From NCBI RefSeq assembly GCF_003428645.1, contig NZ_QVQH01000003.1, positions 124,001 to 188,000 on the forward strand: a DNA stretch of 64,000 nt, written 5' to 3'. Of this stretch, positions 1 through 64,000 are shown piece by piece. The DNA comes from Geodermatophilus marinus (GTDB lineage: Bacteria; Actinomycetota; Actinomycetes; Mycobacteriales; Geodermatophilaceae). Position 1 is the stretch's first letter. Every line of letters begins with the position of its first letter. The position numbers and the translations under genes are program-made. The notes under the pieces are model-generated. The model saw only the letters and a program-made list of their open reading frames with translations, was not told the DNA's origin and made no database searches.

Positions 1-1286
1 AACGTCACCGACCGCGCTGCGTACTGGGCCGCCATGACGCGTCCGACCCGGTCCACCGTGCCCCGGACCTCCGGTCTCACCCGGTCCAGCCCTCGCGGAC
101 GGTCGTCCGGGGTCGCCGAGAAGAGCGGCAGGAGGTGGGACGCCCCGACTGCCTTGGCACGCCCCGCAGGGCTCAGCAGCGTGGTCCGCCACCGGTCGTA
201 GGGGAGCAGCCGGACCGGGAAACCGGACGAACGGATCCACCGGGCGAGCTCCCGGAGGTGCACCGGCCGGGAGTTGACGAGGTGGAACACGCCCCCGAGC
301 GCCTGGTCGGACAGCGACAGGTGGACCATCGCCCGGCTGACGTAGTCGACCGGCGTCATGTCGATCGCCCCGTCCAGGTCCGGAGCTGTGCCCAGCTCGA
401 CCCAGCTGGTGAGCAGCCGGGGCAGGAAGTCGTCGGTGTTCCACGCGCCGGTCCGGCTGTGCCCGGTGATGATGCCCGGTCGGTACACGGCCACGGGGAG
501 GCCCCGGGAGCGGGCGACGGCCACCAGCTTCTCCGCGACCCACTTGCTCTGCGTGTACCCCCCGAAGAGGACCCCGCCGTGGTCGAGGCTGTCCTGCTCC
601 CGGACGACCGTGCCTCCGGGATCGTCCGCCAGGGGGAAGACGGCGAGGGAGGAGACGACGTGCACCGGCTTGACCCGGCCGGAACAGGCCAGGCGCAGCA
701 CCTCCTGCGTCCCCGCCACGTTCGCGGGCTTCAGCCGGGTGTAGGACGAGATCCAGTTGACCGCCGCACCGTTGTGGTAGATCGCGTCGACGCGCGACGA
801 GAGGGCATCGAACCGCTCCGGTGTCAGGCCGAGCAGCGGCCTCGACAGATCGCCGACGACGGGGACGACGCGCGATCGGCGATCCCCCCGATCGGGCACG
901 TAGGACGCGAGGTTCTGCTCGATCCTCCGTCGCGCCTCCTCGGGGGTCGCGGCCCGGACCAGGCAGTGGATGACCGCGTCCGTCCGCTCGAGCAGTTCGT
1001 GCAGCAGGAAGGCTCCCAGGAAGCCCGTCGCACCGGTCAGGAACACGTGACCCCGGCCGGCCGGCCGGGCGACGGGCGGACCGCCCGGTCGGATGGCCGG
1101 ATCGAGGTCCACCTCAGCGCTCAGGTCCGACACCGGAGCCGCGAACTGGTCGAGAGCGCTCCGGTGCGGCACGTCCGCGGGCGAAGGCGTCGTGCCCCCC
1201 CGGGCCCTCCGCGCGAGCAGTCTCACGAGCAGCGCCCGCTTCTCCGCCGAGGACAGGGACGACAGGTCCGGAGGCGTCCGGCTCAC
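1..1286 (-). CDS. Stand-alone thioester reductase (SDR, Lys2/Car-type), partial at left edge
   Basis: The gene begins with GTG at 1286, overlapping the PKS stop codon by 3 nt (GTGA), and runs off the window after about 428 codons, so the C-terminus is unseen. The N-terminus carries a short amphipathic helix (LSSLSSAEKRALLVRLL, about residues 8-24), as in docking or linker peptides of assembly-line enzymes. A Rossmann domain follows with HVFLTGATGFLGAFLL (about 75-90), a TYHNGAA-like motif reading IYHNGAAVNW, an SS..VF segment and the YTQSKWVAEKL catalytic Tyr/Lys pair. These are hallmarks of the thioester reductase family that cuts acyl chains from a carrier protein with NAD(P)H to give an aldehyde or, after a second reduction, an alcohol. 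Its place directly after the PKS makes reductive release of the polyketide its likely job. Family assignment is firm; oxidation state of the product is inference. Confidence 0.88.
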   Translation of the reverse strand, partial: MSRTPPDLSSLSSAEKRALLVRLLARRARGGTTPSPADVPHRSALDQFAAPVSDLSAEVDLDPAIRPGGPPVARPAGRGHVFLTGATGFLGAFLLHELLERTDAVIHCLVRAATPEEARRRIEQNLASYVPDRGDRRSRVVPVVGDLSRPLLGLTPERFDALSSRVDAIYHNGAAVNWISSYTRLKPANVAGTQEVLRLACSGRVKPVHVVSSLAVFPLADDPGGTVVREQDSLDHGGVLFGGYTQSKWVAEKLVAVARSRGLPVAVYRPGIITGHSRTGAWNTDDFLPRLLTSWVELGTAPDLDGAIDMTPVDYVSRAMVHLSLSDQALGGVFHLVNSRPVHLRELARWIRSSGFPVRLLPYDRWRTTLLSPAGRAKAVGASHLLPLFSATPDDRPRGLDRVRPEVRGTVDRVGRVMAAQYAARSVT

Positions 1287-4200
1287 GGGTTCGCCTCCTC
1301 GCTGACCTCCCCGGCCACCATCTCCTGCAGCAGGGCCGACACCTCCTCGTCGGAGAGCTGCGACACGTCGTCCACCACCTGCGCCGGGTCGTCCTGGTCG
1401 CTCGGCGCCGTCACCGGGGCCGCCGCGTCTCCGCTCAACTGCTCGATCACCAAGGCCGACAGGCCGGCGATGCTGAGACCCTCCATGAACTTCATGGTCG
1501 GCACCTCCACCCCCACCATGGCCTGGATCTGGTTGCCGATCTCCACGGCCATGAGGGAGTCGAGCCCCAGGTTGAGCAACGACTGCTCCACGTCGAGCTT
1601 CTCCGGTGACATGCCGAGCACCCGTGCCAGCTGGTCCCGGATGTGCATCGACAGCAACGGTTGCCGCTCGGCCGGGTCCGCGGCCAGGACCGCATCGATC
1701 AGCGACGCAGCGGTCCCTTCCCCGTCGTCCCCCGGCGTGGTCTCCACCAGATGGGCGAAGCGCGGCGTCACCCGGATCAGGTGCACCTTCGCCAGCCGGG
1801 GCCAGTCGATGTGCCCCACGCCGACCTGCACGGCGTCGTGGCGGAGGAGTTCTCCCAGGATCCCCAGGAGCTGGTGGGCGGGCAGGGATCTCACGCCGAC
1901 GTGGTCGAGCTTCTGACCGATCTCCGGGTTCTCGGCGACGTACCCGACCTCGGAGACCGCACCCCAGTTCACGGTGAGCGCCGGCAGCCGCTGGAGCCTG
2001 CGGTGGTGTGCGAGAGCGTCGAGGAAGGCGTTCGCCGCCACGTAGTTGCCCTGGCCGGGATTGCCGATCATCGACGTCATCGAGGAGAAGGACACGAAGA
2101 AGTCGAGGGGATCGGCGAGGGTCTGCGCGTGGAGGTTCCAGGCGCCGAGCACCTTGGGCGCCATCACCGTGCGCAGGCGCCGTTCGTCCAGCTGCGGCAG
2201 CAGCGCGTCGTCCAGCACCATGGCCGCGTGGACGATGCCGCGCAGCGGGGGCATCGACCGGCGGATCCCGGCCAGCAGCGTGGCGACCTGGGACTCCTCC
2301 GTCACGTCCACCGCGGCGACGACCACGTCCACGCCGGACTCGCGCAGGGCCGTCACCGCCGCCTCGGCCGCGGTCGACGACAGACCGCTGCGGCCCACGA
2401 GCACGAGATGGCCCGCACCGTGCTCCGCCAGCCACCGTGCGACCGCCAGACCGAAGCCACCCAGGCCGCCGGTGACGAGGTAGGAGCCGTCCCCCCGCAA
2501 CGCCAGGGCGCCCTCCGGTCGGGGGGTCACCACGACGTCCTCGTGCATGGACACCACGACCTTGCCGGTGTGCCTGGCCTGCGCCATGTGCCGGAAGGCG
2601 TTCACGGTGTCCGGGACGGGGAAGACGCGGTGGGGCAGCGGGTGGAGTGAGCCGTCGACGAAGCCCTGCATGATGTCGTGCAGGAAGGAGCGCACGAGTT
2701 CGGGCCGCTGCGCGCACAGCTTGTCCAGGTCGACGGCGAACAGCGACAGGTTGTTGCCGAACGGCCGCAGGCCGAGCTTGCTGTCCTCGTAGATGTCGCG
2801 CTTGCCGATCTCGATGAACCGTCCGTACGCGCCCAGGACGGACAGGCTCTTCGGGATCGCCTCGCCCGCCAACGAGTTCAGGACGATGTCGACACCTCGG
2901 CCGCCGGTGATCTGCTCCACCTCGTCGGCGAAGGCGAGGGACCGTGAGTCCATCACGTGCTGCACGCCCATCGCCCGGAGCAGGTCGCGCTTGCCCGGGG
3001 TCCCGGCGGTGGCGAAGACCTCGGCACCGGCCCGCTGGGCCAGTTGGATCGCCGCCAGTCCCACCCCGCCCGCGGCGGCGTGGATCAGCACCCGATCACC
3101 GGCCTGCATGCGGCCCAGGTGGTGCAGGGAGTAGTACGCGGTGAGAAAGGTGATCGGGATCGTGGCGGCTTCCTCGAACCCGATGTGGGCCGGTTTGGGG
3201 ACCACGAACCGTGCCTCGATGGTCAGGTGGGTCCGCAGCGCCCCGGGGGCGGACGTGATCACCGGGTCGCCCACCTCGAGCCCCTCCACGCCCGGGCCGA
3301 CAGCGCGGATGACCCCCGAGCACTCCATCCCGAGCGCGTTGCCGGTGTACCCGCCTTCCAGTGCCTGCTCCGGCAGCAGCCCCAGGGCGATCATGACGTC
3401 CTTGAAGTTGAGGCCGACCGCGTGCACCTCGATCTCGACCTCACCGGTGCCCGGCTCGCGGCGCGGGGCTTCCAGGAACGTCAGGTGATCGAGGACGCCG
3501 GGCCGGGCGGTCTCGACCTGGAAGGACGGTCGTGATCCCTGCCGGACGACGTCCGCGCGCCGGCCGGCCACCGTGGCGAGCGCGACGTTGCGCAGCCTGT
3601 GGACGTAGCGGGCTTCTCCGCGCAGCGCGATCTCGTCCTCGGCGTCCGGCGCCCGCAGCTCCTCGGCGAACGACCGGATCTCCTCGGGGGAGGCGGTCGG
3701 GCCGAGGTCGACCAGGGTGCAGCGGAGCTGCGGGAACTCGTTGACGATGACCCTGCCCAACCCCCACAGGGGTGCTTGGGCGACCGAGACCGCTCGGGTC
3801 GACCGGTCCGCGACCTGCGCCCCCTGCGTGACCAGCCAGAGCCGTGGGCTCTCGTCCCCGTCCGCGCCGGCGAGGACCTGGGCCAGGTGCAGCGCGCTGG
3901 TGCTGCCCAGGCGTTGCGCCGACTCGAGCGCGGCCGTGCTGGTCTGCTCAGGTGCTGGGGCGTCGAGGCTCCACAGGTGGACCACGCCCCGGCACGGTTC
4001 GCCACAGGCGAAGGCGTCCTCGACGAGCCGCCGCATGTCATCGATCCGGGCCGGCGGCACCTCGAAGCGGTCAGCGGAGAGGCGCCGGTAGGTCTCACCG
4101 GCCGATGCCAGGATCGGTGTCGCTCCGGAGCGCCTGAGGTGATCGGCCAGCCGGAGTCCGGTGCCCCCGTCGTCGGCGAGGACCAGCCAGCGTCCCGGCT

Positions 4201-7200
4201 CCTGGGCAGGGGGACCGGCCGCCTCGCCGTCCGCGGACGACTGCTCGACGACGGGCCCTCGCGCCAGCAGGACGGAGTGCACGGCCCGGTCGGCGGGTTC
4301 GGTGTCGGTCAGCCAGGCCACGTCCGTGAAGCCGGCGTCGTGGAGGACCCGTTGCCATGCCTCCTGCGAGATCCACGGGTCGGATCCGCGGAGGCCGACG
4401 TCCTCGAACAGCCACCAGCCCTCGAGCAGGCCGAACATCAAGGTGGCCGAGCGGGGCGTCCTGGTCCCCTCCAGGAGCAGCAGCAGCCCCTCGGAGGCCA
4501 GCAGCGCCGTGACGTTGGCCAGCGTGCGGCGCAGGTCGCGGGTGGCGTGCAGGACGTCCGATGCGAGCACCAGGTCGAAGGAATGCGCCTCGAACCCCTG
4601 TGCCACCGGGTCCTCCTCGATGTCGAGGACCTGGTACTGGACGAAGGGGTGCGCGCGGAACTTCTGCTCGGCGTGCGCCAGGAGGAACTGCGTCAGGTCG
4701 GTGAAGACGTAGGTCGTCCGATCGGCCGGGACCCTCCGCAGGACGTAGGAGGTCATCCCGCCGGTGCCGCCGCCGATCTCCAGGATGCGGACGGTGCGGC
4801 CTTCCGGCAGGCGTTCCAGCGCGTGCGCGACGGCCTCCTGCGACAACAGGTTGTAGATCCGGTACGTCGGTGCGTCCTGGTACAGGTGCTCCGACGTGGT
4901 CAGCGATCCCTGGGGGAAGATGAGCTGAAGGGGGTCGACGTCACCACGGAGCACCTCGGCCAGCGAGTCGCCGCACTGGCGGATGAGCGTGAGTTCTGCC
5001 TGGTAGGCCGGGAACCGCGTCCACAGCGCCCTCCAGATCTCCTCCGGATCGGTGACGTCGGGAACGCGGGCCACCCGCCACCGGTCGTCGGCGTGCTCGA
5101 GCACGCCGTCCTCCGCCAGGATGCCGAGCAGCCGGTCGAAGAGCCGCCGGTGCTGCGGCGCGACGCCGAGCCGGTCGGCGAGCGAGTCCGCCGTGGAACG
5201 CCGGCCCACGGCGGGCCGCCAACCGAGTCGTCGGAACGCTCGGAGGATGTACGCCCGGGCCAGGTCGCTGTCCTGCGGCTCGAGCTCCTCGTAGTACCGC
5301 CGGCGCTCGAGCAGCGCGGCCAGGCGGTCCGCTCGCGGCCGGAGCCGATCGGCCATCGCGGAGGGGGAGGGGAGGTAGTCGGGTGGGCGGCGCGCGTCCC
5401 CGTGCTCGGAGCGCGGCTTCAGCCTCCACTGGTACTCGTACAGGTGGTCGTCACACCGCTCGGCACCGCGTCCGACCGGCCGGCACACGAACCCCCGGAC
5501 CTCGGCCTGGACGGTCCCGGCCTCGTCGAGCAGCTGCAGGTCGCCCTCGAGCCGTGAGGCACCGTCCTCGACCAGCCGCGCGTGGACGTGGACCCGGCGA
5601 CCGGGGCGGTCGAACACGCGGACCCTGGCGATGTGGACCGGCAGGTAGGCACCCGCCGCACCGGTCCGCCCCGTCCCCCTCGACGCGATGGCTCCCAGCA
5701 GCACCTGGAACGCGGCGTCGAGGATCGTCGGGTGCACCTCGTAGTCGTCGAAGTCGTCCTCCGCTGCACCCTGCAGCTCGACCAGTCCCAGCGCCTCGCC
5801 CTCGCCGATCCAGAGGCGTTCGATGCCCTGGAAGCGGGGGCCGTACTGCATGCCCGCGGCGGAGAAGAGCCGGTAGACGTCGCTCTTGGCGATCTCGCGG
5901 CCGCACCGGTCGCGGAGCGCCTCCAACGGCACGCCCCCGGGCGCCTCGCCGTCGGGACGGCCGAGCTTGCCGGTCGCGTGCCGCACCCAGTCGTGGTCCG
6001 TCCCGTCGGCGCGGCTGTAGATGTCGAAGGACGGCCGGCTCGGATCGCGGACCAGTTGCACCGCGAGCGGTTCCCCGTCGGACAGGAACAGGGCCCGCTG
6101 CAGCGCGATGTCCTCCGCGACGTACGGGCGGTGCCCGGAGCCCTCCCGGGCGGCCGCGAGGGCCATCTCCACGTATCCCGCAGCGGGGAAGACGACCGTG
6201 TCCTGGATGCGGTGGTCCGCCAGGTAGGGGAGTGCTCCCGTGTCGAGCTCCGCGTGCCAGACGGGGTGGGCGGCCTCCAACGGGTTGCCCAGCAGGGGAT
6301 GCCGCTTCGTGCCCAGCCGCTCGCGCCGGGCCCGGTCCGACTCGTGCCAGCAGCGCTCCCGCTGCCAGGGGTAGGACGGGAGGCGGACCAGGCGGCCGCC
6401 CTCGGGGTACTGCCGCTGCCAGTCGATCGGGTACCCGGAGGTGTACAGCCTGCCGAGCGTGCCGAGCAGCTGAGCCCGTTCCGGTTCCCCGCGCCTCAGC
6501 GACGGCAGCGCGGTTCCCTCCCGCTTCGCCTCCGCGATGCACCTGGCGATCGACGTGGCCAGCACCGGGTGCGCGCTGATCTCGAGGAACAGACCGTGCT
6601 TCGCCTCGAGGAGCGCCGCCATGGCGGCCGCGAAGCGCACCGGCTCGCGCATGTTGCCCCACCAGTAGGCGGCATCGAGCTCGGGACCTCCGACCGCACG
6701 GCCCGCGGCGGTGGAGAACAACGGGGTCGTGGCCGGCCGAGGGCGCAGGTCCTGCAGCGAGGCCAGCAGTTCCGGGCGGAGCGGGTCCATCCGGGGGCTG
6801 TGGTACGGCACGTCCACCGGCAGGAAGCTGCAGAAGGTCGGCGTCGACTGCAGGGACGCCGCGATCTCCTCGAGCGCCGCGGCATCGCCGGACAGCGTGA
6901 CGTCGCTGGGGCTGTTGACCGCCGCGATCGACAGGCGGTCCTCACGGCCGGCCAGCAGGTGCTCGGCCTCCTCGACCGGCAGCCCGACGGCCAGCATCTT
7001 CCCCTGCCCGGTGGTCTGCTGCTGCAGGCGGCTGCGGTGGAAGATCAGCCGCACGGCGTCCTCGAGGTCCAGCGCACCCGCCACGTGCGCAGCGGCGACC
7101 TCTCCGACGCTGTGCCCGACGATCGCCGCCGGTTCGACGCCCCAGGATCGCCAGAGCGTCGCCAGCGCCACCTGGAGGGCGAACGTGGCCGGCTGCGCGA

Positions 7201-9046
7201 CGTGGGCCTCGTGCATGCGCGAGCGCGTCTCCGCAGCGGTCAGCTCGTCCCACAGGGACCACGGGGCGTGCCGGCGCAGCAGCGCATCGCACTGCTCGAT
7301 CACCTGGCGGAAGACGGGCTCGTCGTCGAGCAGTTGCCGCCCCATGGCCCACCACTGCGGACCCATGCCGGAGAAGACGAAGGCCACCGTCTGCGAGCGG
7401 CTCGCGACACCCCGCCCGGAGGACGTGGTCGGTCGTGCCTGCCCCGCCGCGAACGCTGCCAGCCGTTCGACCAGTTCCTCCGCGGACCGGGCGACGACGG
7501 CGAGACGATGGTCGTGGTGCCCCCGCCGCAGGCTCGTGGTGTAGCCCACGTCGTGGGCCGCCACGTCTCCGGCCGAGGCCCGGTCCGTCAGGAACGACAC
7601 CAAGGACCGTGCTCGCGCCTCCAACGCCTCGGGGCCCCGCGCGGACAGCGGCACGAGCACCGCGCGATCAGGTCGTGTGCCGTCGTCCGGCCGGTCGTCG
7701 CCGCGTGGGGGAGCCGATCCGAGGATGACGTGGGCATTGGTACCGCCGAATCCGAACGAGTTCACCCCGGCCAGACGCGGCGCCGTGCCGGTGTCCGGCC
7801 ACGGCTCGACGGTCCGGGGGACGCGCAGCCGCAGGGCGTCGAAGGGGATGTCGGGGTTCGGCGTGTCGAAGTGGAGGTTCGGCGGGATCTGCCCGTGCTC
7901 GAGACCCAGCGTCGCCTTGATGAGCCCGGCGACACCGGACGCGGCCTCGAGATGACCGATGTTGGTCTTCACCGAGCCGACGATGCACGGGGCCTGCATC
8001 GGACGATCACGGCCGAGGACCGCGCCGATCGCCTTCAGCTCGATCGGGTCCCCGACCGGTGTGCCGGTGCCGTGGGCCTCGACGTACTGGACCTGCCGCG
8101 GCGCGACCCCGGCCTGGCGGTAGGCCTCGCGCAGCATCGACTCCTGGGCGGCGCCGTTGGGCAACGAGATGCCGGCGGTGCGGCCGTCCTGGTTCACCGC
8201 GGTGCCGTGGACGACGGCGTGGATCGGATCACCGTCGGCCAGTGCTCGGGACACCGGCTTCAGGACGACCACACCGGCGCCCTCCGAGCGGACGTACCCG
8301 TTGGCACTCGCATCGAAGCTCTTGCACCGGCCGTCGGGGGCCAGCATGGACGCCTTGCTGAACCCGATGGTCCCTTCCGGCCTGAGGATCAGGTTCACGC
8401 CACCGGTCAGCGCCATGTCGCACTCGCCGGTCCAGATGCTCCGGCACGCCATGTGCGTGGCGACGAGCGACGAGGAGCAGGCGGTGTCGACCGCCAGGCT
8501 GGGTCCGTGCAGGTCGAAGAGGTAGGACAGGCGGTTGGCGGCGATGCAGAGCGCCAGCCCCAGGTTCGTGTAGGCGTTGATCGAACGGCGCTCGACCGTG
8601 CTGGTCTGGATCCCGCCGTAATCGAGGGTCGCGATGCCGATGAAGACGCCGGTGTTCGTCCCGGCGAGCCGCTCCGGCGCGATCCCGGCGTCCTCGACCG
8701 CCTCGTAGGCGACCTCCATCAGCACGCGCTGCTGGGGATCCGCGCGCGTCGCCTCACGGGGGGACATGCCGAAGAAGGAGGCGTCGAACTCGTCGACCCC
8801 GCGGATGAACCCGCCCCTGGCGGCATACGTCTTCCCGGGCCGGGCCGGATCGGGATCGTAGAACGCGCGGGGGTGCCAGCGATCCGCCGGCACTTCGGTG
8901 ATGGCGTCGACGCCGTCGGTCAGCAGGCGCCAGAACTGTGCCGGGTCGTCCGCTCCGCCTGGCAGCCGACAGCCGATCCCGATGATCGCGATCGGTTCCG
9001 TCCGATGACCGGGGAGGAGTGCTGTGGCGTGCTCGGGCTGGCTCAT
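1283..9046 (-). CDS. Type I polyketide synthase, single highly reducing module with C-methyltransferase
   Basis: 2587 residues. Domains in order: ketosynthase (about 16-440; Cys190 in DTACSSSL, then [11 protein letters not shown] and KTNIGHLEA), acyltransferase (about 545-860; Ser646 in GHSVGE), dehydratase (about 915-1210; His945, Asp1110 in DAAFQ), C-methyltransferase (about 1250-1570; EIGGGTGG near 1425), enoylreductase (about 1790-2105; [13 protein letters not shown]), ketoreductase (about 2180-2370; [11 protein letters not shown], Tyr in GNYVAANA) and acyl carrier protein (about 2450-2530; Ser2497 in GLDSL). Every catalytic residue sought is present, so full beta-carbon reduction plus alpha-methylation is possible. 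The ACP is followed by an acidic helix ([15 protein letters not shown]), probably a docking element. There is no loading module and no thioesterase, and the next gene is a reductase. A good Shine-Dalgarno (GAGGGA) precedes the ATG. The order is that of fungal highly reducing PKSs and some bacterial iterative enzymes. Iteration and product are inference. Confidence 0.95.
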
Positions 9047-9571
9047 CCGTCATTCCCTCGATGCGAGCCGGCGTGTCCCACCGCCGACGGGGACGGGTTG
9101 TTCGGCTGGGCGGTTCACGAACCGCGCTGTCGGGGTGACCATCCGAACCCGTCGCGGGGCAGGCCGGGCCGGGGAGCCGTGACAGTGATCGAGGCCCCGG
9201 GCTTCCTCGGCCGTGCCGTGGTTCCGCGGCGGGGGTGGACGAGTTCGGCGGTCAGGACCGGAACGTGCGAGAGGGCCTCGTGAACCGCGACGTGGAGGGG
9301 GCCCGTGCCGTGGCGGTGGTCCGCCGGCGTGCCCGAGCACGCGCCGGGGTGGCGCTGCGCGAATGGGTCTGCTGGAGAGTTCGGTGAGCCAGGTGCCCCG
9401 GCGAGATCACCTGGCAGCGATTGGCCGGATCGACGTCGTCAAGTCCGCTTCATCGTCCCCACCCCATCAGAGGAGGTCCGCCGATGCCCGCCCACCGTTC
9501 CGTCGTGACGTGCTGCTGTCAATGGAAAGCGTCACGGGTGCGGAGCCGTGGGACACCGTGCCTCGTCGGGT
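9047..9571. other. Intergenic region upstream of the PKS gene
   Basis: These 525 bases separate the ABC permease stop from the PKS start, both read on the minus strand. No convincing gene is seen. A 16-nt inverted repeat lies near the PKS start (separate entry). A minus-strand TTGACG at 9437-9442 could be a -35 element, but no clear -10 follows. On the plus strand a strong Shine-Dalgarno-like AGAGGAGGT precedes an ATG at 9484, yet the frame runs into the permease gene and has no family signal. Confidence 0.6.
9110..9125. promoter_or_regulatory. Inverted-repeat operator candidate before the PKS
   Basis: GCGGTTC and GAACCGC are perfect inverted arms separated by AC, about 64 bp upstream of the PKS ATG. 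The size and symmetry suit a dimeric repressor site. No regulator gene is visible in the window part of this locus, so the binder is unknown. Confidence 0.35.
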
Positions 9572-11971
9572 TCATTCGTAGCCCAGCACCTCGCGCACGC
9601 TCAGGCGTGCGGCGTTCCACGCCGGCAGGAGGCTGGCCAGCGCGGCGAGGACGCCGACCAGCACCAACCAGAACAGCGCGCCGTCCAGCGAGAACGTGTA
9701 GCTCAGCGGCGCGCGGGTGAACTCCTCGCCCACGACGTCGCTCAGCGCCGTGCTGATCGGCAGCGCCAGTGCAGCCCCCACGGGAGCACTGAGCAGGCCG
9801 ATGAGGACGCCCTCGACCACGAAGATCCGCAGCACCCCACCGTCCGACGCGCCGATGGCGCGCATGACACCGATCTCCCGGGCGCGCTCGTGGACGTTCA
9901 TGCTCATCGTGCCCATCAGGCTCAGGGCACCGACGACCGCCAGCAACGTCGCCAGGATCGACAGGAAGATCGTCAGCACGTCGAACTGGGACTCGATCGC
10001 CTCGTTGTTCGCGGCGGTCGTCCTGATCGACGTCGTCCCCAGCCCGCTCTCGTCGAACCGGTCCTGCAGCGCGGTCGCGACGGACGCCTGGAAGTCGGCA
10101 TCGTGCCGCGTGGTGCCGACGCGCAGGCTGCTGTCGATCTCCGACGGAGGGACGACGCTCGAGAGGTCGCCGAGGTCGACGTAACCCGTCCCGATGCGGA
10201 TGAACGTCGCGGACAGCGTCGTCTGCGCGATGCCGACGACCTCCCAGGTCGTCTCGCGCCGCTCGATCCGCAGCGTGACCTCGTCGCCCACGCCGATGCC
10301 CGGTGCGTTCTCGAGGACGTCGGTGTCGAGCACGATCGCCCGCTCGTCGTCCGGGTGCAGCCAACGCCCTTCCAGGATGACGGGGCGGAGCAGGTCGGTA
10401 CCGGCAGGCGGCGCATCGAGCTCGAAGCTGGAGCCCTCGCTACCGCTCGGACGTACCTGCCGCGCGGTACTGCTGCCCCAGCTCTCCGCTGCCGCGACGC
10501 CCGGTACCCCCATGGCCGTGCGCTCGATCGACTCGGTGTCGTAGGCAGCGTCGAAATCCACGCTGATGTCGTAGTTCAGGTACGAGGTCGACTCGTCGAG
10601 CGTGGTGAGCAGGGAGGCGCGGACGCTGAAGACGGCGATGAAGACCGCGCCGCCCAGCGTGAGGGTCGCGATCGTGAGGGCCAGCCGTGTCTTGCGCCGG
10701 AGGGTGTTCCGCAGGGAGAGCAGCAAGGGACGCGACAGGCCGCGTACCCGCTGGACCACCCGGTCGACGCGGCTCCGGCCGAACTGGCCGCCTCCCACGC
10801 CGTGGAAGGCGAGTGCTTCCCGCACGGTGATGCGGACGCCGGAGACGACCGGGTACAACGCCGCGACCAGTGGCACCAGCAGACCGACGGCGATCTCGAG
10901 CGCGAGCACCTGCACGGGCACGCGGAAGCCGGTGGCATCGAAGTTGATCAGGCTCGCGAGGTACCGGGAGATCGCGTACGCGGCGATCGCGGCCAGCGGG
11001 ATCGCGATGCAGAGCGCGATCAGGCCGAGGATCAGCACCAGACCGAGGTAGAGCCGCACGAGCTGGCCGTTGCGTGCCCCGATCGACTTCATCATGCCGA
11101 TCTGGCGCACCTGCTGCACCAGCAGTGCCGAGATCGTGTTGACGACCAGGAAGCCGCTGAGGACGAGCGAGAGCAGCGCGAGCGTACCGAGGACGACGAC
11201 CATCGGCTGCAGGACGTCGTCGGCGGCGAACGTCCCCGGCTCGGGGATCCACATCCAGTCGACGGTCCGCCCGCTCTGCTCGACCTCGTCCCTCACCCGG
11301 TCGATCACCGCCTGGACGTGCTGCTCGTCGGCGGTGTCCCCGTCGACGAGCAGGTGCAGGGTGTTGAAGGAGCGCGGATAGCCGAGCCACTCGAGCGTGT
11401 CGAAGGTGATGTAGCCGTACGGTGTCCCGGAGAACGAGGCCGGCACCTTGTTCAGGTCGTGCGCGAGGCCGGCGATGCGCAGGTCCCGCTCCGTGCCGTC
11501 GGACGGTCGGAGCACGAGGGAGTCGCCGACCTCCGCACCGGTCAGCCCGATGGCGGCCCGCTCGACGAGCAGTTCCTGCTCCGGCGGTGGCCAGGCGCCC
11601 TCCTCCGGTCGGACCCTGTTGAGCCGGATGTCGTCGAAGTCGTCGATCGCCTCGAGCCGCAGGTTGCGCCACTCGTCCGGTCCGGTCCTGAGGCGCACGA
11701 CGAAGCTGAAGCGGCCCTCCGCTTCGCTCACGTCCGGCATGTCCTGCACCGAGCGGACCAGTTCCTCGTCGAAGGGTGCGGTGAAGAGGATCGCACTGCT
11801 GGGGTCGATCGCGGCGTAGTCGGCGGACAGGTCGCGGGACATCAGCACCCACGTACCGGCGGTCGTACCGACGGCGAAGACGCCGACGGCGATCGACAGC
11901 GCGACCAGGGACGTGCGCGTCTTGTTGCCCCCGATGTCGCGTGCGATCTTGCGCCAGCGGGGGCGGATCAT
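9572..11971 (-). CDS. ABC transporter permease, FtsX/MacB type with two permease domains
   Basis: 799 residues. An N-terminal membrane segment (about 20-45, LVALSIAVGVFAVG) is followed by an extracytoplasmic domain, then a first FtsX block (about 250-400, with QIGMMKSIGARNGQL). A second anchor lies near 430-450, followed by another extracytoplasmic domain and a C-terminal FtsX block (about 670-790, with REIGVMRAIGASDGG). This is the duplicated permease design of MacB/LolCDE-like systems in Gram-positive bacteria, which move lipids, peptides or antibiotics outward rather than importing nutrients. The ATG overlaps the ATPase stop by 1 nt (TGATG), so the two are translationally coupled. Sitting directly before the PKS gene, it is likely to export or confer tolerance to the polyketide or its lipid conjugate; that role is inferred. 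Confidence 0.9.
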   Translation of the reverse strand: MIRPRWRKIARDIGGNKTRTSLVALSIAVGVFAVGTTAGTWVLMSRDLSADYAAIDPSSAILFTAPFDEELVRSVQDMPDVSEAEGRFSFVVRLRTGPDEWRNLRLEAIDDFDDIRLNRVRPEEGAWPPPEQELLVERAAIGLTGAEVGDSLVLRPSDGTERDLRIAGLAHDLNKVPASFSGTPYGYITFDTLEWLGYPRSFNTLHLLVDGDTADEQHVQAVIDRVRDEVEQSGRTVDWMWIPEPGTFAADDVLQPMVVVLGTLALLSLVLSGFLVVNTISALLVQQVRQIGMMKSIGARNGQLVRLYLGLVLILGLIALCIAIPLAAIAAYAISRYLASLINFDATGFRVPVQVLALEIAVGLLVPLVAALYPVVSGVRITVREALAFHGVGGGQFGRSRVDRVVQRVRGLSRPLLLSLRNTLRRKTRLALTIATLTLGGAVFIAVFSVRASLLTTLDESTSYLNYDISVDFDAAYDTESIERTAMGVPGVAAAESWGSSTARQVRPSGSEGSSFELDAPPAGTDLLRPVILEGRWLHPDDERAIVLDTDVLENAPGIGVGDEVTLRIERRETTWEVVGIAQTTLSATFIRIGTGYVDLGDLSSVVPPSEIDSSLRVGTTRHDADFQASVATALQDRFDESGLGTTSIRTTAANNEAIESQFDVLTIFLSILATLLAVVGALSLMGTMSMNVHERAREIGVMRAIGASDGGVLRIFVVEGVLIGLLSAPVGAALALPISTALSDVVGEEFTRAPLSYTFSLDGALFWLVLVGVLAALASLLPAWNAARLSVREVLGYE

Positions 11972-12720
11972 CAGTCGCTGCCGACCAGGGACGGCCGCTG
12001 GTTCGTCACCTCGTCCACCACTGCTCCGTCGCGGAGGACGACAGCGCGCGTGACCTGGCGCGCCAGATCCGCGTCGTGCGTCACCATCAGGATCGTCTTG
12101 CCGGTGTCCACCAGGTCCGTGAACAGGCGGAACACTGCTGCGGCGGTCTGCGAGTCGAGGTTCCCGGTCGGCTCGTCGGCGAGGAGGATCGGTGGGTCGT
12201 TGGCCAGCGCCCGGGCGATCGCCACCCGCTGCTGCTGGCCGCCGGACAGCGCCGTGGGGAGCTTGGCGGCATGGTCGGCCAGTTCGACCTGCACCAGCAG
12301 GTCCAGCGCCCGTTCGCGCCGTTCCCGCGACGGGTACGTGTGGCAGAAGTCCATCGGCAGCATGACGTTCTCGAGCACCGTGAGCGTGGGCAGCAGTTGG
12401 AAGAACTGGAAGATGACACCGAGCGTCCGCCCACGCCAGGGAGCGATCCGACGCTCGCGAAGAGAATGCACGGCCGTGCCGTCGACGAATACTTCTCCTG
12501 ACGTCGGACGATCGATCCCGGCGATGATGTTGAGAAGTGTCGACTTGCCGCTGCCGGATTTGCCGATCACGGCCACGAATTCACCGGAATCGATCCGAAG
12601 ACTCACGCCGTCGAGGGCGGTGAACGCCCCGGCTGCGCTTTCGTAGCGCTTCACGGCCTGCCGGACCTCGATCAGACGCGCGAGATCCGAGGACCGGTGA
12701 CGCCCCTCCGACACACCCAT
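11971..12720 (-). CDS. ABC transporter ATP-binding protein, LolD/MacB type
   Basis: About 249 residues. Walker A GKSGSGKST, Q-loop region FQFFQLLPTLTVLENV, signature LSGGQQQRVAIARAL, Walker B ILLADEPTGNLD and the switch histidine in MVTHDADLA are all present. The DEPTGNLD sequence is typical of the MacB/LolD/FtsE subfamily that partners FtsX-type permeases, matching the next gene. I chose ATG 12720 (MGVSEGRH); an upstream GTG at 12807 would add 29 residues with no family character and has no ribosome-binding site. It is the first gene of the exporter-PKS-reductase series. Confidence 0.92.
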   Translation of the reverse strand: MGVSEGRHRSSDLARLIEVRQAVKRYESAAGAFTALDGVSLRIDSGEFVAVIGKSGSGKSTLLNIIAGIDRPTSGEVFVDGTAVHSLRERRIAPWRGRTLGVIFQFFQLLPTLTVLENVMLPMDFCHTYPSRERRERALDLLVQVELADHAAKLPTALSGGQQQRVAIARALANDPPILLADEPTGNLDSQTAAAVFRLFTDLVDTGKTILMVTHDADLARQVTRAVVLRDGAVVDEVTNQRPSLVGSD

Positions 12721-13095
12721 GTGAGCCACCCAGCACGATCTGCTGCCACTCTGCTGCGATGTGGATCCACCGGCGTCATCGACCGGGACATCCGGCGTCA
12801 GGATCACGTGAATTGTTCTGCGGAAGCGTCAGCACCGTAGCACGGGAATATCCGTCAACGGCGTCAGCGGTGCACGGTGAGTGGGGGGCGGCGCGGACGG
12901 TGCGGCCCCGTGCCCGGCGTCGAGCCGCGGTGCCACTGGCTACGGGCCGCCCGGGTGCGGGGGAGGTGCGGGCCCCCGCCGCGCTCGGCACAGCGGGGAC
13001 GTGGCCGGCCCGGACAGCCGGCACGGCTCGGGTTCGACGAGCGGGCACCCGTGCGGGGCACAGGACGGACGCGGCGATCGTCGGAGGGGCCGAGC
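12721..13095. other. Intergenic region with probable promoter of the exporter/PKS locus
   Basis: 375 bases between nfo and the exporter ATPase, both on the minus strand. The portion around 12800-12875 is richer in A/T than its surroundings. It contains minus-strand TTGACG (12853-12858) and TACGGT (12834-12839) separated by only 13 nt, too short for a standard promoter, plus three TGACGC copies on the minus strand. The likely start of the locus transcript lies here, but the exact promoter cannot be fixed by eye. Confidence 0.4.
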
Positions 13096-14001
13096 TCAGG
13101 CGGCGGCGTCCTCCGCCCCGGGCGGCAGCAGGGAGGTCAGCAGCGCGATGTCGGCGGCGTGCCCGCCCCAGGGGACGCCGCCCCGCTCGCTCGGCGTCTC
13201 CACCACCACCGGGACGCCGGCCGTCGTGCGGTGGGCGAGCAGCTCGGCGAACGGCCCCAGGCCGTACGCCGCGCCGCCGATGCTGCCGGCGCCGATGGTC
13301 GTGTGCCGGTCGCGCCGCGAGCCGCAGCCGTCGAGCGAGTCGTTGGCGTGCACCAGCCCCAGCCGGCCCGGGCCGACCGCCGCCTCGAGCGCGTCGAGGG
13401 TCGCGGCCATCCCGCCGGGGACGGCGAGGTCGTGGCCGGCCGCCCAGGCGTGGCAGGTGTCGAAGCAGACGCCGACCTGCGGGTGGTGCTCCAGGGCGGC
13501 GAGGTAGGGGCCGAGGTCCTCGACGGTGGCGGCCAGCGAGCGCCCGCCGCCGGCGGTCGGCTCGACGAGCAGCCGCGGCCCGTCCTCCGGCGCGGCCTCG
13601 AGCACCGGCAGCAGCCGCTCGTGCAGCTGGCGGAGGGCGTCGTCGTAGCGGTCCTCGCCGACCGCCGAGCCGGCGTGCACCACCACGCCGCGGCAGCCGA
13701 GCTCCGCGCCGCGGGCCAGATTGTGCGCTATCGCGGCGATCGACCGCGCGACGGTCGCCTCCGACGGGGACCCCACGTTGACCAGGAACGGCGTGTGGAC
13801 GAACGACGGGACGCCGCGCTCGGCGCAGCCCTCGACGAAGCGGGCGTCCTGGCGGGGGTCGCCGGCGGTCAGCCGCCAGCCGCGGGGGTTGCCGACGAAG
13901 ACCTGGACCGCCCGGGCGCCGACCGCGTCGGTGTAGGCGAGGCCGCCGGTGGCCAGGCCGCCCGCGACCTGGACGTGCGCGCCGATGGGTGGGGTGCGCA
14001 C
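13096..14001 (-). CDS. nfo: Deoxyribonuclease IV (AP endonuclease, Nfo)
   Basis: 301 residues, close to the usual 280-300. It cleaves the phosphodiester bond 5' of abasic sites in base-excision repair. The xylose-isomerase-like TIM barrel shows the zinc-binding family motifs in order: IGAHVQVAGGL at the N-terminus, VVVHAGS, LVEPTAGGG, CFDTCHAWAAGHDL and LGLVHANDS, followed by RDRHTTIGAG. The start ATG lies 4 nt below the stop of the kinase gene, so the two are probably co-transcribed. No truncation or missing metal ligand is apparent. Confidence 0.95.
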   Translation of the reverse strand: MRTPPIGAHVQVAGGLATGGLAYTDAVGARAVQVFVGNPRGWRLTAGDPRQDARFVEGCAERGVPSFVHTPFLVNVGSPSEATVARSIAAIAHNLARGAELGCRGVVVHAGSAVGEDRYDDALRQLHERLLPVLEAAPEDGPRLLVEPTAGGGRSLAATVEDLGPYLAALEHHPQVGVCFDTCHAWAAGHDLAVPGGMAATLDALEAAVGPGRLGLVHANDSLDGCGSRRDRHTTIGAGSIGGAAYGLGPFAELLAHRTTAGVPVVVETPSERGGVPWGGHAADIALLTSLLPPGAEDAAA

Positions 14002-14005
14002 CGAC

Positions 14006-16006
14006 CTACCCGAAGCTCAACAAGAGGTTGACGGTCGTGCCCTGGTCGACGGTCTCGCCGGCAGCGGGTTCCTGGCGGTAGACGCGGTCGCCGGTGATGA
14101 AGGTCTGGAACTCGGGCACCAGGCCGGCCTGCTCCAGGAGCGCGACGGCCTCCTCCTGGCTGCGGCCGGACACGTCCGGCACGACCACCCGCGGCACGCC
14201 GACCGAGACGGTGATCGTCACGGTGCTCCCGTAGGCGGCCTTCACGCCGGTCGCGGGGGTCACGGACATGACCTCGCCGGTGTCGACGTCGGCGCTGCGG
14301 CCCTCGGCCCGGGCGACGTCGAAGCCCAGCGCCTCCAGGTTCGCGGCGGCCTCCTCCGGGGCGAGGCCGACCAGCGCCGGGACGGCGACGGGCGCAGGCC
14401 CGCGGCTCACGTAGACGGTGAGGTCCTGGCCGCGCTGCAGCGGCGTGCCGGCCTCCGGCTCGAACCCGGAGACGTGGCCGACGGGCACGTCGTCGCTGTA
14501 GTCCTGCACCTCGGAGGGGACGACGGGCACGTCCTCGAGCCGGGTGCGGACCTCGTCCAGCGGCAGGCCGACCAGGTCGGTGCCCACCTCGAAGCGCTCC
14601 TGCCCCCGCGACACCACCAGCTCGACGTCGGTGCCGCGGATCGCCTCGCCGCCGTCCGGGTCGGCGGAGATGACCACGCCCGCCGGGACGTCCTCGCTGA
14701 ACCGCTCCTCGGCCACGACCGGGTCGAGCCCGGCCTGCTGGAGCAGGTCCACCGCGACCGCCTGCTCGCGGCCGGCCAGCGCGGGCACCGTCGTCCACCG
14801 GCCGGAGCCCAGCCACCAGCCCACGGCGCCGATCGTCACGAGCACGAGGAGCACGACCGCCACGGCCAGCCGGGCGCGGCGGCGGCGCACCGCCTCCGGG
14901 ACACCGGGCCGCGGGCGGTCCGGCGGGGCCGGCCGGCGCGCGCCGACGTCGGTGGTCGGGCCGGCCCCCATGCCGGGCAGCGTGCTCGTCCGCGAGCCGC
15001 GGCCGGGCCGGCTGCCGCCGGGGCCGAGCACCTGGGTGCGCGGCTCGCCGGGGTCGCTGGGGTGCCGCGGCCGGGGACGGGTGGGCCGGTTGGTCGGCCG
15101 CAGGGTCCCCGGGCCGGCGCTGCTGCGGCCGGTGGGCACCGGCATGCGCTCGACCCCGAGGTCGCTGCGGACGTCCTCCAGGTCGGCGAGGAACGCGCCG
15201 GCGTCCAGCGGGCGGACGGCGGGCTCGCGGCGGGTCGTGCGGGTCACCAGCTCGTCGACCTGCCACGGGATGCCGGGCACCTCCGCCGACGGCGGCGGCA
15301 TGTCGTGGTGGACGTGCTGGTAGGCCACGGCCAGCGGGGTGTCCCCGCCGTAGGGCGGGTGGCCGGTGAGCATCTCGTAGAGGACGACCCCGGCGGCGTA
15401 CACGTCGCTGCGCGCGTCGGCCTTGCCCCGCTCGAGCTGCTCGGGGGAGAGGTAGGCGACCGTGCCGATGAGCACCCCGCCGGTGTGGCTGGTCTGGCCG
15501 GTGCCGGTCAGCGCGCGGGCCAGGCCGAAGTCGGCGACCTTGACCACGCCGTCGACCCCGATGAGCACGTTCTCCGGCTTGATGTCGCGGTGCACGATGC
15601 CGGCCCGGTGCGCGGCGGTCAGCCCGGCGAGCACCGGCTCGAGGACGGCGAAGGCCTCGGCGACCGTCAGCCGGCCGCGCGCCTGCAGCAGGTCGCGCAG
15701 GGTGCGCCCCCGGACCAGCTCCATGACGAGGAACACCAGGCCCTGGTCGCTGCCCTGGTCGCTGACCGACACGACGTTGGGGTGGCTGAGCATGGCCGCC
15801 GCCCGCGCCTCCCGGGTGAACCGGTCGACGAAGGTCGGGTCGTGGGCCAGGTGCTCGGCCATGACCTTGACCGCGACGGTGCGGTGCAGGCGGAGGTCCT
15901 GGGCCGCGTAGACGGTGGACATGCCGCCCCGGGCCAGCCGCTCCTGCAGGTGGTAGCGCCCCTCGAGAACGAGGCCGACCACGGGGTCGGTCACGGCGGT
16001 GTCCAC
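14006..16006 (-). CDS. Membrane Ser/Thr protein kinase with four PASTA domains (PknB/PknL-like)
   Basis: 666 residues from GTG 16006. The N-terminal kinase domain (about 10-275) has the glycine loop LARGGMSTVY, the lysine in VAVKVMAEH, the catalytic loop HRDIKPEN and DFGLARAL. A Pro/Arg-rich linker leads to one membrane segment (about 365-385, AVVLLVLVTIGAVGWW) and four extracellular PASTA repeats (about 390-666), which in this family sense peptidoglycan fragments or lipid II. An Rv2175c-like protein lies beyond glyA, as PknL and Rv2175c are neighbours in M. tuberculosis; mycobacterial PknL lacks PASTA repeats, so this kinase is a PknL-position gene with PknB-like sensor. GTG 16006 is preferred because a TACACT box lies 7 nt upstream; a longer start at 16084 adds 26 residues without homology. 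Confidence 0.93.
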   Translation of the reverse strand: MDTAVTDPVVGLVLEGRYHLQERLARGGMSTVYAAQDLRLHRTVAVKVMAEHLAHDPTFVDRFTREARAAAMLSHPNVVSVSDQGSDQGLVFLVMELVRGRTLRDLLQARGRLTVAEAFAVLEPVLAGLTAAHRAGIVHRDIKPENVLIGVDGVVKVADFGLARALTGTGQTSHTGGVLIGTVAYLSPEQLERGKADARSDVYAAGVVLYEMLTGHPPYGGDTPLAVAYQHVHHDMPPPSAEVPGIPWQVDELVTRTTRREPAVRPLDAGAFLADLEDVRSDLGVERMPVPTGRSSAGPGTLRPTNRPTRPRPRHPSDPGEPRTQVLGPGGSRPGRGSRTSTLPGMGAGPTTDVGARRPAPPDRPRPGVPEAVRRRRARLAVAVVLLVLVTIGAVGWWLGSGRWTTVPALAGREQAVAVDLLQQAGLDPVVAEERFSEDVPAGVVISADPDGGEAIRGTDVELVVSRGQERFEVGTDLVGLPLDEVRTRLEDVPVVPSEVQDYSDDVPVGHVSGFEPEAGTPLQRGQDLTVYVSRGPAPVAVPALVGLAPEEAAANLEALGFDVARAEGRSADVDTGEVMSVTPATGVKAAYGSTVTITVSVGVPRVVVPDVSGRSQEEAVALLEQAGLVPEFQTFITGDRVYRQEPAAGETVDQGTTVNLLLSFG

Positions 16007-16013
16007 GCGGCCG

Positions 16014-16019
16014 AGTGTA
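16014..16019 (-). promoter_or_regulatory. -10 box TACACT, probable leaderless start of the PASTA kinase
   Basis: TACACT ends 7 nt before the GTG at 16006. No Shine-Dalgarno sequence is visible, and this spacing puts the transcription start on or next to the start codon, as in actinobacterial leaderless mRNAs. No good -35 is seen. Confidence 0.5.
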
Positions 16020-16100
16020 GGAGCGTCGCCGCCGGTCACGGCCGGTACACGCGGGCGGGGCCGGTGCGGCGGTTCACCCGTCACACGCTCCCCACGGTGT

Positions 16101-16157
16101 GCGGGGTGGATCCGTCGGCGTCACGCCGTCGGCGTCACGCCGACGGATCCACCCCGC
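16101..16157 (-). terminator. Long hairpin after glyA
   Basis: Perfect 21-bp arms at 16101-16121 and 16137-16157 enclose a 15-nt loop that can itself fold (GCCGTCGGC). The hairpin begins 3 nt after the glyA stop codon. There is no T-run, which is common for terminators in high-GC actinobacteria. Confidence 0.75.
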
Positions 16158-16160
16158 TCC

Positions 16161-17624
16161 TCACGCGAGGTCCAGGCCGGGGTAGAGCGGGTGGGCGGCG
16201 AGCAGCTCGTCGGCCGCGGCACGGGTCCGGTCGGCGACCCCGTCGGCGGTGGCGTAGCGCGCCTTCGACGGGCTGCCGTCGCGGGTGGCGGTGGGCCGGG
16301 TCGCGCCGAGGACGTCGACGATGAGCTCGGCGGTGCGGTCGAACTCGGCAGCGCCGAACCCGCGGGTGGTCAGCGCCGGGGTGCCCAGGCGGACGCCGGA
16401 GGTGTACCAGGCCCCGTTGGGGTCGGCCGGCACGGCGTTGCGGTTGGTCACGATGCCGGCGTCCAGCAGCGCCGACTCCGCCTGCCGGCCGGTCAGCCCG
16501 AAGCCGGACACGTCGACGAGCACGAGGTGGTTGTCGGTGCCGCCGGTGACCAGCCGGGCGCCCCGGCGGGTGAGCCCCTCGGCGAGCGCCTGCGCGTTGC
16601 CGGCCACCGCCTGCGCGTAGCCGGCGAAGTCGGGACGCCGGGCCTCGGCCAGCGCGACCGCCTTGGCGGCCATCACGTGCGGCAGGGGGCCGCCGAGCAC
16701 CATCGGGCAGCCGCGGTCGACCGCCTCGGCGTACTCCGGCTGGGCCAGGACCATGCCCCCGCGCGGCCCGCGCAGCGACTTGTGCGTGGTCGTGGTGACG
16801 ACGTGGGCGTGCGGCACCGGGTCGTGGTCGCCGGTGAACACCTTGCCGGCGACCAGCCCGGCGAAGTGGGCCATGTCGACGACCAGGGTGGCGCCGACCT
16901 CGTCGGCGATCTCGCGCATCCGGGCGAAGTCCACCCGGCGCGGGTAGGCCGAGTAGCCGGCCATGAGGATCAGCGGCCGGAACTCCCGGGCCCGCGCGCG
17001 GACGGCGTCGTAGTCGAGCAGCCCGGTCCCCGGGTCGGTGCCGTAGGAGGACTGCTCGAACATCTTGCCGCTGATGTTGGGGCGGAAGCCGTGGGTCAGG
17101 TGGCCGCCGGCGTCCAGGGACATGCCGAGCATCCGCTGGTCGCCCAGGGCGTGGCGCAGTCGGGACCAGTCGGCGTCGGTGAGGTCGTTGACGTGCCGCA
17201 CGCCGGCCTCGGCCAGCGCCGGGGCCTCGACCCGCTGGGCGAGCACCGCCCAGAAGGCGACGAGGTTGGCGTCGATGCCCGAGTGCGGCTGGACGTAGGC
17301 GTACGGGGCGCCGAACAGCTCGCGGGCGTGCTCGGCGGCCAGCGCCTCCACGGTGTCGACGTTCTGGCAGCCGGCGTAGAAGCGGTGCCCGACCGTCCCC
17401 TCGGCGTACTTGTCGCTGAACCAGTTGCCCATGGTGAGCAGCACTGCGGGGCTGGCGTAGTTCTCGCTGGCGATCAGCTTGAGCGAGGCGCGCTGGTCGG
17501 CGAGCTCGGCGCCGATCGCCTCGGCCACCCGCGGCTCCACCGCGCCGATGACCTCGAGGGCGCTCGCGTAGGCGGTGCTGGCGGCGGCTGCGGTGGCGGT
17601 GGGGGTCACGGTCACGTCGGTCAT
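16161..17624 (-). CDS. glyA: Serine hydroxymethyltransferase (GlyA)
   Basis: 487 residues, the longer SHMT type. It interconverts serine and glycine with tetrahydrofolate and PLP, feeding one-carbon units to purine and methionine synthesis. Visible family sequence includes [13 protein letters not shown], the insert [31 protein letters not shown] and the PLP lysine in [18 protein letters not shown] 17624 gives the usual N-terminus; in-frame codons further up lie inside the riboswitch. Expression is probably set by the ZTP riboswitch directly upstream, so rising ZTP (folate shortage) would turn the gene on. A large hairpin closes the unit. Confidence 0.97.
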
Positions 17625-17654
17625 GGGAGCACTCCAGCGCAGGGTCGACTCGGG

Positions 17655-17739
17655 AGGGGTGCCCAGGCGCCCGGCGGGGTGGTGCGAGCCGCTCCCCGGT
17701 GGTCGGTCCCACCTCCATGCGCCAGTCACGGCCCCGCCG
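17655..17739 (-). ncRNA. ZTP (pfl) riboswitch upstream of glyA
   Basis: Read on the minus strand, the leader shows the conserved pfl elements in order: GGGGCCGTGACTGGCG, a hairpin GGTGGGACCGACCACC, GGGGAGCG, and the 3' element CGCCTGGGCACC. A terminal stem GGCGGGG/CCCCGCC and the GGCG/CGCC pseudoknot pairing can both form. The element lies between the -10 box and the glyA ribosome-binding site, about 30 nt before the ATG, and glyA is an established target gene of this class. The short GGAG...CTCC pairing next to the start suggests translational control. Confidence 0.85.
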
Positions 17740-17742
17740 GGA

Positions 17743-17748
17743 ATGGTA
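17743..17748 (-). promoter_or_regulatory. -10 box TACCAT for glyA
   Basis: TACCAT lies 5-7 nt before the 5' edge of the riboswitch, so transcription would begin at the first base-paired nucleotides of the aptamer. It faces away from the TAGGCT box of the neighbouring gene. Confidence 0.5.
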
Positions 17749-17788
17749 GCCGCGGCACGGCGGTCGGCCGGACGCGATCCCGCCGACC

Positions 17789-17794
17789 TAGGCT
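17789..17794 (+). promoter_or_regulatory. -10 box TAGGCT, leaderless start of the Rv2175c-like gene
   Basis: TAGGCT is followed by 6 nt and then the ATG at 17801, with no Shine-Dalgarno sequence. The same TAGGCT plus 6 nt arrangement is found before the GTG at 39493. Confidence 0.55.
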
Positions 17795-17800
17795 CGTGGC

Positions 17801-18124
17801 ATGGAGACGCTCACCCCCGCGGAGGTCGCCGCGCTCTTGGGGGTCTCGCCCAACCGGGTCCGCCAGCTGCTGCGCGAGCGCAAGCTCCTCGCCGTCCCGG
17901 GCAGCGGGGGCAGCCGCATCCCCGCCGACTTCCTGAAGGACGGCGCCGTCCTCAAGCACCTGCCCGGCCTGATCACCGTGCTGCGGGACGGCGGGTACGC
18001 CGACGAGGAGGTGTTCGACTGGCTGTTCCGGGCCGACGAGTCGCTGCCCGGCACCCCGGTCGAGGCGCTGCGCGGCGACCGGCACACCGAGGTCACCCGC
18101 CGGGCCCAGGCCCTGGCCTTCTGA
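17801..18124 (+). CDS. Rv2175c-like DNA-binding protein, probable kinase substrate
   Basis: 107 residues. An N-terminal winged-helix/HTH of excisionase style ([24 protein letters not shown], about 4-27) is followed by a C-terminal helical domain ([27 protein letters not shown]). This layout and length match Rv2175c, a DNA-binding protein that PknL phosphorylates in M. tuberculosis and whose gene sits beside pknL. Here the PASTA kinase lies about 1.8 kb away on the other strand with glyA between. The start is leaderless. Target DNA is unknown. Confidence 0.85.
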
Positions 18125-18176
18125 TGCGGGGTCAGGGCGTGGTCCCCGTGCTCCTGCCGCTGCACCGGGCGCGCGC

Positions 18177-18527
18177 GTGGGCCCCCTGACCTACCTGGCG
18201 CTGCTGGCCGGCTGCCTGGTCGTCACCGCGCCGCTGGAGCTGGTGCTGCGGGTCCGCGTGTACGCCCGCTGGCGGCGGCTGCTCCTGGCGATCGCCCCGG
18301 AGTTCGTCGTCTTCGTCGTCTGGGTGCTGTACGCGATCTCCCAGGGCCACTGGGACTACTCCGCGTCGCTCACCCTCGGCGTCCGGCTGCCCGGCGGTGT
18401 CCCGGTCGAGGAGGTGCTGTTCTTCCTCGTCGTCCCGGTGTGCTCGGTGCTGGCGCTCGAGGCGGTGCGCACGGTGACCGGGTGGGACGCCGGGTACCCG
18501 GCCGAGGAAGCGGAGGTGGGCCGGTGA
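18177..18527 (+). CDS. crtYc: Lycopene cyclase subunit CrtYc
   Basis: 116 residues with three hydrophobic helices. PLELVLRVRVYARWRRLL, the aromatic stretch GHWDYS and PVEEVLFFLVVP are typical of the small heterodimeric lycopene cyclases of actinobacteria; the PVEE acidic pair is the conserved feature of this fold. It works with CrtYd, encoded next, to close the psi ends of lycopene to beta (or epsilon) rings. The GTG start overlaps nothing but lies only 52 nt after the previous stop, and the stop overlaps the crtYd start (GTGA). Confidence 0.9.
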   Translation: MGPLTYLALLAGCLVVTAPLELVLRVRVYARWRRLLLAIAPEFVVFVVWVLYAISQGHWDYSASLTLGVRLPGGVPVEEVLFFLVVPVCSVLALEAVRTVTGWDAGYPAEEAEVGR

Positions 18528-18871
18528 GCTACAGCGCCCTGGCCGTGGCCGCCGTCGTCGCCGTGCTGGTGGTCGACCTGGCCGTCTACCGCACCCGCAT
18601 GGTCACCCGCCCGGTGTTCTGGGTGGCCTACGCGATCATCGTGTCCTTCCAGCTGCTGATGAACGGCGTGCTCACCGGCCTGGACGTGGTGACCTACGAC
18701 CCCGGCACGATCTGGGGGCCGCGGATCGCCTACGCGCCGGTCGAGGACCTGCTGTTCGGCTTCGCCATGGTCACGCTCACCCTGGCCAGCTGGGCGGCGG
18801 TCAACCGGCGGGCGAACACCGCCAGGCGCCGCGGCCTGGACACCCGCACCCGGCGGTCGAGCACCCGGTAG
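18524..18871 (+). CDS. crtYd: Lycopene cyclase subunit CrtYd
   Basis: 115 residues with three membrane helices. RPVFWVAYAIIVSFQLLMNG and APVEDLLFGFAMVTLTLASW contain the second conserved acidic motif (PVED) of the heterodimeric cyclase. The basic tail after the last helix (NRRANTARRRGLDT...) is coded by DNA that also encodes the end of CrtB on the opposite strand: the two genes converge and overlap by 142 bp. GTG 18524 overlaps the crtYc stop. Confidence 0.9.
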   Translation: MSYSALAVAAVVAVLVVDLAVYRTRMVTRPVFWVAYAIIVSFQLLMNGVLTGLDVVTYDPGTIWGPRIAYAPVEDLLFGFAMVTLTLASWAAVNRRANTARRRGLDTRTRRSSTR

Positions 18872-19683
18872 TCGGCCCGCTCGATCTCGGTGAGGATGCC
18901 GCCGTACAGGGCGGTGGCCGCCCGCACGCAGTCCCGCGACCCCGGCGCCAGCATCGGCGTCCCCGGGGCGGCGTCGTCGTAGCGGCGGCGCACGATCGCC
19001 ACCATCTCGCGCATGAGCCCCCGGAACCGGGCGTCGTGGTGCCTGGCGGCGAGCTGCTCGCGGGTCACGCCGTGCGCGGCCATCACGTCGGCGGGCAGGT
19101 AGACCCGGCCGCGGTCGACGTCCTCGGCGACGTCGCGGAGGAAGTTGGTCAGCTGGAAGGCCTCGCCCAGGGCGATCGCGTGCGGCGCGGCCTCCTCCCG
19201 GGCCACGCCGGGGGCGGTGCCGAGCACCGGGAGGACCTGCAGGCCGATGACCGCCGCCGAGCCCCACATGTAGCGGTCGAGGGCGTCCATGTCGGCGTAG
19301 CCGGTGACCTCGAGGTCGCTGGTCATGGCGGCCAGGAAGTCGACCAGGTGCTCGACCGGGATCGCGTAGCGGCGGTAGGTGTGCACCAGGGCCAGGCGCA
19401 CGGGGTCGTCGGACCAGCCGGCCTCCAGCTCGGCGAGGGCGGCCCGCGACCAGTCACCCAGGTCGCCGACGGGGTCGGGCCCGGGGTGGTCGACCAGGTC
19501 GTCGGCGGTGCGGGCGGCGGCGTAGAGGGCGTGCACCGCCGGGCGGCGGTCGGGGGTCAGCAGCCGGGTGGCCAGGTGGTAGCTCTTCCCGTGCGCGGCG
19601 GCGATGCGGGCGCAGTGCCGGTAGGACGCGTCGAGGCGGGCCTGCCGGGCGGCGGTCGTCGGCGGGGGGCCGGTGAGCGTCAC
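18730..19683 (-). CDS. crtB: Phytoene synthase
   Basis: 317 residues. It condenses two geranylgeranyl diphosphates head to head to phytoene. The squalene/phytoene synthase fold shows HGKSYHLATRLLTPDRR, the first aspartate motif ARTADDLVD (about 57-65) and the second region LGEAFQLTNFLRDVAEDVDRGRVYLP. GTG 19683 overlaps the crtI stop. The last roughly 45 residues lie antisense to crtYd and include an extension (VTMAKPNSRSSTGA) after the normal family end. Confidence 0.93.
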   Translation of the reverse strand: MTLTGPPPTTAARQARLDASYRHCARIAAAHGKSYHLATRLLTPDRRPAVHALYAAARTADDLVDHPGPDPVGDLGDWSRAALAELEAGWSDDPVRLALVHTYRRYAIPVEHLVDFLAAMTSDLEVTGYADMDALDRYMWGSAAVIGLQVLPVLGTAPGVAREEAAPHAIALGEAFQLTNFLRDVAEDVDRGRVYLPADVMAAHGVTREQLAARHHDARFRGLMREMVAIVRRRYDDAAPGTPMLAPGSRDCVRAATALYGGILTEIERADYRVLDRRVRVSRPRRLAVFARRLTAAQLARVSVTMAKPNSRSSTGA

Positions 19684-21215
19684 CGGGTCCCCTCCAGCCG
19701 GGCGGGGGCGGCCGTGCCGGCGCGCTGCACCGGGCCGGTGATGCGCTCGGCGGCCAGCCGGCCGCTGATGAGCACCATCGGGACGCCGACCCCCGGCTGC
19801 ACCGAGGAGCCCGCGAGGACGACGTTCTCCGGGCCCGAGCGCGGCAGCGTGGGCGGGCGGAACGGCCCCGTCTGGCCGAAGGTGTGCGCCAGGGCGAACG
19901 GCGTGCCGGCCGCCATGCCCTGCGCGGCCCACGTCAGCGGTGTGTCCATGCGCTCCACCTCGATCGCGCCGGTGATCCCGGCCCAGCCCCGCGCCTCCAG
20001 CACGGCGAGCAGCTCGTCGCGGTAGCGGGGGGCCAGCGCCGCCCAGTCCAGGTCGGGGTTGCCGCCGCTGCGCCGGTCCAGGTTGGGGGTCGGCGCGACG
20101 ACGCTCAGCACCTGCCCGCCCTCCGGGGCCAGGGACCGGTCCGTGGCCGACGGCATGCTGACCAGCAGGCTCGGGTCGGTCATGGGCCGGCCCAGCCGGG
20201 TCAGCTCGTCGAAGACCTCGCGCCAGGCCGCGCCGAAGGTGATGGTGTGGTGCGCCTGCCCGGGCAGCTCGGTCCGCACGCCGACGTGCAGGGCCACGCA
20301 GGAGGGGGAGTGGACCGGCCGGCGGGGCCCGCGCAGCCCCGGCACCAGCCGGTGCGGCGCGTCGGCGGTGACGACGACCGCGTCGGCCGGCAGCCGGCCG
20401 CCGTCCTCGGTGCGGACGGCGGTGACCCGGGATCCGCGGGTTTCCAGCGCCGTCACGCCGCAGTCGTACCGCAGCGTGACCCCGGCGTCGGCCGCCGCGG
20501 CCGCGAGCGCCCGGGGCACCGCGGCGATGCCGCCCACCGGGTGGTGCACGCCGGCGCCGATGTCGAGCTGGGCGATGACCGCGTAGGCGGCGATGGCCCG
20601 GAACGGGCTGACCCCGGCGTAGAGGGCCTGGAAGCTGAACAGCCGGCGCAGCCGGTCGTCGGTGAAGGCGCGCTCGACGTGCCGTGACAGCCGGCCGAAG
20701 CCGCCCCGGCGGACCAGCCGCACGAGCTCGGGGCCGAGCAGGTCCAGCGGGGTGTCGAGGTTGCGGTCGATGAACGTGCCGCGCTGCAGCCGGTAGAGGT
20801 CGGCGAGGTCGGCGAGGTAGCGGCGCAGCGCGGCGGCCTCGGCCGGCCCGCACAGCGCCTCCACCTCGGCGGCGAAGGCGTCGGGGTCGGCGCGCACGTC
20901 CAGGTGCGAGCCGTCGGCGAACTGCGCCCGGTAGCTGGTCTCCAGCGGGAGGAGCTCGAGGCGGTCGGTGAGGTCCTCGCCCACCGCGGCCAGGGTGTCG
21001 GCGAGGACCTCGGGGGCGGTGAACACCGAGGGGCCGGTGTCGAGGGCGTAGCCGCGGTCCTCGACCCGGCCGGCCCGGCCGCCCGGCCCGGGCCCGCGCT
21101 CGACGACGGTGACCTCGCGCCCGGCGCCGCGCAGGCGCAGCGCGGTGGCCAGCCCGGCGAGCCCGGCGCCGACGACGACGACCCGGTCGGTGCGCCCGGG
21201 AACGGTGCGGACCAT
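19680..21215 (-). CDS. crtI: Phytoene desaturase (CrtI)
   Basis: 511 residues. It is an FAD-dependent desaturase converting phytoene to lycopene. The N-terminal dinucleotide-binding motif VVVVGAGLAGLATALRL is followed by ERGPGPGGRAGR and the TGPSVFT substrate-domain start. The C-terminal family signature appears as NVVLAGSSVQPGVGVPMVLISG. The ATG overlaps the crtE stop by one base (TGATG) and its own stop overlaps crtB, so crtE-crtI-crtB form a coupled operon. Confidence 0.95.
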   Translation of the reverse strand: MVRTVPGRTDRVVVVGAGLAGLATALRLRGAGREVTVVERGPGPGGRAGRVEDRGYALDTGPSVFTAPEVLADTLAAVGEDLTDRLELLPLETSYRAQFADGSHLDVRADPDAFAAEVEALCGPAEAAALRRYLADLADLYRLQRGTFIDRNLDTPLDLLGPELVRLVRRGGFGRLSRHVERAFTDDRLRRLFSFQALYAGVSPFRAIAAYAVIAQLDIGAGVHHPVGGIAAVPRALAAAAADAGVTLRYDCGVTALETRGSRVTAVRTEDGGRLPADAVVVTADAPHRLVPGLRGPRRPVHSPSCVALHVGVRTELPGQAHHTITFGAAWREVFDELTRLGRPMTDPSLLVSMPSATDRSLAPEGGQVLSVVAPTPNLDRRSGGNPDLDWAALAPRYRDELLAVLEARGWAGITGAIEVERMDTPLTWAAQGMAAGTPFALAHTFGQTGPFRPPTLPRSGPENVVLAGSSVQPGVGVPMVLISGRLAAERITGPVQRAGTAAPARLEGTR

Positions 21216-22408
21216 CAGGCGGTGCGGCTGGTCGCGGCCACGGCCAGCGCGTCGAGCGCGGCGCGGGCGGGCGCGGTCACCGGGGCGGCGGCGATGCCGC
21301 TGCGGGCCAGGGCGGTGCGCTCGGTGATCCGCTCCTCGACCCGGGCGCGGGCGCCGGTGGTCTCGATCAGCCGCCGCAGCGCCTCGAAGTCCTCCGGCCC
21401 GGCTTCGGCGTTGCCCAGCAGGTCGGCCAGCAGCCGGCGGCCAGCGGCGTCGGCGGCCTCCTCGGCGAGGGCGATGAGCAGGGTCCGCTTGCCCTCGCGC
21501 AGGTCGTCGTCGGCGGACTTGCCGGTCACCGAGGGGTCGCCGAACACCCCGAGGACGTCGTCGCGCAGCTGGAACGCCTCGCCGAGCGGCAAGCCGATCG
21601 CCGTGCACACCTCCGCGGCGCGCTCCCCGGCGCCGGCGATGGCCGCCCCGAGCTGCAGCGGCCGCTGCACGGTGTAGCCGGCGCTCTTGTAGCGGGCCAC
21701 GGTGAGCGCGCCGTGGGGGCCGGGCAGCCCTCCGGCGGCGCGCAGCAGGTCGAGGTACTGGCCGGCGGTGACCTCGGTGCGCATCGTGTCCCAGACCCCC
21801 CGGGCGCGGGTCAGGGCGGCGGGGGAGATGCCCGAGCGCCGCAGCAGCTCGTCGGACCAGACCAGGGCGAGGTCGCCGACGAGGATGGCGGCGCCCACCC
21901 CGAAGGCCTCGCCGTCCCCGGCCAGCGCGGAGTCGCCGTGCAGCCGGGCGAAGCCGACGTGCGTGGCGGCGCGGCCCCGGCGGGTCACCGCGCCGTCCAT
22001 GACGTCGTCGTGGACCAGCGCGCTGGCGTGCACGAACTCCAGCGCGGCGACGGCCCGCAGGACGGCGGCGTCGTCCTCGGCGGGACCCTCGCCGGTGAGG
22101 CCGCGCCAGCCCCAGTAGGCGAACAGGGGGCGCAGCCGCTTGCCGCCGTCGGCCAGGGCGCACAGCTCGTCGATGACCGGGGTGAGCGCCGGGTCCATCG
22201 CGGCGAGGGTCTCGCGCTGGCGGCCGAGGAACTCCTCCAGCGCGTCGGCCACCGCCGCCCGGACCCGGGCGACGTCGGCCGCGTCCTCGGGCGGGGCCGG
22301 GGGTACAGGCCTCGGCACGCGCTGCTGCTCCCCGGTCGTCACCGTCCGAGTATCGCCCGAACCCGATCGGCGGGGCACGACCGGCTGGTGGTGGTCGATC
22401 AAGGTCAC
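21215..22408 (-). CDS. crtE: Geranylgeranyl diphosphate synthase (CrtE/IdsA-like)
   Basis: 397 residues. It is a trans-polyprenyl synthase that supplies C20 diphosphate for carotenoids. [14 protein letters not shown], the first Asp-rich motif VHDDVMD with [21 protein letters not shown] and the second motif [12 protein letters not shown] are present; DDxxGxxGD is the usual form in actinobacterial enzymes. The position matches idsA2 (Rv2173) between the Rv2175c-like gene and MTHFR. GTG 22408 has a GGGAGGA ribosome-binding site, while an in-frame GTG at 22342 is an alternative that would remove a 22-residue unstructured leader. Confidence 0.93.
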
Positions 22409-22498
22409 GGGTCCTCCCGGGGCGGACGGTGCGCGGCTTCCGCGCTCCCTTCGCCCGGGTGCCCGGGGACGGATGCACCGGTGCGGCGGGCCGCTCCG

Positions 22499-22504
22499 TA
22501 TCCT
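22499..22504 (+). promoter_or_regulatory. -10 box TATCCT before the MTHFR gene
   Basis: TATCCT lies 8 nt before the GTG at 22513 with no Shine-Dalgarno sequence, pointing to a leaderless or near-leaderless transcript. It sits in the 104-bp divergent region shared with crtE. Confidence 0.5.
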
Positions 22505-22512
22505 CGGGACCC

Positions 22513-23448
22513 GTGACGCGGACCGTGCGGGACCTGCTCGCCGAGGGCCGGCCCACGTGGTCGTTCGAGTTCTTCCCGCCCCGGACCCCCGAGGGCGCCG
22601 AGCAGCTGTGGACCGCGCTGCGGCAGCTGGAGCGGCTGCAGCCGTCGTTCGTGTCGGTGACCTACGGCGCCGGCGGCTCCACCCGCGAGGGCACCGTCTC
22701 GGTGACCGAGCGGATCGCCACGGAGACGACGATGACCCCGCTGGCGCACCTGACGGCGGTCGACCACAGCGTCGCCGAGCTGCGGCACGTGGTCAGCCGG
22801 CTGGCCGCGGCCGGGGTGCGCAACCTGCTCGCGCTGCGCGGCGACCCGCCGGGTGCCGACCCGCAGGCCGAGTGGGTCCCGCACCCGGAGGGGCTGCGGT
22901 ACGCCGCCGAGCTGGTCGAGCTGATCCGCGCCATGGGCGACTTCTCCGTCGGGGTGGCGGCCTTCCCGGAGCGCCACCCGCGCTCGCCGGACTTCGAGAC
23001 CGACGTCGAGATGTTCGTGCGCAAGTGCCGGGCCGGGGCCGACTTCGCCATCACGCAGATGTTCTTCCGGGCCGAGGACTACCTGCGGCTGCGCGACCGG
23101 GTCGCCGGGCGCGGCTGCGACGTCCCGGTGATCGCCGGGGTCATGCCGGTCACCAACGCGCGGCAGATCACCCGCATCGTGCAGCTGTCCGGGCAGGCCT
23201 TCCCGGAGCCGCTCGCGGCCCGGTTCGCCGAGCTCGACGGCGACCGCCCCGAGGACAGGGCCGCGGTGCGCGCCTACGGCGTCGAGGTGGCCACCGAGCT
23301 GTGCCGGACGCTGCTGGCCGAGGGCGTGCCCGGCATCCACTTCATCACCATGAACCGGTCGACGGCGACGCGCGAGGTCCACGCGAACCTCACGGCGGGC
23401 CCGGCCGCCCGGGACGCCGACCTCGCCGCCGTCCCCGTCACTTCCTGA
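22513..23448 (+). CDS. metF: 5,10-Methylenetetrahydrofolate reductase-like protein
   Basis: 311 residues. [43 protein letters not shown] and [16 protein letters not shown] are the FAD and folate-binding segments of MetF, which reduces methylene-THF to methyl-THF for methionine synthesis. It occupies the place of Rv2172c in the mycobacterial neighbourhood. Its end overlaps the next, convergent gene by 11 bp. With glyA nearby it adds a folate theme to the locus, but the genes are not in one operon. Confidence 0.9.
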
Positions 23449-24100
23449 GCTGCACCGCGGGGTCGCCCGGCGCCCGCGACCCGTCCGCGGCCGCCGCGGC
23501 GGCCGCGGCGGCCCGGAGCAGCGCCTGCCGCTCGGCGGCGTACCCGCCGAGGACGCCGACGACCGGCAGGTTGGACAGCGCCCGGTGCCGCAGCTTCCCC
23601 TTGGGGCGGGCGTCGAGCGCGTCGTCGATGCGGGAGAGCAGGCGGGCCACCCGCCAGAGGGTGCGCAGGTTGCCCCGCACCCCGGCGCGCCGGTCCCGCG
23701 GGCCCAGGGCCTCCTCGGCGTAGACCCCCTTCTCGCGCGCGAGCAGCGGGCGGACCCGGTCGGCCGGGAGGTCGCGGGCCAGCAGCACGCGGGCGAGCAG
23801 GGCGACCCGCTCGGCGGGATCGTCCACGGCGTGCTCGACGGCCACCCCGCCGACGACCAGCGACTGCGCCGCGGCGCCGAAGGCGTTCTGCAGCGGCAGC
23901 AGGTCGGCGAGCTTGCCGATGAACCGCGGGGCGGCGCCGGTCACGGCCAGGACCCGGGGGAGCCGGTGGGCCCACCACCGGTCGCGCTCGGCCTGCGGCC
24001 GGGCCGGGGGGCGGCCCAGCCGGCGCACGAGGGGGCGGGTCAGCCGGTCGACGCGGCGGAGGACGTCGACGACGACCGCGTCGCTGATGGGGGGCGCCAT
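23438..24100 (-). CDS. Conserved-looking hypothetical protein, helical
   Basis: 220 residues with no family I can name. It is Arg/Ala-rich and helical, with a moderately hydrophobic centre ([17 protein letters not shown], about 79-95), a patch [15 protein letters not shown] (about 41-55) and a C-terminal [17 protein letters not shown] before a run of nine alanines. No signal peptide and no clear membrane helix. The tail-to-tail overlap with metF and the clean ATG argue for a real gene. Function not assigned. Confidence 0.65.
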
Positions 24101-24287
24101 GGCCCGGGGCTACCCGCGGCCGCCGGTCGGCCATGCACCGGGCGTCGGGCGCGTGCTCGCCGACCTCGCCGTGCGCCCGCCGGCCCCGCGGTCCACGGCG
24201 GAGCCGGCGACCGCGACGCGGAGCCGCCCCCGCCCGCCGGCCCGGGCCCGGGCGGCGGCCCGCGCGCGGGTCGGGTAGACCTCGGGC

Positions 24288-25778
24288 ATGCAGCTCGAGG
24301 TGGTCACCACGTCCGGGGTCGTCCGCGGCGCCCCCAGCGGTCCCGTCGTCGCCTTCAAGGGCATCCCCTACGCCGCGCCGCCGTTCGGCGACCTGCGCTT
24401 CGCCGCGCCCGCCCCGGCGCCCCGCTGGGAGGGGGTGCGGGACTGCTCCGGGTACGGCCCCACCGCGCTCAAGCCCCCGTACCCCGTGCCCGTGGACGCG
24501 CTGCTGCCCGAGCCGGTGATCCCGGGCGAGGACGTGCTCAACCTCAACGTCTGGACCCCGGACCCGGGGGCCGGGGGCCTGCCGGTGATGGTGTGGATCC
24601 ACGGCGGGGCCTTCGTCAACGGCTCGGGCGCGGTGCCGGTGTACGACGGGACGGCGTTCGCGCGCGACGGCATCGTGCTGGTGACCGTCAACTACCGGCT
24701 GGGCGTCGACGGCTTCCTGCACTTCGACGACGACGGCCCGGCCCACCGCGGGCTGCTGGACCAGGTCGCCGCGCTGCAGTGGGTCCGGGACAACATCGCG
24801 GCCTTCGGCGGGGACCCGGACCGGGTCACGATCGCCGGCGAGTCCGCGGGGGCGATGAGCGTGACGTCGCTGCTGTCGATGCCGCGGGCGGCCGGGCTGT
24901 TCCGGCGGGCGGTGGCCCAGAGCGGCGCCGGGCACCACGCGCTGTCCCCGGCCACCGCGCACCGGGTGGCCGGGTACCTCGGCCAGCGGCTGGGCGTGCC
25001 GCCGACCCGGGAGGCGCTGGCCGCGGTGCCGGTGGAGGAGCTGGTGGCCGCGCAGCGGGCGCTGTCCGTGGAGGCCGCCACCGTCCCGGACCCGGCGCGG
25101 TGGGGCGAGATCACGCTCAACGCGATGGTCTTCGAGCCCGTCGTCGACGGCGACGTGCTGCCCGCCCTGCCGATCACCGCGGTCGCGGCCGGGGCCGGGG
25201 CGGACGTCGACGTGCTGGTGGGGAGCAACACCGACGAGCACACCCTCTTCCTCGTCCCCAACGGGGTGGCCGACGTGGTCACCGAGCAGGCGCTGCACAT
25301 GGTCCTGGCCGGCTACGGGGTGCCGGCCGGCGCCGCCCTCGCCGCCTACCGCGCCGACGCCCCCACGGCCTCGCCCGGTGACCTGCTGGTCCGGGCCGCC
25401 ACGGACTGGTTCTTCCGCATCCCGGCGGTGCGGCTCGCCGAGGCGCGGCAGGGAGGGCCGGGGCGGACCTTCGTCTACGAGTTCGCCTGGCCCAGCCCGC
25501 AGTTCGGCGGCCGGCTCGGGGCCTGCCACGCCCTGGAGATCGCCTTCGCCTTCGACACCCTGGGCGCCGAGGGGGTCGAGCCGATGGCGGGGCCGGCGGC
25601 GCCGCAGGAGCTCGCCGACGCCATGCACGCCGCCTGGGTGGCGTTCGTGCGGGACGGCGACCCGGGCTGGCCGCCGTACGACACGGCCAAGCGGCCGGTG
25701 CAGGTGTTCGGCGTCCCCGGCGGGGTGGTGGCCGACCCGCGGGCGGGCCAGCGGGAGCTGTGGGAGGGCGTCCGGTAG
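24288..25778 (+). CDS. Type B carboxylesterase
   Basis: 496 residues, usual for the family. FKGIPYAAPPFGDLRF opens the fold; the oxyanion hole is WIHGGAFVNGS, the nucleophile is Ser in TIAGESAGAMSV (about residue 187), the acidic member lies in GSNTDEHTLF and the histidine in LGACHALEIAF. It hydrolyses carboxylic esters of unknown identity, and no signal peptide is seen, so it acts in the cytoplasm. The 187 bp before it hold the divergent promoters; TAGACC 6 nt before the ATG is a poor -10. Confidence 0.93.
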   Translation: MQLEVVTTSGVVRGAPSGPVVAFKGIPYAAPPFGDLRFAAPAPAPRWEGVRDCSGYGPTALKPPYPVPVDALLPEPVIPGEDVLNLNVWTPDPGAGGLPVMVWIHGGAFVNGSGAVPVYDGTAFARDGIVLVTVNYRLGVDGFLHFDDDGPAHRGLLDQVAALQWVRDNIAAFGGDPDRVTIAGESAGAMSVTSLLSMPRAAGLFRRAVAQSGAGHHALSPATAHRVAGYLGQRLGVPPTREALAAVPVEELVAAQRALSVEAATVPDPARWGEITLNAMVFEPVVDGDVLPALPITAVAAGAGADVDVLVGSNTDEHTLFLVPNGVADVVTEQALHMVLAGYGVPAGAALAAYRADAPTASPGDLLVRAATDWFFRIPAVRLAEARQGGPGRTFVYEFAWPSPQFGGRLGACHALEIAFAFDTLGAEGVEPMAGPAAPQELADAMHAAWVAFVRDGDPGWPPYDTAKRPVQVFGVPGGVVADPRAGQRELWEGVR

Positions 25779-25802
25779 GCCGGGCGACGCGCCGGCCCGG
25801 CC
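25778..25802. terminator. Hairpin between convergent esterase and lipase genes
   Basis: 8-bp arms GGCCGGGC and GCCCGGCC surround a 9-nt loop in the 37-bp gap between the two stop codons, so it could stop transcription from both sides. Confidence 0.5.
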
Positions 25803-25815
25803 GCATGCGGTCGCG

Positions 25816-26601
25816 TCAGCCGGTCAGCCGGGCGCAGTCGTCCGGGCCGAGGGGGACGGGGGCCCCGGCGCCGAGCTGGGTGACCACCATGGCCTGCACG
25901 AGCCGGTCGCGGGGCAGGTCGGTGTGGCCCACGCGGGCGTCGCCGCACACCGACTGCACCGGCAGGTCCAGCGCGCCCTCCAACCGGGCGGACCCCGGCG
26001 GGCGGACCGTCTCGTCGCCGGTGGTCCAGATCGACACCCAGTCCGGGCCCGCCGGCGTCTCGTCGCCGGCGTTGAGCGCGGCCAGGACGGGGCTGGCGGT
26101 GCCCAGTTGGCGGCAGGCCTCCGGGCAGCGCTCCGGGGCCAGGCCGGCGGCCAGGTCGGCCAGCGTCGTCCCGTGGTGCGGCGAGCCGAGGGTGACCACC
26201 CGGCGGGCGACGTCCGCGCCGCCGCCGGCGACCCACAGCCGGGCCACCACCCCGCCGGCCGAGTAGCCGACGACGTCGGCGGCCGCGGCCCTGGTGCGCT
26301 CGAGCGCCGCGTCGACGGCGGTGGCCAGCGCCGCGGCCGAGACCGCGAGGTCGCCGGTGCCGTCGCCCGGCAGCGCCACCACGGTGGCGTCCCGGCCCTC
26401 GGCGCCCAGCCGCTCGGCCAGCGGCTGCAGCGCGGCGGTGGACCCGCCGTAGCCGGGGACGAGCAGCACCGGGCCGGGCCGGGGCGCCGGGTCGGCCGCC
26501 GCCCCGCCGCCGGTGCCCGAGCAGCCGCCGGCCAGGAGGGTGACGGTGGTGAGGAGGGCGGTGCCGAGGGCGGCGGCGCGGGCTCGGCGGACGGCGGGCA
26601 C
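25816..26601 (-). CDS. Secreted lipoprotein alpha/beta-hydrolase (lipase-like)
   Basis: 261 residues. A signal peptide ends in a lipobox (LLAGGCSG, Cys about 27), so it should be lipid-anchored outside the membrane. The hydrolase fold shows VLLVPGYGGS near the oxyanion hole, the nucleophile in VVGYSAGGVVA (about 120) and SPHHGTT, as in secreted triacylglycerol lipases. GHTDLPRD near the end provides the likely catalytic histidine. Cysteines in CPEACRQ and CGDA may form disulfides. Natural ester substrate unknown. Confidence 0.88.
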   Translation of the reverse strand: MPAVRRARAAALGTALLTTVTLLAGGCSGTGGGAAADPAPRPGPVLLVPGYGGSTAALQPLAERLGAEGRDATVVALPGDGTGDLAVSAAALATAVDAALERTRAAAADVVGYSAGGVVARLWVAGGGADVARRVVTLGSPHHGTTLADLAAGLAPERCPEACRQLGTASPVLAALNAGDETPAGPDWVSIWTTGDETVRPPGSARLEGALDLPVQSVCGDARVGHTDLPRDRLVQAMVVTQLGAGAPVPLGPDDCARLTG

Positions 26602-26659
26602 CGCCCCACTGTCCCCGACGCGGGCCGGCCTGGTGGACTGCCCGGCATGGGGACCCGCC

Positions 26660-27322
26660 GTGCTCAGCCGTGACGAGTACCTCGCCGAGTGGTCGCGGTG
26701 GCACGGCGGCGCCGGCGCCGACGGCAGCCGGCTGGTGCGCGGCTGGCTGTCGATGTCCTACGCGCTGGCCCGGCCGGTCGCCGGGACGCCGCCGGTGGTC
26801 GCCACGGCGCTGGGGCTGGCGGTGGCCGTGGCCGCCGTCGTCCCCGCCGCCGCCGGCGGGGCCTGGCTGGTGGCGGCCGGCGTCCTCGTCGGGGTGTCGG
26901 CGGTCCTCGACTCGCTCGACGGCGTCCTCGCCATCGCCGGTGGGCGGGCGTCGCGGCGCGGTTACGTGCTCGACTCGACCGTCGACCGGCTCAGCGAGGC
27001 CGCGTTCGCCGCCGCCCTGTGGGTCGCCGGCGCACCGGGCTGGCTGGCCGCCGCCTTCGGCGCGCTGTGCTGGCTGCCCGAGTACCTCCGGGCCCGCGCC
27101 GGGTCGGCCGGGGTGCGCGAGACCGGCGTGCTCTCGGTCTGGGAGCGGCCGACCCGGGTGGCCATGGCCGGCTTCACCCTCGGCGGGGCCGGTGTGGTCA
27201 GCGCCGCGGACGCCGACCTGGTCGCCCCCGTGGTGACCGCAGGCACCGCGGTGGGGTCGCTGCTGGGCGCGATCGCGCTGGTCCAGCTGGGGGTCGCGCT
27301 GCGCCGGGCCCTCGGCGACTGA
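26660..27322 (+). CDS. CDP-alcohol phosphatidyltransferase family membrane protein
   Basis: 220 residues, mainly membrane helices. The family motif is recognisable at about 78-105: DSLDG, then eight residues, then GYVLDSTVD, giving the metal-binding aspartates. The usual AR after DGxx is AI here, a change in one conserved position. Such enzymes swap CMP of a CDP-alcohol for another alcohol in phospholipid synthesis, but substrate cannot be told. GTG 26660 is chosen (MLSRDEYLAEWSRWHGG); the frame is open further up, overlapping the divergent lipase start. Confidence 0.8.
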   Translation: MLSRDEYLAEWSRWHGGAGADGSRLVRGWLSMSYALARPVAGTPPVVATALGLAVAVAAVVPAAAGGAWLVAAGVLVGVSAVLDSLDGVLAIAGGRASRRGYVLDSTVDRLSEAAFAAALWVAGAPGWLAAAFGALCWLPEYLRARAGSAGVRETGVLSVWERPTRVAMAGFTLGGAGVVSAADADLVAPVVTAGTAVGSLLGAIALVQLGVALRRALGD

Positions 27323-27356
27323 CCGGGGCCGGGCGGCGCCGCGGGCCCGCGGGCCC

Positions 27357-27362
27357 TACGCT
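27357..27362 (+). promoter_or_regulatory. -10 box TACGCT for adenosine kinase
   Basis: TACGCT lies about 73 nt before the GTG of the kinase, which has its own GAGGAG ribosome-binding site. A GGGCCCGCGGGCCC hairpin just before it may end the preceding transcript. Confidence 0.4.
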
Positions 27363-27435
27363 TTGGCCGTCACCTCGCGTTCACCGGACCGACCCCGCAG
27401 GACGTGCCACCGACCGCCCACCCGAGGAGCGCCCC

Positions 27436-28413
27436 GTGCCCGTCGCCGTCACCGGTTCCATCGCGACCGACCACCTGATGACGTTCCCCGGCAAGTTCAC
27501 CGAGCAGTTCGTCGAGGGCCAGCTGGAGAACGTGTCCCTGTCCTTCCTCGTCGACGACCTCGTGCAGCACCGGGGCGGCGCCGGGGCGAACATGGCCTAC
27601 GGGCTCGGCCTGCTCGGCCTGCGGCCGGTGCTGGTGGGGGCCGTCGGCAGCGACTTCGCCGACTACGAGGCCTGGCTGAACCGGCACGGCGTGGACACCC
27701 GCAGCGTGCACTGGTCGGAGCTCAAGCACACCGCCCGGTTCGTCTGCACCACCGACGCGGTGAACAACCAGATCGCGTCGTTCTACTCGGGCGCGATGTC
27801 GGAGGCCTCCTCGATCGAGCTGGCGCCGGTGGCCGCGCGGGTGGGCGCGCTGGACCTGGTGGTGGTCGGCCCGAACGACCCGGTCGCGATGGTCCGCCAC
27901 ACCGAGGAGTGCCGGGAGCGGGGCTACCCCTTCGCCGCGGACCCGAGCCAGCAGCTGGCCTGGGCCGACGGGGAGATGATCCGCTCGCTCGTGGACGGCG
28001 CGGAGGTGCTGTTCACCAACGAGTACGAGGCGGCGCTGCTCCGGCAGAAGACCGGGTGGGGCGACGACGAGGTGCTCGCCCGGGTGGGCACCTGGGTCAC
28101 CACCCGCGCGGCCGAGGGCGCCCGGGTGCGCCAGGCCGGGGCCGAGGACATCCTGGTCAAGGCGGTGCCCGAGACCAAGCCGGTGGAGCCCACCGGGGGC
28201 GGGGACGCGCTGCGCGCCGGGTTCATCGCCGGGCGCGCCTGGGGGCTCTCCCTCGAGCGGGCCACGCAGCTGGGCTCGGCGGTGGCCACCGAGGCGGTGG
28301 AGGTCGTCGGCACCCAGGAGTACGGCCTGCACCGGGAGCCGTTCCTCGCCCGCTTCGCCGACGCGTTCGGCACCGAGGCCGCGGACGAGGTCGCGCCCTT
28401 CCTCCCGGGCTGA
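27436..28413 (+). CDS. adoK: Adenosine kinase, PfkB family
   Basis: 325 residues. The sequence closely resembles mycobacterial AdoK (Rv2202c): TGSIATDHLMTFPGKF at the start, SLSFLVDDLVQHRGG, HTARFVCTTDAVNNQIASFY, FAADPSQQLAW, FTNEYEAALL and the ATP/anion-hole motif EPTGGGDALRAGF with the catalytic aspartate near residue 257. It phosphorylates adenosine to AMP in purine salvage. A good Shine-Dalgarno (GAGGAGC) precedes the GTG. It appears monocistronic. Confidence 0.93.
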   Translation: MPVAVTGSIATDHLMTFPGKFTEQFVEGQLENVSLSFLVDDLVQHRGGAGANMAYGLGLLGLRPVLVGAVGSDFADYEAWLNRHGVDTRSVHWSELKHTARFVCTTDAVNNQIASFYSGAMSEASSIELAPVAARVGALDLVVVGPNDPVAMVRHTEECRERGYPFAADPSQQLAWADGEMIRSLVDGAEVLFTNEYEAALLRQKTGWGDDEVLARVGTWVTTRAAEGARVRQAGAEDILVKAVPETKPVEPTGGGDALRAGFIAGRAWGLSLERATQLGSAVATEAVEVVGTQEYGLHREPFLARFADAFGTEAADEVAPFLPG

Positions 28414-28423
28414 GCGCGCGGGG

Positions 28424-29074
28424 TCAGCTGCCGCGCAACTGCTCGCCGATGGAGGGGTCCTCGGCCCACCGGCGGTGGGGGATGCGGCGGATCTCCTTGA
28501 CCTCGCCGATGGTCGACCACTCGTTGCCGCCCAGCCGGGCCAGGGGGCGCAGCCGCTCGATCCGCGGCCGGCCGTCGTGCACGGCCTCCTCCCACACGCT
28601 GACCAGTTCCACCCGGCCGAAGACGACGGTGCTGTCCCCGAGCCGCACGGTCGAGTGCAGGCGGCACTCCAGCGTCACCGGCGAACCGGCCACCCGGGGC
28701 ACGGAGACCCGCTCGGACGGCTCCAGCGCCACGCCGCACTGCTCGGCCTCGCTGACCCCGTGCGGGAAGTCGGTGGCGGTGGCGTTGACCTGCTCGAACA
28801 GCGGCTCGGGCGTCAGGCTGACGGTGAACTCGCCGGTCTCCTCCACGTTGGTCAGGGTGTCCTTGCGGCCGACCGAGGTGAACTGCACGACCGGCGGCGA
28901 CACGCAGGCCACCGTGTAGAAGGAGTGCGGGGCCAGGTTCACCCGGCCCTCGGCCGACCGGCTGCACACCCAGGCGATGGGCCTGGGGACGACGACGGAG
29001 TTGAGCACCCGGTAGAAGGCGCCGCTGTCCATCCCCGCCGGGTCGAACTGCACTCGGGCGGTTCCGCTGGTCAC
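28424..29074 (-). CDS. Flavin reductase-like FMN-binding protein
   Basis: 216 residues. The split-barrel flavin reductase domain begins with YRVLNSVVVPRPIAWVCSRS (typical PRPIAW motif), then NLAPHSFYTVACVSPP and KDTLTNVEETGEFTVSL. Proteins of this group bind FMN and either reduce it for partner monooxygenases or act as NADH:flavin oxidoreductases. GTG 29074 overlaps the glycosyltransferase stop by 4 nt, making it the last gene of the carotenoid-tailoring operon. A role in supplying reduced flavin to tailoring steps is possible but not shown. Confidence 0.85.
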   Translation of the reverse strand: MTSGTARVQFDPAGMDSGAFYRVLNSVVVPRPIAWVCSRSAEGRVNLAPHSFYTVACVSPPVVQFTSVGRKDTLTNVEETGEFTVSLTPEPLFEQVNATATDFPHGVSEAEQCGVALEPSERVSVPRVAGSPVTLECRLHSTVRLGDSTVVFGRVELVSVWEEAVHDGRPRIERLRPLARLGGNEWSTIGEVKEIRRIPHRRWAEDPSIGEQLRGS

Positions 29075-30225
29075 CGGGTCATCGTCCCCCGCGCCCGGAC
29101 CGGCGCGCCCACCGGGCGGCCGCGCCAGCTCAGCGTGCCGCGCCGGCGGGCCCGCACCGACGCGGCCACGAGCAGGTCGAAGACCAGCAGCGAGACCGGG
29201 TGGGCCAGGGCGTCCGGCCACACCCGGCTCCCGGTCGCGGCCGCCGACACCGCCCGCCCGGCCACCCCGGCCGCGTAGCCCACCAGGCCGGCCCGCGAGC
29301 CGCGCAGCGCCGCCAGCGGGGGGAGCACCCAGACCGCCGTCAGCGCCGCCGCCGTCGCCGCGCTGGCCACCGGCGAGCCGCCCACCGACGCCCACAACGA
29401 CTTCGTGTAGCCGGCCCGCAGGGCCGGCCAGCCGTCGTACATGCGGCAGGAGGCCAGCCGGGAGCCGTCGACCGGCACCGCGCGGCCGCCGGTGCGCTTG
29501 ACGGCGCGGGCGAGGGCGACGTCCTCGATCACCTCGCCGCGGACGGCGGCGTGCCCGCCGGCCCGCGCGTAGGCCGATCGCGGGAGCACGAGGAACTGCC
29601 CGTTGGCCGCGGTCAGCGAGGGACGCGGTGACCGCTCGGCCAGCCGGACCGGCAGCGTCGTCACCCACAGCCAGGGGCCCAGCGGCTGCACCAGCCGCTC
29701 CGCGGGGCCGCCGGTCACCGGCCGGGGCCAAGGCGAGACGAGGTCCAGCCCGTGCGCCTCCAGGACGGCGACGGCGCCGGCCACCGCGTCGGGCTCCAGG
29801 CGGACGTCGGCGTCGACGAAGACCAGGACGCCGTCGTCGGGCCCGGCCCCGTCGCCCCTGCCGGCCTCCCCGGCACCGACCGCGCAGGCGTGCGGCTTGC
29901 CCAGCCAGCCGGCCGGCAGCGGGCCGGCGGGCACCAGGCGGACCCGGTCGTCCGCCACCGACCGCACCACGCCGGCGGTGCCGTCGGCGGAGCCGTCGTC
30001 GACGACCACCACGCGCAGGTCCGGCACGCCGCGCTGGGCGAGCACCGCGGCCAGGCAGCCGCCGACCTGGGTCTCCTCGTCCCGGACCGGGAGCACGACC
30101 GTCACCGGCCGGCGGACCGGTGGCGGCTGGGCCGGCGGCCGGCGGACGAGGGCGGCGTTGACCGCCGCGTGCACCGCCCCGGCCACCGCCAGGCCGGCCA
30201 GCACGCGCACCGGCCGCCCGCTCAC
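29071..30225 (-). CDS. Family 2 glycosyltransferase, probable carotenoid glycosyltransferase
   Basis: 384 residues. An N-terminal hydrophobic helix precedes the GT-A domain: VVLPVRDEE, VVVVDDGSADGT, the DxD in FVFVDADVRL-like sequence (VFVDADVRLEP), GQFLVLPRSAY and the acidic EDVALARAV near residue 245; at least three helices follow at the C-terminus. The immediately preceding CruF-like hydratase gene overlaps by 4 nt, as CruF and CruG pair in carotenoid glycoside pathways. It therefore probably attaches a sugar to the tertiary hydroxyl made by that hydratase. Sugar donor unknown. Confidence 0.85.
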   Translation of the reverse strand: MSGRPVRVLAGLAVAGAVHAAVNAALVRRPPAQPPPVRRPVTVVLPVRDEETQVGGCLAAVLAQRGVPDLRVVVVDDGSADGTAGVVRSVADDRVRLVPAGPLPAGWLGKPHACAVGAGEAGRGDGAGPDDGVLVFVDADVRLEPDAVAGAVAVLEAHGLDLVSPWPRPVTGGPAERLVQPLGPWLWVTTLPVRLAERSPRPSLTAANGQFLVLPRSAYARAGGHAAVRGEVIEDVALARAVKRTGGRAVPVDGSRLASCRMYDGWPALRAGYTKSLWASVGGSPVASAATAAALTAVWVLPPLAALRGSRAGLVGYAAGVAGRAVSAAATGSRVWPDALAHPVSLLVFDLLVAASVRARRRGTLSWRGRPVGAPVRARGTMTR

Positions 30226-31022
30226 CGCCGTCCGGCCCGGCGCTGCTGGACGGCCAGCGCGACGAGCACGGGGACGGCGAGGACCACGCCCCACGCCGCC
30301 GAGCCGGGGAGGTCCAGCCAGCCGGCGTGCGCCAGCGCCCCGCCGAGGGTCATCCAGGCCAGCACGAGCAGCGGCGGGCCGTCGCCGGCGCGGACCGGGC
30401 GGCCGGCGACCAGGAGGTCGAGCAGCGACATCAGCACCGCCCCGGCCAGCAGCCAGCCGGCCAGGTTGGTCAGCGGCACGGTGTCGATGCCGGGCAGCCC
30501 GGGGTCGGGGTGGGCCCAGGTCCAGAAGCCGGCCTGGACCAGCTGCGGGTCGAGCACGACGTCCCAGCCGGCGAAGACCGCGGCGGCTCCGGCGACCCGG
30601 GCCGCGCGCCGCCGCCGCGGGCGGACGTCGCGGGTGAGCCGGGCGGCCAGCAGCCAGCTCGGCCAGGCCATCATCAGCCAGGCCAGGGGCACCAGGAACG
30701 GGACGCCGAGCAGCGTGGGGCCGAGGTCGTCGCTGTAGGAGTACTCGCCGTAGGGGAACCCGGTGGCCAGCCCCACCGACTCGAACACGACCGCGGTCGC
30801 GGCCACCAGGCCGAGGACGACCGTGCCGGTGCGGGCGTCCCGGCTGACCGCCGCGTGGGCCACCGAGAGCGCCGCGCCGAGCAGCACGATGACCCAGCTG
30901 ATCGCCGTCCGGGTGCCGCCGTCGGCCAGGGGGTAGGCGATGGCGGTCAGCACCACCAGCGCGGCCAGGGCCCACGGCAGCGCGGGCGCCCGCCGGGCGG
31001 GGGGTGCCTGGAGGTCGGTCAC
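30222..31022 (-). CDS. cruF: Carotenoid 1',2'-hydratase-like membrane protein (CruF/DUF422 family)
   Basis: 266 residues with about seven membrane helices. The family core appears as ATGFPYGEYSYSDDLGPTLL, GVPFLVPLAWLMMAWP and GWDVVLDPQLVQAGFWTW, the segments that define this carotenoid hydratase family. Known members add water across the 1',2' double bond of the acyclic psi end of gamma-carotene or lycopene-type carotenoids. Flanking ketolase-like and glycosyltransferase genes overlap it by 4 nt on both sides. Substrate is inferred from the nearby crt genes. Confidence 0.88.
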   Translation of the reverse strand: MTDLQAPPARRAPALPWALAALVVLTAIAYPLADGGTRTAISWVIVLLGAALSVAHAAVSRDARTGTVVLGLVAATAVVFESVGLATGFPYGEYSYSDDLGPTLLGVPFLVPLAWLMMAWPSWLLAARLTRDVRPRRRRAARVAGAAAVFAGWDVVLDPQLVQAGFWTWAHPDPGLPGIDTVPLTNLAGWLLAGAVLMSLLDLLVAGRPVRAGDGPPLLVLAWMTLGGALAHAGWLDLPGSAAWGVVLAVPVLVALAVQQRRAGRR

Positions 31023-32662
31023 CGCCGCCCCCGGACGCGGCCGACCGCCGCCGACACGAGGGCCCGGCCGCGGGCCAGCCGCCCGCGGTCGGTGAGCACC
31101 AGGCCGGCCGCCGTCCGCCCCGAGTTGCCCGACACCCCGCCGCCGGGGTGCGTCGAGGCGCCGGCGAGGTAGAGCCCGGCGAGGCCCGGCACCCGGTAGC
31201 CGGCGAGCGCCGGGGTCGGCCGCAGGCCGAACATGCTGGCCAGGCCCATCTCCACGTGCATCACGTTGCCACGCAGCAGGGACAGCTCGCGTTCGAGCAG
31301 CAGCGGGGTCTGCACGTAGCGCTGCCGGACCGAGGCGGAGAATCCGGGGGCGTACCGGTCGACGGCCTCGAGGAGCCGCTGGGCCTCGGCCTCGGCGAGG
31401 GCGTCCCAGTCGCCGCCGCCGGCGAGGGCGTACGGGTACCACTGCCCCCACACGGTGACCACGTGCCGTCCTCCGGGGGCGAGGGTGCCGTCGGACGCGG
31501 AGAAGCACATCGCGAGCGCGACCGGCTCGCGCGGCAGCCGGCCGGCCAGCCAGTCGCCGTGGGCCGCCGCCAGCTGCGCCCGGTCGGTGCACAGCAGCTG
31601 CAGCCCGCCCTGCGCCAGCGCCGGGTCGACCCCGGGGTAGGCCGGCGGTGCGTCGGTCAGCGCCCGCACCACCAGGCCGAACCCGTTGCCCAGCGGCGGC
31701 GCGGCGGCGGCCAGCGCCGGGGGCGCGTGCTCGCCGGCCAGGTCGCGGGTGGCCAGCACGTGGCAGGCGGCGACCACCACGGGGGCCGCGACCCGGCGTC
31801 CCGACACCGTCTCGACGCCGGTCACCCGGCCGTCCTCGACCAGCAGCCGGGCCGCGCCGTCCCCGAGGACGACGCGGCCGCCGTCGGCCTCCAGCCGCCG
31901 GCGCAGCGCGGCGGTCAGCCCGCCGGAGCCGCCGACCGGGTGGCCGGGCGGGACGTCGTGCAGCAGCGCCACCCAGCCGACCATCGCCGCGGTGCCCGGT
32001 TCGGACATCGGGGGGCCGGACTGCGCACCGAACCAGGCCAGCGCCGCCTTGAGCCGCTCGCTGGTGAACCAGCGGTCCAGCAGGGCGTCCCCGGAGCCGA
32101 GGAAGTCCGCGGCGAGGTCGCCGCCGGGGGTGCGCGGCCGGCCGTCGGCCGGCGCGCCCAGCGGCCAGAAGGCGCGGACCAGACCGCCGGCGGTGGGCCG
32201 GTTGCGGAAGGAGGTGACGACGGCGCGGGCGCGCGGGCGCCACACCGCGACGAACTCCCGGTAGGCGGCCGCGTCGGCGGGCCCGCACGCGGCCTCGATG
32301 GAGGCGCAGGTGGCGTCCAGGTCGACCGAGAGGACCAGCGGGCGGCCGTCGGGCCCGGGGTCGCCGGGGGAGGGGGCGGGGGCGAACCCCCACGGGTCGC
32401 AGTCGACGTAGCGGAGCCCGTGGGCGGCGAGGTCGAGCTCCTCGACGATCCCGCTCTGCCGGATGATCACGTGCGCGCTCGACCCGCGGTCGACCCGCAC
32501 CCCGGGCCAGCGCTCGACGGTGGAGACCGCCCCGCCGAGCACCTCGTCGCGCTCGAGCACCTCCACCCGGAGACCGGCGCGGGCCAGGTAGCAGGCGGCG
32601 ACCAGGCCGTTGTGCCCGGAGCCGACGACGACGGCGTCGACGGCGGGGGAGGGCGGCCTCAC
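31019..32662 (-). CDS. crtO: CrtO-type carotenoid oxidoreductase/ketolase
   Basis: 547 residues. It is a phytoene desaturase-related FAD protein: VVVGSGHNGLVAACYLARAG binds the dinucleotide, followed by ERDEVLGGAVSTVE, and the C-terminal motif is GLYLAGASTHPGGGVSGNSG. The GHNGLVAA version of the motif is that of the CrtO group (beta/gamma-carotene 4-ketolase) rather than CrtI. A role as a desaturase of the tailored end cannot be excluded. GTG 32662 overlaps the acetyltransferase stop. Confidence 0.82.
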   Translation of the reverse strand: MRPPSPAVDAVVVGSGHNGLVAACYLARAGLRVEVLERDEVLGGAVSTVERWPGVRVDRGSSAHVIIRQSGIVEELDLAAHGLRYVDCDPWGFAPAPSPGDPGPDGRPLVLSVDLDATCASIEAACGPADAAAYREFVAVWRPRARAVVTSFRNRPTAGGLVRAFWPLGAPADGRPRTPGGDLAADFLGSGDALLDRWFTSERLKAALAWFGAQSGPPMSEPGTAAMVGWVALLHDVPPGHPVGGSGGLTAALRRRLEADGGRVVLGDGAARLLVEDGRVTGVETVSGRRVAAPVVVAACHVLATRDLAGEHAPPALAAAAPPLGNGFGLVVRALTDAPPAYPGVDPALAQGGLQLLCTDRAQLAAAHGDWLAGRLPREPVALAMCFSASDGTLAPGGRHVVTVWGQWYPYALAGGGDWDALAEAEAQRLLEAVDRYAPGFSASVRQRYVQTPLLLERELSLLRGNVMHVEMGLASMFGLRPTPALAGYRVPGLAGLYLAGASTHPGGGVSGNSGRTAAGLVLTDRGRLARGRALVSAAVGRVRGRR

Positions 32663-33246
32663 CGGGCGTCGGGCCGCGGCGACGGAGCAGGCAGCGGGAG
32701 CCGGACGCCGAGGATGGCGAAGGGGCGGAGGTCGCCGGGGAAGTGGTGGTTGCGGGCCAGGTCGACGAAGCCGTCGGCGTGGTAGAGCCGGAAGGCCTTC
32801 GTGTCGTTGTCCGGGGTGGAGAGCAGGGCCGCCGGGTAGGGCAGGTCGGCCAGCAGCGCGTGCAGCAGCCGGCGGCCCAGGCCGCGGCTCTGGTGGTCGG
32901 GGTGCACGTGCAGCTCGCAGACCTCGAAGGCGCCGGGCAGCCAGCGCTTCGCCGTCCGCCGGTCGAGGGCGGCCCGCACCTGGTCGTGCCACCACTGACC
33001 GGGCGCCACCAGGTAGCCGTAGCCGAAGCCGACCAGCCGGTCGCCGTCCGGGGTGGGGACGAAGGCGCCCACGGCCCGGAACCCCGGCCGCTCGGTGTGC
33101 TGGACGGCGTACCCGTACCGGCCGGCGACCACCGACGGGGTGTAGCCCATGGCCTCGCCGTAGATGGCCAGCGCCTCGTGCATGTGCTCGCGCAGCCAGC
33201 GGGCGGGCAGCTCGGTGACCCGCGCGGCGGGCGTCGTGCCGGTCAC
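32659..33246 (-). CDS. GNAT N-acetyltransferase
   Basis: 195 residues. The acetyl-CoA site is visible as CELHVHPDHQSRGLGRRLLHALL (about 116-138) and the closing strand as DNDTKAFRLYHADGF. Substrate unknown. It overlaps both neighbours by 4 nt and so is co-expressed with the carotenoid-tailoring genes, perhaps only by position; no acyltransferase of the kind that esterifies carotenoid sugars is implied by this fold. Confidence 0.88.
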   Translation of the reverse strand: MTGTTPAARVTELPARWLREHMHEALAIYGEAMGYTPSVVAGRYGYAVQHTERPGFRAVGAFVPTPDGDRLVGFGYGYLVAPGQWWHDQVRAALDRRTAKRWLPGAFEVCELHVHPDHQSRGLGRRLLHALLADLPYPAALLSTPDNDTKAFRLYHADGFVDLARNHHFPGDLRPFAILGVRLPLPAPSPRPDAR

Positions 33247-33773
33247 CGGGCCACCGCGTCCGCTGCCGGGCCGACCGCTCCGGCGTCGACGGGGCCGGGA
33301 CCGACCTCGGCGGCCGTGCCGCCGGTCAGCCGCAGCAGCTCGTCGTAGGTGGTGGGGAAGACCGCGCGCGGGTGCCCGGCCGCGGCCCAGACCCGCTCGT
33401 GGCGGGCCAGCTCGACGTCGACGAGGGTGCCGATCGGCTCGGGGTGGCCGACGGGCGCGACCCCGCCGATCGGCTGGCCGGTGTGCTGCCGGACGAACTC
33501 CGGGCTGCCGGGCGCCAGCCCCGGGACGCCGAGCAGCGCGGCGACCGTGCCGACGTCGACCCGGTGCGCGCCGCTGGTCAGGACGAGCAGGGGGGCGCCG
33601 GCCACGTCGAAGACCAGGCTGTTGGCGATGGCGCCGACCGGCACGCCGAGCTGCGCGGCCGCGGCGGCCGCGGTGCGGGCGCTGCCGGGGAGCTCCACCA
33701 CCTCACCGGTCGCACCGGCCGCGGCCAGGAGTCGGGCGATCGCTGCCACCCGGGGGTGGTCGGGCCGGCTCAT
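33243..33773 (-). CDS. YbaK/EbsC-type aminoacyl-tRNA deacylase
   Basis: 176 residues. The YbaK/ProX editing fold shows VVELPGSARTAAAAAAQLG, IANSLVFDVAGAPLLVLTSG, HRVD and the conserved GQPIGGVAPVGHP. Family members clear mischarged Cys/Ala-tRNA(Pro). It is the first gene of the six-gene overlapping operon that ends with the flavin reductase; why a tRNA-editing enzyme heads carotenoid genes is not clear. Confidence 0.9.
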   Translation of the reverse strand: MSRPDHPRVAAIARLLAAAGATGEVVELPGSARTAAAAAAQLGVPVGAIANSLVFDVAGAPLLVLTSGAHRVDVGTVAALLGVPGLAPGSPEFVRQHTGQPIGGVAPVGHPEPIGTLVDVELARHERVWAAAGHPRAVFPTTYDELLRLTGGTAAEVGPGPVDAGAVGPAADAVAR

Positions 33774-34121
33774 GGGCCGATCCTCCCATCGGGGCCGCAG
33801 CGGCGCCGCGTCCCGGGGCGCCGCGGGCGTCCGCCGCCGCGTGCGGCCGGTGGTGGGTCGGGGGAGGTCGTCGCGGCGCGTCCCGGCGTGCCGGCCGTCG
33901 CGGCCCCCGTCGAGGTGTCGGACCCCGGCCGTACCGTCCGCCGCAGGCGGGCCGGTCCCGTGCGGGCGCGTCCGGCTTGACGTCGTCGGCGGGGTCGGGT
34001 CTACTCGACTCGTTCGAACACGTGTTCGAGCAGTAGCCGGCCCCCCGCCGTACCCGGATCTTCCCCACCGGGTGCGGCGGGTCGGGGTCGGCCGGGTGGT
34101 CGCGAACGGTGGGGAGTTGTC
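33774..34121. other. Divergent intergenic region, ybaK operon / dnaE2 operon
   Basis: 348 bases without a credible gene. The right third holds the SOS promoter of the dnaE2 operon: TTGACG at 33977-33982, TACTCG at 34002-34007 and the LexA box. The left part is GC-saturated, and no clear promoter for the minus-strand operon could be fixed. Confidence 0.6.
34014..34029. promoter_or_regulatory. LexA (SOS) box of the dnaE2 operon
   Basis: TCGAACACGTGTTCGA is a perfect 16-nt palindrome that fits the mycobacterial/actinobacterial LexA consensus TCGAAC-N4-GTTCGA. It covers the expected transcription start just below TTGACG and TACTCG, so LexA would block the promoter until DNA damage. Confidence 0.93.
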
Positions 34122-34442
34122 ATGAGCCGGGTGCTGGGCGGGGTCGGCGGTCGGGTCGGCGAGGAGGTGCAGGTCGAGCGCGGGCCGCTCGGGCCGGTGC
34201 AGTTCTGGCGCGGGCAGTCGCGCTACGAGGTCGGCGAGCTGCTCGACTCGTGGGTGGAGACCGCGCCGTGGTGGCGGCAGGGGGAGGCGGGCGGCGCCTC
34301 CGCGGAGCTGGTGGCCACCCGGGAGGTCTGGCGGGTGGAGGCGGTCCGGGCCGGGCGCTCGCGGATGAGCTTCGCCGGGGTGTACGACCTGAGCTGGGAC
34401 TCGTGGGGCAACCGGTGGTCGCTCGTGCGGGTGCACGACTGA
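34122..34442 (+). CDS. DUF6504-type small protein of the dnaE2 operon
   Basis: 106 residues. The core WRGQSRYEVGELLDSWVETAPWW, REVWRVEA and GVYDLSWD..GNRWSLVRVHD is typical of small proteins encoded with dnaE2 or imuB genes in actinobacteria. No enzymatic motif. It is the first gene behind the LexA box, and its stop overlaps the next ATG (TGATG). Its role in mutagenic repair is not established. Confidence 0.8.
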   Translation: MSRVLGGVGGRVGEEVQVERGPLGPVQFWRGQSRYEVGELLDSWVETAPWWRQGEAGGASAELVATREVWRVEAVRAGRSRMSFAGVYDLSWDSWGNRWSLVRVHD

Positions 34443-34927
34443 TGGGGGCGGTCCGCGTCATGGCCGATCAGCTCCCCCTCCCCCCGCCGCTGCCGGCGGC
34501 GGCCGCGCAGCTGCTCGACCAGGCCACCCGGGCGCTGGCCGAGGCCGCGGCGAGCACCGACGCGCGCGAGCGGTACGCCACCGCGCACCTGGGCGCGCTG
34601 CGCGCGGCCGCCGCGGTGCTGGCGGCCCGCACCCGGCCGGAGTCGGGGCGGCGCCGTCCGCGCAGCGCCTGGGTCCTGCTGGGCCAGGTCGCGCCCGAGC
34701 TGGGGGAGTGGGCCACCTTCTTCGCCGCCGGGGCGGCCAAGCGGGCCGCGGCCGAGGCCGGGCTCTCCCGGGCGGTGACCGAGCGGGAGGCCGACGACCT
34801 GGTCCGCGACGTGCGCGCCTTCCTCGCCGTGGTCGAGGAGCACCTGGGGCGCACGCCCCTGCCCGAGTCCCCCCGGCTCGCCCGCCCGCGGGTGGTCGGC
34901 GGCACCGAGCACCGGAAGCAGAGGTGA
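34442..34927 (+). CDS. SAV_6107-like HEPN domain protein
   Basis: 161 residues from ATG 34442 (TGATG overlap); ATG 34460 is an alternative giving MADQLPLP. An all-helical domain with LLDQATRALAEAAAST, ARERYATAHLGALRAAAAVL and EWATFFAAGAAKRAAAE matches the HEPN subfamily often encoded with dnaE2 in actinobacteria. HEPN proteins can be RNases or dimeric structural partners; the RxxxxH nuclease motif is not evident here. The GTG of dnaE2 overlaps its stop, so the three genes form one SOS operon. Confidence 0.8.
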   Translation: MGAVRVMADQLPLPPPLPAAAAQLLDQATRALAEAAASTDARERYATAHLGALRAAAAVLAARTRPESGRRRPRSAWVLLGQVAPELGEWATFFAAGAAKRAAAEAGLSRAVTEREADDLVRDVRAFLAVVEEHLGRTPLPESPRLARPRVVGGTEHRKQR

Positions 34928-37900
34928 GCGGCGACCCCTTCGTCCACCTCCACGTCGCCTCGGGCTACTCCATGCAGTACGGGGCCAACCACCCGGCCGA
35001 CCTGGTCGCCCGGGCCGCCGAGCACGGCATGCGGGCGCTGGCGCTCACCGACCGCGACGGGCTCTACGGCGCGGTGAAGTTCGCCCTGGCCTGCCGGGCG
35101 GCCGACGTCCGGCCGCTGTTCGGGGTGGACCTCGCCGTGCTCCCGGGGGTGGACGGCACGACACCGCCGGCCCTGGCCCCGCTGCTGGGGGAGGAGCACG
35201 CCCCCGCGCTGGCCCGCTCCCGCCGGCCGGGCGCACCGGCCGGCACGCCCGGCCGCCGGCGGGTGCCGGTGCGCGGCGGCAGCAGCGTCGACCCGCGCCT
35301 GCCCCGGGTCACCTTCCTGGCCCGTGACGGTGCGGGCTGGCGCTCGCTGTGCCGCCTCACCAGCGCGACGCACCTGCGCGGCACGCGGGGGGAGCCGGTC
35401 GGCTCGCTGGCCCTGGCCGCCGAGCACGCCCCCGGGCTGGTCGCCCTGCTCGGCCCGGGGTCCCCGGTCGGCCGGGCGCTGGCCGCCGGGCGGGCCGACG
35501 TGGCCGCCGAGCGGCTGGCCGCCTGGCGGGCGGTCTTCGGGCCGGGGTCCCTGGTGCTCGAGCTGGTGCACCACCGGGGCCGGGGCGACCGGGCCCGGGC
35601 GCAGGCGATGCTGCGCTTCGCGGCCGAGCAGGGCGTGCCCGCGGTGCTCACCAACGCCGTCCGGTACGTCGACGCCCTCGACGCCCCCACCGCCGACGTC
35701 CTGGACGCCGCGCGCCGGCTGGTCCCGCTCGACCTGCGGCACGTCGACCGGCGCACCGCCGACGGGTACCTGAAGTCGGGCAAGGAGATGGCCGAGGTCG
35801 CCGAGGACGTCGTCGGCCCCGACCGGGACGCCGTCCTGCGGCTGCTGGAGCGCACCGCCCGGCTGGCCGAGCAGTGCGCCGTCGACGTGCGGGCCGACCT
35901 CGGCATCGGCACCGTGCGCTACCCCGAGCTCGACGTGGTCACCGGCCCCGCCGAGCGGGGGATGGACCCCTCGCAGGTCCTGCGGGCCCGCTGCGAGGCC
36001 GGTCTCGGCCGGCGCGGGATGGCGCCGACCGAGCGGGTGCGGGTGCGGCTGGAGGAGGAGCTCTCGGTCATCGACGCCCTCGGCTACCCGTCCTACTTCC
36101 TCACCGTCGCCGACGTGGTGGACCTGATCAAGGGCCTGCGGGTCCGCGCCGCGGCCCGGGGGTCCGGTGCCGGCAGCCTGGTCACCTACCTGCTGGGCAT
36201 CTCCGACGTCGACCCCATCCGGTACGGGCTGCTGATGGAGCGCTTCCTCTCCCCGCTGCGCCACCAGCTGCCCGACATCGACATCGACGTGGAGTCCGCC
36301 CGCCGGATGGAGGTCTACGACGCGGTCATCGAGCGCTTCGGTGCCCACCGGGTCAGCTGCATCTCGATGATGGACACCTACCGGGTGCGGCACGCCATCC
36401 GCGACGTCGGGGCCGCGCTCGGGCTGCCGCCGGCCGAGATCGACGCGGTCGCCAAGGCCTTCCCGCACATCCGGGCCGGCCAGGTGCACGCCGCGCTCAG
36501 GGACCTCCCGGAGCTGCGGGCCAGCCGGCTCGGGTCGCGCCGCGGCGGCGGCACCGGCGACCTCGACCTGCTGTTCGACCTGGTCGCCCGGCTCGACGGG
36601 CTGCCCCGGCACATCGCCCTGCACCCGTGCGGCGTGCTGCTCTCCGACGCCACGCTGCTCGACCGCACCCCGGTGGAGAACAGCTACCTCGGCTACCCGA
36701 TGAGCCAGTTCGACAAGGACGACGTCGAGGAGCTCGGGCTGCTCAAGCTCGACCTGCTCGGCATCCGGATGCAGTCGGCGATCGCGCACGCGCTCGACGA
36801 GGTGGCCCGGGTCGACGGGCGGACCGTGGACATCGACGCGGTGCCGCGCGACGACCCGACGACGTTCGAGCTCATCCGGAGCACCCGCACGCTGGGCATG
36901 TTCCAGATCGAGTCCCCGGGGCAGCGGGAGCTGGTCGGCAAGTTCGGGCCGGAGTCGTTCGAGGACATCGTCATCGACATCTCGCTGTTCCGGCCCGGGC
37001 CGGTGAAGAGCGACATGGTCACCCCGTTCCTCATGGCCCGGAACGGCTGGCGGGAGCCGGTCTACCCGCACCCCGACCTCGCGTTCTGCCTCGAGCAGAC
37101 CGCCGGGGTCGTGGTCTTCCACGAGCAGGTCCTGCAGATCGTCGCGCGGATGACCGGCTGCAGCCTGGCCGAGGCCGACGAGGTGCGCCGGGCGCTGGGG
37201 GAGAAGGACGCCCACCCCGAGGTGCGCGCCTGGTTCATGCCCCGGGTGCTGGCCGAGGGCTACCCGCCGGAGGTGGCCGAGCAGGTCTGGGAGGTGCTGG
37301 TCGCCTTCGGGTCCTTCGGTTTCTGCAAGGCGCACGCCGCGGCGTTCGCCCTGCCCACCTACCAGTCGGCCTGGCTCAAGGCCCACCACACCGCGGCCTT
37401 CCTCGCCGGGGTGCTGACCCACGACCCCGGCATGTACCCCAAGCGGCTGATCCTCGACGACGCGCGCAACTTCGGCGTGCGGGTGCTGGGCCTGGACGTC
37501 AACGCCTCCACCAGCACCTACCGGGTGGAGCGGCTGGCGGACGCCGACGACCCCGCGAGCGCCGACGACCCCGGGGGGCGGGGCGCCGCCGGCCGGACGC
37601 GGCCGCCCTGGATGCCGGCGTCGATGCCCGACCCCGCGCGGTACGGCATCCGGCTGTCGCTGGCCGACGTGAAGGGCATCTCCGAGGAGGAGGTGGCCCG
37701 GATCGTGGCCGGCCGGCCCTACCGGTCGCTCACCGACTTCTGGCACCGGGCATCGGTGTCCCGGCCGGTGGTCGAGCGGCTGGTGCTGGCCGGTGGCTTC
37801 GACTCCCTCTACGGCTTCGGCGTGCGCGACCGCGAGACGGGCCGGCCCACCCGCTCCCGCCGCGAGGTCACCCGCCGCGACCTCCTGCTGCAGATCGGCG

Positions 37901-38724
37901 AGCTCGACCGGTGGAGCCGCAGCGGCGCGCGGGCGGGCTCGCACGGGCAGCTCAGCCTCGACCTCATGGGGCTCGGCGCGGGGGCCGAGGCGTCCGACGA
38001 GGCGGGGGCGGACGGCGAACCCGGCCTGGAGTGGGCCGAGGGCAGCGGGTTGCCCGAGTTCACCGACGCCGAGCTGGTGCGCGCCGAGCTGGAGGTGCTC
38101 GGCCTGGACGCCAGCCGGCACGTCGTGGACTTCTACCGGCCGTTCCTCGCCGCGGTGGGCGCGGTGCCGGCGGGGGAGCTGCTCGGCTGCCGCAGCGGGG
38201 CGGAGGTGCTGGTGGCCGGGGTCAAGGTGGCCACGCAGACCCCGCCGATCCGGTCGGGGCGCCGGGTGGTCTTCGTGACCCTGGACGACGGCACCGGCTG
38301 CGCCGACGCGACGTTCTTCGAGGACGCGCAGGGGCCCTACGCCGCGACGGTGTTCCACGGGTGGCTGCTGGTCATCCGGGGGGTGCTGCGCCGGACGGGC
38401 CCGCGCGGGGTGTCGCTGCGGGCCACGGGCGCCTGGGAGCTGCCGGCGCTGCACGAGGCGTGGGAGGCAGGCGGGGCGGAGGCGGTGGCCGAGCACATGG
38501 CCGCGCCCGGGGGGTACACCGAGGAGGCGATCAGCGGGGCCGCGGCCTCGCGCGGGTCCCGGCCGGTGGTGGTCAAGCCGGTGCTCGTGCACCCGACCGG
38601 GTTCCGGATGTCGCCCTACGCCGACATCAGGCCGGCCGGGGACGACGCCGCCACGGCCGCCCGACGGGCCGCCACCGCGCCGCGCAAGCTGTGGCACTCC
38701 AGCCCCGGCAGCTCCGGCCACTGA
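34924..38724 (+). CDS. dnaE2: Error-prone DNA polymerase III alpha subunit (DnaE2/ImuC)
   Basis: 1266 residues. The PHP domain opens with FVHLHVASGYSMQYGANHPADL; the polymerase active site includes RGSGAGSLVTYLLGI and the catalytic aspartates in PDIDID (about 450-455); the C-terminal OB fold has AGVKVATQTPPIRSGRRVVF. This short DnaE without a tau-binding tail is the mutagenic translesion enzyme of the SOS response. In most actinobacteria it works with ImuA' and ImuB; neither is encoded next to it here, although an SOS-boxed dinB lies 5.7 kb downstream. GTG 34924 overlaps the HEPN gene stop. Confidence 0.95.
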   Translation: MSGDPFVHLHVASGYSMQYGANHPADLVARAAEHGMRALALTDRDGLYGAVKFALACRAADVRPLFGVDLAVLPGVDGTTPPALAPLLGEEHAPALARSRRPGAPAGTPGRRRVPVRGGSSVDPRLPRVTFLARDGAGWRSLCRLTSATHLRGTRGEPVGSLALAAEHAPGLVALLGPGSPVGRALAAGRADVAAERLAAWRAVFGPGSLVLELVHHRGRGDRARAQAMLRFAAEQGVPAVLTNAVRYVDALDAPTADVLDAARRLVPLDLRHVDRRTADGYLKSGKEMAEVAEDVVGPDRDAVLRLLERTARLAEQCAVDVRADLGIGTVRYPELDVVTGPAERGMDPSQVLRARCEAGLGRRGMAPTERVRVRLEEELSVIDALGYPSYFLTVADVVDLIKGLRVRAAARGSGAGSLVTYLLGISDVDPIRYGLLMERFLSPLRHQLPDIDIDVESARRMEVYDAVIERFGAHRVSCISMMDTYRVRHAIRDVGAALGLPPAEIDAVAKAFPHIRAGQVHAALRDLPELRASRLGSRRGGGTGDLDLLFDLVARLDGLPRHIALHPCGVLLSDATLLDRTPVENSYLGYPMSQFDKDDVEELGLLKLDLLGIRMQSAIAHALDEVARVDGRTVDIDAVPRDDPTTFELIRSTRTLGMFQIESPGQRELVGKFGPESFEDIVIDISLFRPGPVKSDMVTPFLMARNGWREPVYPHPDLAFCLEQTAGVVVFHEQVLQIVARMTGCSLAEADEVRRALGEKDAHPEVRAWFMPRVLAEGYPPEVAEQVWEVLVAFGSFGFCKAHAAAFALPTYQSAWLKAHHTAAFLAGVLTHDPGMYPKRLILDDARNFGVRVLGLDVNASTSTYRVERLADADDPASADDPGGRGAAGRTRPPWMPASMPDPARYGIRLSLADVKGISEEEVARIVAGRPYRSLTDFWHRASVSRPVVERLVLAGGFDSLYGFGVRDRETGRPTRSRREVTRRDLLLQIGELDRWSRSGARAGSHGQLSLDLMGLGAGAEASDEAGADGEPGLEWAEGSGLPEFTDAELVRAELEVLGLDASRHVVDFYRPFLAAVGAVPAGELLGCRSGAEVLVAGVKVATQTPPIRSGRRVVFVTLDDGTGCADATFFEDAQGPYAATVFHGWLLVIRGVLRRTGPRGVSLRATGAWELPALHEAWEAGGAEAVAEHMAAPGGYTEEAISGAAASRGSRPVVVKPVLVHPTGFRMSPYADIRPAGDDAATAARRAATAPRKLWHSSPGSSGH

Positions 38725-38839
38725 ACCCGCGTGGCCCGACGGCAGCGCACCCGGTCCGCCCCACCGGCGCCGATGAGTCCTGCGGCTCCCCGCGGTCCAC
38801 ACCGCGAACGCACCCGCACCCCAGGGAGGAGCACCCACC

Positions 38840-39325
38840 ATGCCACAGCAGATCCCGTGCCTGTGGTTCGACGGCCAGGCCGAGCAGGCCGCCCGGCACT
38901 ACACCTCGATCTTCCCCAACTCGAGCATCGGCGCCATCACGCGCTACGGGCCCGACATGCCCCCGCCGATGCAGGAGGGCGACGTCCTCACGGTCTCCTT
39001 CACCCTCGACGGCCAGGAGTACACCGCCCTCAACGGTGGCCCGCAGTTCCCCTTCACCGAGGCGGTCTCCTTCCAGATCATGTGCGCCGACCAGGAGGAG
39101 GCCGACCACTACTGGACCCGGCTCACCGAGGGCGGCGAGGAGAGCCAGTGCGGCTGGCTCAAGGACAGGTTCGGGGTCTCCTGGCAGGTCGTCCCGGTCG
39201 AGCTGCTGGCCCTGACCGCCGACGCCGACCCCGGCCGCGCCCAGCGGGCCACCCAGGCGATGCTGCAGATGCGCCGCATCGACCTCGCCGCCATCCGCCG
39301 CGCCGCCGACACCGTCCCCGCCTGA
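38840..39325 (+). CDS. PhnB-like VOC family protein
   Basis: 161 residues. LWFDGQAEQAARHYTSIFPNS, GGPQFPFTEAVSFQIMC and QCGWLKDRFGVSWQVVP are the standard blocks of the PhnB/3-demethylubiquinone methyltransferase-like VOC fold, in which a QAMLQM segment closes the domain. Despite the old name these proteins are not shown to be methyltransferases, and the substrate is unknown. A strong AGGGAGGAG ribosome-binding site precedes the ATG. Confidence 0.9.
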   Translation: MPQQIPCLWFDGQAEQAARHYTSIFPNSSIGAITRYGPDMPPPMQEGDVLTVSFTLDGQEYTALNGGPQFPFTEAVSFQIMCADQEEADHYWTRLTEGGEESQCGWLKDRFGVSWQVVPVELLALTADADPGRAQRATQAMLQMRRIDLAAIRRAADTVPA

Positions 39326-39378
39326 ACCGGCCGGGCCGCACGACGGCGGCACGCCCGCGGACGGCGGCGCCCCGGGGG

Positions 39379-39457
39379 ACGGCGGCGCCGCGAGGGCGGC
39401 GGCGCCGCGAGGGCGGCGGCGCCGCGAGGGCGGCGGCGCCGCGAGGGCGGCGGCGCC
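39379..39457. repeat. 17-bp GC-only tandem repeat, about 4.6 copies
   Basis: The unit GCGGCGGCGCCGCGAGG repeats with only a first-copy mismatch, and each unit contains the palindrome GCGGCGCCGC. It lies between the VOC stop and the promoter of the methyltransferase gene. It could act as a transcription stop or simply be an unstable microsatellite. Confidence 0.85.
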
Positions 39458-39480
39458 CGGTGGCCGGCGGCCTCCGCCAC

Positions 39481-39486
39481 TAGGCT
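39481..39486 (+). promoter_or_regulatory. -10 box TAGGCT, leaderless start of the methyltransferase
   Basis: TAGGCT, then 6 nt, then GTG 39493, without a Shine-Dalgarno sequence. Same layout as at 17789. Confidence 0.55.
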
Positions 39487-39492
39487 CGACGG

Positions 39493-40233
39493 GTGCCGCC
39501 GTCCGCCCCCGCCTCCGAGCAGCTGCCCACCCGCGCCGCCGCCGTCTGGGCCGCCCTCGACCCCCTCGTCGGCGCGGGCAGCGCCCTGCGGGTGCTCGAC
39601 GTCGGTGGCGGCAGCGGGGTCTTCGCCGTCCCGCTGGCCCGCCTGGGGCACGAGGTCACCGTCGTCGACCCCAGCGCCGACGCCCTGGCCACCCTCGCCC
39701 GGCGCGCCGGCACCGCCGGCGTCGGGGAGCGGGTGCACGGCGTCCAGGGGGACGGCGACCTGCTGCACGAGGTGGTCCCGGACGCCGGCGGCTTCGACCT
39801 CGCGCTGTGCCACTCGGTCCTCGAGGTGGTCGACGACCCCGCGACCACCCTCGGCGAGATCGCCCGCAGCCTGACCGCCGGCGGAACCGCCAGCGTCGCG
39901 GTCGCCAACCGGGCCGGCGCGGTGCTGGCCCGCGCCGTGGGCGGCCACCCGACCGACGCCCTGGCCCTGTTCGAGGGCCCGGGCCCCGGCGGCGCCCGGT
40001 CGCGGCGCCGCTTCACCCCCGCGGACCTGCTGGACCTGGTCACCGGCGCCGGGCTGACCGCCGGCTCCTGGCGCGGGATCTCCGTCGTCGCCGACCTGCT
40101 CGACGTCGTGGGCGCCGACGCGGCCGCCGACGCCGACCCCGCCGCGGTCCGGCGGCTCGAGCTCGCCCTCGCCGGCACCTCGCCCTACCGGGACGTCGCC
40201 GGCGGGCTGCACGTCCTGGCCACCCGCCCGTGA
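39493..40233 (+). CDS. Class I SAM-dependent methyltransferase
   Basis: 246 residues. The SAM-binding core shows RVLDVGGGSGVFAVPLARLG, VTVVDPSADAL, FDLALCHSVLEVVDDP and the post-core RRFTPADLLDLVTGAGL. The layout matches the small UbiE-like methyltransferases encoded beside phosphodiesterase-type genes in actinobacteria. Its stop overlaps the following GTG by 4 nt. Substrate unknown. Confidence 0.88.
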   Translation: MPPSAPASEQLPTRAAAVWAALDPLVGAGSALRVLDVGGGSGVFAVPLARLGHEVTVVDPSADALATLARRAGTAGVGERVHGVQGDGDLLHEVVPDAGGFDLALCHSVLEVVDDPATTLGEIARSLTAGGTASVAVANRAGAVLARAVGGHPTDALALFEGPGPGGARSRRRFTPADLLDLVTGAGLTAGSWRGISVVADLLDVVGADAAADADPAAVRRLELALAGTSPYRDVAGGLHVLATRP

Positions 40234-41399
40234 CCCTCCCGGCCGACCTGGCCGTCCCGGCCTACGGCGCGGGGACGCTGGCCGACGTGCTGCCCTCGGC
40301 GGCCGCCGCCCTCGGCGTGCCGGTCGAGCGCGACGGCCTGCCCGCCGACCCGCTCGGGCTGACCGCCGCGCTGGCCGGCGCCCGCAAGGTCGCCGTCCTG
40401 CTCGTCGACGGCCTCGGCGCCGACCTCGTGCGCGCGCACGCCGACCTCGCCCCCACGCTCGCCGCGCTGGCCACCCCCGCCGGGGACCTCGCCGCCCCCT
40501 GCCCGAGCACCACCCCCGTCAGCCTCACCAGCCTGGGCACCGGCCTGCCGCCCGGCAGCCACGGGGTGCTGGGCTTCGTGACGGCGGTGCCGGGGGAGGA
40601 GCGCACCCTCAACCACGTCCAGTGGGCCGACGACCCCGACCCGCGCACCTGGCAGCCCCGGCCCAGCGTGTTCGAGCGGGTCGCCGCCGCCGGCGTGGAG
40701 GTCACCGCGGTCGCGCCGTACGCCTTCGCCGGCTCCGGCCTCACCGCCGCCGCCTACCGGGGGGCGCGCTACGCCGGCACGGTCGGCGCGGGGGACCTCG
40801 CCGGGCGGGTGCTGGAGGCCCTCGCCGCCGCGCCGCGCACCCTCGTCTACGGCTACACCGCCGAGCTCGACCTGACCGGGCACGTCCGCGGCGTCGACTC
40901 GCCGAGCTGGCGGGCCCAGCTCGCCCTCGTCGACCTGCTCGTCCGGCAGGTGGTCGACGGCCTGCCCGCCGACGCCGCCCTCCTGGTCACCGCCGACCAC
41001 GGCATGCTCGACGTCCCGGCCGCGACCCGCCTCGACCTGGACGCCGCCCCGGAGCTGACCGAGGGCGTGCGGCTGCTCGCGGGGGAGCCGCGGGCGCGCT
41101 ACGTGCACACCGTCCCGGGCGCCGCCGGGGAGCTGCTGGCCCGCTGGCGGGAGCTGCTGGCCGACCGGGCGTGGGTCGTGGGCCGGGAGGAGGCGGTCGC
41201 CAGCGGCGTCTTCGGCCGGGTGGACGACGCGCTGGCCGACCGGATCGGCGACGTCGTCGCGCTCGCCCGCGGGACCTGGGCGCTCACCGCCACCGAGCGC
41301 GAGCCCGGCCCCAGCCGGCTGGTCGCCTACCACGGCTCCCTCACGGCGACCGAGCTGGCGATCCCGCTGCTCACCGCGCGGGGGCGCGCGCTGGTCTGA
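40230..41399 (+). CDS. Alkaline phosphatase superfamily, nucleotide pyrophosphatase/phosphodiesterase-like
   Basis: 389 residues. The metal site and nucleophile are seen as VAVLLVDGLGADLV (Asp), CPSTTPVSLTSLGTGLPPGSHG (Thr nucleophile), YTAELDLTGHVRGVDS (Asp/His) and LLVTADHGMLDV (Asp-His). This is the NPP-like arrangement for hydrolysing phosphodiesters or phosphomonoesters. No signal peptide is present, so the enzyme is cytoplasmic. It is coupled to the methyltransferase before it. Confidence 0.9.
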   Translation: MTLPADLAVPAYGAGTLADVLPSAAAALGVPVERDGLPADPLGLTAALAGARKVAVLLVDGLGADLVRAHADLAPTLAALATPAGDLAAPCPSTTPVSLTSLGTGLPPGSHGVLGFVTAVPGEERTLNHVQWADDPDPRTWQPRPSVFERVAAAGVEVTAVAPYAFAGSGLTAAAYRGARYAGTVGAGDLAGRVLEALAAAPRTLVYGYTAELDLTGHVRGVDSPSWRAQLALVDLLVRQVVDGLPADAALLVTADHGMLDVPAATRLDLDAAPELTEGVRLLAGEPRARYVHTVPGAAGELLARWRELLADRAWVVGREEAVASGVFGRVDDALADRIGDVVALARGTWALTATEREPGPSRLVAYHGSLTATELAIPLLTARGRALV

Positions 41400-41405
41400 G
41401 CCGCC

Positions 41406-42353
41406 TCAGCCCGCCGGGCGGCCGGCGGCCGGCCGGGCGGACCACAGGCGGGGGTGCGCGTCGTGGGTGGCCCGGCAGGTCAGCCGAGCACCTTCGGGCC
41501 CGGGCCGGCTGGCCACCTCGATCACCACGTCCCCGTGCGGGCCGGCGAGCGTGACCACCCAGCGCTCCTCCTCGGCCCCGGCCGGGGTCAGCCGGCGCAC
41601 CTCGCGCGCCGGCAGGTCGTCGACACCGAGCAGGCCCAGCTCCTCGCGCGCCGCCTGCTGCGCCGCCTGCACCGGCGGGGCGGTGCCGGACCGGCCGCGC
41701 AGCCAGGACGGCGCCACCTCGCCGGCGGCGTGCGCGGCCACCAGCGGGGCGCCGTCCCCGGGTACCTGGCCGTAGTAGAAGCCGTGCGGCAGCACGAGCA
41801 CGTTGGCCGCGAACCGGCACCCGCCCAGGTGGCTGCACTCCCACACGTCGTCGGCGGGCATCGCCTGCGCCAGCGGCCTGCCCCGCACCGCGCAGCAGGC
41901 GTCGTGCCCGCCGTGCGCGCACACCAGGTAGGTCGGTCCGTCCGCCGGGCGCCCGGCCGACCCGTCCCAGGGGGCGTCGACGATGTCGGCGTCGTCCTCG
42001 CGCACCGACCACCACAGCCCCTCGCGCCCCGGCCGGCCGTCGGCGTAGGCCCACCGCCGGCCGGTGTCGGCCAGCCGGTCGCCGGGCCGGCGCACCAGCA
42101 GCACCCGGACGCCCTCCTCGCGCGCCCGGTGGGCCAGCCGGGGGGCCACCGCCGGGTCGAACCGGGACTGCGTCAGCGCGTCGACCCCCCACGGGCCCGG
42201 CTGCTCGACCAGCAGCCAGCGCTGGGCGGGGGAGGCCGTGCCCACCCCGGAGTCCCCGCGGGCGAGGGCGCGCACCGAGCACCGGTCCGCGCTCAGCCGG
42301 CCGGCCGGCCGGCCCAGGACCCGGGCCGGCCGGCGGACGTCCGGACCGGTCAC
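41406..42353 (-). CDS. Sucrase/ferredoxin-like protein (thioredoxin-fold [2Fe-2S] type)
   Basis: 315 residues. The C-terminal half carries the signature YLVCAHGGHDACCAVRG and ECSHLGGCRFAANVLVLPHG, giving Cys and His ligands of a thioredoxin-like ferredoxin; GFYYGQV follows. Members of this family (Suc_Fer-like) are poorly characterised. GTG 42353 overlaps the JmjC gene stop by 4 nt, so it is the third gene of the repeat-protein/oxygenase operon. A redox service to the oxygenase is a guess from position only. Confidence 0.85.
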   Translation of the reverse strand: MTGPDVRRPARVLGRPAGRLSADRCSVRALARGDSGVGTASPAQRWLLVEQPGPWGVDALTQSRFDPAVAPRLAHRAREEGVRVLLVRRPGDRLADTGRRWAYADGRPGREGLWWSVREDDADIVDAPWDGSAGRPADGPTYLVCAHGGHDACCAVRGRPLAQAMPADDVWECSHLGGCRFAANVLVLPHGFYYGQVPGDGAPLVAAHAAGEVAPSWLRGRSGTAPPVQAAQQAAREELGLLGVDDLPAREVRRLTPAGAEEERWVVTLAGPHGDVVIEVASRPGPEGARLTCRATHDAHPRLWSARPAAGRPAG

Positions 42354-43624
42354 GCGGTCGCGTCCGGCACGGTCGCGACCGACTCGGTCACCAGCCGCCG
42401 AGCGAGGGTGAGCTGGTCCTCGGCGTCCAGGCCGGGCAGGTCGCCGACCTTGAGCTCGCCGGCCGCCAGCAGCTCGGCCAGCGCCGGCCGGGTGCTCGCC
42501 GGCAGGTCCAGCGACCGCCGCCCGAACAGCAGGGTCACCCGGTCCCCGGTGGCCTCCCGCAGCGCCGTCCGCAGCCGCCGCCGCACCCGCAGCACCGTCC
42601 CCGGGCCCAGGGCCGCCGCGGCCGTCGCCTGCGCCAGCGGGGCCACCGGCTCCGGGCGCACCTGGGCCCAGGTGCGGGCCCGCAGCCGGTCGGCGACCTC
42701 GTCGGGGTCGACCCGCCCCAGCCAGTCGCGCAGCCCGGTGAGCACGGTGGCGAGCTCCTGGCGCACCCCGGCCGGGTCCGACAGGTCCAGGCCCAGCGGC
42801 AGGGACCGGCGCAGCTCCGGGTCGTCGGCGGCCAGGGTGCGCACGAGGTCCAGGGCCGACTCGGCGGCCGCGAACCGGGTCACGGAGTGCACCCCGACGG
42901 TGAGGTGGGCGCTGATCCGGCCGAGCGCCTCGGCCGAGTGCAGGTAGCCGCGGGGCAGGTAGAGGGCGTCCCCCGGCCGCAGCACCGCGTCGACCACCGG
43001 GTCGCGCCGGGCCGCGGCGGCCACGTCGGCCGCCCGGTCGTTCCAGGGCTGGGTGCGCAGCGGGTCGGCGAGCACCGGCTCGTGGATCCGCCAGTGCTTC
43101 TCCCCGGCGACCTGCAGGACGAAGACGTCGTGGACGTCGTAGTGCGGGGAGAAGCCGCGCGAGGACGGTGGCGTCACGTAGGCGTTGACCTGCGTCGGGT
43201 GCCCGAGGTCGGCGGCGAGCTGGTCGGCGAACTCGATCAGCGGCGGCCAGAGGCGGTGCAGCCCCTGGAGGACGACCGTGCTGCCCTCGGCGAACAGGCG
43301 CAGCACCGCATCGCTCGAGACCTGGTCGGCCACCTCGGCGCCCGCGCCGCCGGACGTGGTGAAGCGCTGGGCGTCGACCACCGTGCCGTCCTTGGCGATG
43401 CGCAGGAACGGCGTGCGCAGACCGCGGCGGGACAGCAGCTCGTCGACGGCGGCCAGGTCGAGCAGGTCGGCGAACGACCTGCCGGTCTCCTCGGCGCGGA
43501 CCAGCAGCGGACGGCGGCCCCAGTACTGCGCGGCGAAGACCTCCGGGTCCAGGGCGGTGCACCGACGCAGGGCCGGTCGGAGGGCGCCCTCCGACCGGCC
43601 CTGCGTGGTGGGGTCAGCGGTCAG
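42350..43624 (-). CDS. JmjC/cupin Fe(II)-2-oxoglutarate protein hydroxylase, apparent CTG start
   Basis: 424 residues if translation begins at CTG 43624. The JmjC core has the iron triad: [19 protein letters not shown] (HxD) and [11 protein letters not shown] (distal His), as in bacterial ribosomal oxygenases (YcfD/ROX) that hydroxylate Arg or His side chains. The first ATG/GTG in frame is GTG 43381, but that would delete conserved N-terminal sequence ([17 protein letters not shown] and [18 protein letters not shown]), so a start further up is needed. CTG 43624 overlaps the upstream stop as CTGA, the same 4-nt style used by its neighbours. CTG 43570 is a second choice. A frameshift or sequencing error is less likely but not excluded. 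Confidence 0.82.
43565..43606 (-). terminator. 42-nt perfect palindrome between repeat-protein and JmjC genes
   Basis: The two 21-nt halves are exact reverse complements (outer bases ACGCAGGGCC and GGCCCTGCGT, centre GGGCGCCC). It starts 14 nt after the stop codon of the Asp-Gly-Ala repeat gene and lies inside the first codons of the JmjC frame. On RNA it forms a very stable hairpin, so it may act as a partial terminator that lowers expression of the downstream enzyme relative to the repeat protein. Confidence 0.75.
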
Positions 43625-43962
43625 GCCGAACCGTCCGCACCGCCGTCGGCGCCGCCGTCCGCGCCGCCGTCGGAACCACCACCGGCCGCGCCGCCGTCCG
43701 CGGGGCCGTGCCCGGCCGCGCCGTCAGCCCCGCCGTCAGCCCCGCCGTCCGCACCGCCGTCCGCCCCGCCGTCCGCACCGCCGTCCGCACCGCCGTCCGC
43801 ACCGCCGTCCGCACCGCCGCCGACCGCACCCCCGTCGGCGGGGCCGTGGCCCGCGCCGCCGTCCGCACCGCCGTCCGCACCGCCGTCGGCGCCCCCACCC
43901 GCGGCGCCGCCGTCGGCCGGGCCGTGGCCCGCGGTGGTCATGTCGTCGTCGTCGAGCGCCAT
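43621..43962 (-). CDS. Asp-Gly-Ala repeat protein, possible substrate of the JmjC oxygenase
   Basis: 113 residues. A short head, MALDDDDMTTA, is followed by three modules that each begin GHGPADGGA(A/V)GGG and continue with GAD-GGAD repeats (3, 8 and 4 units), ending GADGSA. It has no Cys, Lys, Arg, Trp or Tyr and is strongly acidic, so it should be extended and perhaps metal-binding. A GGGAG ribosome-binding site precedes the ATG. I know of no function. Coding is supported by the coupled downstream genes and by the head, which is not repeat. The other frames of the same DNA are also open because of the repeat, so this call rests on context. The repeated His in GHGP is a candidate hydroxylation site. 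Confidence 0.65.
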   Translation of the reverse strand: MALDDDDMTTAGHGPADGGAAGGGADGGADGGADGGAGHGPADGGAVGGGADGGADGGADGGADGGADGGADGGADGGADGAAGHGPADGGAAGGGSDGGADGGADGGADGSA

Positions 43963-44423
43963 GCTGCTCCCATCAGGTCGTGGGCCACCGGGTGGTGGCC
44001 CTCCGGTCGCTGCAGTACCTCGCCCATCGTGCTCTCACACTCCCCGGGCGACCAGCGGGGACGGCCCTCCCGCGGTGCGCCGGGTGACGATCCGGTCGCG
44101 GTACCGCAGCCCGGTCCGGTGCCGGGCCCCGGGGAACCGCAGGAGGAGCCGGACCGACGATCGAGGCAGGGGGATGGCATGACCGGGAGTCGTGCGCCTC
44201 CTGGGCGGGCCCGGGGCTCGGGCTCCCCGTCGCGGCCGCGGCCCTCGGCGGCGCGCTCCGCGCCAGGATGTGGCCCGGCGAGCGGGAGCGCGAGGCCGAC
44301 CGGGTGGGCGTGGTCACGGACCGCTGACACCCGCCCGTCGGGCGCCGGGCCCGCCCGTCGCCCGCTATCGTCCCTGCAGGTCGAACACGCGTTCGACCCG
44401 CAGGGACGCGGCGGGAGGTCGGG
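43963..44423. other. Divergent intergenic region, repeat-protein operon / dinB
   Basis: 461 bases. The right end holds the dinB SOS promoter (TATCGT at 44366-44371 and the LexA box). An open frame at about 44089-44327 ends in a hydrophobic-basic stretch (LGLPVAAAALGGALRARMW) but has no start codon or ribosome-binding site. The left part is presumably the leader of the repeat-protein operon; no clear promoter was found. Confidence 0.55.
44381..44396. promoter_or_regulatory. LexA (SOS) box of dinB
   Basis: TCGAACACGCGTTCGA is a near-perfect palindrome fitting TCGAAC-N4-GTTCGA, 9 nt below a TATCGT -10 box and 28 nt before the dinB start codon. The layout is the same as at the dnaE2 operon. Confidence 0.93.
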
Positions 44424-45617
44424 GTGGCACCGGGACGGGCGGCGGGGTGCACGGTGCTGCACGTCGACATGGACGCGTTCTTCGCCAGCGTCGAGGTGCG
44501 CCGCCGCCCCGAGCTGGCCGGGACGCCGGTCATCGTCGGCGGGGCGGGCACCCGCGGGGTGGTCACCTCGGCCACCTACGAGGCCCGCCGCCACGGCGTG
44601 CACGCCGCGATGCCGACGTCCCGCGCCCTGCGGCTGTGCCCGACGGCCACCGTCCTGCCGGGGGACGTGGCGCTCTACGCCGAGGTCTCCCGCGCGGTCA
44701 TGGCCCTGTTCCGCTCGGTCACCCCGCTGGTGGAGCCGGTGAGCATGGACGAGGCCTTCCTCGACGTCGCGGGCGCCGGGCGCCGGCTCGGGGACGCCGC
44801 CCAGATCGGCGAGTACCTGCGCGGCCGGGTGTACGACGAGCAGGGCATCACCTGCTCGGTCGGGGTGGCGCCGACCAAGTTCGTCGCCAAGCTGGCCTCC
44901 ACCTCCGCCAAGCCCGACGGCCTGCGGGTCGTCCGACCGGCCGAGGTCATGGCCTTCCTGCACCCCCTGCCGGTCGGTGCCCTGTGGGGCGTGGGGGCCA
45001 AGACCGAGGAGGTGCTCCTGCGGCTGGGGCTGCGCACGGTCGGTGACCTCGCGCACGTCCCCGTGCGCACCCTCCAGCGGGCGGTGGGCCCGGCGGCCGG
45101 CGCGCACCTGCACGAGCTGGCCTGGGGCCGGGACCCGCGGCGGGTGGTGCCCGACGAGCCCGAGCGGTCCACCGGCCACGAGGAGACCTTCGGCACCGAC
45201 GTCGACGACCCGGCGGTGGTCCACCGGGAGCTGCTGCGGCTGGCCGAGCGGACGGCGGGCCGGCTGCGCGCGGGCGGCTGGCTGGCGCGCACGGTGACGA
45301 TCAAGGTCCGCTTCGCCGACTTCACCACGATCACCCGCAGCCGCACCCTCGGCGTCCCCACCGACGTCGGGCAGGAGCTCTACGAGACCGCCCGCGCGCT
45401 CTTCGACGCCCTCGGCCTGGACCGGGCGCGGATCCGGCTGGTCGGCGTCCGCGCCGAACGCCTGGTCGAAGCCGGTTCCGCGCCCCGGCAGCTCGAGCTC
45501 GGCGCCCGGGAGCACGGCCGGCGGGACGCCGAGCTGGCCGCCGACCGGGCCGCCCGCCGGTTCGGGGCGGGAGCGGTGCGCCCGGCCACCCTGCTGCAGC
45601 GGGGAGGCCCCCGGTGA
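44424..45617 (+). CDS. dinB: DNA polymerase IV (DinB), Y family
   Basis: 397 residues. LHVDMDAFFASVEVRRRPEL, the catalytic SMDEAFLDV, YEARRHGVHAAMP, and GVAPTKFVAKLAS are the palm and finger motifs; the helix-hairpin-helix region reads LWGVGAKTEEVLLRLGLRTVGDL. The C-terminal RQLELGA resembles a beta-clamp binding motif. The enzyme bypasses damaged template bases. The LexA box puts it under SOS control. GTG 44424 follows GGGAGGTCGGG. Confidence 0.95.
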   Translation: MAPGRAAGCTVLHVDMDAFFASVEVRRRPELAGTPVIVGGAGTRGVVTSATYEARRHGVHAAMPTSRALRLCPTATVLPGDVALYAEVSRAVMALFRSVTPLVEPVSMDEAFLDVAGAGRRLGDAAQIGEYLRGRVYDEQGITCSVGVAPTKFVAKLASTSAKPDGLRVVRPAEVMAFLHPLPVGALWGVGAKTEEVLLRLGLRTVGDLAHVPVRTLQRAVGPAAGAHLHELAWGRDPRRVVPDEPERSTGHEETFGTDVDDPAVVHRELLRLAERTAGRLRAGGWLARTVTIKVRFADFTTITRSRTLGVPTDVGQELYETARALFDALGLDRARIRLVGVRAERLVEAGSAPRQLELGAREHGRRDAELAADRAARRFGAGAVRPATLLQRGGPR

Positions 45618-45759
45618 GCGGCGGCGCCCCCCGGCCGGGAACCCCGTACCGGGCCCGTTCGTCGTCCTCCCCGGAGTCGCGGGCCACCCGCGAGGGTGAT
45701 CGCCCGCGATCCCCGGCGGGTCGGCGCCGGCTCGCCTTTCGCGCCCTGCGAAGGGCTCG

Positions 45760-45765
45760 TATCCT
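45760..45765 (+). promoter_or_regulatory. -10 box TATCCT for the DUF3040 gene
   Basis: TATCCT lies 60 nt before the GTG at 45826 in a 208-bp gap after dinB. The leader carries a TGGAGG ribosome-binding site. Confidence 0.4.
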
Positions 45766-45825
45766 CGAAGTCACCGTCGGCGAACACTCCGACGGGTACT
45801 GGCTCAGGCCCAAGTGGAGGTCGAC

Positions 45826-46215
45826 GTGCCGCTCTCCGAGCACGAACAGCGCCTGCTGGAGCAGATCGAGCGCGCCCTCGTCGATGACGACCCCAAGTTC
45901 GCCTCGTCGGTCCGCAGCGGCGACCGCCGCCTCAAGGCCCGGCGCAGGTTCCAGCTCGGTGCCCTGCTCGTCCTCGGGGGGCTGGCCCTCCTCGTCGGCG
46001 GCGCGGTGATCCCCTCCGTGCCCCTCGGCGTGCTGGGCTTCCTGGTGATGTTCGGCGGCGCCGCGCTCGCCGTCCTCAACTACCGCGCGGCCACCGGCAC
46101 CGTCGAGGCCGGCCCCGGCGGTGCGCCGGCCGGGCGCGGCCGCGGGGGCAAGCCCCGTCGCCCGCCCATGAAGAACCGCCTCGAGGAGCGCTTCCGCCGC
46201 CGCTACGACCAGTAG
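45826..46215 (+). CDS. DUF3040 membrane protein
   Basis: 129 residues. The head PLSEHEQRLLEQIERALVDDDPKFAS is the hallmark of DUF3040, followed by two membrane helices (about 44-62 and 67-85) and a basic tail. The family is specific to actinobacteria and usually lies just before the mraZ/dcw region, as Rv2169c does in M. tuberculosis. Function unknown, perhaps cell-envelope related by location. Confidence 0.93.
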   Translation: MPLSEHEQRLLEQIERALVDDDPKFASSVRSGDRRLKARRRFQLGALLVLGGLALLVGGAVIPSVPLGVLGFLVMFGGAALAVLNYRAATGTVEAGPGGAPAGRGRGGKPRRPPMKNRLEERFRRRYDQ

Positions 46216-46279
46216 GCCGGGGCCCCGAGCCCGGACCTCGCTCCCGAGCCTGAGCCAGACCCCCGACCGAGGTCTCCCC

Positions 46280-46314
46280 GACAGCCGCCGTCCCGTCCCG
46301 GGCCGGCGGCTGTC
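46280..46314 (+). terminator. Hairpin after the DUF3040 gene
   Basis: 11-bp arms GACAGCCGCCG and CGGCGGCTGTC enclose a 13-nt loop, followed by GTCGTCCCC rather than a T-run. Confidence 0.6.
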
Positions 46315-46343
46315 GTCGTCCCCGGGCCCGTCAGGAGGACACC

Positions 46344-46754
46344 GTGCCGCAGCAGCCGGAGGACCGGGCCACCCCCGCCGGCACCCCCGCCGACGACACC
46401 CCCGAGGACGACGCCACCGCCGCCGTCTGGGACCGGCTCGGCGCCGACGGCGGCCTGTGGGCCTGGGGTGACGCCGACGGCGTCGTGCCCTGGACCAGCG
46501 ACGACGGCACCGACCTCCTGCCGCTGTGGACCAGCGCGGCCGACGCCGAGGCCGAGTGCCGCGCCGACGCCGAGCCGGGGGAGCGGCCGGTCTTCCTCGC
46601 CGTCGACGAGCTGCTGGCCGAGGTCCCCGACTGGGTGGCCGCCGGCGTCGCCGCGGCGGTGCTGCAGCCGGCGGCCGGCCGGGCCGCCGGCACCGTCGCC
46701 CTCGACGAGCTGACCGACCGGCTGCTCCGGGCCCAGGTGGACATGCGCGGCTGA
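46344..46754 (+). CDS. Small acidic protein, DUF2750-like
   Basis: 136 residues, strongly acidic. GLWAWGDADGVVPWTSDDG, LLPLWTSAADAEAECR and RPVFLAVDELLAEVPDW resemble the DUF2750 pattern of a residue-by-residue Trp-rich beta region followed by a helix. Resemblance is weak and no function is known. An AGGAGG ribosome-binding site precedes the GTG. It converges with the transglutaminase gene. Confidence 0.65.
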   Translation: MPQQPEDRATPAGTPADDTPEDDATAAVWDRLGADGGLWAWGDADGVVPWTSDDGTDLLPLWTSAADAEAECRADAEPGERPVFLAVDELLAEVPDWVAAGVAAAVLQPAAGRAAGTVALDELTDRLLRAQVDMRG

Positions 46755-46822
46755 GCCGCCCCCGCCGCCGTCCCCCGGCACCGGTCCCCGCCCGCGGCCT
46801 CCTCGCCCGGCCGGCGGCGGCC

Positions 46823-49210
46823 TCAGCCGGCGGCCGGCCGCCGGCGCGCCGGCCGGGGCAGCCCGGCGGGGAGCCCGTCGCGCACGTCCGCCACCAGGGA
46901 CGGCGGCCACAGCAGCGCCCGCAGCCGGGCGCCCCGCGGCGCGGCCGCCAGGAGCCCGTGCCGGGCGTCGGCCAGGGCATCCCGCAGCTCGTCGCCGCCG
47001 GGTGCCGAGCCCGGCGCCGCGTAGGACGCCGCCTCCTCGGCCCGGGCCAGCCGGCGGACCGCCGCGGCGGCCGACGCGGTCCGCGACCCGGCCCGGTGCG
47101 CCCCGCCCCCGGGGGGCCCGAGCGCGCCGACCAGGTGCTCCCCGGCCCGCCGCGGGGTCCAGGCGGGGTCCGAGGGCAGGTCGAGGTCCCGCGCGGTCGC
47201 GGTGAGCTCGTCCCACAGCGCGCCCGGCTCGCCGGAGGAGACGCGGCGGCGGCGCTGGAGCGCCCGCAGCCCCGCCGGCGTCGCCCCGAGCGCGGCGATC
47301 CCGAGGACCGCGCCACCGGCCGCGAGCACCGGGCCGACCGGTGTGCCGGCCTCCGCCGCCGGCGTGGCGGTCAGGTCCGGCTCGGCGAGCGGGTCGACCT
47401 GCGGAGCGGGGGCGACGGGCCCGGGGAGGGGCGCGGCCGGTGCGTCGGTGCGCTCGGCCACCTCCTCCTGCTGGGGGCGGGGCGCCCACGGCAGCTCCAC
47501 GGCGCGGTCGGCGTCGATCGGCGTGGGGTCGAACGGGATCCAGCCCAGGTCGTCGAAGTAGACCTCCACCCAGGCGTGCGCGTCGTCGCTGGTGACCAGC
47601 CGGCTGCCGTCGGGCTGCGGGGTCCCGGGGGTGTACCCCAGCACGACCCGGGCCGGCAGCCCCGCGGCGCGGGCGAGCACGGCCATGGCGCCGGCGTACT
47701 GCTCGCAGTAGCCCCGCCGCCCGGCGAGGAAGTCGACCAGGTCGTCCCCGCTGGTGCCCGCCGGGGTGGCGAGGGAGTAGCTGAACCCGTTGGCGGGGTC
47801 GGTGAAGTGCGCGTACAGGGCCTGCGCCCGCTCGTACGGGGTGGTGGCCCCGGCGGTGACCGCGGCCACCAGGTCGGTGACCGACGGGTCCAGCGGGGGC
47901 AGGGCGGTGTGGCGCTCCACCAGCGGCACGGCCGGGGCCAGCTCACCGGCGGTGGACAGCTCGGCCAGGTCCGGCCGGGGCTCGACGGCCACGACCGACC
48001 AGGTCTGCCCCGCGGTGGAGGTGTCCCGGCCGAAGACCGTCGCGGTGCTCGGGTCGAAGCGCCAGCGCTCCGCGCCGGCCACGCCCACCGCCAGGGGGGA
48101 GAACAGCACCGGCAGGAACCGGTCCTCGTGCCCCAGGGCGGTGATCAGCGCCTCCACCTGCCGGCCGGGCCGCCGGCCCGGCAGGGGCGCCAGCGCCGCG
48201 TTGCCCGCCACCGCCTGCTCGCCGTCGAGGTTGCCCACCGTCCAGCCGTCCTCGGCGGTGTAGACGTCGAGGGCCACGACGCGCAGGTAGCCGGGGTCCT
48301 CGACGGCGGTCTCCAGGCGCAGCAGCTCGATCGGCTCGTCGAGGGTGAGCTGGCCCTGCAGCGCCGCGGCGGGGTCGAGGGAGGTCCCCGTCGACCCGCC
48401 GCCGGGGCCCAGGCCCCGGGCGAAGGCGCCCTCGGTGAGGGTCGGGACCAGCGCGCCCAGCACGAGACCGAGCACCACGGCGACCGCGCCGGTGCGCACC
48501 GCCGGGAGCGCGCCGGCCCCCCGCCGCGGCCGGCGCCCCTCGCGCGGGGCGGTGCCCAGCCGGCGCCGCTGGTCGGCCCACAGCAGCAGGGCCAGGCCCG
48601 CGGAGGGAGCGGCGACGGGGAGTACGCCGACGTTGCCGGTGACCGTGCTGACCGGCACGCACACCAGGACGAGCAGCCCGAGGCCGGCCAGCGCCGGCTG
48701 CCGGCCGCCGACGGCCACCAGGTCGACCACGACGGCGACCACCCCGACGAGCAGCACGGTGAGCGCCAGCAGGCCCGTCAGGGGCAGCGCCGGGGTCGAC
48801 TGCTCGCGCATCTCGGCCGACCCGTCGCTCAGCACCCGCCCCAGGGCCGCGAGGCCCTCCCCGGTGGGCAGCACCCCGCCCGCGGCCTCGTCGGGCGCGT
48901 ACAGGGCGGTCAGCACGCTGAGCAGCAGCCCGAGCTGCAGGAGCGGCACGAGGGGCACCCCGAGCGCGGTCGCCACGGGGGACCCCGACCACCGGGGAAG
49001 GGCGTCGCGCACGACGGCCCCGGCCAGCCGCAGCAGCAGCCCCCCGGCGGCCACGACCGCGATCGCGGCCAGCGCCGGCGGCAGCCAGGACCGGTCGGTG
49101 AAGACGGGCAGGAGGGCCAGCGCCCCCAGGACGCTGGCGACGGCGGCGGCCACCGTGGTGCCGGCCTCGTCGAGGGCCGCGCGGCCTGCCGGTGCGCGGT
49201 GGCCGCTCAT
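46823..49210 (-). CDS. Transglutaminase-like membrane protein (TgpA type)
   Basis: 795 residues. About six N-terminal membrane helices (to about 280) precede an external transglutaminase-core domain with the catalytic Cys in [18 protein letters not shown] (about 500), His in [11 protein letters not shown] and Asp in GWIPFDPTP. Another membrane helix (about 630-650) and a basic DUF4129-like cytoplasmic tail follow. ATG 49210 overlaps the DUF58 stop (ATGA). The MoxR-DUF58-transglutaminase trio is a common actinobacterial operon thought to assist folding or maturation of envelope proteins; substrate unknown. Confidence 0.92.
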
Positions 49211-50568
49211 CCCGGCACCCCCTGGGGCACCGGCGCGGCGGCCGGTCCGAGCTGCGCCCACACCGCCGCCAGCGGCACGCGCGCCCCGGCGACGGCGACC
49301 CGCCACCCGGCGGCCCGCAGCAGGTCGGCCGCCGCCGTCACCTGGCGGGACAGCTCGTCGCCCGCCGCGCCCCCGCCGCCGCGCCGCCCCCGGCCGCTGA
49401 CCGCGGCCCAGCTGCCCAGGTCGGTGAGGACGGCGGCGTCGGTGCCGGGACCGGAGCGGACCCGTGCCAGCTCCGCGGCCTCGTCCGGGCCGACCGCCCC
49501 CAGCAGCGCCACCACGGGTCCGTCGCCGGCGGCGCGGCCGAGCAGCTCCGCCCCCGGGCCGAGCCCCGGCAGCCGCGAGGGGCCCAGGCCGGCGAGCCGG
49601 TCGAGCAGCTCCTCCTCGCCCAGGCCCGGGTGCCCGGGCGTGCGCGGCAGCTCCCCGGCGTCGGTGACCACCCGCAGGGTCGCGCCGCGGCGGAGCAGCG
49701 CCGTGCCGATGCCGGCGGCGGCCTCCACCAGCCACTCGAGGCTGTCCTGCGGCGGGGCGGGGTCACCCGGGACCGGCGGGGGCGGCGGCGCGGCGTGCCC
49801 GCGGGCCAGGAGGTGGGCCCGCGTGCGGGTGTCGAGCAGCAGCGTGGCCTGGGCGCGCCACGGCCGCTCCTCCAGCCGGACCATGAGCTCCCCGGTCCGG
49901 GCGGTCGCCCGCCAGTGGACCTTGCGCAGGTCGTCACCCTGCCGGTAGGCGCGCGTGCTGACGTCGTCCTCCCCGTGCACCGCGATCGCGCGCCGGGTCC
50001 CCTCGCCGCCCCGGCCGGAGCTGCCCGCCGGCCCGCCCGGGCCCAGGGGAAGCACCCGGGGGACGACGGTCAGCGGCGCGGTGTCCGCGCCCGAGACGGT
50101 GCGCAGGACCAGGCCGAAGGGGTCCACCAGCCGCAGCCGCAGCGGACCGAGGCGGTAACGCCCCCGGCGGCCGCCGTGCACCCGGTAGTGCAGCACCGCC
50201 GACCCGCCGCCGGGCAGCCCCTCGACGGTGAACTGCGGGGAGGGGCCGAGGTCGGCGGGGACGGTCTCGGCGAGCAGCCACAGCCCCCCGCGGCCACGGC
50301 CGGCGTTGCCGACCTCGAGCCGGACGCCGGCGTCCGAGCCGCGCGGCAGCCGGGCCGGGGTGACCGTGCGCCGGGAGGTGGCGCGGAACCGGTGCCGGGC
50401 GACCGCCGCCGCCGACACCAGGGGCAGGGCGAGGACGAAGACGGCGACCTGGACCAGCGCCGTCTCGCCGAGCAGCACGCCCAGGGCCAGGAGGGTGGCC
50501 CCGCCGGTGACCAGGCAGCGGCCCCGGAGGGTGAGGGAGGACAGCGCCGTGGCGACCGGTCCGCGCAC
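49207..50568 (-). CDS. DUF58 domain protein
   Basis: 453 residues. Two N-terminal membrane helices (about 15-55) are followed by a beta-rich domain and the DUF58 core [33 protein letters not shown] (about 200-232), then a degenerate von Willebrand-like region. Family members act with MoxR ATPases. Its GTG starts 2 nt after the moxR stop and its end is coupled to the transglutaminase gene. Confidence 0.92.
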
Positions 50569-50570
50569 GG

Positions 50571-51557
<987 letters not shown>

Positions 51558-51757
51558 ATCTCCTCCTCGTCGGCGACCGCCGGCGCGTCCGGCCCCCGGC
51601 CCCGGCGGGCCCCGCGCTCGGGGTTCACGGTACGTCGCCGACCCGTTCCCCGGGCCGTTCGCGGGAGCAGCGGTGCGACGGCCGCGGCCGCGCTCCCACC
51701 GGTGGGTCCGCGGGCGCGCCCGCGGGGGCCGGGGAGGGGCCGGGGACGGGCCGCCGT

Positions 51758-51783
51758 CCCACCCGGTCCCCACCGCGCCCCAC
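51758..51783 (-). promoter_or_regulatory. TGGG triplet, possible extra MraZ box
   Basis: On the minus strand TGGGG, TGGGG and TGGGA occur 10 and 11 bp apart. This is the spacing of MraZ boxes, but it lies about 70 bp upstream of the main site and in reverse orientation. Confidence 0.4.
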
Positions 51784-51850
51784 CCGTGGCCGACGACGCC
51801 CTGACCTGCGCGGTGACCGGTGGGGAAGGCCGGTCACGACATGGTGTCGA

Positions 51851-51900
51851 GTGGTGTCTGGTGGGGCCCAGTGGGTTAGGGTGTGGCGCGGTGGGGGAGC
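51851..51900 (+). promoter_or_regulatory. mraZ promoter with 10-bp-phased MraZ box repeats
   Basis: Five consecutive 10-mers each begin with GTG: gtggtgtctg, gtggggccca, gtgggttagg, gtgtggcgcg, gtgggggagc. Three carry TGGG in phase, as in MraZ operators (TGGG spaced by 10 bp). The -10 box TAGGGT (51877-51882) lies inside the array, so MraZ would cover its own promoter. Confidence 0.8.
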
Positions 51901-51958
51901 AGGGCCCGCTCCGGGGTCCCCGGAGAGCCATGGGAGGTCCAGTGCGGGAGGTGATCCG

Positions 51959-52393
51959 GTGTTCGTCGGCAGCTACCCGCTCCGCCTCGACGAGAAGGGC
52001 CGGCTCGCCCTCCCCGTGCGCTTCCGCGAGCAGGTGGCCGGCGGCATGGTGATCAAGAAGGGGCAGGAGCGCTGCATCTACGGCCTGACCATGGCCCGCG
52101 TCGCCGAGCAGAGCGCCGCGGTCGCCTCCATGGCCCCGGCCGACACCGCCGCCGCCCGCATGCGTGCGCGGATGAGCTTCGGCTCGATGGTCGAGGTCGA
52201 GCCGGACAAGACCGGCCGCATCACGATCCCGGCGAACCTCCGCGAGTACGCCGGCCTCGACCGCGACGTGGTCGTCGTCGGCGTCGACACCCGCTTCGAG
52301 ATCTGGGACAGCGCCACCTGGGACGCCTACGTCGCCGAGCAGGAGGCCGCCTTCGCCGACATGGAGAGCGAGGGGATGCCCACCCTCTCCTGA
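51959..52393 (+). CDS. mraZ: Transcriptional regulator MraZ
   Basis: 144 residues, the normal length. It has two SpoVT-AbrB-like halves: VGSYPLRLDEKGRLALPVRFRE and EVEPDKTGRITIPANLREYAGL, each with the DxxGR signature. MraZ binds its own promoter and represses the dcw genes. GTG 51959 is fixed by the strong GGGAGGTGATCC ribosome-binding site; the longer open frame up to 51851 is the operator region. Confidence 0.97.
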   Translation: MFVGSYPLRLDEKGRLALPVRFREQVAGGMVIKKGQERCIYGLTMARVAEQSAAVASMAPADTAAARMRARMSFGSMVEVEPDKTGRITIPANLREYAGLDRDVVVVGVDTRFEIWDSATWDAYVAEQEAAFADMESEGMPTLS

Positions 52394-52856
52394 CCGTCCC
52401 CGTGCCCCGCCCGGGCCCCCCGGCCGAGCCGACTTCCCCGCGGCTCGACCGGGTCGGTGACCCCGAGCCGCCTTCCCCGCGACTCGGTGCACCCCGACCC
52501 CGGGCACCGGCCGCCCCGCGGCCGGCCGCCGGCAGGAGCCGGCTCCGCGGCACGGACCTCCCGGCCCCCGCGGGGCCCACCTGACGCACTTCCCCGGCGC
52601 CAGGCGGGCCCCGCGGGGCGCGCCGGCTCCCACCCACCCGCTCCGAGCGCCCCACCGCGCCCCACCCGCCCCACTGCTCCCCACCGGCCCATCGCTGCCC
52701 ACCCGCCCCGTCCGCACCGCGCGCCGGTGCCACCGGCTCGTGCGAAACGCCTCCTGCCTCCACCCGCCGAACCCCGTCCGGCCCCACCATGGACGGGCCC
52801 GTCCGACCCGCCGGCCGGCGCGGCCGGTACCGACCCGCCCGAGGAGCGCCCCGACG
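52394..52856. other. Long mraZ-rsmH spacer
   Basis: 463 bases, C-rich on the plus strand, without a credible gene. Two copies of a TTCCCCGCG(G/A)CTCG(A/G) element lie near 52433-52486, and a phased CCCA array lies at 52651-52701 (separate entry). A GAGGAG ribosome-binding site closes the spacer. Confidence 0.6.
52651..52701 (-). promoter_or_regulatory. Six-copy CCCA array, possible reverse MraZ site
   Basis: CCCA occurs with its A at 52654, 52664, 52673, 52683, 52691 and 52701, that is every 8-10 bp. On the minus strand this is a TGGG array like the mraZ operator. In such C-rich DNA chance is a real alternative. Confidence 0.35.
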
Positions 52857-53840
52857 ATGAGCAGCACCGAGCCCGAGCGGCCCGCGGTGCACGTGCCCGT
52901 CCTCCTCCACCGGGTCACCGAGCTGCTCGGCCCGGCCTGCGAGGGGGACGGCGCCGTCCTGGTCGACGCCACCCTGGGCCTGGCCGGCCACGCGCTCGCG
53001 CTGCTGCGCGCCCACCCCGGGCTGCGGCTGGTCGGCCTGGACCGCGACCCCGACGCCCGCGCGGAGGCCGCCCGCCGCGTCGCCGCCGCCGGCTGCACCG
53101 GGCGTGCCACCCTCGTCCCCGCGGTCTTCGACGAGCTGCCCGACGTCCTCGACCGGCTCGGCCTGGCGGAGGTCTCGGCGGTGCTGTTCGACCTCGGCGT
53201 CTCCTCCCTGCAGCTCGACCGGCCCGACCGGGGGTTCAGCTACGCCGTCGACGCCCCCCTCGACATGCGGATGGACCCCGCGGCCCCGCGGACGGCGGCC
53301 GACGTGGTGAACACCTACCCCGCCGCGGAGCTGGCCCGCGTGCTGCGCGTCCACGGCGAGGAGCGCTTCGCCACCCGCATCGCGGCCGCGATCGAGCGGG
53401 AGCGGGCGCGGGAGCCGTTCACCCGCACCGGCCGGCTGGCCGAGCTGGTGCGGACGTCGATCCCCGCCGCCACCCGCCGGACCGGCGGCCACCCGGCCAA
53501 GCGGACCTTCCAGGCGCTGCGCATCGAGGTGAACGACGAGCTCGGCGTGCTCGAGCGGGCGCTGCCGGCGGCACTGGCCGCGCTCGCCGTGGGCGGCCGG
53601 CTGGCGGTCATCACCTTCCACTCCCTCGAGGACCGCATGGTCAAGCGGGTGCTCGCCGCGGGCGCCGCCGACCGCACCCCGCCGGGCCTGCCGGTGCCGC
53701 TGCCCGGGCACGGGCCGACGCTGCGGTTGCTCACCCGCGGTGGCGAGGCGCCGTCGGACGCCGAGGTCGCGGCCAACCCCCGCGCCGCCTCGGCCCGCGT
53801 CCGGGCCGCGGAGCGGATCCGCCGCGAGGTGGCCGCGTGA
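52857..53840 (+). CDS. rsmH: 16S rRNA (cytosine1402-N4)-methyltransferase RsmH
   Basis: 327 residues. [14 protein letters not shown], the SAM motif [60 protein letters not shown] and [11 protein letters not shown] are the full family set. It methylates C1402 in the ribosomal decoding centre. ATG 52857 is chosen over a longer frame from 52740, which is unstructured. Confidence 0.97.
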
Positions 53841-54757
53841 GCGCCGCCGCCCGCGCCGCGGGGGTGCCCGAGGACCCGACCCCGACGGCCCCGCCCGCCA
53901 CCCGCCGGCCCCGTCCGGTGCCCGGCCCCGGGACGGCGGACACCCGGACCGGGGTACCGGCCGCCGGCGCTGCCCGCACCGGCGGCTCCGCTGCCGCCCG
54001 CACCGCGGAGGCACCGCCGCGGGGCGACGGGCCGCGGACCCCCGCCCCCCGCACGGACCCCGGCGCCGCGGCCGGGCGCACCACGGCCGGGCGCACCGCG
54101 GCCGGGCGCAGCGCGGCGGGGCGCACCGCGGCCGGGCGCACCGCGGCCGGCCCGGACCGGCCGCCCGCCCCGGCCCGCACCGACCCGCCCTCCCGGGCCC
54201 CCGCGCCACGGTCGGCTGTCGGCGAGCGGGCGGGCGGTGGTGCGGCCACCCCGGCGGGCCCTGTCCGCGGCCGGGCCCACAGCGTGCCGGTGCGCACCGG
54301 CGCCCTCCGCGCCCGCGCCCCGCGTGCCGGCAGCCGGCCCGCCCGGGCCGCCTCCCCGGCGCCGGCCGCCCCGGCGGCCCGCGGGCGGCACGGCATCGCC
54401 GTCCGGCGGGCCCCGTTCGCGCTGCTCGTGGTCGCCCTGCTGGCCGCGACCACCGTGGGCCTGCTGGTGCTCAACACCTCGATCGCCGTGAACTCGCTCC
54501 GGGCCACCGAGCTGGAGAGCGCCAACGCCGAGCGCGCCCAGGAGGTCCAGCGGCTCGAGCAGCAGGTCGTCGCGGGCGGCACCCCCGACCGGCTGGCCGA
54601 CGCGGCGGGCGACGCGGGGCTGGTCCCCGCGGGGACGGCGGCGTACCTGGTGCTCGGCCCCGACGGGTCGGTGGTCCTCCGCGGCCGGCCCGAGCCGGCC
54701 CCCGCGCCCGAGCCTGCGGCGCAGCCACCGGGCCCGCCGGCCGCGGCGGGGGGCTGA
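53837..54757 (+). CDS. ftsL: FtsL-like divisome protein with long basic N-terminal extension
   Basis: 306 residues. The C-terminal third is FtsL-like: one membrane helix (about 196-220, [17 protein letters not shown]), a short coiled coil ([18 protein letters not shown]) and [13 protein letters not shown]. The first roughly 190 residues are a Pro/Ala/Arg/Gly-rich cytoplasmic tail with five GRTAA-type repeats, far longer than the family norm. It sits between rsmH (GTGA overlap) and ftsI, where ftsL always lies. It should bridge the FtsQ/B complex and the FtsWI synthase. Confidence 0.85.
54068..54150. repeat. 15-bp tandem repeat inside ftsL
   Basis: The unit GCGGCCGGGCGCACC occurs about 5.5 times with few changes and keeps frame, coding for AAGRT-type pentapeptides in the cytoplasmic tail of FtsL. 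Confidence 0.85.
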
Positions 54758-54760
54758 GGG

Positions 54761-56584
54761 GTGGCGAGCACCGTCCGCCACCCCGCCCCCGGCCGCCGCG
54801 GCGGCCAGCGCGGCTCCGGGCGTCCCGGCGCCTTCGCGCCGCGCCGCCCCCCGGGCAGCCGCCGCGTCCGCCGCCCGCTGCGCCCGGGTCCCCGCCGGAC
54901 CACCCTGGGCCTGACCCTCCTCCTCGTCCCCCTCCTGCTCGTCACCGGCAAGCTGGTGCTGCTGCAGGGCGTGGACGGCCGGGCCTACGCCAACGCCGCC
55001 GAGGCCGACCGCCTCAGCTCCTACCCGATCGCCGCGCTGCGCGGGCAGATCACCGACCGCGACGGCAACCCGCTGGCCTACACGGTGGCGGCCTCGCGCG
55101 TGGTGGCCGACCCGACCGTCGTCGGCGACCCCGCCCGCACCGCGCTCGCGCTGACCACGCTGCTCGACGTCCCCGTCGCCGAGCTGACCGAGCGGCTCTC
55201 CCGCGACAGCCGCTACGTCGTGCTCGCCGCCCAGGTCCCGCCGGAGACGGTGGACGCCGTGGTCGAGCTCGGGCTGGCCGGCGTCTCCTTCGAGGACGAC
55301 CCCGTGCGGCTGTACCCGGCCGGCAGCACCGCCGGCCAGGTCGTCGGGTTCGTCGGGCGGGAGGGCGCCGGCCTGGCGGGGGTGGAGCGCACCCTCGACG
55401 AGCAGCTCGCCGGCACCCCGGGTCAGCGGCGGGTCGAGGTCGGCAGCGGCGGCAACCCGATCCCCTCGGGCATCGACGAGTCCACGCCCGCCGTCGACGG
55501 CGACGACGTGCGGCTCACCCTCGACGAGGACGTCCAGTACGCCACCGAGCAGCGGCTGGAGCAGGCGTGCGCCGACGGCGCGACCACCCGGGCGTCGGCC
55601 GTCGTCCTCGACGTGCACACCGGCGAGGTCGTCGCCATGGGGTCCTGCCCCGGCTACGACCCCGGTGCGGTGTCCCGGACCGATCCCGCGCTGCTCGGCA
55701 ACCCCGTGGTGTCCGACGTGTTCGAGCCCGGGTCGGTCATGAAGGCGGTGACCCTGGCCGCCGCCCTCGAGGAGGGGGCGGCCGAGCCGGGCACCGTGCT
55801 CACCGTCGACGGGCACATCCAGGCCGGTGACGTGGTGGTCACCGACGCCCACGACCACGACCCGATCGACTGGACGGTCACCGGCATCCTCGCCAAGTCC
55901 AGCAACGTCGGCACGATCATGCTGGCCCGGGAGATCGGCGACGCCACGCTCGAGCGCTACCTGCGCGCCTTCGGCATCGGCAGCCGCACCGGCGTCGAGC
56001 TGCCCGGCGAGAGCGGCGGCATCCTCGAGGGCTCGGAGGACTGGACCCAGAGCCGCGCGGCCAACGTGCCGATCGGGCAGGGGGTCTCGGTCACCACCCT
56101 GCAGATGGCCTCGGTGTACCAGGCCCTCGCCAACGACGGCGTGCGCATCGAGCCGCGGGTGGTCGCCTCGGTGGGCGGCGAGCCGACCCCGCGGCCCGAG
56201 GGGACCCGGGTGGTGAGCACCGAGACCGCCGAGGAGATGGCCGGCATGCTCGAGGCCGTCGTGGGGCCGGGCGGCACCGCGCCGCTGGCCCAGGTCGACG
56301 GCTACCGGGTCGCCGGCAAGACGGGCACCGCCCAGCGCGCCAACCCCGAGTGCGGCTGCTACGACGGCGGCGGCTACGTGACCACGTTCGTGGGCTTCGC
56401 CCCCGCCGACGACCCGCAGTACGTGGTCGCGGTCGACCTGGAGCGCCCGACCAGCGACGCCGAGGGCGGCCAGGTGGCCGCGCCGGTGTTCGCCGACATC
56501 ATGCGGCAGGTGCTGGTGGCCGACGCCGTCGTCCCCTCGGGGACGCCGCGACCGGACTTCGTCCTCACCGGGCCGGAGCGGTAG
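54761..56584 (+). CDS. ftsI: Peptidoglycan D,D-transpeptidase FtsI (PBP3)
   Basis: 607 residues. One membrane helix (about 48-68) follows a basic cytoplasmic head. A pedestal domain precedes the transpeptidase with Ser325 in FEPGSVMKAVT, the SxN motif AKSSNVGT and the KTG motif VAGKTGTAQ (about 513). It cross-links septal peptidoglycan with FtsW. A Cys pair, PECGCYD, lies just after KTG and may form a disulfide loop near the active site. Confidence 0.97.
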   Translation: MASTVRHPAPGRRGGQRGSGRPGAFAPRRPPGSRRVRRPLRPGPRRTTLGLTLLLVPLLLVTGKLVLLQGVDGRAYANAAEADRLSSYPIAALRGQITDRDGNPLAYTVAASRVVADPTVVGDPARTALALTTLLDVPVAELTERLSRDSRYVVLAAQVPPETVDAVVELGLAGVSFEDDPVRLYPAGSTAGQVVGFVGREGAGLAGVERTLDEQLAGTPGQRRVEVGSGGNPIPSGIDESTPAVDGDDVRLTLDEDVQYATEQRLEQACADGATTRASAVVLDVHTGEVVAMGSCPGYDPGAVSRTDPALLGNPVVSDVFEPGSVMKAVTLAAALEEGAAEPGTVLTVDGHIQAGDVVVTDAHDHDPIDWTVTGILAKSSNVGTIMLAREIGDATLERYLRAFGIGSRTGVELPGESGGILEGSEDWTQSRAANVPIGQGVSVTTLQMASVYQALANDGVRIEPRVVASVGGEPTPRPEGTRVVSTETAEEMAGMLEAVVGPGGTAPLAQVDGYRVAGKTGTAQRANPECGCYDGGGYVTTFVGFAPADDPQYVVAVDLERPTSDAEGGQVAAPVFADIMRQVLVADAVVPSGTPRPDFVLTGPER

Positions 56585-56664
56585 GAGGCCCCGCCGCCCG
56601 GCTCCGCTGCGGCCGGTCCTCCCGCCGCCCGCGTGTGGTCGGCGGACGGCGACCGGCCCGCCGG

Positions 56665-56670
56665 TAGATT
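56665..56670 (+). promoter_or_regulatory. -10 box TAGATT before murE
   Basis: TAGATT lies 8 nt before the murE GTG in the 94-bp gap after ftsI. GGAG in the spacer could serve as ribosome-binding site for read-through mRNA. It suggests an internal promoter for murE-murC. Confidence 0.45.
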
Positions 56671-56678
56671 GGAGCCCC

Positions 56679-58256
56679 GTGAACCAGCCCCCTGGCGGGT
56701 CGGCGCCCCGTCCGGAGGGGAGCAGCCCCGCGCCGCCGCGCCCGTCCCTCGCCGACCTCGCCGAGCTCGTGGGGGCACCGGTGCAGGGGGACCCGGCCAC
56801 CCGGCCCACCGGTGTCACGCTGGCCTCCGGGGAGGTCGTCGCCGGGGACCTGTACGCGGCCCTGCCGGGCGCGCGCACCCACGGCGCCCGTCACGCCGCG
56901 GACGCCGCCGCCCGCGGGGCCGTCGCCGTCCTCACCGACCCGGCCGGGCGCGCGCAGGCCTGCGCCACCGGCCTGCCGGTCTGCGTCACCGAGGACCCGC
57001 GCGCGGTCCTCGGTGCCGTCGCCGCCCGGGTGTACGGCGAGCCCGCCCGGCGGCTGCAGGTGGTCGGGATCACCGGCACCAACGGCAAGACCACCACCGC
57101 CTACCTGGTCGAGGCCGGTCTCGCCGCGGCCGGCCGGTCCACCGGCCTGGTCGGCACGGTCGAGACCCGCACCCGGGGCCGCACCGCGGACGGGCGCCCC
57201 ACGGTCACCACGCTGCCGAGCGTCCGCACCACCCCGGAGGCGCCGGCGCTGCACCGGCTGCTCGCCACGATGGCCGGGCAGGGGGTGCAGACCGTCGTCA
57301 TGGAGGTCAGCAGCCACGCCCTCGTGCTCGGCCGGGTCGGCGGCATCCCGTTCGCCGCCGCCGGGTTCACCAACCTCGGCCGCGACCACCTGGACTTCCA
57401 CGCCGACCTCGAGGACTACTTCCTCGCCAAGGCGCGGCTCTTCGACGGCCGGGCGGCGGTCGAGGTGGTCGACGTCGACGACCCCCACGGGCGGCGGCTG
57501 ACCGGGATGCTCGACGGGCGCCGGGCGGTCACCGTCTCCGGCCGCGGGTCGGCCGCGGACTGGCGGGCCACCGGCGTCACCGCCGACCCCGCCGGCGGCT
57601 CGGCCTTCACCCTGCACGGGCCGGGCGGGCGGACCTGGCCGGCGCGGGTGCGGCTGCCCGGCCCGTTCAACGTGGCCAACGCCGTCCTCGCCGTGGCGCT
57701 CCTCGACGCCGTCGGCGTCGCCGTCGAGGACGCGCTGCGCGGGGTGGCCGGCACGGTCGTGCCCGGCCGCATGGAGCCGGTGGACGCCGGTCAGCCGTTC
57801 GTCGCCGTCGTCGACTACGCGCACACCCCCGACGCCGTGGCCACCGCGCTGGCCGCGCTGCGGTCGGCCACCAGCGGGCGGGTGATCACCGTGCTCGGCT
57901 GCGGCGGCGACCGCGACCCCGGCAAGCGCCCGGCCATGGGGGAGGCCGCCGCCCGGGGCAGCGACCTGCTGGTGGTCACCGACGACAACCCGCGCTCGGA
58001 GGACCCCGCCGCCGTCCGCGCCGCGATGCTGGCCGGCGTGCCCGCCGGCGCCGAGGTGCTCGAGATCGGCGACCGCCGCGCCGCCATCACCGCGGCCGTG
58101 GCCCGGGCCCGGCCCGGTGACGCCGTGCTCGTCGCCGGCAAGGGGCACGAGACCGGCCAGGAGGTGGGCGGCACCGTCCACCCCTTCGACGACCGCGCCG
58201 TGCTGCGCGAGGCCCTGGAGCGGTGCGCCCGGGCCGGAGGAGAGACCCGACCGTGA
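56679..58256 (+). CDS. murE: UDP-MurNAc-tripeptide ligase MurE, meso-diaminopimelate type
   Basis: 525 residues. ATP site ITGTNGKTTTAYLVE, MEVSSHAL, FTNLGRDHLDFH and VVDYAHTPDAV are present. The DNPR motif at 436-439 (TDDNPRSED) marks specificity for meso-diaminopimelate, so the cell wall has A2pm in position 3. It adds that residue to UDP-MurNAc-Ala-Glu. A Pro-rich 20-residue head is extra. Confidence 0.97.
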   Translation: MNQPPGGSAPRPEGSSPAPPRPSLADLAELVGAPVQGDPATRPTGVTLASGEVVAGDLYAALPGARTHGARHAADAAARGAVAVLTDPAGRAQACATGLPVCVTEDPRAVLGAVAARVYGEPARRLQVVGITGTNGKTTTAYLVEAGLAAAGRSTGLVGTVETRTRGRTADGRPTVTTLPSVRTTPEAPALHRLLATMAGQGVQTVVMEVSSHALVLGRVGGIPFAAAGFTNLGRDHLDFHADLEDYFLAKARLFDGRAAVEVVDVDDPHGRRLTGMLDGRRAVTVSGRGSAADWRATGVTADPAGGSAFTLHGPGGRTWPARVRLPGPFNVANAVLAVALLDAVGVAVEDALRGVAGTVVPGRMEPVDAGQPFVAVVDYAHTPDAVATALAALRSATSGRVITVLGCGGDRDPGKRPAMGEAAARGSDLLVVTDDNPRSEDPAAVRAAMLAGVPAGAEVLEIGDRRAAITAAVARARPGDAVLVAGKGHETGQEVGGTVHPFDDRAVLREALERCARAGGETRP

Positions 58257-59677
58257 TCAGCCTGACCCTCGCCGAGGTGGCCGCGGCGGTCGGCGGGCGG
58301 CTGCCCGGCGGCGCGGCCGGCACCGTGACCGGCGCGGTCACCGTCGACAGCCGCACCGCCGCGCCCGGCGACCTGTTCGTCGCCCTCCCCGGGGAGCGGG
58401 TCGACGGCCACGACTTCCTGCCCGCCGCGGCGGCCGCGGGCGCGGTTGCCGCCCTGGCCACCCGGCCCGACCCCGCGCTGCCCTGCGTGCTCGTCGACGA
58501 CCCGGTCGCCGCCCTGGGCCGGCTCGCGCACGCCGTCCACGGCCGGCTGGCCGCCGGCGGGCTGCGGACCCTGGCGATCACCGGCTCGGCCGGGAAGACC
58601 TCGACCAAGGACCTGCTCGGCCAGGTGCTCGCCACCGCCGGGCCGACCGTCAGCCCGCCGGGGTCGTACAACAACGACATCGGGCTGCCGCTCACCGTCC
58701 TCGCGGCCGACCCGGCCACCCGCTCGCTGGTGCTGGAGATGGGCGCCCGCGGGCGCGGGCACATCGCCCGGCTGTGCGAGGTGGCCCGCCCGGGGACCGG
58801 CATCGTGCTCAACGTCGGGTCGGCCCACCTCGGCGAGTTCGGCTCGGCCGACGCGATCGCCGAGGCCAAGGGCGAGCTCGTGGCCGCGCTGCCGGCCGGG
58901 GGCACGGCCGTCCTCAACGCCGACGACCCGCGGGTGCTGGCCATGGCCGCCCGGACCGCGGCGCGCGTGGTGACCACCGGCCGCGGCCCCGAGGCCGACG
59001 TGCGCGCCGCGGACGTCACCCTCGACGAGGGCGGCCGGGCGCGGTTCACCCTCACCGCCGCGGGTCGGTCGCTGCCGGTGGCCCTCCGGGTGGTGGGCGA
59101 GCACCAGGTCGCCAACGCGCTCGCCGCGGCCGCCGGTGCCCTGGCCACGGGGATGACGCCGGAGGCCGTGGCCACCGCGCTGTCGGCGGCCACCCCGCGC
59201 AGCCGCTGGCGGATGGAGGTCACCCGCCGCCCGGACGGCGTGACCGTGGTCAACGACGCCTACAACGCCAACCCGGAGTCGATGCGCGCCGCGCTGGCCG
59301 CGCTGGGCGGGCTGCCCGCCCGCCGGCGGGTCGCGGTCCTGGGCGGGATGGCCGAGCTGGGACCGGCCGCGACCGGGGAGCACACCCGGCTGGGCGCCGA
59401 CGCGGTGGCCGCGGGGGTGGACCTCGTCATCGCGGTGGGGCCCGATGCGGTAGGGATAGCCGAGGGCGCGGCCGCCGCCGGCGCCCGCGAGGGGGAGGGG
59501 GTGGCCGCGGTGCCCGACCGCGCCGCTGCCCGTCGACTGCTGACGGAGGTCCTGGTGCCCGGTGACGTCGTGCTGGTCAAGGCCAGTCGCGCCCACGGGC
59601 TCGAGCTGCTCGCCATGGACCTGCTCGGCGGGGACCCGGCGGGCGCCGGCCCGCGCGACGCCGGGGCAGGCGCGTGA
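58253..59677 (+). CDS. murF: UDP-MurNAc-tripeptide D-Ala-D-Ala ligase MurF
   Basis: 474 residues. DSRTAAPGDLFVALPGERVDGHDF, the ATP site ITGSAGKTSTKDLL, LEMGARGRGHIARL and VVNDAYNANPESMRAAL are the family blocks. It finishes the cytoplasmic pentapeptide precursor. GTG 58253 overlaps the murE stop and follows GGAGGAGAG. Confidence 0.97.
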   Translation: MISLTLAEVAAAVGGRLPGGAAGTVTGAVTVDSRTAAPGDLFVALPGERVDGHDFLPAAAAAGAVAALATRPDPALPCVLVDDPVAALGRLAHAVHGRLAAGGLRTLAITGSAGKTSTKDLLGQVLATAGPTVSPPGSYNNDIGLPLTVLAADPATRSLVLEMGARGRGHIARLCEVARPGTGIVLNVGSAHLGEFGSADAIAEAKGELVAALPAGGTAVLNADDPRVLAMAARTAARVVTTGRGPEADVRAADVTLDEGGRARFTLTAAGRSLPVALRVVGEHQVANALAAAAGALATGMTPEAVATALSAATPRSRWRMEVTRRPDGVTVVNDAYNANPESMRAALAALGGLPARRRVAVLGGMAELGPAATGEHTRLGADAVAAGVDLVIAVGPDAVGIAEGAAAAGAREGEGVAAVPDRAAARRLLTEVLVPGDVVLVKASRAHGLELLAMDLLGGDPAGAGPRDAGAGA

Positions 59678-60753
59678 GATCCGTCCTCGTCGCGGCCGCG
59701 TTCGGCCTGATGATCTCCATCCTGGCCACGCCCATGGCGGTGCACCTGTTCCGCCGCAAGGGCTTCGGCCAGGAGATCCGGGACGACGGCCCCGAGAGCC
59801 ACCTCTCGAAGAAGGGCACGCCCACCATGGGCGGCACGGTGATCGTCGGCGCCACCGTCGGCGGTTACCTGATCGCCCACCTGTTCCTGCTCAACCAGCC
59901 CGGGCGCGGCGTCACCGCCAGCGGCCTGCTGGTGCTCTTCCTCATGGTGGGCCTGGGCACCGTCGGCTTCCTCGACGACTACCTCAAGATCCGCTACCGG
60001 CGCAGCCTCGGGCTGAACAAGACCGCCAAGCTGGTCGGCCAGCTGGTCGTCGGTGTCGCCTTCGCGGTGCTGGCGATCAACTTCCCCGACCCGGCGGGCA
60101 CCACCCCGGCCTCGACGTTCGTCTCCTACGTCCGCGACATCGAGCCGCTCGCGCTCGGGTCGGTCGGGTTCGTCGTCCTGGCCTACCTCTACATCGCCGG
60201 CTTCTCCAACGCGGTGAACCTCACCGACGGCCTCGACGGGCTGGCCGCGGGCTGCTCGGCGATGGTCTGCGGCGCCTACACGATCATCAGCTTCTGGCAG
60301 TTCACCCACGACTGCACCACCCAGCTGATCGACGGCTGCTACACCGTGCGCGACCCGCTCGACGTGACCCTGGTGGCGGCCGCCGGGATGGGAGCCTGCC
60401 TGGGCTTCCTGTGGTGGAACACCAGCCCCGCGCGGATCTTCATGGGCGACACCGGCTCGCTGGCCCTCGGCGGGCTGCTCGCCGGGCTGGCCGTCGTCAC
60501 CCGCACCGAGCTGCTGCTCGTCGTCCTCGGCGGGCTGTTCGTCGCCGTCACCCTCTCGGTGGTCATCCAGGTGGCCTTCTTCCGGGCCACCCGCCGCCGG
60601 GTGTTCCGGATGGCGCCGCTGCACCACCACTTCGAGCTCGCCGGGTGGGCGGAGAACACCGTCATCGTGCGGTTCTGGCTGGTGACCGGGATGGCGGTGG
60701 CCTTCGGTCTCGGGCTGTTCTACGCCGACTGGCTGGCGATCACCGGCCTGTGA
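59674..60753 (+). CDS. mraY: Phospho-MurNAc-pentapeptide transferase MraY
   Basis: 359 residues and about ten membrane helices. KKGTPTMGGTVI, FLDDYLKI, FSNAVNLTDGLDGLA, FMGDTGSLALGG and APLHHHFELAGW are the catalytic and nucleotide-binding motifs. It makes lipid I on undecaprenyl phosphate. GTG 59674 overlaps the murF stop. Confidence 0.98.
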   Translation: MRSVLVAAAFGLMISILATPMAVHLFRRKGFGQEIRDDGPESHLSKKGTPTMGGTVIVGATVGGYLIAHLFLLNQPGRGVTASGLLVLFLMVGLGTVGFLDDYLKIRYRRSLGLNKTAKLVGQLVVGVAFAVLAINFPDPAGTTPASTFVSYVRDIEPLALGSVGFVVLAYLYIAGFSNAVNLTDGLDGLAAGCSAMVCGAYTIISFWQFTHDCTTQLIDGCYTVRDPLDVTLVAAAGMGACLGFLWWNTSPARIFMGDTGSLALGGLLAGLAVVTRTELLLVVLGGLFVAVTLSVVIQVAFFRATRRRVFRMAPLHHHFELAGWAENTVIVRFWLVTGMAVAFGLGLFYADWLAITGL

Positions 60754-60833
60754 GGCGGGCGCCCGCGCGACACGCCGGCCGCTGCCCCGGGCTCCTGCCC
60801 GGCGCGGCAGCCGTGAGCGGCGACGATGGTCCG

Positions 60834-62342
60834 ATGCAGTCCACCGGAGTCGATCGCGCCCCCGGGGGAGGCCGCGGCGCGCGCACCGCGGGCCCGGGCC
60901 GCCGCCTGGCCTGGCTCGACGGCCCGATGTCCAGCTGCCACCTCGTGGTGGGCGCCGCCGGGCTGCTGCTCGCGATCGGCCTGGTCATGGTGTTCTCGGC
61001 CTCGGCGATGAAGGCCGCCCTCGCCGACCAGCCCGCCTGGCGCCCCGGCGTCGACCAGCTCGTGTTCGCCCTGATCGGGCTGGTCGCGCTCCTGGTCGCC
61101 GTCCGCCTGCCCATCGGGCTGGTGCGCCGCGCCGCGCCGATCGCCCTGCTGGGCGTGGGGGTCCTGCTGCTCGCCGTGCTCGTCCCCGGCATCGGCGTCG
61201 AGTACAACGGCTCCCGGGCCTGGATCGACCTCGGCTTCACCAACTTCCAGCCCTCCGAGCTGGGCAAGCTCGTCTTCGCGCTGTGGGGCGCCCACGTCCT
61301 CGCGCTGCGGGACCGCTTCCTGACCGTCCGGACGCTGCTGGTACCGCTGCTGCCGGTCTACGCCGTGATGGCGGGGCTGTTCCTGCTGGAGAACGACTTC
61401 GGCGCCGTGGTCACCCTCGGCCTGGTGCTCGTCGGGCTGCTCTGGGCCGGCGGCCTGCCGCTGCGCCACTTCGGCTGGTTCGTCCTCGCCGGGGCGCTGG
61501 CGATCGCGGTGATGATCCGCGTGGCCCCGTACCGGATGGCGCGGATCACCTCGTTCCTCGACCCGTTCGCCGACCCCACCGACAGCGGCTTCCAGGCCAT
61601 CCGCGGGTTCTACGCGCTGGCCACCGGCGGCCTGTGGGGCGTGGGCCTGGGCAACAGCGCGATGAAGTGGAACCTGCTGCCCGAGGCCGAGAGCGACTAC
61701 ATCTTCGCGATCATCGGGGAGGAGCTGGGCTTCCTCGGCTGCCTGGTGGTGATCGTCCTCTACGGCGTGCTCGCCTACGCGGGCACCCGGATCGCCCGGC
61801 GCAGCGCCGACCGGTTCGTCCAGCTCGCCAGCATGGCGATCACCGTGTGGCTGATCGGCCAGGCGGCCATGAACATGGGCTACGTGGTCGGCCTGCTCCC
61901 GGTCACCGGCGTCACCCTCCCGCTCATCTCGGCGGGGGGCACCTCGCTGGTGCTCACCCTGTTCATCGTCGGCCTGCTGATCCGCTTCGCCCGCGCCGAG
62001 CCCGCGGCCGTCGAGCACCAGCGCACCCACCCGCGCGGGTGGCTGGCGCGGCTGCTGCTGCCCGTCCCCGCGGCGGCGGTGGAGCCGCCCCGCCCGCGCC
62101 GCCGCGGGGCCGGCCGGCCCGACGCGTCCCGGCCCGGCCGCGACGACGACCGCCCGGCGCGCCGCCCCGTGGTGCCCGGCGGCGCCCGCACCGTCGCCCG
62201 GGTCACCCCCGGGGCGGCCCGCGAGCGTGGCGCGGCGCCACGCGAACGCCGGGCCGACGGCCGCGGCCGGCCGGGTGACGCCCGCCGCCAGCCGCCGCCC
62301 CGGGCCCGGTCCGGCGCCGAGGCCCCGAGGCGGCCCCGGTGA
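60834..62342 (+). CDS. ftsW: Septal peptidoglycan polymerase FtsW
   Basis: 502 residues. It is a SEDS protein with ten helices (about 35-410): [72 protein letters not shown] and [14 protein letters not shown]. An unusually long basic, disordered tail of about 100 residues follows. It polymerises lipid II with FtsI. GTG 60813 is an alternative start. The gap from mraY is only 80 bp and contains no murD. Confidence 0.96.
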
Positions 62343-63478
62343 CCGGCGACCTCGGCGGGGGAGCGGCCGGGGCGACCGGCGGCGCCGGCGCGCCGTCCGT
62401 CGTCCTGGCCGGCGGCGGGACCGGCGGGCACATCGAGCCGATGCTCGCCCTCGCCGACGCGCTCGCCCGCCGACCGGGGCCGCGGGTGACCTGCCTGGGC
62501 ACCGCCCGGGGCCTGGAGACCCGGCTGGTGCCGGCCCGCGGCTACGACCTGCGGCTCATCCCGCCGGTGCCGCTACCGCGCCGGCCCACCCCCGACCTGC
62601 TGAGGGTGCCGGGGCGGGTGCTCCGCGCGGTGGCCGAGACCCGCGCCCTGCTGCGCGAGCTGGACGCCGACGTGGTGGTGGGCTTCGGCGGGTACGTCGC
62701 CCTGCCGGCCTACCTGGCCGCCCGCCGGGAGCGGGTGCCGGTCGTCGTGCACGAGCAGAACGCCCTGCCCGGGCTGGCCAACCGGATCGGGGCGCGCCTG
62801 GCCGCCCGGGTCGCGGTCACCACCCCGGGCACGCCCCTGCGCGGCGGCGTGCACGTCGGCATGCCCCTGCGGACGGCGATCAGCCGGCTGGACCGCGCCG
62901 CCGCCCGGGCGGAGGCACGGGCCGCGTTCGGCCTGGACGCCGACCGGCCGACGCTGCTGGTCTTCGGCGGCTCGCAGGGCGCCGCGTCGCTCAACCGGGC
63001 CGCGACGGGGACCGCAGGCGCGCTGACCGCCGCGGGGGTGCAGGTGCTGCACGCCCGCGGGCCCAAGAACAGCGACGTCACCGTGCCCCGCCGGCCGGCG
63101 GGTGCCGCACCCTACGTCGTCGTCGACTACCTCGACCGCATGGACCTCGCCTACGCCGCGGCGGACCTGGCACTCTGCCGGGCGGGCGCGGTCACCGTGG
63201 CCGAGCTCTCGGCCGTCGGGCTGCCGGCGGCGTTCGTGCCGCTGCCGATCGGGAACGGGGAGCAGCGGCGCAACGCACTCCCGGTCGTGGCGGCCGGGGG
63301 CGGCCTGCTGGTGGACGACGCCGACCTGTCGCCGTCCTGGATCGAGGAGAACGTGGTCCCGCTGGTCACCGACCCCGCCGCGCTGGCCGGGTACGCCGCG
63401 CACGCCGCGGCGGCCGGGGTGCCGGACGCCGACGAGCGCCTGGCCGACCTGGTGCTCGAGGTGGCCCGTGCCCGCTGA
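62339..63478 (+). CDS. murG: Lipid II synthase MurG
   Basis: 379 residues. The glycine loop [55 protein letters not shown] and the nucleotide-sugar site [18 protein letters not shown] are intact. It transfers GlcNAc to lipid I at the inner face of the membrane. GTG 62339 overlaps the ftsW stop. Confidence 0.97.
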
Positions 63479-64000
63479 CGACGTCGCCGCCTGGTCGGGC
63501 CCCGTGCCCTCGCCCGGGGAGCTGGGTGCGGTCCACTTCGTGGGCATCGGCGGGGCCGGGATGAGCGGCATCGCCCGGATCCTCCTGGCCCGGGGGGTGA
63601 CCGTCTCCGGCAGCGACCGCCGCGACACCCCGACCCTGCTCGCGCTGCGCGCCCTCGGCGCCCGGGTGGAGCTCGGTCACGACCCCGCGCACCTGGGGGA
63701 GGCAGACACCGTGGTGGTGTCCACCGCCATCCGGGACGACAACCCCGAGCTCGCCGCGGCGCGGGAGCGGGGCCTGCGGGTGCTGCCCCGGGCCGTGGCC
63801 CTGGCCGCGGTCATGGCCGGCCGGCGCAGCGTGGCCGTCGCCGGCACCCACGGCAAGACCTCGACCACCTCCATGCTGACCGTCGCGGTGCAGGCCTGCG
63901 GTGCCGACCCGTCGTTCGCCATCGGCGGCGACCTCAACGAGTCCGGCAGCAACGCGCACGCCGGCGAGGGCGACGTGTTCGTGGCCGAGGCCGACGAGAG
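63468..64000 (+). CDS. murC: UDP-MurNAc-L-alanine ligase MurC, partial at right edge
   Basis: 177 residues are visible. [46 protein letters not shown] and the ATP site [14 protein letters not shown] are the N-terminal half of MurC; the gene is cut by the window. GTG 63468 overlaps the end of murG by 11 nt. Confidence 0.96.

Follow-up and report, generated by a model that had tools for sequence, protein, structure and literature searches.

An earlier note on a 64,000-nucleotide stretch of the Geodermatophilus marinus genome (here referred to as the window) drew attention to three minus-strand genes encoding an Asp-Gly-Ala repeat protein, a JmjC-type hydroxylase and a ferredoxin-like protein, and proposed that they form a new peptide modification system. 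The locus raises the question of whether the repeat peptide is the substrate of the oxygenase encoded next to it and, if so, which of its residues is modified. All three genes were confirmed where the note had placed them (Table 1), and the arrangement proved to be real and widespread in actinobacteria. As the same three-gene unit recurs across many members of the phylum, it appears to be an as yet unnamed system for the chemical modification of aspartate-rich peptides. The note knew of no described system of this kind, and we found none in the titles and abstracts searched; a description may exist elsewhere, the subscription literature having been thinly covered. A literature search with the repeat motifs as words returned no paper.

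Table 1. Features of the three-gene cassette, with positions counted from the first nucleotide of the window
Feature	Coordinates	Strand	Details or basis
Suc_Fer-like (PF06999) ferredoxin-like protein	41406..42353	-	315 aa plus stop, GTG start
JmjC (PF08007) Fe/2OG oxygenase	42350..43624	-	424 aa plus stop, CTG start 43622-43624
C-terminal winged-helix domain, RRE-like	42353..42652	-	
Third metal ligand, H229	42938..42940	-	aligned with His of NO66
HxD metal-binding motif, H161 and D163	43136..43144	-	aligned with HYD of NO66
RNA hairpin, first codons of JmjC gene	43566..43605	-	covariation and stem counts
Asp/Gly/Ala repeat peptide, putative precursor	43621..43962	-	ORF, 113 aa plus stop
Repeat region, putative core	43624..43932	-	three GHGPADGGA modules and DGGA runs
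Conserved acidic head MALDDDDMTT, putative leader	43933..43962	-	N-terminal pattern across peptides

The second gene encodes a complete Fe/2OG oxygenase, as had been claimed: the protein matches JmjC_2 (PF08007, E value of 7.6e-28) and its HxD...H triad is intact, with H161, D163 and H229 invariant among 46 aligned sequences. Over its whole length it is predicted to adopt the fold of the ribosomal oxygenases, including the C-terminal winged helix, and the nearest solved structures are those of His hydroxylases. The C-terminus is in addition weakly similar to the leader-binding domains (RREs) that many, though not all, RiPP systems possess. The product of the third gene matches Suc_Fer (PF06999, E value of 1.1e-15, 58.6 bits against a cut-off of 34.9), a family whose members presumably share a thioredoxin fold; a sequence search retrieved no solved relative. 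Cys- and His-containing motifs recur among these proteins, one CxxGxxDxCC-like and another SHxGG(D/C)RFA-like. At 41817-41837 the window protein reads SHLGGC where most relatives show SHxGGD, which may represent a change of ligand in a putative iron-sulfur cluster.

The peptide begins MALDDDDMTTAGHGPADGGA and bears all the features attributed to it in the earlier note, namely 113 residues with three GHGPADGGA modules, GADGGAD repeats and neither Cys nor Lys nor Arg. A Pfam search with it gave no match, and for the window peptide together with four in-frame relatives no Pfam or NCBIfam model was reached at its cut-off, the L099 row of this search being out of frame; NCBIfam likewise matched none of the three gene products above cut-off. 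Because low-complexity ORFs of this kind, lacking any Pfam or NCBIfam match, are poorly annotated, the cassette may have been missed. Indeed, a DxD-type peptide (a second repeat type, described below) found just one relative in a search of about 5.8 billion proteins. The sequence-database relatives of such peptides are named after Phytohabitans, Micromonospora, Salinispora, Rhodococcus, Leifsonia and Mycobacterium, and the one from Leifsonia poae is labelled BatC by its source. By eye, a ribosome-site-like GGGAG stretch was seen at 43967-43971, ahead of the peptide ATG. Upstream of the gene, at about 43963-44045, a GAGGTA-containing stretch with a G+C-rich palindrome is conserved in 68 loci of the same family and may be a promoter or leader element; inspection by eye for a promoter or iron-regulator motif revealed no known box in this region.

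To what extent the three genes belong together was assessed by comparing loci selected by JmjC similarity, many of them close relatives. Of the 112 genomes from the window's family, 108 encode the JmjC protein. Among the named loci of the genome collection, whose hosts include Geodermatophilus, Blastococcus, Modestobacter, Actinoplanes, Leifsonia, Agromyces and Subtercola, the repeat ORF lies directly upstream in 77 of 80 (four were cut by a contig end); in the other three the contig reaches 105, 1 and 26 nt upstream. When 396 genomes spread over the phylum were searched, 58 matched the JmjC query and 13 the peptide profile, and in 12 of these 13 the peptide immediately preceded a JmjC gene that ranked among the 12 best matches. 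The remaining peptide match (G347, E value of 5.1e-4) was taken as chance, as it is on a different contig from the JmjC gene of that genome. Weaker JmjC matches that were fetched (L124-L140) are not preceded by this repeat; the Asp-rich ORFs found there instead include some of the DGTDGD or DADGTD type. In another class, JmjC was found in 38 of 66 genomes, and the 30 loci fetched looked similar, an example of their peptides being MRVEGLTDEDIETV...DGDATD...ADADGTDA.

For a count over all distinct loci, a peptide was defined as an ORF of 40-200 aa in which Asp accounts for 12% or more and Lys plus Arg together for no more than 6%, ending between 300 nt before and 70 nt after the estimated JmjC start. 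Eight of the 138 distinct loci had less than the 160 nt of upstream sequence needed and were set aside. Such a short Asp-rich ORF precedes JmjC in 129 of the 130 testable loci, compared with 2 of 125 other long ORFs from the window and the loci, by a definition that was set after examples had been seen and that the non-repetitive ORF of L123 also passes. In L160, the one exception, the peptide sequence contains masked bases. When the acidic head was demanded as well, 122 of the 130 loci qualified, compared with 1 of the 125 controls. Given this difference from the control ORFs, the linkage is not due to chance, and the absence of the repeat ORF beside JmjC in relatives, which the earlier note had named as grounds for giving up its proposal, was not observed. 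A Suc_Fer relative lies downstream of JmjC in 127 of the 138 distinct loci; two of the other 11 have too little sequence, and nine lack it despite at least 1485 nt being available. Eleven more distant JmjC genes (L189-L197, L199 and L200) have neither an Asp-rich ORF nor Suc_Fer beside them, and the slightly closer L198 has both. In one genome (G250, L123/L201), JmjC is preceded by an irregular acidic ORF and lacks Suc_Fer, possibly as a decayed or altered cassette.

When 12 loci were compared over about 4 kb, the three genes were the only ones shared between families. Nothing close by thus points to a dedicated protease or exporter, genes that RiPP systems often but not always have at hand. 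Apart from ORFs lying over the three genes, the clusters found in at least 3 of these 12 loci reflect genus- or family-specific synteny. With one query, phages gave no JmjC match and plasmids gave 125 records with partial JmjC matches, none of which covered 80% of the query. A scan of the genome collection found no matches outside actinobacteria, but as its patterns were derived from the window's own JmjC (they kept 80 of the 84 confirmed loci), this says little about other phyla.

The peptides themselves combine a constant part with a variable one. The head pattern [DE][DE][DE][IM]x[TSV] stands close to the N-terminus in 108 of the 129 peptides, a stricter form with a leading L, I, V or F in 87 and a looser one in 116, and similar amino-acid heads are found across different families and classes. 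Behind this head, which is constant in most peptides, two types of Asp repeat occur, an arrangement like that of leader and core in RiPP precursors: 89 peptides are of the GGAD type, 39 of the DxD type, taking in L132 and L140, whose repeats differ again, and one is irregular (L123). The Asp-Gly-Ala repeat on which the earlier note focused is thus present beside JmjC, yet it is one of at least two repeat types used with this enzyme family. Asp makes up 22% of peptide residues and Cys is absent from all 129 peptides. Upstream of JmjC in L132, a third kind of repeat, TDQGVxGGTYGPRDA, follows a similar acidic head, and the peptide of Geodermatophilus ruber (L071) has the insert LIDKVRDKVRDVIGGDK within its DGGA repeats and is missing the usual DGSA end.

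The GGAD-type and DxD-type cassettes form two groups in a tree built from 83 JmjC proteins, and all six labels together cost 6 changes where the minimum is 5; the tree was a quick one with long branches, chosen rows (12 from the window's family) and ORFs taken from estimated starts. L123 is placed within the GGAD group, and the partnerless L191 within the DxD group on a long branch. As the two groups match the two repeat types, repeat type and enzyme go together.

The junctions between the genes bear on how their expression might be coupled. The 4-nt overlaps noted earlier are seen as CTGA and GTGA, and that between the peptide and JmjC genes depends on JmjC starting at CTG. In the window, no in-frame ATG, GTG or TTG occurs between the upstream stop and codon 82, deep within the JmjC protein. 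CTGA is the end of the peptide gene in 68 loci of the same family, and its CTG is in the estimated JmjC frame in 67. In 42 of these 68 there is no in-frame ATG, GTG or TTG upstream or ahead of the conserved PAL motif, in a further 17 the sole upstream in-frame starts are at least 91 codons off, and 9 fit less cleanly. Since alternative starts are thus missing or remote in most loci, the simplest reading of the sequences would be a conserved CTG start of the JmjC gene that overlaps the peptide stop. In other families, ATG, GTG or TTG is found at or near the same junction in many loci. A programmed frameshift joining peptide and oxygenase was considered and rejected, as no slippery heptamer was seen by eye.

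If JmjC starts at this CTG, the strong hairpin that the earlier note had placed between the first two genes falls within the first JmjC codons, beginning at about nucleotide 20 of the gene. The structure itself is conserved with compensatory changes. In an alignment of 43 sequences (the window and 42 loci selected from the same family), 94.1% of the cells are paired, compared with 86.4% in shuffles and 36 to 50% when the pairing is slid, and there are 42 double-change cells against 9.5 in shuffles; the number of pairs changed on both sides, 6 against 4.7, is not above the control, as 98 of 500 shuffles were as high. This count left out 8 of the 38 listed loci (L045, L051, L055, L073, L090, L093, L094 and L098), seven of which have a stem of at least 14 bp, L073 being the one without. 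Of the 68 same-family loci, 64 carry a stem of 11 bp or longer within 100 nt of the CTG; the controls gave 6 of 340 for windows lying within the JmjC gene and 3 of 68 for shuffled sequences. Similar hairpins occur in Microbacteriaceae loci, and in two from Subtercola (L107 and L110) the hairpin is intergenic, far ahead of the estimated JmjC start, which follows the peptide stop at a distance of about 100 and 162 nt; the structure need not, for this reason, be a by-product of coding. A search against Rfam gave two matches, both far below gathering scores. These counts support an RNA structure at the start of the JmjC gene.

The likeliest mechanism, to which we assign a probability of roughly 60%, is a RiPP-like cassette in which the JmjC enzyme hydroxylates Asp repeats under the guidance of a leader. 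The first gene would provide an abundant Asp-rich repeat peptide with a short acidic head (DDDDMTT in the window), to which the oxygenase would bind through its basic, RRE-like winged-helix domain. Using Fe(II), O2 and 2-oxoglutarate, the enzyme would then hydroxylate Asp residues that recur along the flexible repeats. Electrons may be supplied by the Suc_Fer-like protein, which may alternatively perform or enable a later redox step, and stop-start coupling together with the hairpin would keep enzyme levels below those of the peptide. A precursor-like gene and a tailoring enzyme are conserved together (129 of 130 loci); the peptide itself is probably made and would be the precursor on which this enzyme acts. 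The cassette would work like a RiPP pathway, and its membership in that class rests on the putative modification of the core.

The earlier note had considered His or Asp as the residue hydroxylated. A peptide modified at the His before DGGADG, after the manner of the histidyl hydroxylases NO66 and MINA53, would agree with the closest solved structures being those of His hydroxylases, and outside the Geodermatophilaceae this His is found in 58 of 62 GxADGG...DGGADG units. We nevertheless consider it improbable, given that 27 of the 39 DxD-type and 8 of the 89 GGAD-type peptides have no His and that, over all peptides, 490 DGGADG units follow Gly-Ala and 65 follow Gly-His. Because 35 of the 129 peptides lack His, while each of the 128 GGAD- and DxD-type peptides has at least nine Asp, Asp is the more likely target. 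We also give little credence to a peptide that remains unmodified and acts as an acidic, disordered Fe(II) carrier, inhibitor or tether while the real substrate lies elsewhere, for example on the ribosome. Its acidic low-complexity composition, the complete ribosomal-oxygenase fold of the enzyme with its C-terminal winged helix and the lack of recurrent processing genes nearby would all suit such a partner; the near-identical repeated units, however, look more like a substrate than a carrier, and a repeat type that shifts with the JmjC lineage while the acidic head stays has the look of substrate and leader.

Still less probable is a plain actinobacterial ribosomal oxygenase beside which the ORF is incidental. 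Ribosomal oxygenases of the JmjC type have been described in organisms ranging from humans to E. coli (PMC4543633). The linkage of the ORF stands at 129 of 130 loci against 2 of 125 controls, the eleven more distant JmjC genes of the phylum are without it, and only 58 of 396 phylum genomes were matched by the JmjC query; the genomic context points away from a ribosomal-protein substrate. Finally, the G+C-rich tandem repeats, the hairpin nearby and the lack of a Pfam or NCBIfam match for the peptide could suggest an untranslated ORF, the conserved element being repeat DNA or RNA such as a leader or attenuator. We regard this as scarcely credible in view of the similar amino-acid heads from different families and classes, the ribosome-site-like stretches seen by eye before the ATG and the 42 distinct DNA sequences, differing at third positions, among 70 DGGADG units; as these units were picked by their protein sequence, it is their synonymous diversity that is informative. 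Hydroxylation of Asp in a leader-guided precursor remains our preferred reading. In sum, the earlier interpretation was borne out as to conservation, the hairpin and the absence of a description, but had to be revised as to the position of the hairpin and widened as to the kinds of repeat, and the more likely target is Asp.

The cassette can be set beside several known systems. Like NO66, MINA53 and RoxA/YcfD, its oxygenase combines the HxD...H triad with a C-terminal winged helix in a predicted fold that is similar over the whole length; unlike them, it has genes for an Asp-rich repeat peptide and a Suc_Fer protein as neighbours, and its presumed substrate is that peptide rather than a ribosomal protein. 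PMC12710340 mentions PF08007 proteins that carry an RRE-like domain and, in one sentence, assigns the closest bacterial homologues to RiPP-like contexts. These proteins share both the Pfam family and the RRE-like domain with the cassette oxygenase, but section 6 of that paper names no precursor, repeat, ferredoxin or chemistry for them; the bacterial homologues may correspond to the present cassette. In the biphenomycin-like pbs cluster, according to PMC12257519, the JmjC/cupin-like oxygenase PbsQ (with BpmG as a predicted counterpart) acts on a ribosomal precursor, where it hydroxylates an Orn that an MNIO and an arginase have generated, and the cluster encodes additional enzymes; in the present cassette only Suc_Fer recurs beside JmjC, and the putative core consists of repeated Asp units. 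The graspetide corallotide, as described in PMC13097080, has five repeated motifs, and its Lys is hydroxylated by a 2OG oxygenase. It thus resembles the present system in pairing a long repeat-bearing precursor with an Fe/2OG oxygenase, and differs in that the Lys has to be cyclised first by a graspetide synthetase and in the oxygenase, residue and organisms involved.

As to purpose, since no protease or transporter recurs beside the cassette, our guess is an intracellular polyanionic peptide with a metal-binding or protective role rather than an exported antibiotic. A far-reaching version of this, which we put forward as tentative and on balance doubtful, is a phylum-wide class of intracellular, non-exported polymers of disordered Asp-rich peptides, multiply hydroxylated by an NO66-like oxygenase with its own leader-binding domain and a ferredoxin-like redox partner, in which beta-hydroxy-Asp would be the working group for metal binding or protection. 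In either case, a close structural relative of the ribosomal oxygenases is tied to a repeat-peptide gene with a conserved head, which provides it with a defined candidate substrate. Should hydroxylation affect many of its Asp residues, the actinobacteria would possess a large unnamed family of modified peptides, and if the intracellular-polymer reading is true, this would suggest a substrate-binding module common to eukaryotic ribosomal oxygenases and peptide-maturation enzymes.
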